DNA of 51,378 nt from Brenneria salicis ATCC 15712 = DSM 30166. Lineage in GTDB: Bacteria; Pseudomonadota; Gammaproteobacteria; Enterobacterales; Enterobacteriaceae. The stretch covers positions 1 to 51,378 of the forward strand of contig NZ_QNRY01000029.1 in the NCBI RefSeq assembly GCF_003315515.1, in the 5' to 3' direction. A program made the position numbers and the translations under genes. Of this stretch, positions 1 to 51,378 are shown one piece after another; position 1 is the stretch's first letter; each line of letters opens with the position of its first letter. The notes beneath the pieces are model-generated. The model was not told the origin of the DNA and did not search any database. It saw only the letters and a list, made by a program, of their open reading frames with translations.

Positions 1-223
1 AGAATCCGAAGTTTCGTGTTATTTATCAGCCGGTTTACTCGCCCTGGGTAAATCATGTTGAACGGCTGTGGCAGGCGCTGCACGAAACGATAACCGGAAA
101 CCACCAGTGCCGCTCAATGTGGCAGTTACTGAAAAAAGGGCGTCACTTTATGAATACTGTCAGCCCATTCCCCGGTGGGAATCATGGGTTGGTAAAAATG
201 TAGCGATATTAGGATCAGTTATT
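1..223 (+). mobile_element. IS630-type insertion sequence, right end only (truncated by the window edge)
   Basis: Seen: the end of a transposase frame (stop TAG at 201-203) followed by a terminal inverted repeat. The reverse complement of 207-223 begins AATAACTGATCCTAATA and matches the outer end of the second copy at 51215-51231 (AATAGCTGTTCCAAATA) at 14 of 17 positions. The element is followed by TAG (224-226), as expected for IS630, which is known to insert at CTAG and duplicate the central TA. The rest of the element lies outside the window. Confidence 0.85.
3..203 (+). pseudogene. IS630 family transposase, C-terminal 66 residues (partial)
   Basis: The frame starting at base 3 runs open to the TAG at 201-203. 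It reads through YQPVYSPWVNHVERLW and ends FPGGNHGLVKM, the C-terminal end of the IS630 DDE transposase. The glutamate in NHVERLW is the third residue of the catalytic D-D-E triad of this family. The upstream two thirds of the gene are outside the window, so whether the transposase is intact cannot be judged. It is listed as partial, not as proven broken. Confidence 0.85.
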
Positions 224-226
224 TAG

Positions 227-829
227 CGTAGTGTTTTGCTCGAATCTCAATATCCGATAAACAGTAGAAAAAATATTTTTACATTTTAATAGTAGAAAAT
301 ATTAATACCTGTGAAGTCATAAAATGTTAATCAACGAGCTACCGTTAATATATATGAAATGTAAGTCAACCCTCATGCATATATTTTGAATAAAAAGCAA
401 AAGAAACCCCAAAATTTTTAGTTTCCTATCACGCACTGTTTTAGGTATCATTCCATCTTCATTTACTATACTTTTCTCGCTACTATTAATTTACAGCCTC
501 AGTATATCATTAAAAATTGAGTAACTTGTTATTTTACTCGTTGTGGTTAATGAAATAATTACTGTTAATAAAAATAATTAACAAAATGATTTTTTTAGAT
601 TATGTTAAAGCAAATAACACATTCAAACGCTTTCATTCTTTTCTATTTTTGGCGGACGATAATTTTTATATTAAGACTACCGATAATTAGCAGATAACCT
701 GAACGCTGTCTGACGTTTTGTCGCCAGGGAAAACAGATGTAAAATAGCGGATAATAAAATGGTATTTACAGAACACCATTAAATCTGCCACGGATGCGAT
801 TCCCAGGGTTGAAAAAAGGATAAATACTC
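227..829. other. AT-rich intergenic region between IS630 and the dosP-like gene
   Basis: About 600 bases without a credible ORF or RNA gene. It is markedly more AT-rich than the rest of the window and full of short A/T runs. It should hold the promoter of the downstream PAS-GAF-GGDEF-EAL gene, whose ribosome-binding site is the AAAAAAGGA just before 830. No promoter or operator could be named with confidence. The AT-richness next to an IS may mark transferred or decaying DNA. Confidence 0.5.
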
Positions 830-3037
830 ATGAACATGATAAACCAACCCATTGATCTGAATACAGTGTTGCGGCTTGCTCTGGAACAATCAATTTTCCC
901 CACCGTACTGTTCGACGAGCATAATCAGGTAAAATTTTTCAACCCGGCCGCAGAGCGACTCTGGGGCTACGCCCAAGTCGAGGTGCTGGAGCAGAATGTG
1001 GCAATGTTGCTGTCCCTGGATCTGTTGGGTGTTCATGACAGTATTCATGACAACAATGGCATCAATCAGTTAGGCGGGACAATCATTGAAATACCTCTGA
1101 CGCGCAAGGACGGGAGCCAACGGCGAGTGGCCCTTACTTTGTCGAAAGTACAGGTTGGCGATCGCATCTGCCATATGGCCTCGGTTTTCGATATCGCACA
1201 TAAATTCAACCTTACCGATGAACACGAGATCCGGGCGCTAGAGCGCGATGTGCTGGAAGCCCTGACCAGCAACCAGTCGTTTCAAGAACTGGGAGATTCT
1301 TTGTGTCGGCGAATCGAATCCATCACACCGGGTGTGTTGGTGTCTATATGTCGGGTTGCCGAGCGGCGGCTTCGTCCCTGGGCCGCGCCAAGTTTCCCCG
1401 CCGAGTATGGCCCCAACTGGGAAGGGGTGGAAATCGGTGAAGGGGTAGCGGGTTGCGGCACATGCGCGCATCGCGGCGAGTCGGTGATGGTATACGATAT
1501 CAACACCGATCCTCTCTGGGCGCCCTATAAACATCAGATGTTGCCGCACGGTTTTCTCGCCTGCTGGACCTACCCGATCAAAAGCCGCAATGACAGCGTC
1601 ATCGGTACTTTCGCCTTCTATTTTAAGCTCAACGCCGAACCGGACCCCTGGCTGGAACGTATTGCCGATGCCAGCGTCTACCTGTGTACGCTGGCCATCG
1701 AACGTGAGGAATACCGCCAGCGGATGGAGCATCTGGTACAGTTCGACATGCTTACCGGGCTGCCAAATCGCAGATACCTGCGCCGCCATGTTGATGAACT
1801 ACAGAAACAGAATCCCTCACAGGCGCTGGCTTTCTTTTCTCTAGGCGTGGATCGCTTCAAAGACATCAACGATACGCTGGGCCATATGGCGGGCGATCAG
1901 GTGCTGGTCACTATCGCCAATCGCCTGCAACAGCAACTCTCTCCCAGAGAATTCCTGAGCCATACGGAAGGCGATATATTTTTTATCGTCTGCCCTGATT
2001 ATGATGTTCGCGCCGCTGTCCGAATGGCCGAACGCCTTCAGCAAATTGTCGGACAATCCATGAAAGTGGACGGTCACCTGCTTAATCTGTCCACCAGTAT
2101 CGGCATCAGCCATGCTCCCGATGGCGGTCATGATCGCGACATGTTGCTCAGCAACGCGAAAAGCGCCATGTATCAAGCCAAGAGCCGCCGCCAGGGTAGC
2201 TACCAGTTCTTCAACCCGGAGATGAATCAGGCAGTGAATGATCGCCTGTTGCTTGGCGGCGCTCTTAAGCGCGCCATCGCCAGCGGCGCGTTATATCTGC
2301 ACTATCAGCCCCAGGTCAATTCAGACAGCGAAGAACTTTACGGGATGGAGGCATTAGCCCGCTGGCATGATCCTGAATTTGGCGAAGTGCCGCCCGGTAA
2401 GTTTATTACGCTCGCCGAGGAAATTGGCGAAATAGAGAACATTGGCCGCTGGGCGTTAACCGAGGTTTGCCGACAAATGGCGGAGTGGCGCACAGCTGGC
2501 GTTCAGATACCAGTGGTATCGGTCAATCTGTCGCCGCTTAATTTCCGTAACCACGATCTGCCGAATTTCGTCGCCGGATTGCTCAGCAAATATGGTTTGC
2601 CGGGTGAAAGCCTGACGATAGAGATAACGGAAAACACCGTAATGTCGCTTACACCGGAGATGCTGGGGCTGTTGAATGCCATACGCGCACTTGGGGTTGG
2701 TCTGTCGGTGGATGATTTCGGTACAGGATTTTCGAGCCTGTCGAATCTGGCCAATTTACCCGTGACCGAGGTAAAAATTGATCGCAGTTTCATCGATAAA
2801 TGTCGGGAAGAAGCGCGTATACAGGCGCTGGTGATGGCGGTAATTGGTATCGGCCAGAGTCTGAAGCTGACGGTGGTGGCCGAAGGTGTTGAAACCCGTG
2901 AGCAGCATCAGCTACTTTCAGACCAACCCGTTGCGATTGTTCTTCAAGGTTATCTCTTTTCCCGCCCTATCAATGCACAAGCTGTCGCCACATGGATTGA
3001 ATCCCGGAAGGACGTCATAAAAATACCGCCGCAGTGA
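830..3037 (+). CDS. dosP: DosP-like PAS-GAF-GGDEF(degenerate)-EAL cyclic-di-GMP phosphodiesterase
   Basis: 735 aa. Probable role: hydrolysis of c-di-GMP to pGpG by a cytoplasmic, signal-sensing enzyme. Order: PAS (about 15-125), GAF (about 135-290), GGDEF fold (about 300-455), EAL (about 465-720). The GGDEF signature is replaced by EGDIF (380-384), so cyclase activity is unlikely. EAL is intact: E507-A-L, DDFGTG at 628-633, VKIDRSF, AEGVE around 685, QGYLFSRP. The EAL half closely resembles E. coli DosP as I remember it. In the PAS domain His73 aligns with the haem-binding His of DosP, whereas the position of the DosP methionine ligand appears to be Ile. The protein has one PAS domain where DosP has two, and no adjacent dosC partner is present. 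The symbol is therefore by homology only. A hairpin terminator follows at 3066-3096. Confidence 0.75.
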   Translation: MNMINQPIDLNTVLRLALEQSIFPTVLFDEHNQVKFFNPAAERLWGYAQVEVLEQNVAMLLSLDLLGVHDSIHDNNGINQLGGTIIEIPLTRKDGSQRRVALTLSKVQVGDRICHMASVFDIAHKFNLTDEHEIRALERDVLEALTSNQSFQELGDSLCRRIESITPGVLVSICRVAERRLRPWAAPSFPAEYGPNWEGVEIGEGVAGCGTCAHRGESVMVYDINTDPLWAPYKHQMLPHGFLACWTYPIKSRNDSVIGTFAFYFKLNAEPDPWLERIADASVYLCTLAIEREEYRQRMEHLVQFDMLTGLPNRRYLRRHVDELQKQNPSQALAFFSLGVDRFKDINDTLGHMAGDQVLVTIANRLQQQLSPREFLSHTEGDIFFIVCPDYDVRAAVRMAERLQQIVGQSMKVDGHLLNLSTSIGISHAPDGGHDRDMLLSNAKSAMYQAKSRRQGSYQFFNPEMNQAVNDRLLLGGALKRAIASGALYLHYQPQVNSDSEELYGMEALARWHDPEFGEVPPGKFITLAEEIGEIENIGRWALTEVCRQMAEWRTAGVQIPVVSVNLSPLNFRNHDLPNFVAGLLSKYGLPGESLTIEITENTVMSLTPEMLGLLNAIRALGVGLSVDDFGTGFSSLSNLANLPVTEVKIDRSFIDKCREEARIQALVMAVIGIGQSLKLTVVAEGVETREQHQLLSDQPVAIVLQGYLFSRPINAQAVATWIESRKDVIKIPPQ

Positions 3038-3065
3038 AGACAAACTCTGCCTCCCATCAGAATCC

Positions 3066-3096
3066 AAAGCCATTCAGCTTTATGCGGAATGGCTTT
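3066..3096 (+). terminator. Rho-independent-like hairpin after the dosP-like gene
   Basis: AAAGCCATTC (3066-3075) pairs perfectly with GAATGGCTTT (3087-3096) over 10 bp with an 11-base loop. The + strand tail TTTATATTGTT is moderately U-rich. It lies between two convergent genes and may act on both strands. Confidence 0.7.
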
Positions 3097-3138
3097 ATAT
3101 TGTTGATAGATGCATTGCTGATAGATAAATTTTTCATG

Positions 3139-3450
3139 TTATTTTACGCTACATACCTCTTTTCTAAGTGCAATGATCTCTTCCGCCAGTTCACGGCACA
3201 GCATGGCATTCATTAAATGATCCTGCGCGTGTACCACAATGAGATCGAGATTGGTCTTTTCCTTATCATGATTACCAATAAATCCGGTTTGGATAAGCTG
3301 AGCCTTATTCAAGGCCGTCGCCGCCATTTTCAGCAATTGATCGACATGTTCCCATTCCCCTTTGCGGGCTGAACGAAGCGCTTCCATAGAGCAGGAACGT
3401 GTTTCGCCAGATTTAACGATGAGTTCGATCATTCGAGTTTCCACATCCAT
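3139..3450 (-). CDS. Orphan PTS lactose/cellobiose-family IIA component
   Basis: 103 aa from the ATG at 3448-3450, preceded by a strong GGGGGGAAG ribosome-binding site; an upstream in-frame extension to 3486 has no such site. The sequence follows the ChbA/LacF IIA family throughout: SGETRSCSMEAL near the start, then LIQTGFIG and the phosphorylation segment VVHAQDHLMNAM near residue 75-85, where the first His is the family's phospho-acceptor. It should pass phosphate from HPr to a IIB partner during beta-glucoside or diacetylchitobiose-type uptake. No IIB, IIC, phospho-glucosidase or regulator lies beside it, so it must serve a PTS elsewhere or have a regulatory role. It faces the dosP-like gene tail to tail. 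Confidence 0.85.
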   Translation of the reverse strand: MDVETRMIELIVKSGETRSCSMEALRSARKGEWEHVDQLLKMAATALNKAQLIQTGFIGNHDKEKTNLDLIVVHAQDHLMNAMLCRELAEEIIALRKEVCSVK

Positions 3451-3923
3451 TTTCTCTTCCCCCCGAGAATTATAAACCGCTGTCACACCATGTTTTCACC
3501 AGCCTATTGATCCTTGTCGTATCCAATAAATCCAGAATCCAGGTGGTCGGCAACGACGCCGACTACCTGAATGATGACGGGTATATCAGGCTGCCAATAA
3601 CAGCCTGCCTATTAAATATAGATGATATATTTATATTTGTTACTGGAAATCATAATGTTATGTATCAATTATGATTAAAAGCATCTGAATGCATTCAGCA
3701 CCCCAGCGGGAAATACGCGAATGAAATATCTGCCGCCATCGTTACTGCGGATAAGATGACGTCATGATCATTTTATCGTGACGACAATCGCTTCAATGAT
3801 ACAATTTATGTTTACATAATTTATGTTTACGCAATTTATGTTTACACAATGCCTGACAGCAAGCGCCGCTTCTGACAAAATAGCATCATCTCATGTACTT
3901 AATACTGATGGATCTACTCTCAG
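3451..3923. other. Intergenic region between the divergent PTS IIA gene and folD
   Basis: 473 bases with no convincing ORF. It carries promoters for both divergent genes. The notable content is the perfect 15-bp triplicate tandem repeat at 3803-3847 (separate entry). A possible folD promoter downstream of the repeat is CTGACA near 3873 and TACTTAAT near 3897, but the fit is only fair. Confidence 0.5.
3803..3847. repeat. Three perfect-phase 15-bp tandem repeats upstream of folD
   Basis: Three consecutive 15-base units start AATTTATGTTTAC and differ only in the last two bases: CAT-type at 3803-3817, CGC-type at 3818-3832, CAC-type at 3833-3847. The shared 13-base core is identical in all three. 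The array ends 76 bases before the folD start codon. It may be a repeated regulator-binding site or replication slippage; nothing in the sequence decides. Confidence 0.85.
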
Positions 3924-4787
3924 ATGGCAGCAAAGATTATTGATGGTAAAACGATTGCGCAGCAGGTCAAAAACGAAGTCGCTGCGCGGGTAAAAGAGCG
4001 TCTGGTGGCAGGAAAACGAGCGCCAGGTCTGGCTGTTGTTCTGGTCGGTAAGAATCCGGCCTCACAGATTTACGTTGCCAGTAAACGTAAAGTTTGCGAA
4101 GAAGTCGGCTTCATTTCCCGCTCTTATGATTTACCCGCCACCACCACCGAGCCGGAATTACTGGCGCTCATCGATAAACTGAACGCGGACCAAACAATTG
4201 ACGGTATTCTGGTTCAACTTCCTCTGCCTGAAGGGATTGATAACACCAACGTCATTGAGCGTATCGCGCCAGATAAGGACGTTGATGGTTTCCATCCGTA
4301 CAACGTTGGGCGTCTGTGCCAACGCGCCCCGCTGCTGCGCGCCTGCACGCCCCGCGGCATCATCACCCTGCTGGAACGCTACAATATTGAAACTTTTGGC
4401 CTGAATGCGGTGGTGGTCGGCGCCTCCAATATTGTCGGTCGCCCGATGAGTCTGGAATTGTTGCTGGCGGGTTGTACGACGACAGTGACGCACCGTTTCA
4501 CTAAAAATCTGCGCCATCACATTGAAAATGCGGATCTGCTGGTGGTCGCAGTCGGCAAGCCGGAATTTATTCCGGGGGAATGGATCAAACCGGGCGCGAT
4601 CGTGCTGGATGTGGGGATTAACCGCCTGGAGAACGGCAAAGTGGTCGGCGATGTGGAATATGAAACCGCAAAGGAAAGAGCCGCTTATATCAGCCCGGTG
4701 CCGGGCGGCGTTGGCCCGATGACGGTCGCCACGCTGATTCAGAATACATTGCAGGCTTGCGAAGAATATCACGATAGCGTCGAATAA
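3924..4787 (+). CDS. folD: Bifunctional methylenetetrahydrofolate dehydrogenase / methenyltetrahydrofolate cyclohydrolase
   Basis: 287 aa, against 288 in E. coli, and collinear with it from [15 protein letters not shown] to the C-terminus. It interconverts 5,10-methylene-, 5,10-methenyl- and 10-formyl-THF with NADP+ in the cytoplasm, supplying one-carbon units for purines and formyl-Met. Visible family motifs are the substrate-binding segment [14 protein letters not shown] with the catalytic lysine near residue 54-56, the [10 protein letters not shown] block (about 98-107), [10 protein letters not shown] (dinucleotide site, about 164-173) and [14 protein letters not shown] near the end. The neighbours ybcJ, cysS, ppiB, lpxH, purE and purK match the E. 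coli order. Confidence 0.97.
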
Positions 4788-4824
4788 TTCGTCAGGCTAT
4801 CCCAACAGCAGAAATCAGGAAATT

Positions 4825-5037
4825 ATGACTATTTTTCAACTCGAAAACCATCCGCACGTTAAACTGTGCGATTTACTGAAACTACTGGGCTGGAGTGAGA
4901 GCGGCGCGACGGCCAAGCTGGTTATCGCGGCTGGTGAAGTCACCGTTGACAGACAGATTGAAACACGTAAACGCTGCAAAATTATTGCCGGTCAGAAAGT
5001 TGAATTTGCAGGCGAGGCAGTGGAAGTCACCGCCTGA
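4825..5037 (+). CDS. ybcJ: Small S4-like RNA-binding protein YbcJ
   Basis: 70 aa, equal to E. coli YbcJ in length and in fold family. An S4-type alpha-L motif is visible (LLGWSESGATAKLVIAAGEVTVDRQIETRKRCKI), in which the basic residues and the glycine turn form an RNA-binding surface. Its physiological target is unknown. It starts 37 bases after folD with an AGGA ribosome-binding site and is probably co-transcribed with it. A strong bidirectional terminator follows. Confidence 0.9.
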   Translation: MTIFQLENHPHVKLCDLLKLLGWSESGATAKLVIAAGEVTVDRQIETRKRCKIIAGQKVEFAGEAVEVTA

Positions 5038-5050
5038 TCCCCTGATAACA

Positions 5051-5084
5051 AAGCCCGCCGATGCGCTCACCGGCGGGCTTTTAC
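5051..5084. terminator. Bidirectional terminator between ybcJ and cysS
   Basis: AAGCCCGCCG (5051-5060) pairs with CGGCGGGCTT (5071-5080), followed by T residues on the + strand and preceded by an A run that gives T residues on the - strand. It sits between the convergent ybcJ (+) and cysS (-) and can serve both. Confidence 0.9.
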
Positions 5085-5105
5085 GGTCTGGAAGGCGATA
5101 ACGGC

Positions 5106-6491
5106 TTACTTACGTCGCCATGTCGTTCCCTGCGGGCCGTCTTCCAAAATGATGCCTAGTTGATTCAACCGATCACGAGCCTGATCCGCCAACGCCCAAT
5201 CCTTGGCTGTTCTGGCGTCTTTACGCTGTTTGATCAACCCTTCAATTTCCTTAACTTCGTCGTCATACGCCGGCGCGCCGCTTTGCAGGAAAACATCTGG
5301 ATCTTGTCCCAACAGGCCAAGAACGTTAGCCAGCTTGCGCAGCGCCGATGCCAGTTGATTGGCGGCATGCGGATCTTCGGTTTTAAGACGGTTGACATCG
5401 CGCGCCATGTCAAACAGCACGGAGTATGCTTCCGGCGTATTGAAATCGTCGTCCATCGCTTCACGAAAGCGCGCTTCAAACGCGTCGTCACCTTGCGCTT
5501 CCACGCTGCTGTCCGTACCGCGCAACGCCGTGTACAACCGTTCCAGCGCCGAGCGTGCCTGTTTCAGGTTCTCTTCGCTGTAATTCAACTGGCTGCGGTA
5601 ATGACCGGACATCAGGAAGTAGCGCACCGTTTCAGCATCGTAATAGGCCAGCACATCTCGCACCGTGAAGAAGTTATTCAACGACTTCGACATTTTTTCC
5701 CGGTCAACCATCACCATGCCGGAATGCATCCAATAGTTGACATAAGGGCCGTCGTGCGCGCAACTGGACTGGGCGATTTCGTTTTCATGATGCGGGAACA
5801 TCAGGTCTGAACCCCCGCCATGAATATCAAAATGTTCGCCCAACTGTTTGCAGTTCATGGCGGAACACTCGATATGCCAGCCAGGGCGTCCTTCTCCCCA
5901 CGGAGAAGACCAATGCGGTTCACCCGGCTTGGACATTTTCCACAGAACAAAATCCATCGGATTACGTTTGACTTCGGTAATCTCAACCCGTGCGCCCGCC
6001 TGTAGCTGACTCAGATCCTGACGGGACAGCACGCCATAGCCGGGAGCAGTGTCCACTGAGAACATAACATCGCCGTTCGAGGCTACATAGGCATGGCGAC
6101 GAGCAATCAACGTTTCGACCAGTTCGATAATCTCGGCAATGTGGTGAGTCGCCCGCGGCTCCACATCTGGACGCAAAATATTCAGCGCATCAAAATCAGC
6201 GTGCATTTCCGCGATCATTCTAGTGGTTAGCTGCTCGCAGGTTTCACCCTTCTCCGCTGCGCGTTTGATAATTTTATCGTCGATATCAGTGATGTTGCGC
6301 ACATATTTCAGCGAATAACCCAAATAGCGCAAATAGCGAGCCACAACATCAAACGCCACAAAAGTACGCCCGTGACCGATATGACACAGGTCATAAACCG
6401 TGATCCCACACACATACATCCCCACTTGACCGGCGTGGATAGATTTGAATTCCTCTTTTTGGCGACTTAGCGTATTAAAAATCTTTAGCAT
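5106..6491 (-). CDS. cysS: Cysteinyl-tRNA synthetase
   Basis: 461 aa, the same length as E. coli CysS. The start is the ATG at 6489-6491 ([14 protein letters not shown]), preceded by GGAA; an open upstream extension to 6575 contains a direct repeat and no conserved sequence. It charges tRNA-Cys in the cytoplasm as a class I synthetase. Motifs: the zinc cysteine in YVCGITVYD, the HIGH signature as HIGH in [16 protein letters not shown] and [15 protein letters not shown] (zinc/cysteine site), and KMSKS in [10 protein letters not shown]. It is transcribed convergently to folD-ybcJ and away from the DoxX gene. Confidence 0.97.
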
Positions 6492-6532
6492 CAGGGCATT
6501 CCATGGTGTTCGCAGGATAAGTGACTCATTGG

Positions 6533-6566
6533 TTGTGTCAGCATGAATGCTTGTGTCAGCATGAAT
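6533..6566. repeat. 16-bp direct repeat upstream of cysS
   Basis: TTGTGTCAGCATGAAT occurs at 6533-6548 and again at 6551-6566, an exact tandem duplication with an 18-base period. It lies 42-75 bases upstream of the cysS start in the 5' leader. It looks like a recent slippage duplication; no function is evident. Confidence 0.8.
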
Positions 6567-6763
6567 AACAGTCAATTTGCTAAGGGCTTCGCAACCCCGA
6601 CTGCGTATTGAAACCTGATCCCCATTCTATTGCAAGGCTGATCGCAAGACCGATGCCCCGCAACAAACAGATCATTGACAGGGATTTACCTCATCCCTTT
6701 TTTCGCGCCAGGCAGAGTTAAATGCAGACGATGACGACAAACGCGGACTTCTCGATAAATAGC

Positions 6764-6790
6764 AAAAAGGTCCGCAAGCTACGGACCTTT
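6764..6790 (-). terminator. Terminator of the DoxX-family gene
   Basis: On the - strand, AAAGGTCCG (6790-6782) pairs with CGGACCTTT (6774-6766) around a 7-base loop and runs into a T tract ending near 6764. It lies 33 bases past the stop of the DoxX gene. Confidence 0.9.
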
Positions 6791-6822
6791 CATCACGCCT
6801 TACCGTGCTAACCGCCTAAACA

Positions 6823-7242
6823 TCAGCGCCAGCGCGGATTCGACATCACCGAGTATTTTCCGCTGCCCAGCAAGGCAATGGCCAGACCAGCAAAGCAGAA
6901 AACCGCCGCGGGTTCAACGGCCCATGCCCCGGTTTTCGCCAGCATGGTGAAGCCCGCCGGGTACAACCATGCGGCGACAACCATAGTGAAAGAGAAAATC
7001 AACGCGGAAGGACGAGTCAGGATACCCAGAATCATCAAAACAGGGGTAACCACTTCCCCCACATAAACACCATATCCAACAAACGTCGGGATCCCCGCCG
7101 CGGCGAGCATGCCTTCAATACCGCCAATCCCGTTGTGTACCTTATGCCATCCGTGGAGCAACATCAGAATACTGAAGGATAAACGCAGCAGCAGTTTTCC
7201 GAAATCAGGTTTATCTAATACGCGATTAATACTGTCCAGCAT
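6823..7242 (-). CDS. DoxX family integral membrane protein
   Basis: 139 aa with four hydrophobic segments (about 16-32, 55-75, 80-97 and 107-126), the usual size and layout of small DoxX-family inner-membrane proteins such as E. coli YqjF/YphA. Family-type features are the early LLLRLSFSILMLLHGWHKV segment, G-rich turns and the ILGILTRPSALI motif. The precise function is unknown; relatives are linked to redox or thiol stress. It is a monocistron with its own terminator. The ribosome-binding site GGTGG lies just before the ATG at 7240-7242. Confidence 0.85.
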   Translation of the reverse strand: MLDSINRVLDKPDFGKLLLRLSFSILMLLHGWHKVHNGIGGIEGMLAAAGIPTFVGYGVYVGEVVTPVLMILGILTRPSALIFSFTMVVAAWLYPAGFTMLAKTGAWAVEPAAVFCFAGLAIALLGSGKYSVMSNPRWR

Positions 7243-7579
7243 AATCCACCTATCTATTTAGTGTTATTCGAGGGTAATACGAATCAATTCCAGATTAATC
7301 GCTGTCATTCTCAAAGAACACGTTGTTCAGTCAATACATTGATCTGGCACAAAAAAATTATTGTTCAAATAAATCAACTAAAGAAATGAAAGTTGTTCGA
7401 TTTATTTGTATGCTGAATTCCGCTCATGCACTTTCTTTCCGCGCTTCCCTGTCCGCCCCCCTTTAAGACAAAGGCTCTGCTGACTCAGTAAGCCAGTTAT
7501 GTTATAAGAGCGCTCTTGATCGCTCACCGTGTACGGTGAACTTTATTCTCATTACCACGGCTATCTGGGGTTCATTACT
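7243..7579. other. Divergent promoter region between the DoxX gene and ppiB
   Basis: 337 bases without a convincing gene. Two small inverted repeats lie in the ppiB leader: the palindrome AAGAGCGCTCTT at 7506-7517, and TCACCGT/ACGGTGA at 7524-7539. The - strand promoter of the DoxX gene should be near 7260-7330, where A/T content rises. No specific regulator site is recognised. Confidence 0.5.
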
Positions 7580-8074
7580 ATGATCACGTTGCATACCAAC
7601 CACGGCGATATCGTTATCAACACTTTCGCAGATAAAGCGCCGATTACCGTAGAAAACTTTCTGAATTACTGTCGTAACGGCTTTTACGACAACACCATAT
7701 TTCACCGCGTTATCAATGGTTTTATGATCCAGGGTGGTGGTTTTGCGCCGGGGATGGCGCAGAAAAACACCGACGCGCCGATTAAGAATGAAGCCAACAA
7801 CGGCCTGAAAAACGCCCGTGGCACACTGGCGATGGCGCGTACCAACGATCCGCACTCCGCTACCGCGCAGTTCTTTATTAATGTCGTCGACAACGACTTC
7901 CTGAACTTCCGTTCAGAACGCGCTGACGGCTGGGGCTACTGCGTATTCGCCGAAGTCACCGAAGGCATGGACGTGGTGGATAAAATCAAAGGCGTCGCGA
8001 CTGGCCGCAGCGGAATGCATCAGGACGTACCTAAAGAAGATGTTGTGATCAACAGCGTAACCGTCAACGAGTAA
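7580..8074 (+). CDS. ppiB: Peptidyl-prolyl cis-trans isomerase B (cyclophilin)
   Basis: 164 aa, the same length as E. coli PpiB. The start is the ATG at 7580 ([13 protein letters not shown]), not the upstream in-frame ATG at 7529, which would add 17 residues absent from the family. Cytoplasmic cyclophilin that speeds proline isomerisation. The core motifs [13 protein letters not shown] (catalytic Arg), [18 protein letters not shown] and [10 protein letters not shown] are present. The next gene, lpxH, begins 12 bases after the stop, and the pair precedes purEK in the same order as in E. coli. Confidence 0.96.
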
Positions 8075-8086
8075 TCCCATACTCTC

Positions 8087-8809
8087 ATGGCGACTCTGTT
8101 TATTGCCGATCTGCATTTAAGTCTTCACGAACCGGCGATCACCGCCGGTTTTCTGCGATTTTTGCGCCATGAGGCCGTGAAAGCCGATGCACTTTATATT
8201 CTGGGCGACCTGTTTGATGCCTGGATCGGCGATGACGATCCGCAGCCGCTGCATACAACCGTAGCGGAAGCGTTGTATGAACTGCATCAGCACGGCGTCC
8301 CCTGCTATTTCGTACACGGCAACCGTGATTTTCTGATCGGCAAGCGCTTTGCCAGGCAAAGCGGGATGATCGTGTTGCCGACAGAAACGGTGTGCGATCT
8401 GTATGATCGGCGGGTGCTCATTTTACACGGCGACACGCTGTGTACCGACGATCATGCTTACCAGAAATTTCGCCGTCGGGTACACAATCCGCTGATACAG
8501 CGTCTTTTCCTGTTGCTACCGCTGCGTCTTCGGCTCTGCATCGCAGAAAAAATGCGCTCAACCAGCCGCCATGCCAATCAGCATAAATCACAGCAGATTA
8601 TGGACGTGAATCCCGAAGAGGTTATTCGTCGGCTGCGGTATTATCAGGCTAACACCATGATCCACGGTCATACTCACCGTCCGGCCATTCATCCGATCAT
8701 TACTAAAAACCTCGAAGCGCAACGCGTCGTGCTGGGCGCCTGGCATCATGAAGGCTCAATGATCAAAGTCACCGAACACGGCCTTGAACTGATCGTTTTC
8801 CCGTTATGA
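8087..8809 (+). CDS. lpxH: UDP-2,3-diacylglucosamine diphosphatase (lipid A pathway)
   Basis: 240 aa, equal to E. coli LpxH. It hydrolyses UDP-2,3-diacyl-GlcN to lipid X and UMP at the inner face of the cytoplasmic membrane, the fourth step of lipid A synthesis. The calcineurin-like metal-binding residues are visible in order: D8 and H10 (IADLHL), D41 (LGDLFDAW), N79 (HGNRDF), HGDTLCTDD around 114, and the late HGHTHRP. It closely follows ppiB (12-base gap) and is probably co-transcribed with it. Confidence 0.97.
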
Positions 8810-8884
8810 TGGGATACATTCCTTAATTCTTTTGCGCCCATCGATTTAGCGAATTGTCGCCGCGATAATCCGACGTTGATGCCG

Positions 8885-8900
8885 ACGCAACCGTTTTCCT
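8885..8900. promoter_or_regulatory. PurR operator upstream of purEK
   Basis: ACGCAACCGTTTTCCT matches the PurR consensus ANGCAANCGNTTNCNT at every fixed position. It lies 116 bases before purE. A plausible -10, TATGCT, is at 8917-8922 with the operator covering the -35 zone, so PurR-hypoxanthine/guanine binding would block initiation as at E. coli purEK. Confidence 0.88.
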
Positions 8901-9015
8901 CGTCATAAGGTCATGGTATGCTCTACGCCCTCAACGCCAGAGCACTGTCTATCTGGCCGACGCGGTTCCCTTACTCTGCGTCATGATCATGTAAAATCAC
9001 AGGAGCTTTACAGGC

Positions 9016-9525
9016 ATGTCATCCAACGTTGCTCCGGCTAAAATCGCTATCGTCATGGGTTCCAAGAGTGACTGGGCCACCATGCAGTTTGCTGCGGACA
9101 TTCTCACCACACTGAACATCCCTTTTCATGTTGAAGTTGTCTCGGCCCACCGTACCCCCGATAAATTGTTCAATTTTGCCGAGCAAGCCGCTCAGAACGG
9201 TTTCGATGTGATTATCGCCGGCGCTGGCGGCGCGGCGCACTTGCCGGGGATGCTGGCCGCCAAAACGCTGATCCCGGTGCTGGGCGTACCGGTACAAAGC
9301 GCGGCGCTGAGCGGCGTTGACAGCCTGTATTCAATTGTTCAAATGCCGCGCGGCATTCCCGTCGGTACGCTGGCGATCGGGAAAGCGGGCGCCGCCAATG
9401 CCGCGCTGCTGGCCGCACAAATCCTTGCCTTGCATGACAAGACGATCGCCGCTCGTTTGGCTGACTGGCGGCAAAGCCAAACCGATGAAGTGCTATCCCA
9501 TCCTGATCCCAGGGAGGATGCATGA
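9016..9525 (+). CDS. purE: N5-carboxyaminoimidazole ribonucleotide mutase
   Basis: 169 aa, same size as E. coli PurE. It converts N5-CAIR to CAIR in de novo purine synthesis. Characteristic segments: [12 protein letters not shown] (nucleotide loop), SAHRTPDKL with the catalytic His, and [12 protein letters not shown]. It is preceded by an AGGAG ribosome-binding site and overlaps purK by 4 bases (ATGA), which couples their translation. Repression by PurR is expected from the operator at 8885-8900. Confidence 0.97.
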
Positions 9526-10592
9526 AGCCGGTTTGCGTATTAGGTAATGGTCAACTGGGCAGAATGCTGCGTCAGGCGGGCGAACCGCTAGGTATTGCCG
9601 TTTATCCGGTCGGTCTGGATGCGGAACCGGAGTCTGTACCGTTTCAGAGCAGCGTGATTACCGCCGAGATTGAACGTTGGCCGGAAACCGCCCTCACCCA
9701 TCAACTGGCTGCCCATAGCGCCTTCGTTAACCGTGATATTTTCCCGCGACTGGCCGACCGACTCATTCAAAAACAGTTGCTGGATTCCCTGAATCTGGCG
9801 ACGGCGCCCTGGCAGCTACTCGCCGGCGCGGAAGAGTGGCCGCGGATTTTTTCCCGGCTGGGTGAACTGGCCATCGTCAAACGTCGTGTGGGCGGTTACG
9901 ATGGCCGCGGTCAATGGCGGTTGCGCGCAGGCGAGCAGACCACATTGCCAGCCGCTTGCTACGGCGCATGCATTGTCGAACAGGGGATTAACTTCTCCGG
10001 CGAGGTGTCGCTGGTTGGCGCGCGCAACGCGCAAGGGACATGCGTGTTCTATCCGCTGACGCATAACCTGCATCAGGACGGCATTCTGCGCGCCAGCGTG
10101 GTTCTGTCGCAACCGCAGCCTCAACTTCAGCAGCAGGCTGAACAGATGTTGTCGGCCATTATGAACGAACTAGGCTATGTGGGCGTGATGGCGATGGAGT
10201 GTTTCATCGTGGATAACCATCTGCTGATCAATGAGTTGGCGCCGCGTGTACATAATAGCGGCCACTGGACGCAAAATGGCGCGTCCATCAGCCAGTTTGA
10301 GTTGCATCTGCGCGCTATTCTGGATCTGCCTATGCCCGCGCCAGTCGTCGGGACCGTGTCGGTGATGGTCAATCTGATCGGCACCGAGGTGAATATCGAC
10401 TGGCTCGCTTTGCCGCTGGTGCATCTGCACTGGTATGACAAAGAGGTACGTCCGGGGCGGAAAGTCGGCCACCTGAATTTACCGGCCCAGGATACCGTTC
10501 AACTTCAACAGACCTTGCAGTCGCTGACGGCAATGTTGACGGATGAATATCACAGTGGTCTGCGTTGGGCACAGGAAAAACTCTCTACCTGA
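9522..10592 (+). CDS. purK: N5-carboxyaminoimidazole ribonucleotide synthase
   Basis: 356 aa, ATP-grasp enzyme that makes N5-CAIR from AIR, bicarbonate and ATP and hands it to PurE. The N-terminal [22 protein letters not shown] block (preATP-grasp fold), the ATP-grasp lysine region [15 protein letters not shown] and the metal-binding [13 protein letters not shown] segment are typical. Its start overlaps the purE stop (ATGA). A strong hairpin without a U tract follows at 10606-10634. Confidence 0.96.
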
Positions 10593-10605
10593 TGCACGCA
10601 TCGCG

Positions 10606-10634
10606 CCGGACAGACGGTTTATCCGTCTGTCCGG
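10606..10634. terminator. Strong hairpin after purK without a U tract
   Basis: CCGGACAGACGG (10606-10617) and CCGTCTGTCCGG (10623-10634) form a perfect 12-bp stem with a 5-base loop. It is followed by CAAAAGGG, not by T residues. It may stabilise the 3' end or pause RNA polymerase; an intrinsic terminator is less certain. Confidence 0.6.
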
Positions 10635-11023
10635 CAAAAGGGAAAATGACATTCAGCGTGACATCGCCCTATTGGGGTCTATTATTGATAACGGCATTAT
10701 TTTAATACATCGCTTATTACTGGTTATTTTTTATCATTCAACCAGTAAATAAAGCATCAATAAAGCACCTTTAAAAATAATTAAAATAAAGTATCATTGT
10801 TGATGTTTTAATTCCCGATAGATTCTATTAAAATAATTTGCATCCATTGATTTCTGTTATCGCCACAATATTATTCTCTGGCCGGCACGATATAGAATGC
10901 AACCCACGAAAACAGTATTTACTTATCAACATAATTATATGTCCTGTTCACGTTTAATCCCTGTAACGGCAACTTGCCGATACTGTAAATTTTATATCCA
11001 GTGTTCACTGAGGAGAAACCAAC
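10635..11023. other. AT-rich upstream region of sdaC
   Basis: Nearly 390 bases with no credible gene; short ORFs here lack ribosome-binding sites. The region is rich in A/T tracts, as expected for a promoter controlled by global regulators. The sdaC ribosome-binding site GAGGAG is just before 11024. No operator is claimed. Confidence 0.5.
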
Positions 11024-12307
11024 ATGAGCACAATTCAAGACAGCGGCCAGGTTTTAGAGCAGGCTTCAGGCTGGCGTAAAAGCGATACCGTCTGGATGCT
11101 CGGCCTCTATGGTACGGCCATTGGCGCCGGCGTGCTGTTTTTGCCGATAAATGCGGGTATTGGCGGACTGATACCGTTAATTATTATGGCGATTATTGCT
11201 TTCCCAATGACATATTATTCTCATCGCGCTTTATGTCGATTTGTATTATCGGGTAAAAAAGGTGGTGAAGATATTACCGAAGTGGTTGAAGAACATTTCG
11301 GCGTTGGTGCTGGAAAATTAATCACTTCGTTGTATTTTTTCGCCATCTATCCGATTCTTCTGGTTTACAGTGTGGCAATCACCAATACGGTGGACAGCTT
11401 TATTACCCACCAATTACATTTGCCCTCGCCGCCAAGAGCGCTGCTGTCATTAATATTGATCCTGGGTTTGATGTTCATTGTGCGCTTTGGCGAAGCCATG
11501 ATTGTTAAAGCAATGAGTGTTCTTGTTTATCCGTTCGTTGCCGTATTAATGATGCTGGCGTTATATTTAATTCCCCATTGGAATACCTCGGTTTTTGAAA
11601 ATATTTCTCTGGCAAATAATGTCACCGGGAATAGTTTGCTGGCGACACTGTGGCTGGCTATCCCGGTGATGGTTTTCTCCTTCAACCACTCGCCGATCAT
11701 CTCCTCTTTCGCTGTGGCCAAACGCAAGGAATACGGTGACGACGCCGAACAGAAATGTTCACGCATTCTGTCTTACAGCCACCTCATGATGGTGCTGACA
11801 GTCATGTTCTTTGTCTTCAGTTGCGTATTGACCCTGTCGCCAACGGAACTGATGGAAGCCAAAACACAGAACATCTCCATTCTATCCTATCTGGCCAACC
11901 ATTTTGACAATCCGTTCATGGGCTACCTGGCGCCGATCATCGCCACCATCGCTATCTCCAAATCTTTTCTGGGACACTATCTGGGCGCGGGCGAAGGTTT
12001 TAACGGCATGGTGGTTAAATCGCTGCACAGCAAAGGCAAAACCATCTCCGGCGCCAGACTGAACCGCATCACGGCGCTGTTCATGCTGATCACCACCTGG
12101 ATAGTCGCCACGCTGAACCCCAGCATTCTGGGGATGATAGAAACGCTGGGCGGCCCGATTATCGCCTGCTTGCTGTTCCTGATGCCGATGTACGCCATTC
12201 AGAAAGTCCCGGCGATGAAAAAATACAGCGGCCAGATCAGCAACGTCTTTGTCACCATCATGGGCCTGATTGCCATCAGCGCGATTATTTACAGCTTGTT
12301 TGGCTAA
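11024..12307 (+). CDS. sdaC: Serine/proton symporter, HAAAP family
   Basis: 427 aa inner-membrane transporter, closely collinear with E. coli SdaC (429 aa) from [20 protein letters not shown] to the C-terminal IYSLFG. It imports L-serine with protons. About eleven hydrophobic helices are visible, with conserved stretches such as [17 protein letters not shown] and [11 protein letters not shown]-like [11 protein letters not shown]. It is followed by a hairpin and by sdaB, the same two-gene arrangement as in E. coli, giving uptake plus deamination of serine. Confidence 0.95.
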
Positions 12308-12335
12308 GGCCATACCGCCCTGATCCTCTCATCTC

Positions 12336-12371
12336 AACGCCGGTTCGTTATGCCAACGACCGGCGTTTTTT
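12336..12371 (+). terminator. Intrinsic terminator/attenuator between sdaC and sdaB
   Basis: AACGCCGGT (12336-12344) pairs with ACCGGCGTT (12359-12367), directly followed by further T residues. It lies only 13 bases before the sdaB start, so it probably reduces sdaB expression relative to sdaC while letting some polymerase through. Confidence 0.85.
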
Positions 12372-12383
12372 AAGGAAGTCGCT

Positions 12384-13751
12384 ATGGTCAGCGTATTTGA
12401 TATTTTCAAAATTGGTATCGGTCCATCCAGTTCACATACCGTAGGTCCGATGAAAGCTGGCAAAATGTTTACGGATGATCTGGTCAGCAACGCACTTATT
12501 TCATCGGTGACGCGCATCGAGGCGGATGTTTACGGCTCACTGTCCCTGACAGGCAAAGGTCATCATACCGATATCGCCATTATCATGGGGCTGGCGGGTA
12601 ACCAGCCGGACAGGGTTGATATCGACGCTATTCCCGCGTTCATACAACGAGTCAGGGAAACCCATCGCCTGCCGCTGCTCGACGGTCAGTATGACGTGAG
12701 TTTCCCGCTGGAAACCGCGTTGTGTTTTCAAGCGAAAAACCTGCCGCTGCATGAAAACGGCATGGTCATTCGCGCCTATCGCCATCAGGAACTGCTTTAC
12801 AGTAAAACCTATTATTCCATCGGCGGCGGGTTCGTCGTTGATCAGGAGAATTTTGGCAAAACCAATCTGACGGAAGAGAATGCGCCCTATCCGTTCTTTT
12901 CCGCGCAAAAGTTACTGCGGCACTGTCACGATAACTGCCTCTCCTTATCCGCTATTGTAATGAAAAACGAAATCGCCATGCACGGGCGTGAAGCGATTGA
13001 GGCGTATTTTGCCGATGTCTGGAAAATTATGCAGCATGCCATTCATCGCGGCATGAATACCGAAGGTGTGTTGCCCGGGCCGTTACGCGTTCCCCGCCGC
13101 GCTTCGGCGCTGCATCGTTTGCTGTTCATCAATGATCGTTTTTCTAATGATCCGATGGATGCGATGGACTGGGTGAATATGTTCGCAATGGCCGTGGCGG
13201 AAGAAAATGCGTCCGGCGGTCGCGTCGTCACCGCGCCGACCAACGGTGCCTGCGGTATTATCCCTGCGGTTCTGGCTTACTATGATCATTATATTCAACC
13301 TGTTACGCAGGAATCCTATCTGCGTTACTTCATGGCTGCCGGTGGGATCGGGATGCTCTATAAAATGAATGCCTCGATTTCCGGTGCGGAAGTGGGGTGC
13401 CAGGGTGAGGTTGGCGTGGCATGCTCTATGGCGGCGGCAGGGCTGGCCGAGTTACTTGGCGCCAATCCTGAACAGGTGTTCATAGCGGCGGAGATCGGTA
13501 TGGAGCACAATCTGGGGTTGACCTGCGATCCCGTCGCCGGTCAGGTTCAGGTGCCGTGCATTGAACGTAACGCCATTGCTTCAGTAAAAGCGATTAATGC
13601 CGCGAGGATGGCGATGCGCCGCACCAGCGAACCGAGGGTTTCACTGGATAAAGTGATCGAAACCATGTTCGAAACCGGTAAGGATATGAATGCAAAATAT
13701 CGCGAAACATCACGAGGCGGGTTAGCGATTAAAGTGGTGCTGTGTGAATAA
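12384..13751 (+). CDS. sdaB: L-serine ammonia-lyase (iron-sulfur dependent)
   Basis: 455 aa, equal in size to E. coli SdaB. It deaminates L-serine to pyruvate and ammonia in the cytoplasm. The N-terminal beta domain begins MVSVFDIFKIGIGPSSSHTVGPM. The catalytic domain has TAPTNGACGIIPAV and the [4Fe-4S]-ligating cysteines in EVGCQGEVGVACS, LTCDPVAG and VPCIERNA. The C-terminus MNAKYRETSRGGLA carries the conserved tail of this family. Adjacent sdaC and the strong similarity to SdaB support this name over SdaA or TdcG. The start follows AAGGAAG. Confidence 0.93.
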   Translation: MVSVFDIFKIGIGPSSSHTVGPMKAGKMFTDDLVSNALISSVTRIEADVYGSLSLTGKGHHTDIAIIMGLAGNQPDRVDIDAIPAFIQRVRETHRLPLLDGQYDVSFPLETALCFQAKNLPLHENGMVIRAYRHQELLYSKTYYSIGGGFVVDQENFGKTNLTEENAPYPFFSAQKLLRHCHDNCLSLSAIVMKNEIAMHGREAIEAYFADVWKIMQHAIHRGMNTEGVLPGPLRVPRRASALHRLLFINDRFSNDPMDAMDWVNMFAMAVAEENASGGRVVTAPTNGACGIIPAVLAYYDHYIQPVTQESYLRYFMAAGGIGMLYKMNASISGAEVGCQGEVGVACSMAAAGLAELLGANPEQVFIAAEIGMEHNLGLTCDPVAGQVQVPCIERNAIASVKAINAARMAMRRTSEPRVSLDKVIETMFETGKDMNAKYRETSRGGLAIKVVLCE

Positions 13752-13761
13752 GCCGGATAAC

Positions 13762-14199
13762 TTATTTCTTTTCGCTGTCCGGCCATGACCAGATAATATT
13801 ATTTTCAGCGGCGGCAATATACCAATCCACGGTAATGGCGGACGTTTTTTCCTCATTTTCACGCTTAGCGGTTGATTGGGCTGGAAAAACCGCCGCCTTC
13901 TTGCGGATACGCAACGGCGTATGTTTTTTCTTACCGCTGACCTGAGCGTTAAATGATTTTACCTCCGCATCAAATAAAATACTTTCCAGTTGATGCAAGC
14001 GGTTAAGACCACGCAGAATACACAATAGGCTGATGAGCGTTATAGATTCTCCCATCTCGGCGCGTTTAATGGTCGCGATGCCTAACCCGGCCCGTTCAGC
14101 GAGATCAACCTGAGACAGACGTTGCTGGATGCGGGCGTCTTTTATTCTGCGGCAAAGCTCCGTAATAATTTCGCCTTCACTCATGGTACTGAATCTCAT
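13762..14199 (-). CDS. HipB-like XRE-family regulator without an adjacent HipA
   Basis: 145 aa. An N-terminal Cro/C1-type helix-turn-helix spans about residues 13-70 (RRIKDARIQQRLSQVDLAERAGLGIATIKRAEMG), of the kind found in HipB and related antitoxin or regulator proteins. The C-terminal half is basic, then low in recognisable features. The start ATG at 14197-14199 follows GGATAAG and overlaps the stop of a small upstream ORF (ATGA). HipB genes normally sit directly before hipA. Here the downstream neighbour is the convergent end of sdaB, 10 bases away, so the toxin gene is absent. Its target may be its own promoter, where an inverted repeat lies at 14227-14272. Confidence 0.75.
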   Translation of the reverse strand: MRFSTMSEGEIITELCRRIKDARIQQRLSQVDLAERAGLGIATIKRAEMGESITLISLLCILRGLNRLHQLESILFDAEVKSFNAQVSGKKKHTPLRIRKKAAVFPAQSTAKRENEEKTSAITVDWYIAAAENNIIWSWPDSEKK

Positions 14200-14438
14200 C
14201 TTATCCGCCGTCTGCCTGAGCCATTAAATTGTCCGCATTTTATCATCGGTTTTTCAAATGGCACGGACAATTGATGAACGGTATCAATAATCTTGATCCG
14301 TCCCATGAAAATGGCGAAAAATACCGGGCCGTGACGATACCAGGCGGTAAATGTCGGCTCTGGGCGACTATCGCCAAATAAACCGTCTCTCACGCTTCCG
14401 TAGAAAAAGCGGGTAGCATATGTTGTCTTTACCCTCAT
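14196..14438 (-). CDS. Small hypothetical ORF overlapping the XRE gene
   Basis: 80 aa, no recognised family. The stop TGA overlaps the ATG of the XRE gene (ATGA), which is typical of translationally coupled pairs and is the main reason to list it. Against it: there is no clear ribosome-binding site before its ATG at 14436-14438, its composition is unremarkable, and an inverted repeat (14227-14272) lies inside it. It could be a leader, a remnant of a lost gene, or a chance ORF. Confidence 0.3.
   Translation of the reverse strand: MRVKTTYATRFFYGSVRDGLFGDSRPEPTFTAWYRHGPVFFAIFMGRIKIIDTVHQLSVPFEKPMIKCGQFNGSGRRRIR
14227..14272. promoter_or_regulatory. Inverted repeat upstream of the XRE regulator
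   Basis: AATTGTCCG (14227-14235) and CGGACAATT (14264-14272) are perfect inverted 9-mers with centres 37 bases apart, close to the XRE start. This is compatible with a pair of operator half-sites bound by the regulator itself. Binding has not been shown; this is inference from position and symmetry. Confidence 0.45.
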
Positions 14439-14521
14439 AATATGACAATGGTAAGTGTATCGATTTTGTGGTCATGAACGAGCCATAATGTTGTTATACC
14501 CTGAATAATTCGCGTTACAGG

Positions 14522-14562
14522 GGTGATGCGCCGTCGCTGTGGCGACGCCACGGCGCATCACC
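14522..14562. repeat. Long extragenic inverted repeat upstream of ppk
   Basis: GGTGATGCGCCGT (14522-14534) and ACGGCGCATCACC (14550-14562) form a perfect 13-bp stem. The 15-base interior has a further GTCGC/GCGAC pairing option. No U tract follows on either strand. It lies about 100 bases before ppk, between two genes that are transcribed apart. Confidence 0.7.
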
Positions 14563-14659
14563 ACCAGAACATGGCCCGACAGCTATCTTCATCGCACCTG
14601 AAAACCACCGGGCAGGCATCATTAGATAGACCACAGCACATTAATTGAATGGAGTGACA

Positions 14660-16732
14660 ATGAGTCAGGGCAAACTCTACATTGAGAAAGAGTTAAGTTG
14701 GTTGTCCTTTAATGAACGCGTACTTCAGGAGGCCGCGGATAAAAGCAACCCATTGATCGAGCGTATGCGCTTTCTTGGCATCTACTCCAACAATCTTGAT
14801 GAGTTTTACAAAGTCCGTTTTGCCGATCTGAAAAGACGAATCCTGATTAATGAAGAACAAGGATCAGACGGAAATCTGCGCCGCTTGTTAGGGAAAATTC
14901 AGGCGCGCGTCCTGAAAACAGACCAGATCTTTGACAACCTTTATAACGAGTTATTACTCGAAATGGCGCGCAACCAGATTTTCCTGGTCAACGAGCGTCA
15001 GGTTTCCCCCAATCAGCAAGAATGGTTGATAGAGTATTTCAGGCAATATCTACGCCCGCATATCACCCCGATACTTATTCTGCACGACACCAATCTGGTG
15101 CAGTTCCTCAAGGATGACTACACCTATCTTGCTGTCGAAATCATCCGCGGCGATCAGATCAATTACGCTCTGCTGGAAATTCCGTCGGACAAAGTGCCGC
15201 GTTTTGTCAATCTGCCGGCAGAAGCGCCCCGCCGCCGTAAAACCATGATTCTGATCGACAACATCCTGCGCTATTGTCTGGATGATATTTTTAAAGGCTT
15301 TTTTGATTACGATGCCCTGAACGCGTATTCCATGAAGATGACGCGTGACGCCGAGTACGATCTGGTGACGGAAATGGAATCCAGCCTGCTGGAGCTGATG
15401 TCTTCCAGCCTGAAGCAGCGCCTAACCGCGGAACCTGTGAGATTCGTCTATCAGCGTGATATGCCCGACGCCATGGTGACAATCCTGCAGGAAAAACTGG
15501 GGATCTCCTCCTTCGACTCGGTCATACCCGGCGGTCGCTACCATAACTTTAAAGACTTCATTTCGTTCCCCAATGTGGGCCGCGCCAATCTGGTCAACAA
15601 ATCGCTGCCGCAGTTGCGACACTTGAGGTTCATCCATTCCCGTAATGGTTTTGATGCTATCCGGCAACAGGATATTCTACTTTATTATCCGTACCATACT
15701 TTTGAGCACATCCTGGAATTGTTGCGTCAGGCCTCGTTCGATCCCAGTGTTCTGGCGATAAAAATCAATATCTATCGGGTGGCGAAAGATTCCCGCATCA
15801 TCAACTCGATGATTCATGCCGCTTACAATGGCAAGAAAGTCACTGTGGTGGTGGAATTGCAGGCGCGCTTTGATGAAGAAGCGAATATTCACTGGGCGAA
15901 GCAACTTACCGAAGCTGGCGTTCACGTCATTTTCTCCGTACCCGGACTGAAAATTCACGCCAAGCTGTTTTTGATCTCGCGCCGCGAGGGAGAAAACATC
16001 ATGCGTTACGCCCATATCGGCACGGGCAATTTCAATGAAAAAACCGCCCGTATTTACACCGACTACTCGTTGCTTACCGCCGATGAGCGCATCACCAACG
16101 AGGTGCGCCGGGTATTCAACTTCATTGAGAACCCGTACCGGCCGGTGGCCTTTGAACACTTGCTGGTTTCGCCGCAAAACTCGCGTGACAAGCTTTATAA
16201 ATTGATCGATAAAGAGATCAACCATGCACAGGCAGGGATCGACGCCGGGATCACACTTAAGGTTAACAATCTTGTCGATAAGGGACTGGTTGAAAAACTG
16301 TACCAGGCCTCCTCGATAGGCGTGAAGATCAATCTGCTGGTGCGGGGTATGTGTTCGTTGATCCCGAATTTACCCGGGATCAGCGAAAATATTCAGGTAA
16401 TCAGTATTGTCGATCGCTATCTGGAACATGACCGCGTGTATGTCTTCCACAACGGGGGAGAGAAGAAAGTTTATCTCTCTTCCGCCGACTGGATGACACG
16501 TAACATAGATTATCGTATTGAAGTCGCGGTGGAAATGCTCGACCCCATATTGAAAGATCGGGTATTGGACATTCTGGATATTCTGTTCAGCGATACCGTC
16601 AAAGCCCGCGTCATTGATAAAGAGTTGAGTAATCGCTATGTTCTGCGCGGTAACCGACGTAAAGTACGTGCGCAAAATGTCATCTATGACTACATCAAAG
16701 CGCTTGAGCAACCCGGAGATAAGCCTGAATAA
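14660..16732 (+). CDS. ppk: Polyphosphate kinase 1
   Basis: 690 aa from the ATG at 14660, which follows GGAGTGACA and matches the E. coli N-terminus ([40 protein letters not shown]); the in-frame ATG five codons earlier is less likely. The enzyme polymerises the gamma-phosphate of ATP into inorganic polyphosphate at the inner membrane. The phospho-histidine motifs are present: [10 protein letters not shown] (autophosphorylated His) and [15 protein letters not shown], plus SSADWMTRN near the end. It overlaps ppx by one base (TAATG), forming the classic ppk-ppx operon. Confidence 0.97.
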
Positions 16733-18267
16733 TGCCATTAACGAATAAAGATCAAGATGTTGCGAAACCCCAAGAATTTGCCGCCGTCGATCTGGGTTCC
16801 AACAGTTTTCATATGGTGGTGGCGCGGGTGGTCAACGGCGCACTCCAGGTGCTCGGCCGGTTAAAACAACGCGTTCATCTGGCCGATGGTCTGGATAGCC
16901 AGAATATGCTTAGCGAAGAGGCTATGGCGCGCGGCTTAAACTGTCTGGCGTTGTTTGCGGAAAGACTACAGGGCTTTTCCCCGCAGAATGTCTCCATTGT
17001 CGGGACGCATGCCTTGCGTCAGGCGGCGAATGCGCAGACGTTCCTGCGCCGCGCCGCGGAAATTATCCCCTACCCGATTGAAATCATTTCAGGCCATGAA
17101 GAAGCCCGTCTGATTTTTATGGGCGTGGAACACACCCAACCGGAAAAAGGTCGTAAACTGGTTATCGACATTGGCGGTGGTTCCACCGAACTGGTGATCG
17201 GTGAAGATTTTGAACCGATGCTGGTTGAAAGCCGTCGCATGGGCTGTGTCAGTTTCGCGCAACAGTTCTTCCCTAATGGAGAAATCAGCGAAACCAACTT
17301 CAGGCGCGCTCGGTTGGCCGCCGCGCAAAAATTGGAAACGCTGGCCTGGGAATACCGTATTTACGGCTGGCAATACGCCCTCGGCGCGTCCGGCACGATC
17401 AAGGCAACCCATGAAATTCTGGTGGAAATGGGCGAGAAAGATGGCTTGATCACCCCCGAAAGCCTGGAACTGCTGCGCAGTCAGGTTATAAAGTTTAAAA
17501 ACTTCAACTCGCTTAGCCTGCCGGGTTTGCCGGAAGATCGTCAATCGGTGCTGGTGCCCGGTCTGGCGATCCTGTGCGGCATCTTCGACGCGCTGGCCAT
17601 CAAAGCGCTTCGTCTGTCCGATGGCGCGCTGCGCGAAGGCGTGTTGTACGAGATGGAAGGCCGTTTCCGCCATCAGGATATTCGCATCCGCACCGCGCAA
17701 AGCCTCGCCAGCCATTATAATATCGACCGCGAACAGGCGCGCCGGGTGAGAGAAACCACTGAGCGACTGTATGTCCAATGGGCGCAGCAAAATCCCAATC
17801 TGGTGCATCCGCAGCTTGCCGCCATTCTGGACTGGGCTTCCATGCTGCATGAGGTCGGGCTGAGCATAAACCATAGCGGCATGCATCGCCATTCCGCCTA
17901 CATTCTGCAATATACCAATCTGCCCGGTTTCAATCAGGAACAGCAAATCCTGCTGGCGCTAATTGTGCGTCTGCATCGCAAGGCCATCAAGCTGGAAGAG
18001 TTGCCGCGCCTGAATCTTTTCAAGAAGAAACAATACCTGCCGATGGTTCAACTGTTACGTCTGGCGACGCTGCTGAACAATCAACGACAGGCGACCACCA
18101 CGCCTAAAACACTCAGGCTGCTAACGGACGACAATCACTGGACGCTGATCTTCCCGCATGATTTCTTTGCTCAGAACACGCTGGCGCAACTCGATCTGGA
18201 ACGGGAACAGGAGTTCTGGCAGGGAGCGACGGGCTGGAAGCTGAGTATTGAGGAAGAAAACGCTTGA
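16732..18267 (+). CDS. ppx: Exopolyphosphatase
   Basis: 511 aa (E. coli Ppx 513). It releases terminal phosphate from polyphosphate, the opposite of its operon partner PPK, and related enzymes also hydrolyse pppGpp. The ASKHA-fold phosphate loops are visible as [13 protein letters not shown] near residue 18-30 and [14 protein letters not shown] near 143-156. The HD-like C-terminal domain follows, with [20 protein letters not shown]. Start ATG overlaps the ppk stop. Confidence 0.97.
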
Positions 18268-18455
18268 TTCAGACCAACAATGCTGGTTTCAGACAGTTTT
18301 GCAGCATTGTTGGCGACAATTTTTGCTATTGTTTTTTACAATGTGCAAGCGGCGCACCGCTTCCATCTTTTTCAACGCGAACAATTGACCTATTCCTGCG
18401 CTTGTGCATAAATAACAAACAGCGAATGTTCGCTTCCACTGGAGATTTAACGGTA

Positions 18456-18674
18456 ATGTCCACGCTTACCCATAGACGACGAATATCAATGCGCCCTCGA
18501 CGAAGTGGTTCACATATCGCCCGTGCCGTGTTACTCATCAGTTTTATCATTCTTTTAGGTCGTTTCGCCTACTCCACCGTCAGCGCATTTGTCCATCATC
18601 AGGACAAACAACAACCACGCTTCGAACAATCCTTCACGCCTGCCGCAGATGTGTTAATCCATAAAAAAGAATAA
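18456..18674 (+). CDS. yfgG: Small single-pass membrane protein YfgG (DUF2633)
   Basis: 72 aa from the ATG at 18456. A longer in-frame reading from 18264 overlaps ppx and lacks conserved sequence. After a basic N-terminus there is one hydrophobic helix, AVLLISFIILLGRFAYSTVSAF, followed by a short polar tail beginning HHQDKQQ. The pattern VLLISFI..GRF.YS..A..HHQ matches E. coli YfgG, which is also next to ppx and has been linked to nickel/cobalt stress. The E. coli neighbour yfgF is absent between ppx and yfgG here. Confidence 0.85.
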   Translation: MSTLTHRRRISMRPRRSGSHIARAVLLISFIILLGRFAYSTVSAFVHHQDKQQPRFEQSFTPAADVLIHKKE

Positions 18675-18957
18675 CGCTAAGCCGTTCGCTGATTTGCCCA
18701 TTTTGCCGATAAGAATATAGCCGCGCGCATTACTCGCGTGCCTTTATACATTTCATTTCAAGCTATTTCCAACCACAACCGACGGCGCATTCGATACCGC
18801 GCGGATGTTCTTAATTCCCTGATTTTACGCTACGTTTATTCATGAACGGAAAATTTACCGGGTCGCTCACCATTACACGGCTGCATAATAGTCGAAGAAA
18901 GGATGACGGAAATAAAAATCAGGTCAGGTACTCCACCAGACAGAGCGGAAATCACCC

Positions 18958-20400
18958 ATGTCGACAGTAAAAAAACTTAGCGCCCAACGGCGTCGCATCT
19001 CTCTTTTGTTATTGGATAACAAGGCGCTGGTTGACAGCATTATCAATCAGCAACCTACTGATACTAAAAAAGAAAGCCTTGCTGTAACAGAAAATAAAGC
19101 CATACTCGATCAAACAGCCGAAATCTGCCAGTTGATTGCCGAATGGCATTCCGCCGACCTTGCAGACTTGCTGGAATCCTTACCGCATGATGAACGACTG
19201 GCCCTGTGGCGGCTCATCCCGATTAAAAAACGCGGACGCGTGTTGATTGAAGTGTCGGACAATATTTCTGACGGCCTGATCGAAGACATGCGGGATAAAG
19301 AAATCCTGAAAGCTGTGCGCCCATTGGATGTGGATGAGCAGGCGCAACTGTCCCGCCGTTTGCCCCGCAATCTGCTGGGGAGAATATTGACGGCGCTGGA
19401 AGCCAGACAGCGGGCGCAGTTACGGGAAGCGATTAATTACGACGAAGACCGCATCGGCTATCTGATGGATTTCAAACTCGTCACCATCCGTGCCGATGTG
19501 ACGCTGGCGACGGTTCAGCGTTACCTGCGCTATCGTAAAACCATCCCCGACACCACCGATAAACTGTTCGTCACCGATAGAAAAAATACGCTGATTGGCG
19601 AGCTTTCTCTGGCCGCTATTTTACTGCACCCGCCCCAAACGACGGTTTCGGCGATTATGGAATCCCATCCGCTGATGTTCCAGCCCGAAGATAGCCTTGA
19701 AGAAGCCGCGGGCGCATTTGAGCGATATAACCTGATTTCCACCGCCGTGGTCGATAGCAAGGGCAAACTGATGGGACGTCTGACGGTTGAAGATATCGTG
19801 GACGTGGTGAATAAAGAAAATGACAGCCATCTGCGTCGTTCGGGCGGGTTAACGCCTTCAGAAGATGTGTACGCGCCAATCTACAAATCGGTGCGTAACC
19901 GCTGGGCGTGGTTGGCGATCAATCTCTGTACCGCGCTGATCGCCTCCCGCGTCATTGGCCTGTTTGAAAATACGCTGGCACATCTGGTGGCGTTGGCGGC
20001 GCTGATGCCCATCGTCGCCGGCCTGGGCGGTAATACCGGTAACCAGACCATCACCATGATTGTACGTGCGCTGGCCTTGCATCAGTTGGAGCACGGCAAA
20101 AAATCCTACCTGTTGTTGAAAGAGCTCGGCGTGGCGCTGGTCAATGGTCTGATATGGGGCTCTGTTATGGGGCTGGTTACCTACGCGCTGTATGGCGATA
20201 TGGCAATGGGCGGCGTCATGATGTTCGCCATCTTGCTCAACCTGTTGCTGGCGGCGCTGATGGGGGTGCTGATCCCGCTGGGGCTAATGGCACTTGGCCG
20301 CGACCCGGCGGTGGGTTCCAGCGTCATGATTACGGCGATTACCGATACCGGCGGCTTTTTTATTTTTCTGGGGCTGGCGACAGTGTTTTTATTACCGTAA
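18958..20400 (+). CDS. mgtE: Magnesium transporter MgtE
   Basis: 480 aa. Cytoplasmic N domain (about 45-165) with the ADLLESLPHDERLALWRLI repeat, two CBS domains (about 165-295) that sense cytoplasmic Mg2+, then five transmembrane helices (about 315-480). The selectivity segment LMPIVAGLGGNTGNQTITM (about 349-367) and the later D-rich pore region AITDTGGFFIFLGL are diagnostic. It is a Mg2+ channel/transporter of the inner membrane, gated shut at high Mg2+. No riboswitch for magnesium was recognised upstream. A terminator hairpin follows at 20446-20476. Confidence 0.94.
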   Translation: MSTVKKLSAQRRRISLLLLDNKALVDSIINQQPTDTKKESLAVTENKAILDQTAEICQLIAEWHSADLADLLESLPHDERLALWRLIPIKKRGRVLIEVSDNISDGLIEDMRDKEILKAVRPLDVDEQAQLSRRLPRNLLGRILTALEARQRAQLREAINYDEDRIGYLMDFKLVTIRADVTLATVQRYLRYRKTIPDTTDKLFVTDRKNTLIGELSLAAILLHPPQTTVSAIMESHPLMFQPEDSLEEAAGAFERYNLISTAVVDSKGKLMGRLTVEDIVDVVNKENDSHLRRSGGLTPSEDVYAPIYKSVRNRWAWLAINLCTALIASRVIGLFENTLAHLVALAALMPIVAGLGGNTGNQTITMIVRALALHQLEHGKKSYLLLKELGVALVNGLIWGSVMGLVTYALYGDMAMGGVMMFAILLNLLLAALMGVLIPLGLMALGRDPAVGSSVMITAITDTGGFFIFLGLATVFLLP

Positions 20401-20445
20401 GTGTTCTGATGTGTCGCATTATTGGCTGGTGCTGAAAACTCGCAT

Positions 20446-20480
20446 AAGGCATCGCACATTCAATGCGCGATGCTTTCGTT
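20446..20480 (+). terminator. Terminator after mgtE
   Basis: GCATCGC (20449-20455) pairs with GCGATGC (20467-20473), flanked by AA and TTT, with a T-rich tail (TTTCGTTTTCC). It lies between the convergent mgtE and galK genes. Confidence 0.75.
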
Positions 20481-20566
20481 TTCCTCAAACATCTCTATGA
20501 TAAGCACAGGGACTTGCATCTGATGACCGCCAATGTATGACGTCAATGCCACGGCGCTGCCTATTC

Positions 20567-21730
20567 TTAACTTAATGGCCCCGCCCCACCGGAAGCCTGA
20601 CACCGATATATCGAGGGAGTCAACCCGGTACGGGCCGGGTATTCGCGTTCAATAACCTCAATCACTTCCTCCGTCAGCGCTGACGGGGTCAGCGCGACGA
20701 CACAGCCGCCAAAACCGCCGCCGGTCATTCTGACGCCGCCGCGTCCACCGACATAGCCCTGAATCAACGCAACCAGCGTATCAATCTGCGGCACCGTGAT
20801 CGCAAAATCATCACGCATGGAAACATGTGATTCCGCCATCAGGGTAAACAGACGCCGCGCATCCTGACGCGCCAACGCATCGGCGGCTTCCAGTGTGCGG
20901 CGGTTTTCCGTAATCACATGCCGGGCTCGCTTGCATACCAACGGATCAAGGCCCGCCGCGCCTGCCGCAAACTGCGACAATGAAACATCGCGGAGCGCGT
21001 TGACGCCAAAGTGACGCGCCGCCGCTTCGCACTGCCGACGCCGCGTATTGTACTCGCTGTCCACCAGACCGCGATGCACGTTGGAATTGACAATCACTAT
21101 CTCCACGCCAGTCAACATCCGTACCGCGCGTCCCTCCAGCGAGCGGCAGTCGATCAACAGCGCATGATCCGCCAGCCCCTGAGCGGAAATGTACTGATCC
21201 ATGATGCCGCAGCGACAGCCGACAAAATCGTTTTCTGCCTGCTGCCCCGCCAGTGCCAATACTAACGGGCTTACGTTAAGATTATTCAGGGTCTTGAATG
21301 TCTGACCGATCGCGACCTCCAGCGAGGCGGAAGAACTCAGCCCCGCCCCTGACGGCACATTGCCGGTAATCACCATATCCATACCGCTGAGCGGCAACCC
21401 GCGCGCCTGTAGAGATTTAACGGTTCCCCGCACATAGTCAGCCCAGGTGTATTCAGGGTGATGCTCGATAATAGGCGTGAGATCGAACTGATCCTGTTGG
21501 TTATCGCAGTTTACCGCCACTACCCGCACTATACTGTCTTGTCGCACCGCCGCGCTGATCACTGTCTGATAGTCGATAGCGCAGGGCAAAACAAAACCGT
21601 CGTTATAGTCGGTATGCTCGCCAATCAGGTTTACCCGGCCTGGCGCCTGAATATTGGCGTCCGGCGCATAACCAAACACCTGAATAAAGACCGACTCGGC
21701 AGACTGGCGCAGAGAATCTATTCGGCTCAT
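20567..21730 (-). CDS. galK: Galactokinase
   Basis: 387 aa (E. coli 382). It phosphorylates alpha-D-galactose to Gal-1-P, step one of the Leloir pathway after mutarotation. GHMP-kinase motifs are clear: the galactokinase signature [19 protein letters not shown] (31-49), the ATP loop [14 protein letters not shown] (about 130-143), and [14 protein letters not shown] near the end. It lies 9 bases downstream of galT and so belongs to the same message from the gal operator region at 22873-22973. No galM or galE follows. Confidence 0.96.
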
Positions 21731-21739
21731 ACGATGACC

Positions 21740-22780
21740 TCAAATTTGCTCACGAAAATGAATATCGCTTACGCTACGCAACCGCTCGGCAGCCTGCTCC
21801 GCCGTCAGATCACGTTGCACCTCCGCCAGCATTTCATAGCCGACCATAAACTTGCGCACGCTGGCGGAACGTAATAACGGGGGATAAAAATGGGCATGCA
21901 ATTGCCAGTGCGCGTTGTCATCACCATTGAACGGCGCGCCATGCCATCCCATTGAATAGGGGAAGGCGCACTGAAACAGATTGTCATAACGGCTAGTGAG
22001 CTTTTTCAACGCCACCGCCAGATCGTCGCGCTGAGCATCGTTCAATTGCGGCAACCGCTGTACGGTGAATTTGGGCAGCAGCAAGGTTTCAAAGGGCCAG
22101 CATGCCCAATAAGGAACAACCGCCAGCCAATATTCTGTTTCCACCACCCGACGCGTTCCCGCCGTCTGTTCGCGCTGAACATAATCCAACAGCAGCGGTG
22201 AAGTATATTGAATAAAGTACTCACGCTGATGCTGATCTTCACGCTGCGCTTCGTTCGGCAAAAAATCGTTGGCCCATACCTGTCCATGAGGATGCGGATT
22301 GGAACATCCCATCATCGCGCCTTTATTTTCAAATACCTGAACCCATGCATAGCGTGCGCCCAATTGCGCCGTCTGCTGGCTCCAGGTATCGATCACTTCT
22401 CTTAGCGCCGGTAGCGTAAGCTCCGGCAAACTTTTACCGTGATCGGGCGAGAAACAGATCACACGGCTGACACCTCTGGCGCGTTCCATAAGGAACAACG
22501 GATCAGCGCTTAAGGGCACCGCCGGGGTATCTTCCAGCAAAGCCGAAAAATCATTGGTGAAAACATAGGCGCCCTGATACGAAGGATTAATATCGCCACT
22601 GATCCGCCGGTTACCGGCGCACAGGTAGCAATGCGGATCGTAAGACGGCAGCGCACTGCGATCCGGCGCTTCCTGCTGCCCTTGCCACGGACGTTTGGCT
22701 CGATGAGGCGATACCAGCACCCACTCGCCTTTGAGCGGATTAAAGCGGCGATGCGGGTGTTCGGTTGGTTCAAACAGCAT
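21740..22780 (-). CDS. galT: Galactose-1-phosphate uridylyltransferase
   Basis: 346 aa from the ATG at 22778-22780 ([20 protein letters not shown]). This start has TGAGGA eight bases upstream and matches E. coli; a TTG 15 bases upstream would be an alternative. It swaps UMP between UDP-glucose and Gal-1-P. The active-site NPHPHGQVW with the nucleophilic His is present, along with the metal-binding CYLCAGN region and a late WHGAPF and HAHFYPP. First gene of a galT-galK transcript that lacks galE at its head, unlike E. coli galETKM. Confidence 0.96.
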
Positions 22781-22872
22781 AAGATCATTCCTCAAAGCAA
22801 TACTTTACCCTGTGCGGATCCGCAATATCGGTCAGTCGTCAATCAGATATGATGCACCGTTTAAATATCATC

Positions 22873-22888
22873 TTGTAATCGATTTCAC
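22873..22888. promoter_or_regulatory. Second gal operator (internal-type)
   Basis: TTGTAATCGATTTCAC matches the perfect upstream operator at 13 of 16 positions and keeps the CG centre of GalR/GalS sites. It lies 93 bases upstream of galT and 85 bases from the other operator, so the two could support a repression loop like the OE-OI pair of E. coli gal. Confidence 0.75.
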
Positions 22889-22957
22889 TGAAAATTTATA
22901 TATTTCCTGCATTATGCGTGCATAAAAAAGAATATTACTCATTATCTCTTTAATTTA

Positions 22958-22973
22958 GTGTAACCGATTACAC
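22958..22973. promoter_or_regulatory. Primary gal operator (perfect palindrome)
   Basis: GTGTAACCGATTACAC fits the GalR/GalS consensus GTGNAANCGNTTNCAC exactly and is a near-perfect palindrome flanked by further symmetry (TTTAGTG...CACTAAA). It lies between divergently transcribed galT and galR, nearer galT. Confidence 0.88.
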
Positions 22974-22980
22974 TAAATTT

Positions 22981-23333
22981 AAACCTCGGAATAGCATTTG
23001 GAAAGAGACAGTTGGGCATGAACGTTGATACCGATCACATAAGTACCGTCTGGATAGCGCGGGAAAAAGAGGAATAGGTAACATCAATAAAAAACCTGTA
23101 CATTTATACGTATAAATCATTCGTTTTTCTCATAACCCGTGCGTTAGGTATACCCAGGTCAGTGGTTTGATACACAACAACACGGCTAACCAACATGGTT
23201 GGACACGCTTACCCGGGTGAGTGGTTCACGTGGATTAGCGTTGTCGGACACACGCTGGCGTCAGGTATGGAAAACATAAAAAACGCTGTTTTTATATCAC
23301 TCGACAACGCATCTCACCGTTCAGGAACGCTCA
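22981..23333. other. Upstream region of galR with an imperfect duplication
   Basis: About 350 bases without a supportable gene. Two copies of a 16-base motif, ACCCAGGTCAGTGGTT near 23153 and ACCCGGGTGAGTGGTT near 23211, match at 14 positions and start a degenerate ~60-base duplication. No clear GalR operator close to the galR start was found. Its ribosome-binding site is AGGAA before 23334. Confidence 0.5.
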
Positions 23334-24344
23334 ATGGCAACAATAAAGGATGTCGCTCGTCTTTCTGGTGTCTCCGTTGCAACGGTTTCGCGGGTCATCA
23401 ATAATTCTCCGAAAGCCAGCAGCGCCTCACGAGCCGCCGTGCATCGGGCGATGGCCGAGTTAAAGTATCATCCCAACGCCAATGCCAGAGCGCTTGCCCA
23501 TCAAAGCGCGGAAACACTTGGTATTGTGGTCGCGGATGTTTCCGATCCTTTCTTCGGCGCTATGGTCAAATCCGTGGAACAGATCGCTCAGGCAACAGGA
23601 AAATTTCTGCTTATCGGCAATGGCTATCACAACGCCGATCAGGAGAAAAAAGCTATCGAGCAGCTTATTCGTCATCGCTGCGCCGGGTTGGTGGTGCATG
23701 CCAAGATGATTTCTGATCAGGAACTGGCGGCGTTGATGAACCATATTCCTGATATGGTGTTGATCAACCGTACTCTGCCGGGTTATGAAAGCCGTTGCGT
23801 CGCGCTGGATGATCGTTACGGCTCATGGCTGTCTACCCGTCATTTGATTCAACAAGGTCATCAGAGAATCGGTTTTCTCTGCTCGGATCACCCGATTTCC
23901 GACGCCTCCGATCGTCTTCAAGGTTATATCGATGCGCTACAGGAGCACGGTATTGAACCGAATGAACGCCTGATCGCCAGGGCCTCGCCGGATGAACCGG
24001 GCGGCGAAGCGGCGATGACGGTGTTGCTCAGTCGCGGCGGCGAGATGACGGCGATAGTGTGCTACAACGACTCGATGGCGGCTGGCGCGCTATCGGTGCT
24101 GAGTGATAATGGCATCAACGTGCCGCAGGATATGTCGGTGGTGGGGTTTGATGATGTCCTGGTCGCCCGCTACCTGCGTCCGCGTTTGACGACGGTGCAT
24201 TACCCGGTTGCAGCGATGGCAATACACGCGGCGCAACTGGCGATTGCCTTGTCCCAGGGCAAACCGCGCAAAGACACCACCAATATGTTCAGCCCGACAC
24301 TGGTTCGCCGCGATTCTGTCAGCACGCCCCCGGACAAAAAATAA
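23334..24344 (+). CDS. galR: Galactose operon repressor GalR
   Basis: 336 aa LacI-family regulator (E. coli GalR 343). The N-terminal helix-turn-helix and hinge ([29 protein letters not shown], then [11 protein letters not shown]) are almost identical to E. coli GalR. The periplasmic-binding-like ligand domain follows, with [24 protein letters not shown] and ending [14 protein letters not shown]. It should bind the two gal operators between it and galT and release on galactose. In E. coli galR is unlinked to gal; here it is next to and divergent from galTK. Confidence 0.94.
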
Positions 24345-24580
24345 TCTTTCGTCCAACCTGGGTTCGCTTAAGCAAACGGCTCTGCGGGCATGATTTCTTT
24401 GCGACGCGGATTCAAAAACTGAAATTGCCGCAAGCACGGAAAAATCGCGGTCTGCTAATATTTCGTGGCGGGAATAAAGCTGTCGGGCGCTGCGCTGTGC
24501 CGTCAGGTTGCGCACGGTTTCCATTCAGCAAATGCCGATCACGCTCAGAGGTGGTCGGCTTAACCAATAAGGTGACGACG

Positions 24581-24925
24581 ATGGGAAAAATCCACGACTT
24601 TAAGAAACTGTTCAAATCAATGCTTGGCAAGAAGCAAATCGCGGAAATAGAGTTGACCTCGCCGGTGGATAAAGAAAACCTGCAACAGTTGGTGAGCGCC
24701 TTCGGCGGCAAAGAGAATATCGTCAGTCTGGATGCCTGCATTACGCGTCTGCGGGTCGAAGTACACGACCTGCGGTCGGTCAACAGCGCGCATCTGCAAA
24801 AACTGGGCGCGCTGGGCGTCATTATTGTCGACAATCAGGTTCAGGCGATCTTTGGCAGACAATCCGATAACCTGCGGCGCGAACTGGCCCACTGGTTTGA
24901 CGTTGAGGACAGCGTCCCGCGCTAA
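24581..24925 (+). CDS. Stand-alone PTS EIIB domain protein (glucose type)
   Basis: 114 aa from the ATG at 24581 after AAGGTG; the frame is open further upstream but shows no conserved sequence there. A PTS_EIIB type-1 domain covers about residues 35-105: [25 protein letters not shown] holds the phospho-cysteine in [10 protein letters not shown], and the segment [18 protein letters not shown] completes the fold. Normally this domain is fused to IIC (PtsG, NagE, MalX). Here no IIC or IIA is adjacent. It could serve a separately encoded permease or act as a phosphorylation sensor. Confidence 0.85.
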
Positions 24926-24954
24926 GCACCTGCATCGCATCAATCCTTAACGAC

Positions 24955-24979
24955 CACCGCCTCAATCCGTGAGGCGGTG
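24955..24979. terminator. Hairpin between convergent EIIB and aldo/keto reductase genes
   Basis: CACCGCCTCA (24955-24964) and TGAGGCGGTG (24970-24979) form a perfect 10-bp stem with a 5-base loop. U tracts are weak on both strands, but the position between two convergent genes supports a termination role. Confidence 0.65.
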
Positions 24980-24987
24980 ATGGTTGC

Positions 24988-25953
24988 TCAATATGCGCTG
25001 GCGTCATTCAGCAGGCCAATATCCTCCGGCGATAGCGGCAGCCGAGTCGCCCCCGCCAGTTCCTTGACTTGTTCCAGTGACGTGGCGCTGACGATAGGCG
25101 CCGTCATCCCCGGACGCGCTATCAGCCAGGCCAACGCCACTTGTGACGGCGTCACATGATGCAGGTTGGCGACGCTCTCCAATGCTTCAATGATGGTGCG
25201 CCCCCGATCATTCAGATACTTTTCCACCACACTTTGCCCGCGCGCACTTTTTGCCGCGTCCTCCGGCTGGCGGTATTTGCCAGACAGAAAACCGCTTGCC
25301 AGCGAATAGTAGCTGATCACGCCAAGTCCGTGTTCCAGAACCAGAGGCTCCAGCGCCGCCTCATAGCCTTGGCGGTCATACAGGTTGTATTCAGGTTGCA
25401 ATGTTTCATAACGCGCCAGATTATTGTCCGCGCTGACTTTCAGCGCTTCCGCCAGCCTGTTCGCCGCATAATTTGATGCGCCAATCGCCCGAACTTTGCC
25501 CTCTTTAATCAGCGCGTCAAAGGCGGCGAGCGTTTCCTCCAGCGGCGTCGCTTTATCATCTTCATGAGACTGATAAAGGTCGATATAATCGGTCTGCAAC
25601 CGCTGCAACGACGCTTTCACCGCCTGGCGAATATAGCGTGCGGACAACCCTTTTTTACCATCCCCCATATCCATGCCTACTTTGGTGGCGATAATCACCT
25701 TGTCGCGCTGGCCGGTCTTTTTCAACCAATTGCCGATAATGATTTCGGACTCACCGCCCTGATTGTCTGGCGCCCAGACAGAATACACATCCGCGGTATC
25801 AATGAAATTCAACTGATGTTCCAACAAGGCATCAAGAATACGAAACGAGGTGGGCTGATCGATGGTCCAGCCAAACACATTTCCCCCGAAGGTCAATGAA
25901 GGGACTTTGATCCCGGAGCGTCCCAGTTCACGGACAGATTCAGAAGCTGACAT
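24988..25953 (-). CDS. Aldo/keto reductase
   Basis: 321 aa, TIM-barrel NADPH-dependent oxidoreductase of the AKR superfamily. Catalytic tetrad positions are visible as D and Y in FIDTADVYS (about 50-58), K in VIIATKVGMD and H in LYQSHEDD. The later segments IGASNYAANRL and QVALAWLIARPGMTAPIVSATSLEQV form the cofactor site. The closest type is the YajO/MocA-like group acting on sugars or reactive aldehydes; the substrate cannot be told. The ribosome-binding site AGGAG precedes the ATG at 25951-25953. It is convergent with the EIIB gene and divergent from nupC. Confidence 0.88.
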   Translation of the reverse strand: MSASESVRELGRSGIKVPSLTFGGNVFGWTIDQPTSFRILDALLEHQLNFIDTADVYSVWAPDNQGGESEIIIGNWLKKTGQRDKVIIATKVGMDMGDGKKGLSARYIRQAVKASLQRLQTDYIDLYQSHEDDKATPLEETLAAFDALIKEGKVRAIGASNYAANRLAEALKVSADNNLARYETLQPEYNLYDRQGYEAALEPLVLEHGLGVISYYSLASGFLSGKYRQPEDAAKSARGQSVVEKYLNDRGRTIIEALESVANLHHVTPSQVALAWLIARPGMTAPIVSATSLEQVKELAGATRLPLSPEDIGLLNDASAY

Positions 25954-26184
25954 AAATCATTTCTCCTTATTGAGTAAAAGCGGGAAACCTCATAAAAGCG
26001 CAATAGGTTCAGCAGCAATCTGGCAGACACCGCTAAAGCACGAAGTTCTGCGTTACCCGGTCTTCAGGTGAAAACAACGACATCATCACAAAAATGAGGG
26101 ATTCCATCTGTGGTATCAAAATATTGAATGGATAAAACTGAGTAATAACCAGATACACCATTTAGTTTAGATACTTTGCCACTA

Positions 26185-26240
26185 TATAATTGCGTTTTTG
26201 TGTTATTCATCTCATTTTTAGTGCAAGCGTTGCATAGAAT
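26185..26240 (+). promoter_or_regulatory. nupC control region: CRP-like and CytR-like sites with a -10
   Basis: A CRP-like site TGTGT-N6-TCTCA (26199-26214) is centred about 41 bases before the start point implied by the -10 TAGAAT (26235-26240), the class II position. A CytR-type inverted repeat TGCAAGCGTTGCA (26222-26234) sits directly before that -10. An extra TATAAT occurs at 26185-26190. The layout matches known CRP/CytR control of nucleoside uptake genes; the CRP site itself is 8 of 10 in the half-sites. Confidence 0.6.
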
Positions 26241-26279
26241 GACCTGGAAAACTTGGACTGCCTCATATTTGGAGCACAC

Positions 26280-27476
26280 ATGTCTCTATCCCATATTGCG
26301 CAATTCGTTTTGGCGTTGGTTGTAGTCGGCGCGCTGGCGCTACTGGTCTGTCGGGATCGTAAAAACATCCGCATCCGCTTTATTATTCAACTGCTGGTGA
26401 TTGAAATCCTGCTTGCCTACTTCTTCCTCTACTCGAACATCGGGTTGGGCGCGGTCAAAGCGGTTGCGGCGCTGTTCGATAAACTGCTCGGATTCGCCGG
26501 TCAAGGGACGGATTTCGTCTTCGGCGACATGGTGAATAGCGAAAAGAACCTGATTTCGTTCTTCTTCAAAGTGCTCTGCCCCATCGTCTTCATTTCTGCG
26601 TTAATCGGGATTTTGCAATACATCAAAGTGCTGCCCATCATCATCCGTGTGATCGGCACGGTGCTGTCCAAAGTTAATGGTATGGGGAAACTCGAATCCT
26701 TTAACGCCGTCAGTTCACTGATCCTTGGTCAGTCCGAAAACTTCATTGCTTACAAAGACATTCTGGGCAAGATGTCTGAAAAACGGATGTACACCATGGC
26801 CGCCACCGCCATGTCGACGGTTTCCATGTCCATCGTCGGCGCCTATATGTCGATGATCGATGCCAAGTTCGTGGTCGCCGCGCTGATCCTGAACATGTTC
26901 AGCACCTTTATTGTGCTGTCGCTCATCAACCCGTACACCGTGGATGACGAGCCGGAGCTACAGTTAGGCAATCTGCATGAAGGTCAGAGCTTTTTTGAAA
27001 TGCTGGGTGAATATATTCTGGCCGGTTTCAAAGTCGCGGTTATCGTTGCCGCGATGCTGATTGGCTTTATTGCCTTGATCGCCGCCATCAACGCCCTGTT
27101 CAGCGCCATCTTCGGCGTGAGCTTCCAGGATATTCTCGGTTACGTTTTCTATCCGTTTGCCTGGATTATGGGCATCCCTTCCCATGAAGCCTTGCAGGTC
27201 GGCAGCATTATGGCGACTAAACTGGTTTCCAACGAGTTCGTGGCCATGCTGGAACTGCAAAAAGTGGCTGATTCCCTGTCGCCGCGCAGCGTAGGTATCC
27301 TGTCGGTATTCCTGGTTTCCTTCGCCAACTTCTCATCGATCGGGATTATCGCCGGGGCGATTAAAGGCCTGAATGAACATCAGGGCAACGTGGTTTCCCG
27401 CTTTGGTCTGAAACTGGTTTATGGCTCGACGCTGGTCAGTATCCTGTCCGCGGCTATCGCGGGGCTGGTGCTGTAA
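26280..27476 (+). CDS. nupC: Nucleoside/proton symporter NupC (CNT family)
   Basis: 398 aa (E. coli NupC 400) from the ATG at 26280, which follows TTTGGAG; a reading from 26253 adds nine unsupported residues. It imports pyrimidine nucleosides and adenosine with protons across the inner membrane. The family blocks [54 protein letters not shown] and [19 protein letters not shown] are present, forming the nucleoside- and cation-binding sites. A CRP/CytR-like control region precedes and a strong terminator follows. Confidence 0.95.
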
Positions 27477-27505
27477 CCGTCTGGCTAAACATGTTTATCA
27501 CTTCA

Positions 27506-27538
27506 TCCGGCGGCATGCGCGCCGCCGGATTTTTTTTA
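27506..27538 (+). terminator. Intrinsic terminator after nupC
   Basis: TCCGGCGGC (27506-27514) pairs with GCCGCCGGA (27521-27529), followed by eight or nine T residues. Textbook rho-independent terminator 30 bases past the nupC stop. Confidence 0.95.
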
Positions 27539-27693
27539 TCCGACAAACCCTGACACATCTTCCACATTTCCTTCATTTTTTCCCGGTAGAAACTGTTTAA
27601 ACTAGTATGATAAGGCGTCTGGTTGACGAAAATGAAAACGTTTCAGTGACCTGCGCGATCCTTAGCGCCATCTGGAGAGATTAATCCATCACT

Positions 27694-28911
27694 ATGAATG
27701 CCAACCGCCTCTTACGTTTGTTGATACTTGTCGCCGCCATCATCATTGCAGCCCTGCTGCTCTGGCGTCATTTCAACCCCATCCAGGCTACGCCGGGGCA
27801 GAGCGCTAGCGCGCAACAGCCTCGCGAAACCGGCGGCGGACGACGGGGAGGCATGAATGCGTTGCCGCCGGTACAGGCGGCATCAACGCAATCGGCATCC
27901 GTTCCCTACTATCTTTCCGGCCTCGGCACCGTGACCGCCGCCAATACCGTGACCATCCGCAGCCGGGTCAATGGTGAACTGATGGCGCTACACTTTCAGG
28001 AAGGCCAACAAGTCAAAGCCGGTGATTTACTGGCGGAGATCGACCCCAGGCCTTTTCAGGTCGAACTGACTCAGGCTGAGGGGCAATTGGCGAAAGATCA
28101 GGCGGTGCTGGCTAACGCCCGTCAGGATCTATCCCGCTATCAACAACTGGTGAAGAGCAACCTAATCTCGCGTCAGGAACTGGATGCGCAACTCGCTCAG
28201 GTTCGACAAGCACAAGGCACAATCAAAGCCGATGAAGGCGCGGTCGCCAGTGCGGAGTTACAGTTGGCTTACAGCAAGATCACCGCCCCCATTAGTGGCC
28301 GGGTCGGGCTGAAACAGGTGGATGTGGGAAATTACATCACCAGCGGTGATACTAACGGGCTGGTGGTCATCACGCAGACACAGCCTATCGATGTGGTGTT
28401 TACCGTACCGGAAGACGAGATCACCACCATCCTGAATGCGCAGAAATCCGGCCAGCCGCCGATTGTCGAAGCCTGGGATCGCGCCAATCAGAAACGGCTG
28501 TCGCAGGGCAGACTGCTCAGTATGGATAACCAGATCGATGCCGCCACCGGCACCATCAAGCTCAAAGCCCGTTTTGAAAATTTGGATGACGCGTTGTTTC
28601 CAAACCAGTTCGTTAACATCCGCATGAAGGTCGATACGTTGCAAAACGCCGTGGTTGCGCCGGTAGCCGCCGTGCAGATGGGCAACGAAGGACGTTTCGT
28701 CTGGATACTGAATGATAAGCAGGAAGTCAGCAAACGGCAGGTGACGACCGGCATTCAATATGGCCAGCAAATCGTGATTACCGCCGGTCTGGATGCCGGG
28801 GTGCAGGTGATTACCGACGGTATCGATCGGCTGACGGAAGGCGCGAAGGTGGATGTCCTGCCCGCGGCGCAAACAATACAAAGACCGGCCACCAGCGGGG
28901 AGAAACCCTGA
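27694..28911 (+). CDS. mdtA: Multidrug efflux RND periplasmic adaptor MdtA
   Basis: 405 aa membrane-fusion protein. An N-terminal membrane anchor ([19 protein letters not shown], about 5-24) leads to a proline/alanine/glycine-rich linker. The barrel-sandwich (lipoyl) halves flank a coiled coil, with [39 protein letters not shown] as the first half. Collinear with E. coli MdtA. It bridges MdtB/MdtC to TolC. The stop overlaps the mdtB start (TGATG). First gene of an mdtABCD-baeSR run; in E. coli this operon is induced by BaeR. Confidence 0.95.
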
Positions 28912-31900
28912 TGCGGGATAGCGTGCCAGCCAGTGGCGGCGGCCCATCACGGATCTTTATCCTACGACCCGTGGCCACCACGCTGTTGATGATCGCTATC
29001 CTGCTGGCGGGGATCATCGGCTACCGTGCGCTGCCGGTTGCGGCGTTGCCGGAAGTGGATTACCCGACGATCAAGGTGGTCACGCTCTATCCCGGCGCCA
29101 GCCCTGAAGTGGTGACCTCGGCGATCACCGCGCCACTGGAACGTCAGTTCGGCCAGATGTCCGGGCTGAAACAGATGTCAACCCAGAGTTCGGGCGGCGC
29201 GTCGGTCATCACGTTGCAATTCCAGCTTGAACTGTCGCTGGATATTGCGGAACAAGATGTGCAGGCCGCCATCAATGCGGCCACCAATCTGTTGCCCGAC
29301 GACCTGCCCTACCCGCCGACCTACAGCAAGGTGAACCCGGCCGACCCGCCGATTATGACGCTGGCGGTCACCTCCAACGCCATGCCGATGACACAGGTTC
29401 AGGACATGGTCGATAATCGTATCGCGCAGAAAATCTCACAGGTGGCGGGCGTCGGTCTGGTTTCGCTGGCGGGCGGGCAACGTCCCGCCGTGCGGGTGAA
29501 ACTCAACGCGCCCGCGCTGGCGGCGCAGGGTTTGACCAGCGAAGCGATTCGCACCGCCATCACCGCCGCCAACGTCAATTCCGCAAAGGGCAGTCTTGAC
29601 GGCCCGACGCGCGCCATCACGCTGTCCGCCAACGATCAGATGAAATCGGTTGAGGATTATCGGCAACTGATCGTCGCCTGGCGCAATGATGCGCCGGTGC
29701 GCCTACGCGACGTCGCCACCATCGAACAGGCGGCGGAAAACACCTATCTGGCGGCCTGGGCCAATCGTCAGCAGGCGATCATTATCAACGTTCAGCGTCA
29801 GCCGGGCGCCAACGTGATCACCACCACCGACAGCATTCGCAAGCTGTTGCCGGGGCTGACGGCCAGCCTGCCGAAATCGGTCGAGGTCACGACCCTGACC
29901 GATCGCACCACCAGCATCCGCGCATCGGTTAAAGACGTCCAATTTGAATTATTGCTGGCTATCGCACTGGTGGTGATGGTGATCTACCTGTTTCTGCGCA
30001 ATGCGGTCGCGACGCTTATTCCCAGCATCGTGGTGCCGCTATCGCTGATCGGCACGTTCGCCGCCATGTATTTCCTCGGCTTTTCCATCAACAATCTGAC
30101 GCTGATGGCGCTGACCATCGCCACCGGTTTTGTGGTGGATGATGCGATCGTGGTGATTGAAAACATCGCCCGCTACATCGAAAAAGGGGAAAAACCGCGC
30201 GATGCGGCGTTGAAAGGTGCCGGAGAAATCGGCTTTACCATTATTTCATTGACCTTCTCGCTGATTGCCGTGCTGATCCCGTTGTTGTTTATGGGCGACA
30301 TTATTGGCCGTCTGTTCCGGGAATTCGCCATCACGCTGGCGGTAGCGATCCTAATTTCGGCCGTGGTATCTCTGACGCTCACGCCGATGATGTGCGCCCA
30401 TATGCTTAGTCATCGATCACTGCGTCAGCACAACCGGTTTACCCGCGCCAGCGAACAGTTCTTTACCCGGCTGGTGAACGCCTATGGCGTCTGGTTACGT
30501 AAGGTATTGAATCACCGCTGGTTAACGTTAAGCGTGGCGTTGGGTACCTTAGCGCTCACCATTCTTCTCTATCTGTGGATCCCTAAAGGCTTTTTTCCGG
30601 TGCAGGACAACGGCATTATTCAGGGGACGGTGCAAGCGCCGCAATCGGTCTCCTTCAGCAATATGGCGGAACGCCAGCAGCAAGTGGCATCGATTATCAT
30701 GAAAGATCCGGCGGTACAGAGCGTGTCGTCGTTTGTCGGCGTTGACGGCGCCAACGCCACGCTGAACAGCGGCCGCTTGCAGATCCACCTGCGTCCGCTC
30801 AGCGAGCGCGGCGAACGCATTCCTGAGATCATTACCCGGCTGCAACAACAGACCGCGCAACTCCCCGGCATACAGCTTTACCTGCAACCGGTGCAGGATT
30901 TGACCATTGATACGCAGGTCAGCCGCACGCAATATCAGTTTACCTTGCAGGCCATGTCGCAGGAGGAACTGAGCCTGTGGGTGCCGAAGCTGATGGCGGA
31001 ACTGCAAAAGTTGCCGCAACTGGAAGACGTCAGTAGCGACTGGCAGGATCGCGCGCCGGTGGCTTATGTCAACGTCAACCGCGACAGCGCCAGCCGTTTG
31101 GGAATTACCATGTCGCAGGTTGACAGCGCCCTGTATAACGCGTTCGGGCAACGCCTGATTTCCACGATTTATACCCAGGCCAGCCAGTATCGCGTGGTGC
31201 TGGAACACAATAACGCCAATCATTCCGCCATTGACGGCAACGCGCTGGATGCCCTGAACGACGTGCGGTTAGTCAGCAGCGACGGCGGCGCGATCCCGCT
31301 GAGTAGTATCGCGACCATTGAGGAGCGTCTGGGGCCGCTGGCGATCAACCGCATCGATCAATTTCCCTCAACCATCATCTCTTTTAATGTGAATAGTGAC
31401 TACTCGCTGGATGAGGCGGTGAACGCCATCACGCTGGCGGAACAGCAGATGAATCTGCCGACGGATATCACCACCCGTTTTCAGGGCAGCACGCTGGCGT
31501 TCCAGTCCGCGCTGAGCAGTACGGTGTGGCTGATTGTGGCGGCGGTGGTCGCCATGTACATTGTGCTTGGCGTATTGTACGAAAGCTTCATTCATCCGGT
31601 GACCATCCTTTCCACGTTGCCCACGGCGGGCGTCGGCGCGTTGCTGGCGCTGATGATGGCCGGCAGAGAACTGGATGTGATTGCCATAATCGGCATCATT
31701 CTGCTGATCGGCATCGTGAAAAAGAACGCCATCATGATGATCGACTTCGCGCTGGCTGCTGAACGGGAACAGGGCATGACGCCTTATGACGCCATCTATC
31801 AGGCTTGTCTGTTGCGTTTTCGTCCCATCCTGATGACCACCCTGGCAGCGCTGCTCAGCGCCTTGCCGCTGATGCTGAGTACCGGCGTGGGCGCGGAATT

Positions 31901-32048
31901 ACGCCAACCGCTGGGGATCTGTATGGTTGGCGGTCTGATCATGAGCCAGATCCTCACGCTGTTTACCACACCGGTGATTTATCTGCTGTTTGATCGGCTG
32001 GCGCAACGTTTTCGCCGCGCACCTCGTCAGGAGGAAGAAAGCGCGTGA
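28911..32048 (+). CDS. mdtB: Multidrug efflux RND permease subunit MdtB
   Basis: 1045 aa (E. coli 1040), inner-membrane proton-driven pump. Twelve transmembrane helices and two large periplasmic loops are apparent. The proton-relay aspartates in [14 protein letters not shown] and the lysine region [18 protein letters not shown] are intact, as is the [11 protein letters not shown] porter segment near residue 95. It works with MdtC as a B2C heterotrimer, docked on MdtA and TolC, exporting bile salts, novobiocin and other compounds in E. coli. Overlaps mdtA by one base and mdtC by four (GTGA). Confidence 0.97.
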
Positions 32049-35000
32049 GGTTCTTCGCCCTGTTCATTCACCGGCCCGTCGCCACCACGCTGCTGACGCT
32101 AGCTATCGCCATTTGCGGCATCATCGGATTTCGGCTGCTGCCGGTCGCTCCCTTGCCGCAGGTGGATTTTCCGGTTATCTCGGTCAGCGCTTCGCTGCCG
32201 GGCGCGTCGCCGGAAACCATGGCCTCGTCGATCGCCACGCCGCTGGAACGCGCATTGGGCCGGATTGCCGGCGTCAGCGAAATGACCTCCACCAGTTCAC
32301 TCGGCAGCACACGCATCATTCTGGTATTCAATCTCGACAGGGATATCAACGGCGCCGCCCGTGATGTGCAGGCCGCCATCAATGCCGCTCAGAATCTGTT
32401 GCCGTCCGGCATGGCGAGCCGCCCCACCTACCGCAAGGCCAACCCGTCCGATGCGCCGATTATGATCCTGACGCTGACGTCGGATACCTATGATCAGGGC
32501 CAACTCTATGACTTTGCTTCAACCCAACTGGCGCAGAAAATTGCCCAGATGGAAGGCGTGGGGGATGTTTCCATCAGCGGCAGTTCCCTGCCGGCGGTGC
32601 GCGTGGCCCTGAACCCTGTGGCGCTGTTTAATCAGGGGATTTCGCTGGATGCCGTGCGTCAGGCCATCAGCCAGGCCAATGTGCGCCAGCCGTTGGGCAA
32701 TATCGCCAATCATCAACAAAGCTGGCAAATACAGACCAATGATGAACTGAAAAGCGCCGCGGCCTATAAGCCGCTGATTATCCACTACCGCAACGGCGCC
32801 GCGGTACGGCTGAGCGATGTGGCGACAGTGGAAGATGCGGTGCAAGACGCGCGCAACGCGGGGATGGCGAACGCCGAACCCGCCGTTCTGGTGATGATCC
32901 GCCGTACCCCCGACGCCAACATCATTAACACCGTCGATAATATCCGTGCCGCGTTGCCGACGCTGCGCGCCAGCCTGCCTGCGGCGATCCAACTTGATAT
33001 TGCCCAGGATCGCTCGCCGACTATCCGCGCTTCGCTCGCCGAGGTCGAACAGTCGCTGATCATCGCCGTGGCGCTGGTCATTCTGGTGGTGTTTGTGTTT
33101 CTGCGTTCCTGGCGCGCCACTTTTATTCCCGCCGTGGCGGTGCCGGTTTCCCTGATCGGCACCTTCGCCGCCATGTATCTCTGCGGGTTCAGTCTGAATA
33201 ACCTGTCGCTGATGGCGCTCACCATCGCCACCGGTTTTGTGGTGGATGATGCGATTGTGGTGCTGGAAAATATTTCCCGTCACATTGAAGCGGGCATGAA
33301 GCCGCTGCAAGCCTCGTTGCAAGGGGTGCGTGAAGTAGGTTTCACCGTGATGTCGATGAGTATTTCGCTGGTGGCGGTGTTCATTCCGCTGTTATTGATG
33401 GACGGTTTACCGGGCCGACTGCTTCGGGAGTTTGCCGTGACGCTGTCAGTGGCGATCATGATTTCGCTGCTGATTTCACTGACGCTGACGCCGATGATGT
33501 GCGCCCGATTATTGCGCGCCGCGCCTGCGCGTAGTCAACCGCGTAATCGTGGTTTCAGCCGCGTCATCACCTCGGTGCAACAACGCTATGGCCGTTCGCT
33601 TATGTGGGTGCTCAACCATGCCCGTTGGGTATTGGCGCTGTTGCTGGGGACGATGGCGCTGAATGTCTGGCTGTATATCAGCATCCCGAAAACCTTTTTC
33701 CCTGAGCAGGATAATGGCCGGCTGATGGGATTTATTCAGGCCGATCAGAGCATTTCCTTTCAGGCGATGAAAGTGAAACTACAGAACTTCATGACCATTG
33801 TGCGCAACGATCCCGCCGTGGATAACGTGACCGGCTTTACCGGCGGAACGCGCACCAACGGCGGATCGATGTTTATCTCCCTCAAACCGCTGTCCGAACG
33901 TGATGTCAGCGCTCAGCAGGTCATCAGCCGTCTGAGGATTAAGCTGTCGAAAGAAGCGGGCGCCAGTCTGTTTTTAATGCCGGTGCAGGATATCCACATC
34001 GGTGGACGCCAGGCGAACGCCAGCTACCAGTACACCTTGCTGTCTGATGATGTGAGCGAACTTCGCTTCTGGGAACCGAAAATCAGTGATGCCCTGAGCA
34101 AGTTGCCTGAACTGGCCGATGTGAACTCCGATCAACAGAATAAAGGGGCGGAAATGGCGCTCACCTACAATCGTGATGTCATGGCGCAACTGGGGATCAG
34201 CGTCGCCAGCGCCAATGCGTTATTGAACAATGCGTTCGGCCAGCGTCAGATCTCCACCATGTATCAGCCGCTTAACCAATACAAAGTGGTGATGGAAGTC
34301 GATGCAGCCTATACGCAGGATGTGAGTGCGCTGGATAGCATGTTCGTCATCAATAACGACGGCAAGCCGATCCCGCTCTCTTATTTTGCCCGTTGGCAGC
34401 CCATCAATGCGCCGCTGTCGGTGAACCATCAGGGCTTGTCCGCGGCTTCAACCCTATCCTTCAACTTATCCGACGGGACGACGCTTTCCGCAGCCACGAC
34501 CGCCGTTGAACGGGCCATGACCGCGCTGGGCGCGCCGACCACCGTGCGGGGACAATTCTCCGGCACGGCGCAGGCTTTCCAACAGTCGCAATCCGCGCAG
34601 TTGGTGTTGATTCTGGCGGCGATCATCACGGTCTATATTGTGCTCGGCGTGCTGTATGAAAGTTACGTGCATCCGCTTACCATTCTCTCCACCCTGCCTT
34701 CCGCGGGCGTGGGCGCGCTGCTGGCGCTGGAGTGGTTCGGCGCGCCGTTCAGCCTGATTGCGCTGATTGGCATTATGTTGCTGATCGGTATCATTAAAAA
34801 GAACGCCATCATGATGGTGGACTTTGCGCTGGCGGCGCAACGAACCAGCGGGATCAGCGCCAAAGACGCCATTTTTCAGGCCAGCCTGTTGCGTTTCCGG
34901 CCGATTATGATGACCACGCTCGCCGCGCTGTTTGGCGCGTTGCCGTTGGTGCTGACCAGCGGCGACGGCGCCGAATTGCGCCAACCGCTGGGGATCACCA

Positions 35001-35140
35001 TTGTCGGCGGGTTGCTGGTAAGCCAGTTGCTCACGCTGTACACCACGCCGGTGGTATATCTGTTTTTTGATAAGCTGAGAAATAGGAGAAGCAAAAAACC
35101 CATGCTGACGAACGTGAATCATGCCGCCGGGAAACCCTGA
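32045..35140 (+). CDS. mdtC: Multidrug efflux RND permease subunit MdtC
   Basis: 1031 aa (E. coli 1025). GTG start at 32045 inside the mdtB stop (GTGA overlap), which implies translational coupling and fixed stoichiometry. The N-terminus [17 protein letters not shown] matches E. coli MdtC. The relay motifs [14 protein letters not shown] and [18 protein letters not shown] are intact. In the E. coli system MdtC is thought to provide drug binding and MdtB proton transport. The strong similarity between mdtB and mdtC reflects an old duplication. Confidence 0.97.
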
Positions 35141-35143
35141 CCG

Positions 35144-36547
35144 ATGAACACCCCTCCTGCTTCGGTGCGCTGGCAACTCTGGATTGTCGCCTTCGGCTTT
35201 TTCATGCAAACGCTGGATACCACTATTGTGAATACCGCGCTGCCGTCAATGGCCGCCAGCCTGAATGAAAGCCCGCTGCGGATGCATTCCGTAATTGTCT
35301 CCTATGTGCTGACCGTCGCCGTCATGTTACCGGCCAGCGGCTGGCTGGCTGATCGCATCGGTGTTAAAAATATCCTCTTTTGCGCCATTGTGCTTTTTAC
35401 GCTGGGCTCGCTGCTGTGCGCCCGTTCGCAAACGCTGGACGAATTGCTGATCTCCCGCGTCATTCAAGGCATCGGCGGCGCGATGATGGTGCCGGTGGGA
35501 CGGCTGACCGTAATGAAAATTGTGCCGCGCAATCAATATATGGCGGCCATGACCTTTGTGACCCTTCCCGGCCAGATCGGTCCGCTGATGGGACCAGCCC
35601 TCGGCGGCTTTCTGGTGGAATACGCCAGTTGGCACTGGATTTTCCTGATCAATCTGCCGGTGGGGATCGCCGGGGCGCTGGCAACCTGGCTCCTGATGCC
35701 GAATTACACCATGCAAACACCGCGTTTTGATATGCGCGGCTTCCTGTGGCTCACTGTCGGGATGGCGACATTGACGCTGGCGCTGGATGGCAATCGCAGC
35801 CTGGGCATATCGCCGATCGCTATTTTTGCGTTGATCGCCATCGGGTTGATTTCCCTGCTGAGCTATTGGCTGCACGCCCGCAACAATCCCCTGGCCTTAT
35901 TTAACCTGCGACTTTTCAATACCCAGACCTTTTCCATCGGCTTGACCGGCGGGTTGCTGGCGCGCATCGGCAGCGCCATGCTGCCGTTTATGACGCCGTT
36001 ATTCCTGCAAGTGGGGATGGGATTTTCCCCCTTTCATGCCGGGCTAATGATGATCCCGATGGTGCTCGGCAGCATGGGCGTCAAACGGGTGGTGGTGCAA
36101 ATCGTCAATCAGTTTGGCTATCGCCGGGTGCTGACGGCATCGACCTTGCTGCTGGCGCTGGCGGCGTTGCTGTTTGCACTGGTGGCGATAATGCAATGGA
36201 TGTGGCTGCTGCCGGTGGTGCTGATCTTCCTCGGCTGCATAAATTCGATCCGTTTTTCCTGCATGAACACGCTGACGCTGAAAGATCTGCCGGACTCCCT
36301 GACCAGCGGCGGCAATAGCCTGCTTTCAATGACCATGCAGATCTCCACCAGTCTGGGCGTCAGTGTGGCCGGGATCTTGTTGAGGATATTTTCGCAACAA
36401 CACATCAGCATGGGCGCCGCCGAAACCCAAACCGTATTCCTTTACACCTATCTCAGCATGGTGGTCATCATCGCGTTGCCAGCCTTGATTTTTCATCGTG
36501 TACCGCCGGATAGCGTCAAACAATCGACGCTTCCCCGTCGGTCGTGA
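35144..36547 (+). CDS. mdtD: MFS transporter MdtD (DHA2 type)
   Basis: 467 aa, with about fourteen hydrophobic helices as in the DHA2 drug:H+ antiporter group. Seen: motif C-like and D1-like segments near the N-terminus ([19 protein letters not shown]) and the loop 2-3 motif [14 protein letters not shown]. It begins three bases after mdtC. In E. coli MdtD is part of the operon but not needed for MdtABC-mediated resistance; an iron-citrate export role has been proposed. The gap to baeS is seven bases. Confidence 0.93.
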
Positions 36548-36554
36548 GGTTGCT

Positions 36555-37928
36555 ATGAAATTTGGAATTACCGCCAAGCTATTCCTCGCCATTTTCGCCA
36601 CCTGCATGTTGGTGTTGATCACCATGCACTGGGGCGTGCGCGTGAGTTTCGAACGCGGGTTTATTGATTACATCAAACGCGACAATGAACAACGCGTGGT
36701 TCAACTACGGGACGCGCTGGCCGAGCAATACCAGTCACACGGAGACTGGTCGTTTCTGCGGAATAACGAGCGTCTGGTATTTAAAATACTGCATTCGATG
36801 GATCAGAATACTGACGACAACGCCAACAACCGCATGCAAGGCTGGCGGGTACGCCTCTGGGTGCTGGATGCCGCCAAAAACAAACTGTTTGGTTCGCAGG
36901 CCCCGATCCCCATAGAAGGCATGTGGCATCCCATTGTGGTGCAAAATCATCGGGTTGGCTGGGTTGTTGCCTCCCCCGTCGAGCGGCTGACCCGCAATGC
37001 CGATATCAACTTTGATAAACAGCAGCAGCGAACCAGTTGGCTGATTGTCGCCCTATCGACACTGCTGGCGATCATTGTCACCTGGTTGACCTCACGCGGC
37101 CTGCTGGCGCCGGCAAAACGGCTGGTCAACGGCATACACCGTTTGGCCGCCGGTGATTTCAGCGCGCGCGTATCCGCCGCAAGCCACGATGAACTTGGCC
37201 GTCTGGCGCAAGATTTTAATCAGCTTGCCGGCGCATTGGAAAAAAACGAACAGTCGCGCCGGGATTTCATGGCCGATGTTTCCCACGAATTGCGCACGCC
37301 GCTGGCCGTGTTGCGTGGTGAACTGGAAGCCTTGCAGGATGGCGTTCGTCAACCTGACGCCAGTTCATTGAGTTCGCTTCAGGCGGAAGTGGCGACGTTA
37401 ACCAAACTGGTGGACGATCTTCATCAACTCTCGTTGTCCGATCTGGGCGCGCTGGCCTACCGCCGGGTCACCGTGGATGTGGTGCAACTGCTGCACATCG
37501 CGGTTGCCGCATTCAGCGATCGCTATCAGAAAAAGCGCATTGCACTAACGATGGACTTCCCGGCGCAAGCCACGGTTTTCGGCGACCCGGACCGCTTGAG
37601 CCAGTTGTTTAATAACCTGCTGGAAAACAGCCTGCGCTACACCGACGAACAGGGGAAACTAGCGATACAGATTACGCTGCGCCAGAAACGGCTATACCTC
37701 CGTTGGCAGGACAGCGCCCCCGGCGTCAGCGACGAACAGCTTACGCTGATTTTTGAACGCTTTTACCGGGCGGAAAGCTCGCGCAATCGAGCCAGCGGCG
37801 GTTCCGGGCTGGGGCTGGCCATCTGCAATAATATCGTTGAGGCGCATGGCGGACGACTGTATGCTGAGCACTCCTCATGGGGCGGCCTGTTGATTACTGT
37901 CGAGCTTCCCCTGCATACAGCGGAATAA
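36555..37928 (+). CDS. baeS: Sensor histidine kinase BaeS
   Basis: 457 aa from the ATG at 36555 (MKFGITAKLFLAIFATCML), preceded by TGAGGT; a longer frame from 36498 overlaps mdtD and is not conserved. Inner-membrane envelope-stress sensor: TM1 (about 8-25), periplasmic domain (about 26-160), TM2 (about 161-180), HAMP, HisKA with H244 in DVSHELRTPLAVLRGELEAL, and HATPase_c with N-box NNLLENSLRYTD and G-box GGSGLGLAICNNI. It phosphorylates BaeR in response to indole, flavonoids or envelope damage in E. coli. Confidence 0.96.
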   Translation: MKFGITAKLFLAIFATCMLVLITMHWGVRVSFERGFIDYIKRDNEQRVVQLRDALAEQYQSHGDWSFLRNNERLVFKILHSMDQNTDDNANNRMQGWRVRLWVLDAAKNKLFGSQAPIPIEGMWHPIVVQNHRVGWVVASPVERLTRNADINFDKQQQRTSWLIVALSTLLAIIVTWLTSRGLLAPAKRLVNGIHRLAAGDFSARVSAASHDELGRLAQDFNQLAGALEKNEQSRRDFMADVSHELRTPLAVLRGELEALQDGVRQPDASSLSSLQAEVATLTKLVDDLHQLSLSDLGALAYRRVTVDVVQLLHIAVAAFSDRYQKKRIALTMDFPAQATVFGDPDRLSQLFNNLLENSLRYTDEQGKLAIQITLRQKRLYLRWQDSAPGVSDEQLTLIFERFYRAESSRNRASGGSGLGLAICNNIVEAHGGRLYAEHSSWGGLLITVELPLHTAE

Positions 37929-37949
37929 TGCGTTACAACAGAACCCGGT

Positions 37950-38675
37950 ATGATGACAACTGAATCGGCTTTCGCTAATCCTTTACCCGTATTGATCGTC
38001 GAAGATGAGCCAAAGCTTGGGCAACTCCTGGTCGATTATCTTCAGGCTGCTGGTTATCAAACCCATTGGATCACCAACGGCGACGACGTCGTTGACTGGG
38101 TGCGACAAACCCCGCCCGCGCTGATCCTGTTGGATCTGATGCTGCCGGGCTGCGATGGCCTGACTCTCTGCCGCACCATCCGTCAATTCTCCAACGTGCC
38201 CATCATTATGGTGACCGCCCGCAGCGAGGAGATCGATCGCCTGCTTGGGCTGGAAATCGGCGCGGATGACTACATTTGTAAGCCCTTCAGCCCACGGGAA
38301 GTAGTGGTCAGAGTCAGAACAATGCTGCGTCGTTGCGGCTGGCAAAGCGAACCCAAACAACCGATGGGCAAAAACGCGTTACGGATCGATAAAAGCGGTT
38401 TTCAGGCCAGCTACCTCGGCCAGAATCTTGATTTGACTCCGGCGGAATTCAGGCTGCTCAAAACATTATCCACCGAACCGGGCAAAGTTTTTTCCCGTGA
38501 GGAATTGCTGGATAAACTCTATGACGACTACCGGGTCGTCACCGATCGTACCATTGACAGTCACATCAAAAACCTGCGCCGCAAGCTGGAACAGCTTGAC
38601 GGGGAAACCTCATTTATTCGTACCGTTTATGGCATAGGTTATCGCTGGGAAGCGACGCCTGGCGAGTTGGTTTAA
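37950..38675 (+). CDS. baeR: Response regulator BaeR (OmpR family)
   Basis: 241 aa. Receiver domain with the acidic pocket VEDE, phospho-acceptor D62 in [10 protein letters not shown] and the lysine in YICKPFSP; then an OmpR/PhoB winged helix ending [15 protein letters not shown], in which [16 protein letters not shown] is the recognition helix. It starts 21 bases after baeS. In E. coli it activates mdtABCD-baeSR, acrD and spy, so positive feedback on this run is expected. An imperfect hairpin, CGCTTGC/GCAAGCG at 38681-38715, follows the gene. Confidence 0.96.
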
Positions 38676-38680
38676 TCCGA

Positions 38681-38715
38681 CGCTTGCCGCGCACCGCGAA
38701 CGGCGGGCGCAAGCG
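38681..38715 (+). terminator. Possible terminator hairpin after baeR
   Basis: CGCTTGC (38681-38687) pairs with GCAAGCG (38709-38715), with further CCGC/GCGG pairing inside. No T run follows immediately, so this is only a candidate end of the mdt-bae message. Confidence 0.45.
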
Positions 38716-38852
38716 CTGACCAGACCACGCCGGATACGGTCAAAAAATCTGTCGGACTTATTTAAAAATTTATCATTTTTTCTTTATCTGTGGCTGTTAA
38801 CCTTGCAGGCCTGAAGTAATAAACAGCATACGAACAGATTGGGGATGAAACG

Positions 38853-39812
38853 ATGTCAGGTTTAGTAGACGGTAAATGGGTAAACGGCGATGTGGCGGCT
38901 GAGGAAATAAAAAACGGCGCTTTTCATCGCGAGGAAACAAAATTCCGGCAAACCGAAATCGTGCCGGAATCCGGGCGTTACCAGCTTTTCGTCTCTTATC
39001 TCTGTCCGTGGGCATCACGCACGCTGATTTTCCGCAAACTGAAAGGGCTGGAAAACATCATTCAGCTTTCCATCGCCGAACCGCATATCGGCGATAACGG
39101 CTGGGAATTCACTACCCCGCAGGACGCTGGCGAACACGTCGCGCCAATCCGTTTTCTGCATCAGCTTTATAGCGCCAGCGAACCGCACTATACCGGGAAA
39201 GTTTCGGTTCCGGTCTTATGGGATCGGGTTGAAGGCCGGATAGTGAATAATGAGTCCGCTGACATTATCCGCATATTGAACCACGCTTTTAACCACCTGA
39301 CGGATAATCATCTGGATTTTTATCCACCCGCGCTGCGTAGCGAGATCGATAGCTGGAATGAAACGATTTATCAAAATGTAAACAACGGCGTATATAAAAC
39401 GGGATTCTCCAAAACGCAGGCGAGCTATGATCAAGCGATCATCCCCCTGTTCAGCACCCTGGATAAACTGGAACAACGTCTGACGACCCACCGCTACATC
39501 GCCGGCAATACCCTGACCGAAGCGGACTGGCGTTTGTTCGTTACCTTGATCCGTTTTGATGTCGCCTACCACGGCGCTTTCAAATGCAACCTGCGTCGTA
39601 TCGAAGATTACCCGCATTTGTCGAACTACCTGCGCGAGTTATATCAATGGCCGGGCGTTGCGGAAACGGTCAATATCGGCCACATCAAAGCCGGTTACTA
39701 TGGCATTGCCTGGCTCAACCCCACCCAGATTGTGCCTGCCGGCCCGGAAACGGATTTGTATCGTCCGCACGATCGAAATGCGCTGGGCGAATCCACTGTC
39801 GCCAGCCGCTAA
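38853..39812 (+). CDS. Xi-class glutathione transferase / glutathionyl-hydroquinone reductase
   Basis: 319 aa. The GST N-terminal thioredoxin fold carries the xi-class catalytic cysteine C51 in SYLCPWASRTLIFRKLKGLE. The interior motifs VPVLWD, NNESADIIRILN and the C-terminal helical segment LTEADWRLFVTLIRFD followed by YLRELYQWPGVAETVN are typical of the YqjG/ECM4 family. These enzymes reduce glutathionyl-hydroquinones using GSH. It is related to but clearly not identical with E. coli YqjG as I remember it, so no symbol is given. It is a single gene; the ribosome-binding site is weak (GGGGATGAAACG). Confidence 0.88.
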   Translation: MSGLVDGKWVNGDVAAEEIKNGAFHREETKFRQTEIVPESGRYQLFVSYLCPWASRTLIFRKLKGLENIIQLSIAEPHIGDNGWEFTTPQDAGEHVAPIRFLHQLYSASEPHYTGKVSVPVLWDRVEGRIVNNESADIIRILNHAFNHLTDNHLDFYPPALRSEIDSWNETIYQNVNNGVYKTGFSKTQASYDQAIIPLFSTLDKLEQRLTTHRYIAGNTLTEADWRLFVTLIRFDVAYHGAFKCNLRRIEDYPHLSNYLRELYQWPGVAETVNIGHIKAGYYGIAWLNPTQIVPAGPETDLYRPHDRNALGESTVASR

Positions 39813-39859
39813 TGATCATCACGCCCGCAAGACGCCGTGACGGTTGCGGGCCATCGCCG

Positions 39860-39873
39860 TTGATGTACATCAA
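39860..39873. promoter_or_regulatory. Perfect FNR box upstream of trhP
   Basis: TTGATGTACATCAA is exactly TTGAT-N4-ATCAA, the full FNR consensus, and is a complete palindrome. It lies 121 bases before the trhP ATG. A possible -10, TAGAAT, is at 39927-39932, which would place the box near -72. Binding is inferred from sequence only. Confidence 0.75.
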
Positions 39874-39993
39874 ACAATAGGCCCACTTTTCGCAGGCCCT
39901 CTGCTGCATTTTTTCCGCATTAGCGCTAGAATCCCCGCCTTTACTGTTCCCATCGGGAGCAGCCTGACTTGTGATCAGAATTGAGAGACCTCC

Positions 39994-41355
39994 ATGTTCA
40001 AACCGGAATTACTTTCTCCGGCCGGTACGCTGAAAAATATGCGCTACGCCTTTGCCTATGGCGCGGATGCGATTTATGCCGGTCAACCCCGTTACAGCCT
40101 GCGCGTGCGCAACAATGAATTCAACCACCAGACGTTGGCGCAAGCCATTGCGGAAGCGCATGATCTGGGTAAGAAATTCTACGTCGTCGTCAACATTGCT
40201 CCCCATAACGCCAAGCTGAAAACCTTCCTGCGCGACCTGCAACCAGTGATTGAAATGGGGCCGGACGCGTTGATCATGTCCGATCCAGGCCTGATTATGC
40301 TGGTACGGGAAAACTTTCCGCAGATGCCGATCCATCTTTCCGTGCAAGCCAACGCGGTGAACTGGGCTACCGTGAAATTCTGGCAGCAAATGGGACTGAG
40401 CCGCGTAATTTTATCCCGCGAATTGTCGCTGGAAGAGATCGAGGAAATCCGCAAAAACGTGCCGGAGATGGAACTGGAGATCTTCGTCCACGGCGCCTTA
40501 TGTATGGCCTATTCCGGGCGTTGCCTGCTATCTGGCTACATCAATAAGCGCGATCCCAATCAAGGCACCTGCACCAACGCTTGCCGTTGGGAATATAACG
40601 TACAGGAAGGGAAAGAGGACGACGTCGGCAATATCGTGCACCAGCATGAACCGATTGCGGTGAAAAACGCCGCACCGACGCTGGGTATCGGCGCGCCGAC
40701 GGACAAAGTCTTTATGCTGGAAGAAAACCAGCGTTCCGGCGAGTACATGAGCGCGTTTGAAGACGAGCACGGCACCTACATCATGAACTCCCGCGATTTA
40801 CGCGCCATTCAGCACGTCGAACGACTGACGCAAATGCAGGTGCATTCGCTGAAGATTGAAGGCCGCACCAAATCGTTCTACTACTGCGCCCGTACCGCTC
40901 AGGTGTACCGGCTGGCGATTGATGACGCCGCCGCGGGAAAACCCTTCGATCCGACGTTGTTGCAAACCCTGGAAGGTCTGGCTCACCGCGGCTATACCGA
41001 AGGCTTCCTGCGCCGCCATGTGCATGAGGATTATCAGAATTACGATTACGGTTATTCTGTCTCCGATCGCCAGCAGTTCGTGGGGGAATTTACCGGGGTT
41101 CGCCGCGACGGACTGGCGGAAGTCGCGGTAAAAAACAAATTCTCCTGCGGCGACAGTGTGGAAATGATGACGCCCAACGGCAATATTCAGTTTACCATTG
41201 AAGCCATGCAAAATGCCAAGGGACAGGCGGCGGATATCGCGCCAGGCAACGGCCATATCGTCTATTTGCCGGTTCCTGATGACATTACGCTGGATTATGC
41301 GTTGCTGCTGCGTAATTTGCCTGGCACCACTACGCGCAATCCCAACGCGAAATAG
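39994..41355 (+). CDS. trhP: tRNA 5-hydroxyuridine synthase TrhP (U32 family)
   Basis: 453 aa, identical in length to E. coli YegQ/TrhP and highly similar throughout (MFKPELLSPAGTLKNMRYAFAYGADAIYAGQPRYSLRVRNNEFNH). Family role: prephenate-dependent formation of 5-hydroxyuridine at the wobble position of several tRNAs, the route that does not need oxygen. The peptidase-U32-type cysteine motif is present (HGALCMAYSGRCLLSGY followed by CTNACRWEY), expected to hold a metal or Fe-S cluster. A perfect FNR box lies upstream, and the sRNA gene cyaR follows, as in E. coli. Confidence 0.95.
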   Translation: MFKPELLSPAGTLKNMRYAFAYGADAIYAGQPRYSLRVRNNEFNHQTLAQAIAEAHDLGKKFYVVVNIAPHNAKLKTFLRDLQPVIEMGPDALIMSDPGLIMLVRENFPQMPIHLSVQANAVNWATVKFWQQMGLSRVILSRELSLEEIEEIRKNVPEMELEIFVHGALCMAYSGRCLLSGYINKRDPNQGTCTNACRWEYNVQEGKEDDVGNIVHQHEPIAVKNAAPTLGIGAPTDKVFMLEENQRSGEYMSAFEDEHGTYIMNSRDLRAIQHVERLTQMQVHSLKIEGRTKSFYYCARTAQVYRLAIDDAAAGKPFDPTLLQTLEGLAHRGYTEGFLRRHVHEDYQNYDYGYSVSDRQQFVGEFTGVRRDGLAEVAVKNKFSCGDSVEMMTPNGNIQFTIEAMQNAKGQAADIAPGNGHIVYLPVPDDITLDYALLLRNLPGTTTRNPNAK

Positions 41356-41449
41356 CTTGCCGCCGCGCCGGATTGTTGAGGACGATCAGTTGATGGCGAT
41401 CGGGCGAAAAAACGGATATAACTACAAAAAGCAGGGTTTTGGATAAATA

Positions 41450-41465
41450 TTAGAATCAGATCACA
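41450..41465 (+). promoter_or_regulatory. CRP site of cyaR at -41.5
   Basis: TTAGA-ATCAGA-TCACA (41450-41465) matches the CRP consensus TGTGA-N6-TCACA in the right half fully and at 3 of 5 in the left half. Its centre is 41.5 bases before the predicted cyaR start at 41499, the class II distance. The -10 is TACTAT at 41487-41492. Confidence 0.8.
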
Positions 41466-41498
41466 TCAATTGCCAAGCCTTCTGGGTACTATGGCGTT

Positions 41499-41590
41499 GC
41501 TGAGAAAATTTAGAACGAAAAATAAGCGTAGTGATACTACTAGGAACCACCTCCTTGGCCCGCTCAATCTCCCTTGAGCGGGCTTTTTCT
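41499..41590 (+). ncRNA. cyaR: CyaR small regulatory RNA
   Basis: Hfq-dependent sRNA, about 90 nt. Seen: a 5' end GCTGAGAAAA like that of E. coli CyaR, the seed region AGGAACCACCTCC(TT) that is the conserved target-binding part, then a terminator hairpin GCCCGCTCA (41558-41566) / TGAGCGGGC (41575-41583) with TTTTTCTTTTT, keeping the loop sequence ATCTCCCT of E. coli. It lies between trhP (yegQ) and yegS, the same neighbourhood as in E. coli. It has a CRP site at -41.5. Known targets elsewhere are ompX, luxS, nadE and yqaE mRNAs. The 5' third has diverged from E. coli. Confidence 0.93.
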
Positions 41591-41741
41591 TTTTCACTGC
41601 TTTGACGCTTCCATTCTCTCTCCCCAACACACTGATTCACAATTCACCGACTCTTCTGATATCTGTGCCGGTATTTCCTGACTATGCTTAGCAGGCTTAA
41701 ACCTACCGCTTTCATCTGAACGCCTTGATATGGAGAATGCT

Positions 41742-42641
41742 ATGGATAAACGTCCGGTTACCTTACTGATCCTGAATGGAAAAAGTGCTGACAACGAGGA
41801 ACTTCGCGCAGCAATCAAGGCATTTCGTCAGGACGGTTATCATCTGGATGTCCGTGTAACCTGGGAATTTGGCGACGCGCAACGCTATGTGGAAGAAGCC
41901 GTCCGTCTGAAAGCCGATAATGTGATTGCCGCGGGCGGCGATGGCACCATTAATGAAGTCGCCGCCGCGCTTGCCAGACAATCGGAAGGGAAACGGCCTT
42001 GCCTCGGCATTATTCCATTGGGAACCGCCAATGATTTCGCCGCCAGCAGCCAGATCCCCATTGAACTGGACCACGCGTTGACGCTGGCCATCAAAGGCCG
42101 GCCAACGGCGATCGATATGGCGAGAGTGAATGACGAGCACTATTTCATCAACATGGCGACCGGCGGATTCGCCACGCGGATCACCCGCGAAACGCCCGCC
42201 AGAATGAAATCGGCGTTAGGCGGCGCGTCTTATGTGCTGCATGCGTTGTTCCGCATGGATATGCTGCAATCGGAGCGCTGTGAAATCCGCGGCCCGGATT
42301 TTAGCTGGTCAGGCGATACGCTGGTGGTTGCCGTGGGAAATGGTCGTCAGGCGGGCGGCGGGCAGATGCTCTGCCCGGATGCGTTGATCAACGACGGATT
42401 TCTGGAACTCAGCGTACTTTCCGCACAGGAGTTGTTGCCCAATATGCTTCAGGCGTGGTTCACCGGCAGTGAAAACCAGAACATGATCTCCGCGACCTTG
42501 CCCTGGCTGGAAATCATCGCGCCAGACGAGATGACATTCAATCTGGACGGTGAACCGCTCAAGGCAAAACGTTTCCACATCGAAGTGCTGCCCGCCGCAA
42601 TTCGGTGTCGCCTGCCACCGCAATGCGCGTTGCTTGGATAG
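41742..42641 (+). CDS. yegS: Lipid kinase YegS
   Basis: 299 aa (E. coli 299) from the ATG at 41742, which has GGAG six bases upstream; an in-frame ATG at 41730 would place its codons over that site. DAGK-catalytic fold with the nucleotide motif [15 protein letters not shown] (about 60-75), GTANDFA, and the late FNLDGEPL. YegS has phosphatidylglycerol kinase activity in vitro in E. coli. The protein is soluble and Mg2+/Ca2+-dependent. It ends three bases before the convergent psiE. Confidence 0.93.
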
Positions 42642-42644
42642 CCG

Positions 42645-43058
42645 CTATTCCCGCTTCAAGCGGTTGCTATTCGCCAGATAAAGCGTAACCACCAGCAGTA
42701 AAATAGCAGCCGCATACACCAGCGTATCCCACGGGTTTTTGTGATCGACAATAATCAACCGGATAATCGCGGTGATGCCGATGTAAATAAAATAGCGCAG
42801 TGGAAAGTGATAGCCGGACTGGAAATACTTGACGATCAGCGCAATAAACTCAAAGTAGAGAAAGTAGATGACGATGCCTTCTATCAACTGATAAGAAGAA
42901 TCCTTTTCGCTGCTGATCAAGAGCACCTTGCCCAGATGTATTGTTTCCTTCACCAAAAAAATCACCAATATCAGCGCCAGCGCCAAAAGCCCGATATTCA
43001 GTACCGTTTGCAGCACTTTTGCAGCCAGAACGCTGCGAGCCGAACCTGCCATATCCAT
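42645..43058 (-). CDS. psiE: Phosphate-starvation-inducible protein PsiE
   Basis: 137 aa inner-membrane protein (E. coli 136) with four hydrophobic segments. It is strongly conserved in [68 protein letters not shown] and the basic end NSNRLKRE. Function unknown; in E. coli it is induced by phosphate starvation and carbon limitation. The ribosome-binding site TGAGGA is very close to the first ATG, so the ATG two codons later (43050-43052) is an equally good start. Confidence 0.9.
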
Positions 43059-43150
43059 TTCCTCACGTCATACCATTAACTCATCAAAGGCAAGTTATAC
43101 TTGTTACGCTTGCTTGCCTGGCAAGGGCATCCTCTCCATTGCCTCAACAG

Positions 43151-43188
43151 CAGGACAGCCCGATGACAGCCGTCATCGGGCTGTCCTG
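43151..43188. repeat. Perfect 17-bp-stem extragenic palindrome
   Basis: The arms at 43151-43167 and 43172-43188 are perfect inverted copies of CAGGACAGCCCGATGAC around the 4-base loop AGCC. There is no U tract on either side. It lies in the 216-base gap between psiE (start) and thiD (end), both on the - strand, so it may act as an unusual 3'-end structure for thiMD. Confidence 0.85.
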
Positions 43189-43274
43189 CGTATCCTGAAA
43201 ATTACCGGGCGCCATTGCCAATGTCTATGCGTTTTGGCTGTTAATTTAATTGATTTACGCCAGCCGGCGTTCAT

Positions 43275-44078
43275 TCACCACCAGCGATGAAAATGATGTA
43301 CCGGCCCGATGCCCTGCCCGACTTCCAGCGAATCAGCCTGTTGCAATGCCTGTTGCAGATACGCTTTGGCTTCCCTCACGGTATCGACCCAGGACGAATG
43401 CCGTGGCCGTAATGCGGCAAGCGCGGCGGAGAGTGTACACCCGGTGCCGTGCGTATGTCGGGTATTCACCCGCACTGAAGTAAAACGCAGAGGTGGCGCT
43501 TGTCGGCTGAACAGCCAGTCCGGGCTTTCCTCTTCATGCAGGTGCCCTCCTTTCATCAATACCGCCCGACATCCCATTGCCAGCAATGCTTCGCCTTGTT
43601 CAATCATCTCCTGTTCGCTGACGGCAGGCGAACAATCGAGCAAGACGGCGGCTTCCGGCAGGTTCGGCGTAATCAATGACACATGCGGCAACAATAACTG
43701 GCGCAACGACGCCACTGCACCGGACGAAAGCAGCGGATCGCCGCTTTTCGCCAGCATCACCGTATCCAGCACCACGAAGGGCGGTTGGTAATGACGCAGA
43801 CGTTCGGCAACAACCTCGACAATATCCGTCTGCGCCAGCATGCCGATTTTGACGCTATCGATGCGGACATCGCTCAGCACCGAGTCCAGTTGCGCGGCGA
43901 CAAAGCCGGGTTCAATCCGGTAGATTGACTGTACGCCCCGCGTGTTCTGCGCCACCAGCGCGGTAATAACCGTCGCGCCATAAGCGCCTAACGCGGAAAA
44001 AGTTTTTAAATCCGCCTGAATGCCCGCGCCGCCGCTGGGATCAGTACCGGCGATGGTGAGCGCGTTAATTCGTTTCAT
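43275..44078 (-). CDS. thiD: Hydroxymethylpyrimidine/phosphomethylpyrimidine kinase
   Basis: 267 aa (E. coli 266). The start is the ATG at 44076-44078, [46 protein letters not shown]; a longer open frame upstream is thiM in another frame. It phosphorylates HMP to HMP-P and HMP-PP for thiamine synthesis. Ribokinase-like motifs [27 protein letters not shown] and the catalytic [18 protein letters not shown] are present. It overlaps thiM by four bases (ATGA). Expression is governed by the TPP riboswitch upstream of thiM. Confidence 0.97.
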
Positions 44079-44872
44079 GCCAGATCCTCCGCCCGCAGTC
44101 CGTAAAGCCGGTCGAGAAACGCCGGGATAAAACTGCCCGGCCCCTGCGCCTGCGACGCCGCCTGAGCCCCCGCCAGCGACATGACATAACAAGCCGTCGC
44201 CACATGTTGCAACCGATCGCCGTCCAGCGCACAAAATCCCGCCACCACAGCAGACAAGGCGCAGCCGGTTCCGACGACACGAGTCATGATTTTATCGCCA
44301 CCGTTAATTGAAAAATCCCTTTCGCCATCAGTAACATAATCCACTTCGCCCGTCACCGCGACAATCGTTGACAGACGACGCGCCAGAACACGGGCGGCAG
44401 GCAGCGCACGTAACGAGTCGTCGGTACTGTCCACGCCCCGCCCCCGTACATCCAAACCGGATAGCGCCATGATCTCCGAGGCGTTTGCACGGATCGCGGC
44501 TGGTTTCAAGGCCAGCAGTTCGTGAGCAAATTCCGTGCGCAACGTCAGTCCGCCGACGGCGACAGGATCAAGCGCCCAAGGCGTACCGGCCTGATTCGCG
44601 CTGCAAACCGCAGCCCGCATAGCTTGCGCCCGCGCCCGATCCAGCGTTCCCACGTTAATCAACAATGCATCCGCCAGCGCACTGAACTGGGCGGCTTCGC
44701 CAGGATCGACCACCATCGCGGGCGAGGCGTTTAACGCCAGCAAGACATTCGCGGTAAACGACTGCACCACATCGTTGGTCAGACAGTGTACCAATGGAGA
44801 AAGCGCATGAAATTGCACCAGAGAGGCTGCCGCGGCGGCGGCAGATAAAGAGACAGGTCGAGTATTCATCAT
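44075..44872 (-). CDS. thiM: Hydroxyethylthiazole kinase
   Basis: 265 aa (E. coli 262). It salvages 5-(2-hydroxyethyl)-4-methylthiazole by phosphorylation. Seen: [29 protein letters not shown] (substrate site), [18 protein letters not shown] and the late [15 protein letters not shown] anion hole with the catalytic cysteine. Two ATG codons are adjacent at the start (44870 and 44867 on the - strand), both after GGGAGA. First gene of thiM-thiD, directly below a TPP riboswitch whose hairpin covers its ribosome-binding site. Confidence 0.96.
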
Positions 44873-44876
44873 TCTC

Positions 44877-44910
44877 CCAACCGGCGATCAAGAAGGCGGC
44901 AACCGGTTGG
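44877..44910 (-). promoter_or_regulatory. Expression-platform hairpin covering the thiM ribosome-binding site
   Basis: On the - strand CCAACCGG (44910-44903) pairs perfectly with CCGGTTGG (44884-44877). The last two bases of the second arm overlap the GGGAG ribosome-binding site (44878-44874), so folding would restrict ribosome access. This supports translational control by the adjacent aptamer. Confidence 0.7.
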
Positions 44911-44917
44911 CATACCG

Positions 44918-44991
44918 TGACTTCCCTCCGCTGGCATTATCCAGTTCAGGTAATACGGGTATTTCTCAGCCCTTGCGGACACCCCGAGTCA
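44918..44991 (-). ncRNA. TPP riboswitch (thi box) of thiMD
   Basis: Read on the - strand: P1 TGACT...AGTCA closes the element; inside are GGGGTGTCC, the invariant CTGAGAAATACCC, ACCTGAACTGGATAATGCC and GCGGAGGGAA, all diagnostic of the thi box. It lies 46 bases before thiM. In the thiamine-pyrophosphate-bound state it should shut off thiM translation through the downstream hairpin. Confidence 0.97.
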
Positions 44992-44999
44992 TTGATAAC

Positions 45000-45413
45000 T
45001 CATTGTAATACAATAAATTAGCCGCCATCAGCGCAACTTGTACAGATCAAAGAGTATATAAGCGCGCGATGAACGGCAATCGTAATATGTTAACTGTTCT
45101 CGAAATAACCTAAATACCTTGCGTTTTTTTCATCACCGTTTCACCAAGTGTATCGCATGGTGGCCAATCTTGTATTTTTTCTTACTAAGCATAGTATAAG
45201 TTTGATGAGGAAATTATAAGAAGCCTTACCTATACTTATCATCCTTCGAGTGATTATGCGCACTGACGGCATCTCGAAATTTACTGGTATGTATGTCACC
45301 TAAAAGCATGAATTTTCGGCAGGTTCCGTCCCATCGCACAGCACGAACGGAACACTCGCTGAGATTCAGGTAAGCATCATACTTTTGCACATCGTATTTT
45401 CAGGAGGTTTACA
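45000..45413. other. Intergenic region between thiM and sad
   Basis: About 410 bases carrying the thiMD promoter (on the - strand, just above the riboswitch) and the sad promoter. No ORF or known RNA is recognised. Several short imperfect inverted repeats (for instance around TCGAG at 45248 and CTCGA at 45272) are not convincing. The sad ribosome-binding site AGGAGG is excellent. Confidence 0.45.
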
Positions 45414-46805
45414 GTGGGATATGCAACAACCAATCCGTATACGGGCGAAGTTATTAAAACCTTCCCAGACGCCACTGACGCTCAAGTCACTGAAGCCATC
45501 ACGAAAGCACATAACGCCTTTCTGAAATGGAAAGAGGAATCGTTCTCAACGCGCGGCGCGATATTGCAAAAAGCGGCCGATCTGTTGCGTCAGAATCAGG
45601 AGGAGTTCGCACGTTTGCTGACGCTGGAAATGGGAAAACTAATTGGCGAAGCACGTGCGGAGGTCGAATTGTCCGCCCAAATCTTCGAGTACTATGTGCA
45701 TAATGCGGAACGCTTACTGGAACCTGAAACGCTGCCGGTCGCCAACCCAAGAAAAGCGACGGCGCAGGTGGTTCATGAACCCCTGGGCGTGCTGCTGGCT
45801 ATCGAACCCTGGAACTTCCCGTACTATCAGATTGCGCGCATTATTGCGCCGCAACTTTCCGCGGGTAATACCATGCTCCTGAAACACGCATCAAACGTTC
45901 CGCAAAGCGCCGCCCGTTTTGAACAACTGATGAAAGACGCGGGCTTGCCGGATGGCGCATTCACCAACCTGTACGCCAACCGCCAGCACATCGAGATGAT
46001 TCTGAACGATCCGCGGGTACAGGGCGTCGCGTTAACTGGTTCGGAAGGCGCCGGGGCAATGGTGGCGCAACAAGCGGCGAAAGCGCTGAAGAAATCGACG
46101 TTGGAATTAGGCGGCGCCGATGCGTTTGTCGTTCTGGCTGACGCCGATTTGGAAAAAACGGTTAAATGGGCCGTGTTTGGCCGCCACTGGAATGGCGGTC
46201 AGGTTTGCGTCTCCTCCAAACGCATGATCATCGTTGACGAGGTATACGACGAATTTCTTGAACGCTATACAAAGGGCGTTGCCGCACTGCGCGCTGGCGA
46301 CCCGTTTGATGAAAACACCACCCTCGCCCCGCTTTCTTCGCAGGATGCCGTTGAAGAAGTCAAAGAAAAAATCCAGTTGGCCGTTTCTCACGGCGCGGTG
46401 GCGGTGGAAGTCGGCCCGGCAGTACCGCAGCAGGGCGCTTTCGTTCAACCGACGATCCTGACGGATATCACCCCCGATAACCCGGCTTATCACATGGAGT
46501 TTTTCGGCCCGGTTTCCATGATCTTCCGCGCCAAAGATGAAGATGACGCGGTCTTCATTGCCAACGACTCGCCTTTCGGCCTTGGTGGTTCCGTATTCAC
46601 ACGCGATACGGCGCACGGCGCGGAAGTTGCGAAACGCATCTCAACGGGGATGGTGTACATCAACCATCCGACGCGGGTGAAAGCCGACCTGCCCTTCGGC
46701 GGCGTTCGGCGTTCGGGCTATGGACGTGAGCTCATCGGATTAGGCATCAAAGAGTTTGTTAACCACAAATTGATTTCTATTGTCGATATTGATGCTGAGT
46801 TTTAA
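45414..46805 (+). CDS. sad: NAD-dependent succinate-semialdehyde dehydrogenase, Sad/YneI type
   Basis: 463 aa, GTG start at 45414 twelve bases after a perfect AGGAGG. Class I aldehyde dehydrogenase: EPWNFPYYQ with the conserved Asn (NAD site), LTGSEGAG, general base E231 in LELGGADAF and nucleophile C265 in GGQVCVSSKR. The lack of the SAHQFTGKTC-like loop of GabD and the N-terminal YATTNPYTGEVIKTF point to the Sad group, which oxidises succinic semialdehyde to succinate in GABA or related catabolism. It is a single gene with no gabT beside it. Confidence 0.88.
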   Translation: MGYATTNPYTGEVIKTFPDATDAQVTEAITKAHNAFLKWKEESFSTRGAILQKAADLLRQNQEEFARLLTLEMGKLIGEARAEVELSAQIFEYYVHNAERLLEPETLPVANPRKATAQVVHEPLGVLLAIEPWNFPYYQIARIIAPQLSAGNTMLLKHASNVPQSAARFEQLMKDAGLPDGAFTNLYANRQHIEMILNDPRVQGVALTGSEGAGAMVAQQAAKALKKSTLELGGADAFVVLADADLEKTVKWAVFGRHWNGGQVCVSSKRMIIVDEVYDEFLERYTKGVAALRAGDPFDENTTLAPLSSQDAVEEVKEKIQLAVSHGAVAVEVGPAVPQQGAFVQPTILTDITPDNPAYHMEFFGPVSMIFRAKDEDDAVFIANDSPFGLGGSVFTRDTAHGAEVAKRISTGMVYINHPTRVKADLPFGGVRRSGYGRELIGLGIKEFVNHKLISIVDIDAEF

Positions 46806-46918
46806 GGGCGACGCGATGTGCGTAATGAAAATGAAGACACTCTCTGACGTCATCGCCCGGCAAAAGTAATTCTTTATCGCCCCTGTAATTGATTGAAAAT
46901 ACCGTCCTCCAGCACTCG

Positions 46919-47716
46919 TTATGGCTGAAAGACGGTATTCTGTTTCGCATTCTCTTCCGCATTATTGTCATAACCGAGTCGGCCAATAAACGGCAAGCGC
47001 AACGCTGGGGGATTGACATCCACCCCCAGATTGACGCCCAGAATATTAGCCTCAAAGCCTTCTTCCACGCCAATGGTCATGCCGAGAACCCCCAGCAGCG
47101 ATATCTGTAGCCCTCGGCCCGACGGCGGTAAACCAATCGGACGCGTCAACGGTCGGTAATCTTTACCGATGGCGTTGGCGGGCAAGTCCAGTTTCAATTG
47201 CGGCACTTCCCTGCCGATATGCGCGATAAAGGTATTGCTATTCGGCCCCGGCCAGGCCCGATAGGTTTGCGGCCAGGGATAACTTTTAATCGCGGCTTCG
47301 ATCTGCGGGATCATGGCTTGCGCCTGCGCGCCGCGATGTTCCACCAGAAGCTTTGGCGTCGCGCCGTACCAGAATCCGTCAGGAAGCGAGCGGTTAAGAC
47401 GCACCACGTCATCGCTGCCCCAACTGACCACCTCGTAACGGCGATATTGCATTTCCCCGGCGTTCTTGAAAATAATCCACGGATGAACCGCGACCAGACC
47501 GCGCCAGCCATAGGTTGGCGCGGCATAAACCTGAACGATGGCGGTACTGCGCGACCGCATCGGATCCGGCGCGATCCCGGCTGAATCGCGCCGTGACGAC
47601 CACCAGCCTTGACCACTCAATGTCTCTCCATTACCGGTTGAATGCGCCCAACTCTGCCAAAACGACAAAAGCAACACACAGAGAAAACCAAGACTCAGCA
47701 CTTTTAGGTACGTCAT
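46919..47716 (-). CDS. DUF3750 domain protein, secreted or membrane-anchored
   Basis: 265 aa if started at the ATG at 47714-47716 (MTYLKVLSLGFLCVLLLSFWQSW); a longer reading to 47815 has no better ribosome-binding site. A hydrophobic N-terminus (about 4-20) suggests a signal anchor or signal peptide. The body matches what I know as DUF3750: STAIVQVYAAPTYGWRGLVAVHPWIIFK, YEVVSWG, YRAWPGPNSNTFIAHIGREVPQL and LPPSGRGLQISLLGVLG. Its function is not known. It is transcribed away from the LepA-like gene and towards sad. Its C-terminal codons fold with the downstream AATACCGTC to give a possible terminator stem. Confidence 0.75.
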   Translation of the reverse strand: MTYLKVLSLGFLCVLLLSFWQSWAHSTGNGETLSGQGWWSSRRDSAGIAPDPMRSRSTAIVQVYAAPTYGWRGLVAVHPWIIFKNAGEMQYRRYEVVSWGSDDVVRLNRSLPDGFWYGATPKLLVEHRGAQAQAMIPQIEAAIKSYPWPQTYRAWPGPNSNTFIAHIGREVPQLKLDLPANAIGKDYRPLTRPIGLPPSGRGLQISLLGVLGMTIGVEEGFEANILGVNLGVDVNPPALRLPFIGRLGYDNNAEENAKQNTVFQP

Positions 47717-47891
47717 AGGCCATTGATCCACTGAAAAGACATTTAACATGAACATTAACGACATCAAATGCGCGGAGAAACCGTCGCCGCAAGAAAATCG
47801 GGATGTCGTGCGCACAAGCTTGCATATCGAAAATGGAATGCGTTATCATCCACCCCGGCTACCTACTTTTACATCTTTTTGATTTTTCGTT

Positions 47892-47907
47892 CACTGAATA
47901 TTCAGTG
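47892..47907. promoter_or_regulatory. 16-bp perfect palindrome upstream of the LepA-like gene
   Basis: CACTGAATATTCAGTG is a complete palindrome in a T-rich region, 71 bases before the LepA-like start and in the divergent region with the DUF3750 gene. It has the look of a dimeric repressor operator. It does not fit the LexA, ArgR, TyrR or Fur consensus properly, so the regulator is unknown. Confidence 0.5.
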
Positions 47908-47977
47908 TGATTTCTCTTGTCCGCTCGATTGCCAGTACTGGTTGATAAGCGGAACAGTGATGTAAAAGGCCATTTCC

Positions 47978-49777
47978 ATGTCATTTTCCTCCATTCGTAA
48001 TTTTTGCATTATCGCCCATATCGACCACGGTAAATCCACGCTTGCCGATCGTTTTATTGAGTTAACCTCTACCGTGGCCCAGCGGGACATGCGGGAACTG
48101 CTGCTCGACTCAATGGATATTGAGCGTGAACGCGGCATCACCATCAAGCTGCAAACAGTGCGCATGCGTTATCAGAGCGATGAGGGCCGACAGTATCAAT
48201 TCAATCTGGTGGATACGCCGGGACACGTTGATTTTTCGGCGGAAGTTTCACGCAGCCTGGCCGCTTGTGAAGGGGCGATATTGCTGATTGATGCCACGCA
48301 AGGCGTTCAGGCCCAGACCATCGCCAATCTCAATCTGGCGCGACAACATGGGCTAACCATACTGCCGGTCCTGAACAAAATTGATAGTCCGCAAGCCGAT
48401 ATCGATAACGTGATGCGGCAACTGGCCGACATTCCCGCACTGGATATCAGCACGGTGTTGTCGGTATCGGCCAAAACCGGTGAAGGCGTGGCCGCCGTGC
48501 TCGCATTCATCGCCCGGCATTTCCCCTCTCCGCGCGGCGAATCGCATGACCCACTCAGGGCGTTGGTCTTTGACTCCCATTACGATCCTTATCACGGCGC
48601 CATCATGCATGTGCGTATTGTGGACGGCAGCATCAACATCGGCGATCCCCTCTGTTTCATGTCATCCGGTTTTCGCTTTGAGGTCACTGAAACCGGGGCT
48701 TTCCTGCCTGAGCGCCAGCCGTGTAAAAAACTGGATACCGGAGAAGTGGGTTATATCGCAGCCGGGATTAAAGATGCAGGCGCGATCCGGGTTGGCGATA
48801 CCCTGACGCTGGCGGCCAATCCCGCAACCGAAGCAGTTTCCCGCTATCAGGAGATGAAGCCGATGGTGTTTTCCGGGCTCTATCCCGATGCCGATGACGA
48901 TCTTAAAGGATTGCGCAACGCCATGGATAAACTGTCTCTTAATGATGCGGCGCTGCACATTGAGCCGGAAGTCTCCGCATCGCTGGGCGCGGGCTTCCGC
49001 TGTGGTTTTCTGGGTATGCTGCACATGGATATTGTCCGTGAGCGCCTGAAACGGGAATACGGCATCTCGGTGATTGCCACCGCACCGAGCGTTGAATATC
49101 GCGTCTGGTTACATAACGGCCAATGCCTGAGCGTCGATAATCCGGCTCATTTTCCGGGTGAAGACGTGCTGAATTACGTCGAAGAACCTTATGTGGTCAG
49201 CACCATTCATACGCCGGATACGTATGTCGGCGCTATGATGGAGTTTTGCGCCTCCCGGCGCGGCGAGTTTGTGGATATGCATTATCTGGACGGCGGCGCC
49301 GTGCGTCTGACCTGGGAGATCCCGCTTAATGAGATGGTTTTTGGCTTTTTTGATACGCTGAAATCTCTTACCCAGGGCTACGCCACGCTCGATTACGAGT
49401 TCTCAGGGTATCGCCGCGCCGATCTGGTGCGCTGCGATATTTATCTCGATAACCAACTGGTGGATGCCTTTTCTTTTATCATCGCCAGACAAAAAGCCTG
49501 GACGCGAGCGTCCGAAATCGTTAAAACACTTAAATACGTCATCCCACGCAAGCTGTATCCGGTGCCGGTACAGGCAAAAGTGGAAAACCGCTTTATCGCG
49601 CGGGAAGATATCCCGCCGTTGCGTAAAACCGCGCTGGCGCAAGGATTTCAGGGCAGCGTATCGCAGAAACAACGGCTCATTCGCAAGCAACGCGAAAATA
49701 AGAAACACAATATCGGGTTTTCAAAACGGGAAATCCCGCGTGAGGCGTTTATGGCGATTTTAGCGATTGACAGGTGA
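47978..49777 (+). CDS. lepA: Divergent elongation factor 4 (LepA) paralogue
   Basis: 599 aa, full length for LepA. Ribosome-associated translational GTPase fold. All G motifs are intact: G1 AHIDHGKST (13-21), G2 ERGITIK (51-57), G3 DTPGH (79-83) with the catalytic His83, G4 NKID (133-136) and G5 SAK (164-166). The LepA-specific C-terminal domain is present, but its near-invariant tail is altered: where E. coli has LAKCYGGDVSRKKKLL this has LAQGFQGSVSQKQRLI (553-568). By recollection it is only about half identical to E. coli LepA, far lower than other genes here, and it has no lepB-rnc-era context. A second, canonical lepA elsewhere is therefore expected. The ribosome-binding site AAGG is modest. 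It may be co-transcribed with the downstream chorismate mutase. Confidence 0.88.
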   Translation: MSFSSIRNFCIIAHIDHGKSTLADRFIELTSTVAQRDMRELLLDSMDIERERGITIKLQTVRMRYQSDEGRQYQFNLVDTPGHVDFSAEVSRSLAACEGAILLIDATQGVQAQTIANLNLARQHGLTILPVLNKIDSPQADIDNVMRQLADIPALDISTVLSVSAKTGEGVAAVLAFIARHFPSPRGESHDPLRALVFDSHYDPYHGAIMHVRIVDGSINIGDPLCFMSSGFRFEVTETGAFLPERQPCKKLDTGEVGYIAAGIKDAGAIRVGDTLTLAANPATEAVSRYQEMKPMVFSGLYPDADDDLKGLRNAMDKLSLNDAALHIEPEVSASLGAGFRCGFLGMLHMDIVRERLKREYGISVIATAPSVEYRVWLHNGQCLSVDNPAHFPGEDVLNYVEEPYVVSTIHTPDTYVGAMMEFCASRRGEFVDMHYLDGGAVRLTWEIPLNEMVFGFFDTLKSLTQGYATLDYEFSGYRRADLVRCDIYLDNQLVDAFSFIIARQKAWTRASEIVKTLKYVIPRKLYPVPVQAKVENRFIAREDIPPLRKTALAQGFQGSVSQKQRLIRKQRENKKHNIGFSKREIPREAFMAILAIDR

Positions 49778-49872
49778 TGATTTATCGCACACTTACGACT
49801 GGAATTATCATGGGTATATTTAAAACAATGTTCAGTCAATATCGATCCACTAAAAGAGGGATTTATGATTAA
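49777..49872 (+). CDS. Possible 31-aa linking ORF between the LepA paralogue and aroQ
   Basis: The ATG overlaps the LepA-like stop (TGATG), and the TAA at 49870-49872 lies just past the aroQ start at 49865, so this tiny frame bridges the two genes by overlaps at both ends. It encodes MIYRTLTTGIIMGIFK followed by a basic tail. It contains the AGAGGG ribosome-binding site of aroQ. It may serve only for translational coupling or may be chance; no homologue is known to me. Confidence 0.35.
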   Translation: MIYRTLTTGIIMGIFKTMFSQYRSTKRGIYD

Positions 49873-50437
49873 GGGTGATAGCCATTTATCTCATTATCTT
49901 CAGTATTTACTTAAACCTCATATTTTATGCTGGGCGGTATTCTCTTTTTGGGCATTAACCGCCCAGGCCGGCAAGAATGAGAAAATAGCGCAACTGATTG
50001 ATCAGCGTTTGGATTATATGAAAGATGTCGCTGGTTATAAGGCTGAAAATCATTTGCCTATCGAGGATTTGCCCCAGGAGCGTAAGGTGATTGAAAAATC
50101 ATTGGTTGAGACAGAGTCTTTGGGCCTGGAAGGGGAATCCGTCAGGAATTTTATGATTGCACAAATCAGCGTGGCGAAAACCATTCAATATCGCTATCGC
50201 GCCGACTGGCTATCCGTGCCGGAAAAAAACTGGAAACCGCGGGATTTGGCGGATATCCGGCAACGGATTAGCGCGCTGAGTGACGCCACTATCCGGCAAA
50301 TCGCCGATGAACTAAAAAACAAACGCGGCGTTAAAGTCGATTACTGTTCATCAATCCAGACAATGCAACGGCATAATCTGAAAACGTCCGATAAAGAAAT
50401 GCTTTGTTTGGCGTTAAATCAGATCACATTGAAGTAG
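49865..50437 (+). CDS. aroQ: Secreted/periplasmic chorismate mutase, AroQ-gamma class
   Basis: 190 aa. An N-terminal hydrophobic segment (about 18-33) ending in TAQA-G gives a probable signal-peptide cleavage near residue 35. The mature all-helical domain follows the gamma-class pattern: IAQLIDQRLDYMKDVAGYKAENHLPIEDLPQERKVIEK, with R48, K59 and R73 as likely substrate-binding residues, then FMIAQISVAKTIQYRYRADW. A cysteine pair (C151 and C181) could form the C-terminal disulfide seen in this class. It converts chorismate to prephenate outside the cytoplasm. In several pathogens exported forms are suspected of drawing off host chorismate; that role here is inference. It begins 88 bases after the LepA paralogue, with no terminator between. 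Confidence 0.9.
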   Translation: MIKGDSHLSHYLQYLLKPHILCWAVFSFWALTAQAGKNEKIAQLIDQRLDYMKDVAGYKAENHLPIEDLPQERKVIEKSLVETESLGLEGESVRNFMIAQISVAKTIQYRYRADWLSVPEKNWKPRDLADIRQRISALSDATIRQIADELKNKRGVKVDYCSSIQTMQRHNLKTSDKEMLCLALNQITLK

Positions 50438-50557
50438 CGCCGATGGTGTCGTTTTAAATTATGATGAGTTACATCATGGCGGCATGATTTTCTATCAAAA
50501 AATAAGGTCTGCTCCGCAATACCTAACCGATCAAAAACCTGAGAAATAGGTATAAAA

Positions 50558-50590
50558 AAATCTGGAAATGTTTTCATTCCCGGATTTTTG
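50558..50590 (+). terminator. Intrinsic terminator after aroQ
   Basis: AAATCTGGAAATG (50558-50570) folds onto CATTCCCGGATTT (50575-50587) with one mismatch and one G-U pair, a 4-base loop, and a T run. It closes a probable lepA-like/aroQ transcript. Confidence 0.85.
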
Positions 50591-50618
50591 TTTGCCCGAC
50601 AGCATCCAATAAAGACGC

Positions 50619-50640
50619 AAAAACCCGCATTTACGCGGGC
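50619..50640 (-). terminator. Intrinsic terminator on the - strand
   Basis: On the - strand GCCCGC...GCGGG (CCCGC 50639-50635 with GCGGG 50628-50624) is followed by TTTTTGCG. It lies about 160 bases past the end of the broken - strand gene. Confidence 0.8.
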
Positions 50641-50796
50641 TTAGTCTCATTTACCACCATCAGGCAGAGGTGTTTCAAGAGGAGAGATCACTTATATTTT
50701 TAGCTAATAAATTTAATAAATTCAACTAGATACGTCAAGACGCATATCAAATACCATGATTAATACCATGCCATCTTCCGCAAGCGAGTGATAGGC

Positions 50797-51211
50797 TTAG
50801 GACGCCAAAATGACCCTATCGCATTCTATGAGGACATACTCTGGCACATTGTCAAACTTGTGGGGATTTAGCTGCATCACATACTCATTCTCGATATGAA
50901 AGGACTCATTCACGAATTTTTGGAGGATGCTATCCTGCTCCCCATTGGCGGAACCGTGTACTTCCTTATAAATACGGAAAAGTGGATCTTGTCATACCCA
51001 ACTGTAGCAGTTGTAAAGCGACGCTTCATCTCTGCCTTATCTTTAATTACGCCAAGCACCGAGGTGTAATTAAAAGCCGGAATAAATTTCTTGATGCCCG
51101 CTTCGGCATCTGCAACCTGTAGGGCGTCCATTGCGACATCGCCCACGGCGGATTTTAGAATAGGCACATCCCTAGCATGCAAAAGATTTGCCAAATAATT
51201 ATATTCCACAC
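50797..51211 (-). pseudogene. Unidentified gene, frameshifted and cut by IS630
   Basis: Family not recognised. On the - strand an open frame runs from the IS630 boundary (51211) through VEYNYLANLLHARDVPILKS to about 50980, then a different frame continues as RIYKEVHGSANGEQDSILQ to a TAA at 50799-50797, ending ECDRVILAS. One missing T in a T4 run (50978-50981) would join the frames into about 138 residues. The frame also stays open into the IS, showing that the N-terminus was lost by the insertion. A GTG start at 51207-51209 has no ribosome-binding site. The two halves together look like the C-terminal part of a larger soluble protein. Confidence 0.65.
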
Positions 51212-51250
51212 CTAAATAGCTGTTCCAAATAGTAGATCACTTTGAGGGAA

Positions 51251-51312
51251 CTCAGTCCGAGTTGAGCGATCTGATCAATCGCTAAAAATCACAAATCACC
51301 AACCGGACTGAG
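51251..51312. repeat. Nested inverted repeat in the IS630 leader
   Basis: CTCAGTCCG (51251-51259) pairs with CGGACTGAG (51304-51312), enclosing a second hairpin AGCGAT (51265-51270) / ATCGCT (51278-51283). The outer arm ends two bases before the transposase ATG, so the structure could hide the translation start and keep transposition low. Confidence 0.75.
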
Positions 51313-51314
51313 CG

Positions 51315-51378
51315 ATGCCGATCATAGCACCAATACCCCGTACCGAACGACGTCGGATGCAGAAAACCATCCATAAAA
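51315..51378 (+). pseudogene. IS630 family transposase, N-terminal 21 residues (partial)
   Basis: The frame starting at the ATG 51315 reads MPIIAPIPRTERRRMQKTIH and is still open at the window edge. It matches the N-terminus of IS630 transposase as I know it. The gene is cut by the window boundary; intactness cannot be judged. Confidence 0.85.

Follow-up and report, generated by a model that had tools for sequence, protein, structure and literature searches.

TetM and TetO are accessory GTPases of the EF-G superfamily that spread by gene transfer. EF4 (LepA) is near-universal and was found almost always as a single copy in a survey of 191 genomes, in which Pirellula carries two lepA copies (PMC1780047), and a lepA_2 gene (lp_3120) is listed for Lactiplantibacillus plantarum (PMC8953754). 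The role of EF4 is disputed, with back-translocation, sequestration and 30S assembly under discussion (PMC4342817, PMC8874680, PMC12787274), and in E. coli and Salmonella it is loss of lepA, not its gain, that is reported to raise antibiotic tolerance (PMC13090387). According to PMC4339808, Tyr554 of EF4 touches 23S rRNA and the CCA end of the P-site tRNA, and a Gly-Gly linker connects the last 44 residues of the protein. A search of open-licence literature yielded no description of a subfamily of second EF4 proteins.

The window analysed here, a 51,378-nucleotide stretch of the Brenneria salicis genome (contig NZ_QNRY01000029.1, forward strand), contains an intact open reading frame with an ATG start (lepA2, 47978-49777, +) that encodes a second EF4/LepA protein of 599 residues. 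It passes the equivalog threshold of the NCBIfam EF4 model TIGR01393 (798 bits, cut-off 534) and features the domains GTP_EFTU, EFG_C and LepA_C in this order, the last of these with a weak score (90 bits, cut-off 29.7). An earlier note on this DNA, made from the window alone, had described the gene as a lepA paralogue with an intact GTPase core, not located beside lepB and more divergent from its E. coli counterpart than its neighbours are, and all three observations hold. Motifs G1-G5 and the catalytic His83 (His81 in E. coli) are retained, and across 18 aligned sequences their core residues do not vary, with the exception that the SAK motif ends in Arg in the Rhizobium copy and some of the LepA2 sequences. 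The flanking genes encode a DUF3750 protein (upstream) and a chorismate mutase (downstream), and a canonical lepA was found on another contig (L002), in the order rseC-lepA-lepB, the identity of the two neighbours there being taken from the E. coli locus. LepA2 is 46% identical to this host copy and 45% identical to E. coli LepA, to which the host copy is 91% identical; the neighbouring mdtD-baeSR DNA, for which divergence was compared, is 69% identical to the best E. coli record over 99% of its length. An AlphaFold model built from 30 sequences (mean pLDDT 80.7) has EF4 structures as its best matches in the PDB, with a query-normalised TM-score of 0.84 to ribosome-bound EF4 (4w2e); its low-confidence stretches are residues 43-58, 84-88, 552-554 and 573-583, such that the rewritten tip discussed below is poorly modelled.

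LepA2 thus shares with housekeeping EF4 the GTPase motifs, the catalytic histidine, the domain order, the LepA_C domain and the fold, but differs from it in sequence, in the loss of Tyr554, Gly555, Asp557, Arg560 and Gly571 and the gain of a DIPPLRK motif, in its mobility, and in having its own promoter and leader. It is comparable to TetM and TetO as a transferred accessory GTPase of the EF-G superfamily, but scores far below the cut-off for the tetracycline ribosomal protection proteins (NF012153, 161 bits against 775) and has LepA_C. Pirellula is likened to the carriers of lepA2 by copy number alone, as another case in which a genome has more than a single lepA. The second lepA genes of lactobacilli are similar in that an extra EF4 accompanies the normal one. 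The four copies considered here (from Levilactobacillus, Apilactobacillus, Nicoliella and Leuconostoc; lp_3120 is not among them) are 41-49% identical to the window protein, are devoid of CYGGD, and feature PPLRK and the G571N change; three of the four adjoin TetR or HxlR genes.

The most distinctive part of LepA2 is its C-terminal domain (residues 490-599, 49445-49774, +). The score for LepA_C (Pfam PF06421) is 90 bits for the window copy and 97 for a Rhizobium copy, compared to 155-182 in five other LepA proteins, whereas G domain scores are 181 and 180 compared to 184-193. Residues 553-568 read LAQGFQGSVSQKQRLI and include neither CYGGD nor RKKK, as the earlier note had pointed out. At the tip, which reads GFQGS, residues F557 Q558 G559 S560 (49646-49657, +) align with Tyr554 Gly555 Gly556 Asp557 of E. 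coli EF4, i.e. Tyr554 is replaced by Phe, Gly555 by Gln and Asp557 by Ser. YGGD is present in 36 of 37 canonical proteins and in none of the 15 second copies of the tree set described below, all of which are altered at both Tyr554 and Gly555. The changes therefore affect the CCA-contacting tyrosine and the Gly-Gly hinge, with the roles assigned to these residues in PMC4339808. Chance does not account for the change in the tail: every one of the ten LepA2 rows differs from the canonical residue at 13 of 34 conserved columns in the C-terminal domain compared to 7 of 139 elsewhere (Fisher test, p = 2.3e-6), a conserved column being one kept in at least 97% of 38 canonical LepA sequences, with 11 of 17 enterobacterial rows omitted against redundancy. 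Counts are the same in the domain and nearly so elsewhere with all 49 canonical rows (13/34 and 7/138), and the contrast persists with proteobacterial or non-proteobacterial references only (p = 0.016 or better in six settings). Eight of the 49 canonical rows, taken as controls, depart at 0-3 of 34-35 columns in the domain and at 0-6 of 138-143 columns elsewhere. Since the conserved CYGGD tip with Tyr554 and the Gly-Gly linker is missing, we call LepA2, on this sequence evidence, a divergent second EF4 rather than a canonical EF4, although CYGGD is a conserved trait of EF4 and not a criterion for naming the family. A change at the same site of EF4 that arose independently was noted in six otherwise canonical LepA proteins of Secundilactobacillus and one HBUAS/JCM-type relative (L071, L074, L078, L080, L095, L110), in which IHTGD replaces CYGGD; the one such genome checked (L071) has a single LepA match.

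Genes of the LepA2 type are patchily distributed. Two EF4 genes are present in 3 of 9 genomes of the genus and in 1 of 198 in a sample of the family (E<=1e-100), and a LepA2-type gene in 3 of 392 family genomes (E<=1e-205). At strict cut-offs, the type was found in 1 of 398 genomes of a phylum sample, namely the window genome itself, in 0 of 394 genomes of the family to which genome G437 belongs, probably Rhizobiaceae, as the LepA of G437 is 94% identical to that of Sinorhizobium, and in 0 of 398 Bacillota (E<=1e-218), a threshold too strict for the lactobacillar second copies. In E. coli, lepA2 DNA matches 5375 of 5426 genomes at one place each, with no match covering more than 80% of the query, and the 20 matches listed are canonical lepA. 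A wider scan of genome contigs with exact peptide patterns of the window protein, in which the best 80 of 359 loci were kept, recovered nine loci with 81-98% identity to LepA2, the next best having 54%: two in Brenneria, one each in Ewingella americana E4, Pectobacterium carotovorum, P. polonicum, P. aroidearum and Pectobacterium sp. PL152, and two in Enterobacter sp. 10-1. Together with a further genome (G356) and the window, this gives 11 enterobacterial copies. The nearest named relative found, Brenneria izbisi (L047), has a 98% identical LepA2 at the same site. The gene is full length in 9 of the 10 further copies, the exception being the frameshifted copy of the PL152 assembly, in which canonical lepA is interrupted as well; several neighbouring genes are also broken at this locus (L055), which looks like an assembly error. 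The two copies in Enterobacter sp. 10-1 (NISF01000009, L053/L054) have diverged from each other and are located on the same contig, separated by about 23 kb; a convergent MipA-family gene, with homologues beside two other loci (L048 and L129), comes after each.

A unit of approximately 1.96 kb (47830-49788, +), comprising 148 bp upstream of the gene, the reading frame and 11 bp downstream, is common to unrelated chromosomal sites. When positions 46801-50600 were compared with 15 loci by blastn, matches began at 47817-47830 and ended at 49770 in Pectobacterium, 49778 in Ewingella, 49781 in one Enterobacter copy and 49788 in the other three. In a relative (G203) the DUF3750 and chorismate mutase genes are 262 bp apart (L153, 4888 to 5151), compared to 2,075 bp between the same points in the window (47716 to 49792); this empty site was either never filled or emptied by loss. 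In the other five genomes of the genus that were compared, no more than one of the two flanking genes was matched in the stretches read. Synonymous divergence (dS) between this genome and Enterobacter sp. 10-1 is 0.29 for LepA2 compared to 1.68 for canonical LepA, and lepA2 thus arrived by horizontal transfer. The corresponding values are 0.09 and 1.51 for Brenneria hezel4-2-4 and Enterobacter, and 0.56 and 2.33 for this genome and Ewingella. The order is reversed for this genome and Pectobacterium (LepA2 1.63-2.00, canonical 1.05-1.29), and recent transfer is not supported for this pair, because dS of LepA2 exceeds that of the canonical gene. The suggestion of the earlier note that EF4 was duplicated in this lineage did not stand: the dS comparison points to transfer, LepA2 groups with other second EF4 proteins, and a lineage duplication is ruled out by the tree, the AU test and dS. 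Assembly contamination is unlikely, as the separate assembly of B. izbisi shows the same junctions with 94% identity.

The transferred unit carries its own control region. A sigma-70-like promoter, TTGCAT-18-TATCAT (47820-47849, +), retains TTG, the 18-bp spacing and TATCAT in all 11 copies; a consensus promoter scan did not list it because its first hexamer matches at 3 of 6 positions. It is followed by a structured 5' leader (47856-47977, +), predicted from folding and alignment to form a three-way junction. In the predicted fold, the strands of stem P1, CTTTTACATC (47866-47875, +) and GATGTAAAAG (47959-47968, +), enclose a hairpin P2, CACTGAATATTCAGTG (47892-47907, +), in which one A-U pair is G-C in the Pectobacterium copies, and a stem-loop P3 (47917-47957, +). 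The 3' strand of P1 overlaps the Shine-Dalgarno sequence AAAAGG (47964-47969), such that P1 pairs with the Shine-Dalgarno region, whose predicted unpaired probability is 0.01-0.19 at 37 C. The same fold is predicted for the leader of about 120 nt in all 11 copies (z -2.6 to -5.4, 0-2 of 200 shuffled sequences doing as well); z is -0.6 to -4.2 for five shorter pieces. P1 is invariant save for one U-A/U-G pair and one broken cell of the alignment, and being nearly invariant gives little covariation. Compensatory changes occur in P2, P3 and the inner pairs, mostly between Pectobacterium and the rest; there are 18 cells with changes on both sides of a pair, a value reached in none of 500 shuffles. 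Three of five measures of covariation lie above all 500 shuffles and two do not (pairs changed on both sides, 213/500; further pair types, 478/500), and independent events are few because the leaders represent effectively two lineages, Pectobacterium and the rest.

A model of this leader has three matches in the nine genomes of the genus, with 150 first-look candidates scored per genome, all at lepA2; it matches neither canonical lepA (L132, L170) nor the empty site nor the Rhizobium copies. Rfam 15 has no family over 47856-47977, at the gathering score or at E<=1, and a scan of the loci of five relatives gave no match. A match to AsrC within the gene (47992-48050, minus strand, 20.5 bits against a gathering score of 111) was taken as lepA homology on the opposite strand. 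An RNA thermometer was rejected, the predicted unpaired probability of the Shine-Dalgarno sequence being at most 0.19 from 15 to 45 C in all 11 leaders, and so was a leader peptide, as inspection of the leader alignment by eye revealed no conserved reading frame. An AUG start codon with a stop codon right behind it (UAA, or UGA in Pectobacterium) overlaps the Shine-Dalgarno sequence at 47960-47965 in all 11 leaders; its conservation may come from that of P1 alone.

Relatives of LepA2 are also found outside the enterobacteria. Levilactobacillus parabrevis and Apilactobacillus nanyangensis have a second LepA, with tails that also do not feature CYGGD, and further relatives are located on plasmids of Leuconostoc (13 plasmid records) and Nicoliella (one). 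The lactobacillar second copies score 573-600 bits against the LepA2 query. The best plasmid match, with 62% identity, is on pMK-3 of a Rhizobium strain whose pMK-2 carries a truncated copy. Since this copy is truncated, and 8 of the 13 Leuconostoc records listed have the gene in two parts, the gene is often dispensable. Carriage by phages was rejected: a first scan of viral contigs gave no copy, and in a second, alignment-based scan PPLRK was found in none of the full LepA-like reading frames among the best 80 of 92 loci, by a tail filter that can miss copies and did miss L213/L215 and L218.

In all trees the window copy falls outside the sampled canonical LepA proteins, and joining it to the enterobacterial LepA clade is rejected (AU test, p = 1.6e-9). 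In a 52-row tree, in which 12 of 17 enterobacterial canonical rows were omitted and the root position is not fixed, one branch separates 37 canonical proteins from 15 second copies (support 100/99, and 100/98 with the C-terminal domain removed). Grouping the lactobacillar second copies with canonical Lactobacillaceae is rejected (p = 3e-6); the join of the enterobacterial and Rhizobium copies with the lactobacillar ones involves long branches. The second copies share F524Y, D557S and G571N in all 15 cases, as well as D(I/V)PPLRK (DIPPLRK at residues 544-550 of LepA2, 49607-49627, +), which occurs in none of the 37 canonical rows; the strict pattern R.D[IV]PPLRK.A fits 14 of the 15, the remaining one having V for the last A. 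LepA2 is thus best read, from its sequence, as a horizontally transferred accessory member of a divergent group of second EF4 proteins.

It could instead be the ordinary LepA of an unsampled lineage, acquired by transfer and doing the same job as the resident LepA. The EF4 equivalog cut-off is passed, the AU test does not reject a joint group of LepA2 with all proteobacterial LepA (p = 0.26, 60-row set), and the trees were sampled without Bacteroidota, Planctomycetota, Spirochaetota and others, all of which would fit. Nevertheless, 9 of 34 conserved columns in the C-terminal domain, at which 36 or all 37 of the canonical rows agree, depart in the enterobacterial, Rhizobium and lactobacillar groups alike, compared to 1 of 139 elsewhere. 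A full-length canonical LepA is present in 8 of the 9 carrier assemblies checked as well as in the window genome, and a conserved promoter and leader belong to the unit itself, all of which makes this explanation unlikely.

The preferred reading of LepA2 as an accessory, regulated EF4 also draws on the genes next to its relatives. In Rhizobium, a MarR gene upstream overlaps the second lepA by 4 bp; in two lactobacilli a TetR gene adjoins or overlaps it, and in the three Leuconostoc plasmids read an HxlR gene lies 129 bp upstream (assigned by Pfam on one), while the Nicoliella plasmid has no adjacent regulator gene. In Enterobacter sp. 10-1, each of the two copies has a TetR gene upstream, at a distance of 1.1 and 2.6 kb. 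At the Leuconostoc kimchi plasmid loci (L216, L217, L219), the second EF4 lies near genes for NAD(P)H-binding, thioredoxin and MBL-fold proteins, a metal-sensitive regulator and an FAD-oxidoreductase.

On balance, LepA2 probably serves as a regulated accessory EF4 that acts at the peptidyl-transferase centre under stress. As a member of the EF4 family with its fold and intact GTPase motifs, it would most likely bind the ribosomal A site and hydrolyse GTP like EF4, and the rewritten tip may make a different contact with the CCA end of the tRNA and the peptidyl-transferase centre. Pairing of the leader RNA with the Shine-Dalgarno sequence would keep LepA2 low until chemical or translational stress switches it on, both the induction and the kind of stress being suggested by the leader and the regulators of relatives. 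When ribosomes stall or are disturbed at their peptidyl-transferase centre, LepA2 could then remodel them in a manner beyond the ability of housekeeping EF4. The role under a special stress proposed in the earlier note seems more likely given the leader RNA and the regulator-linked relatives, whereas a simple protective role is disfavoured by the higher tolerance reported upon loss of lepA (PMC13090387). More speculatively, and with considerable doubt, the second EF4 proteins of enterobacteria, Rhizobium plasmids, lactobacilli and Leuconostoc plasmids might form one dispersed, mobile, ligand- or stress-regulated subfamily, its tip rebuilt to rescue or protect ribosomes jammed by a particular class of inhibitor at the peptidyl-transferase centre; in its enterobacterial members, a leader RNA of a new class would conceal the ribosome binding site and so exert control. 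LepA2 is a genuine second EF4 under selection; its tip is rewritten and its control region conserved. An additional, apparently regulated EF4 with a changed CCA-contacting tip and hinge represents a natural experiment on the function of the tip, which carriers of both copies make testable by simple gene removal, and a transferred, altered EF4 in some plant-associated bacteria gives fresh access to a protein about whose function there is debate.

Target replacement or ribosome protection, by which LepA2 would confer tolerance to a natural inhibitor of EF4 or of the peptidyl-transferase centre, appears improbable. The part of the protein that reaches this centre is altered, at each of the two Rhizobium plasmid loci an RND efflux pair runs divergently from the MarR-lepA2 pair, RND genes lie within 10 kb of lepA2 in two Pectobacterium loci (L050 and L052), and relatives are linked to TetR and HxlR genes. 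However, the two Rhizobium loci belong to one strain and may reflect one event, the mdtD-baeSR efflux genes 9 kb upstream of lepA2 are also present in E. coli, and no biosynthetic or resistance family was recognised by NCBIfam or Pfam among eight nearby reading frames of the window; the tolerance data cited above, from other species, also argue against it. The earlier note had mentioned a decoy for an EF4 inhibitor, which low dN/dS does not by itself exclude. That lepA2 is a passenger, selfish or neutral and without function in the host, as its patchy occurrence and the broken copies in Leuconostoc and on Rhizobium pMK-2 might suggest, is very improbable, as dN/dS is 0.041-0.177 across all 45 pairs of the ten intact enterobacterial copies (frameshifted PL152 left out), indicating purifying selection, and the promoter and leader are conserved in 11 of 11.

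Two known RNA elements score above the gathering threshold elsewhere in the window, a TPP riboswitch upstream of thiM (44906-44996, minus strand) and the CyaR small RNA gene (41505-41589, +).
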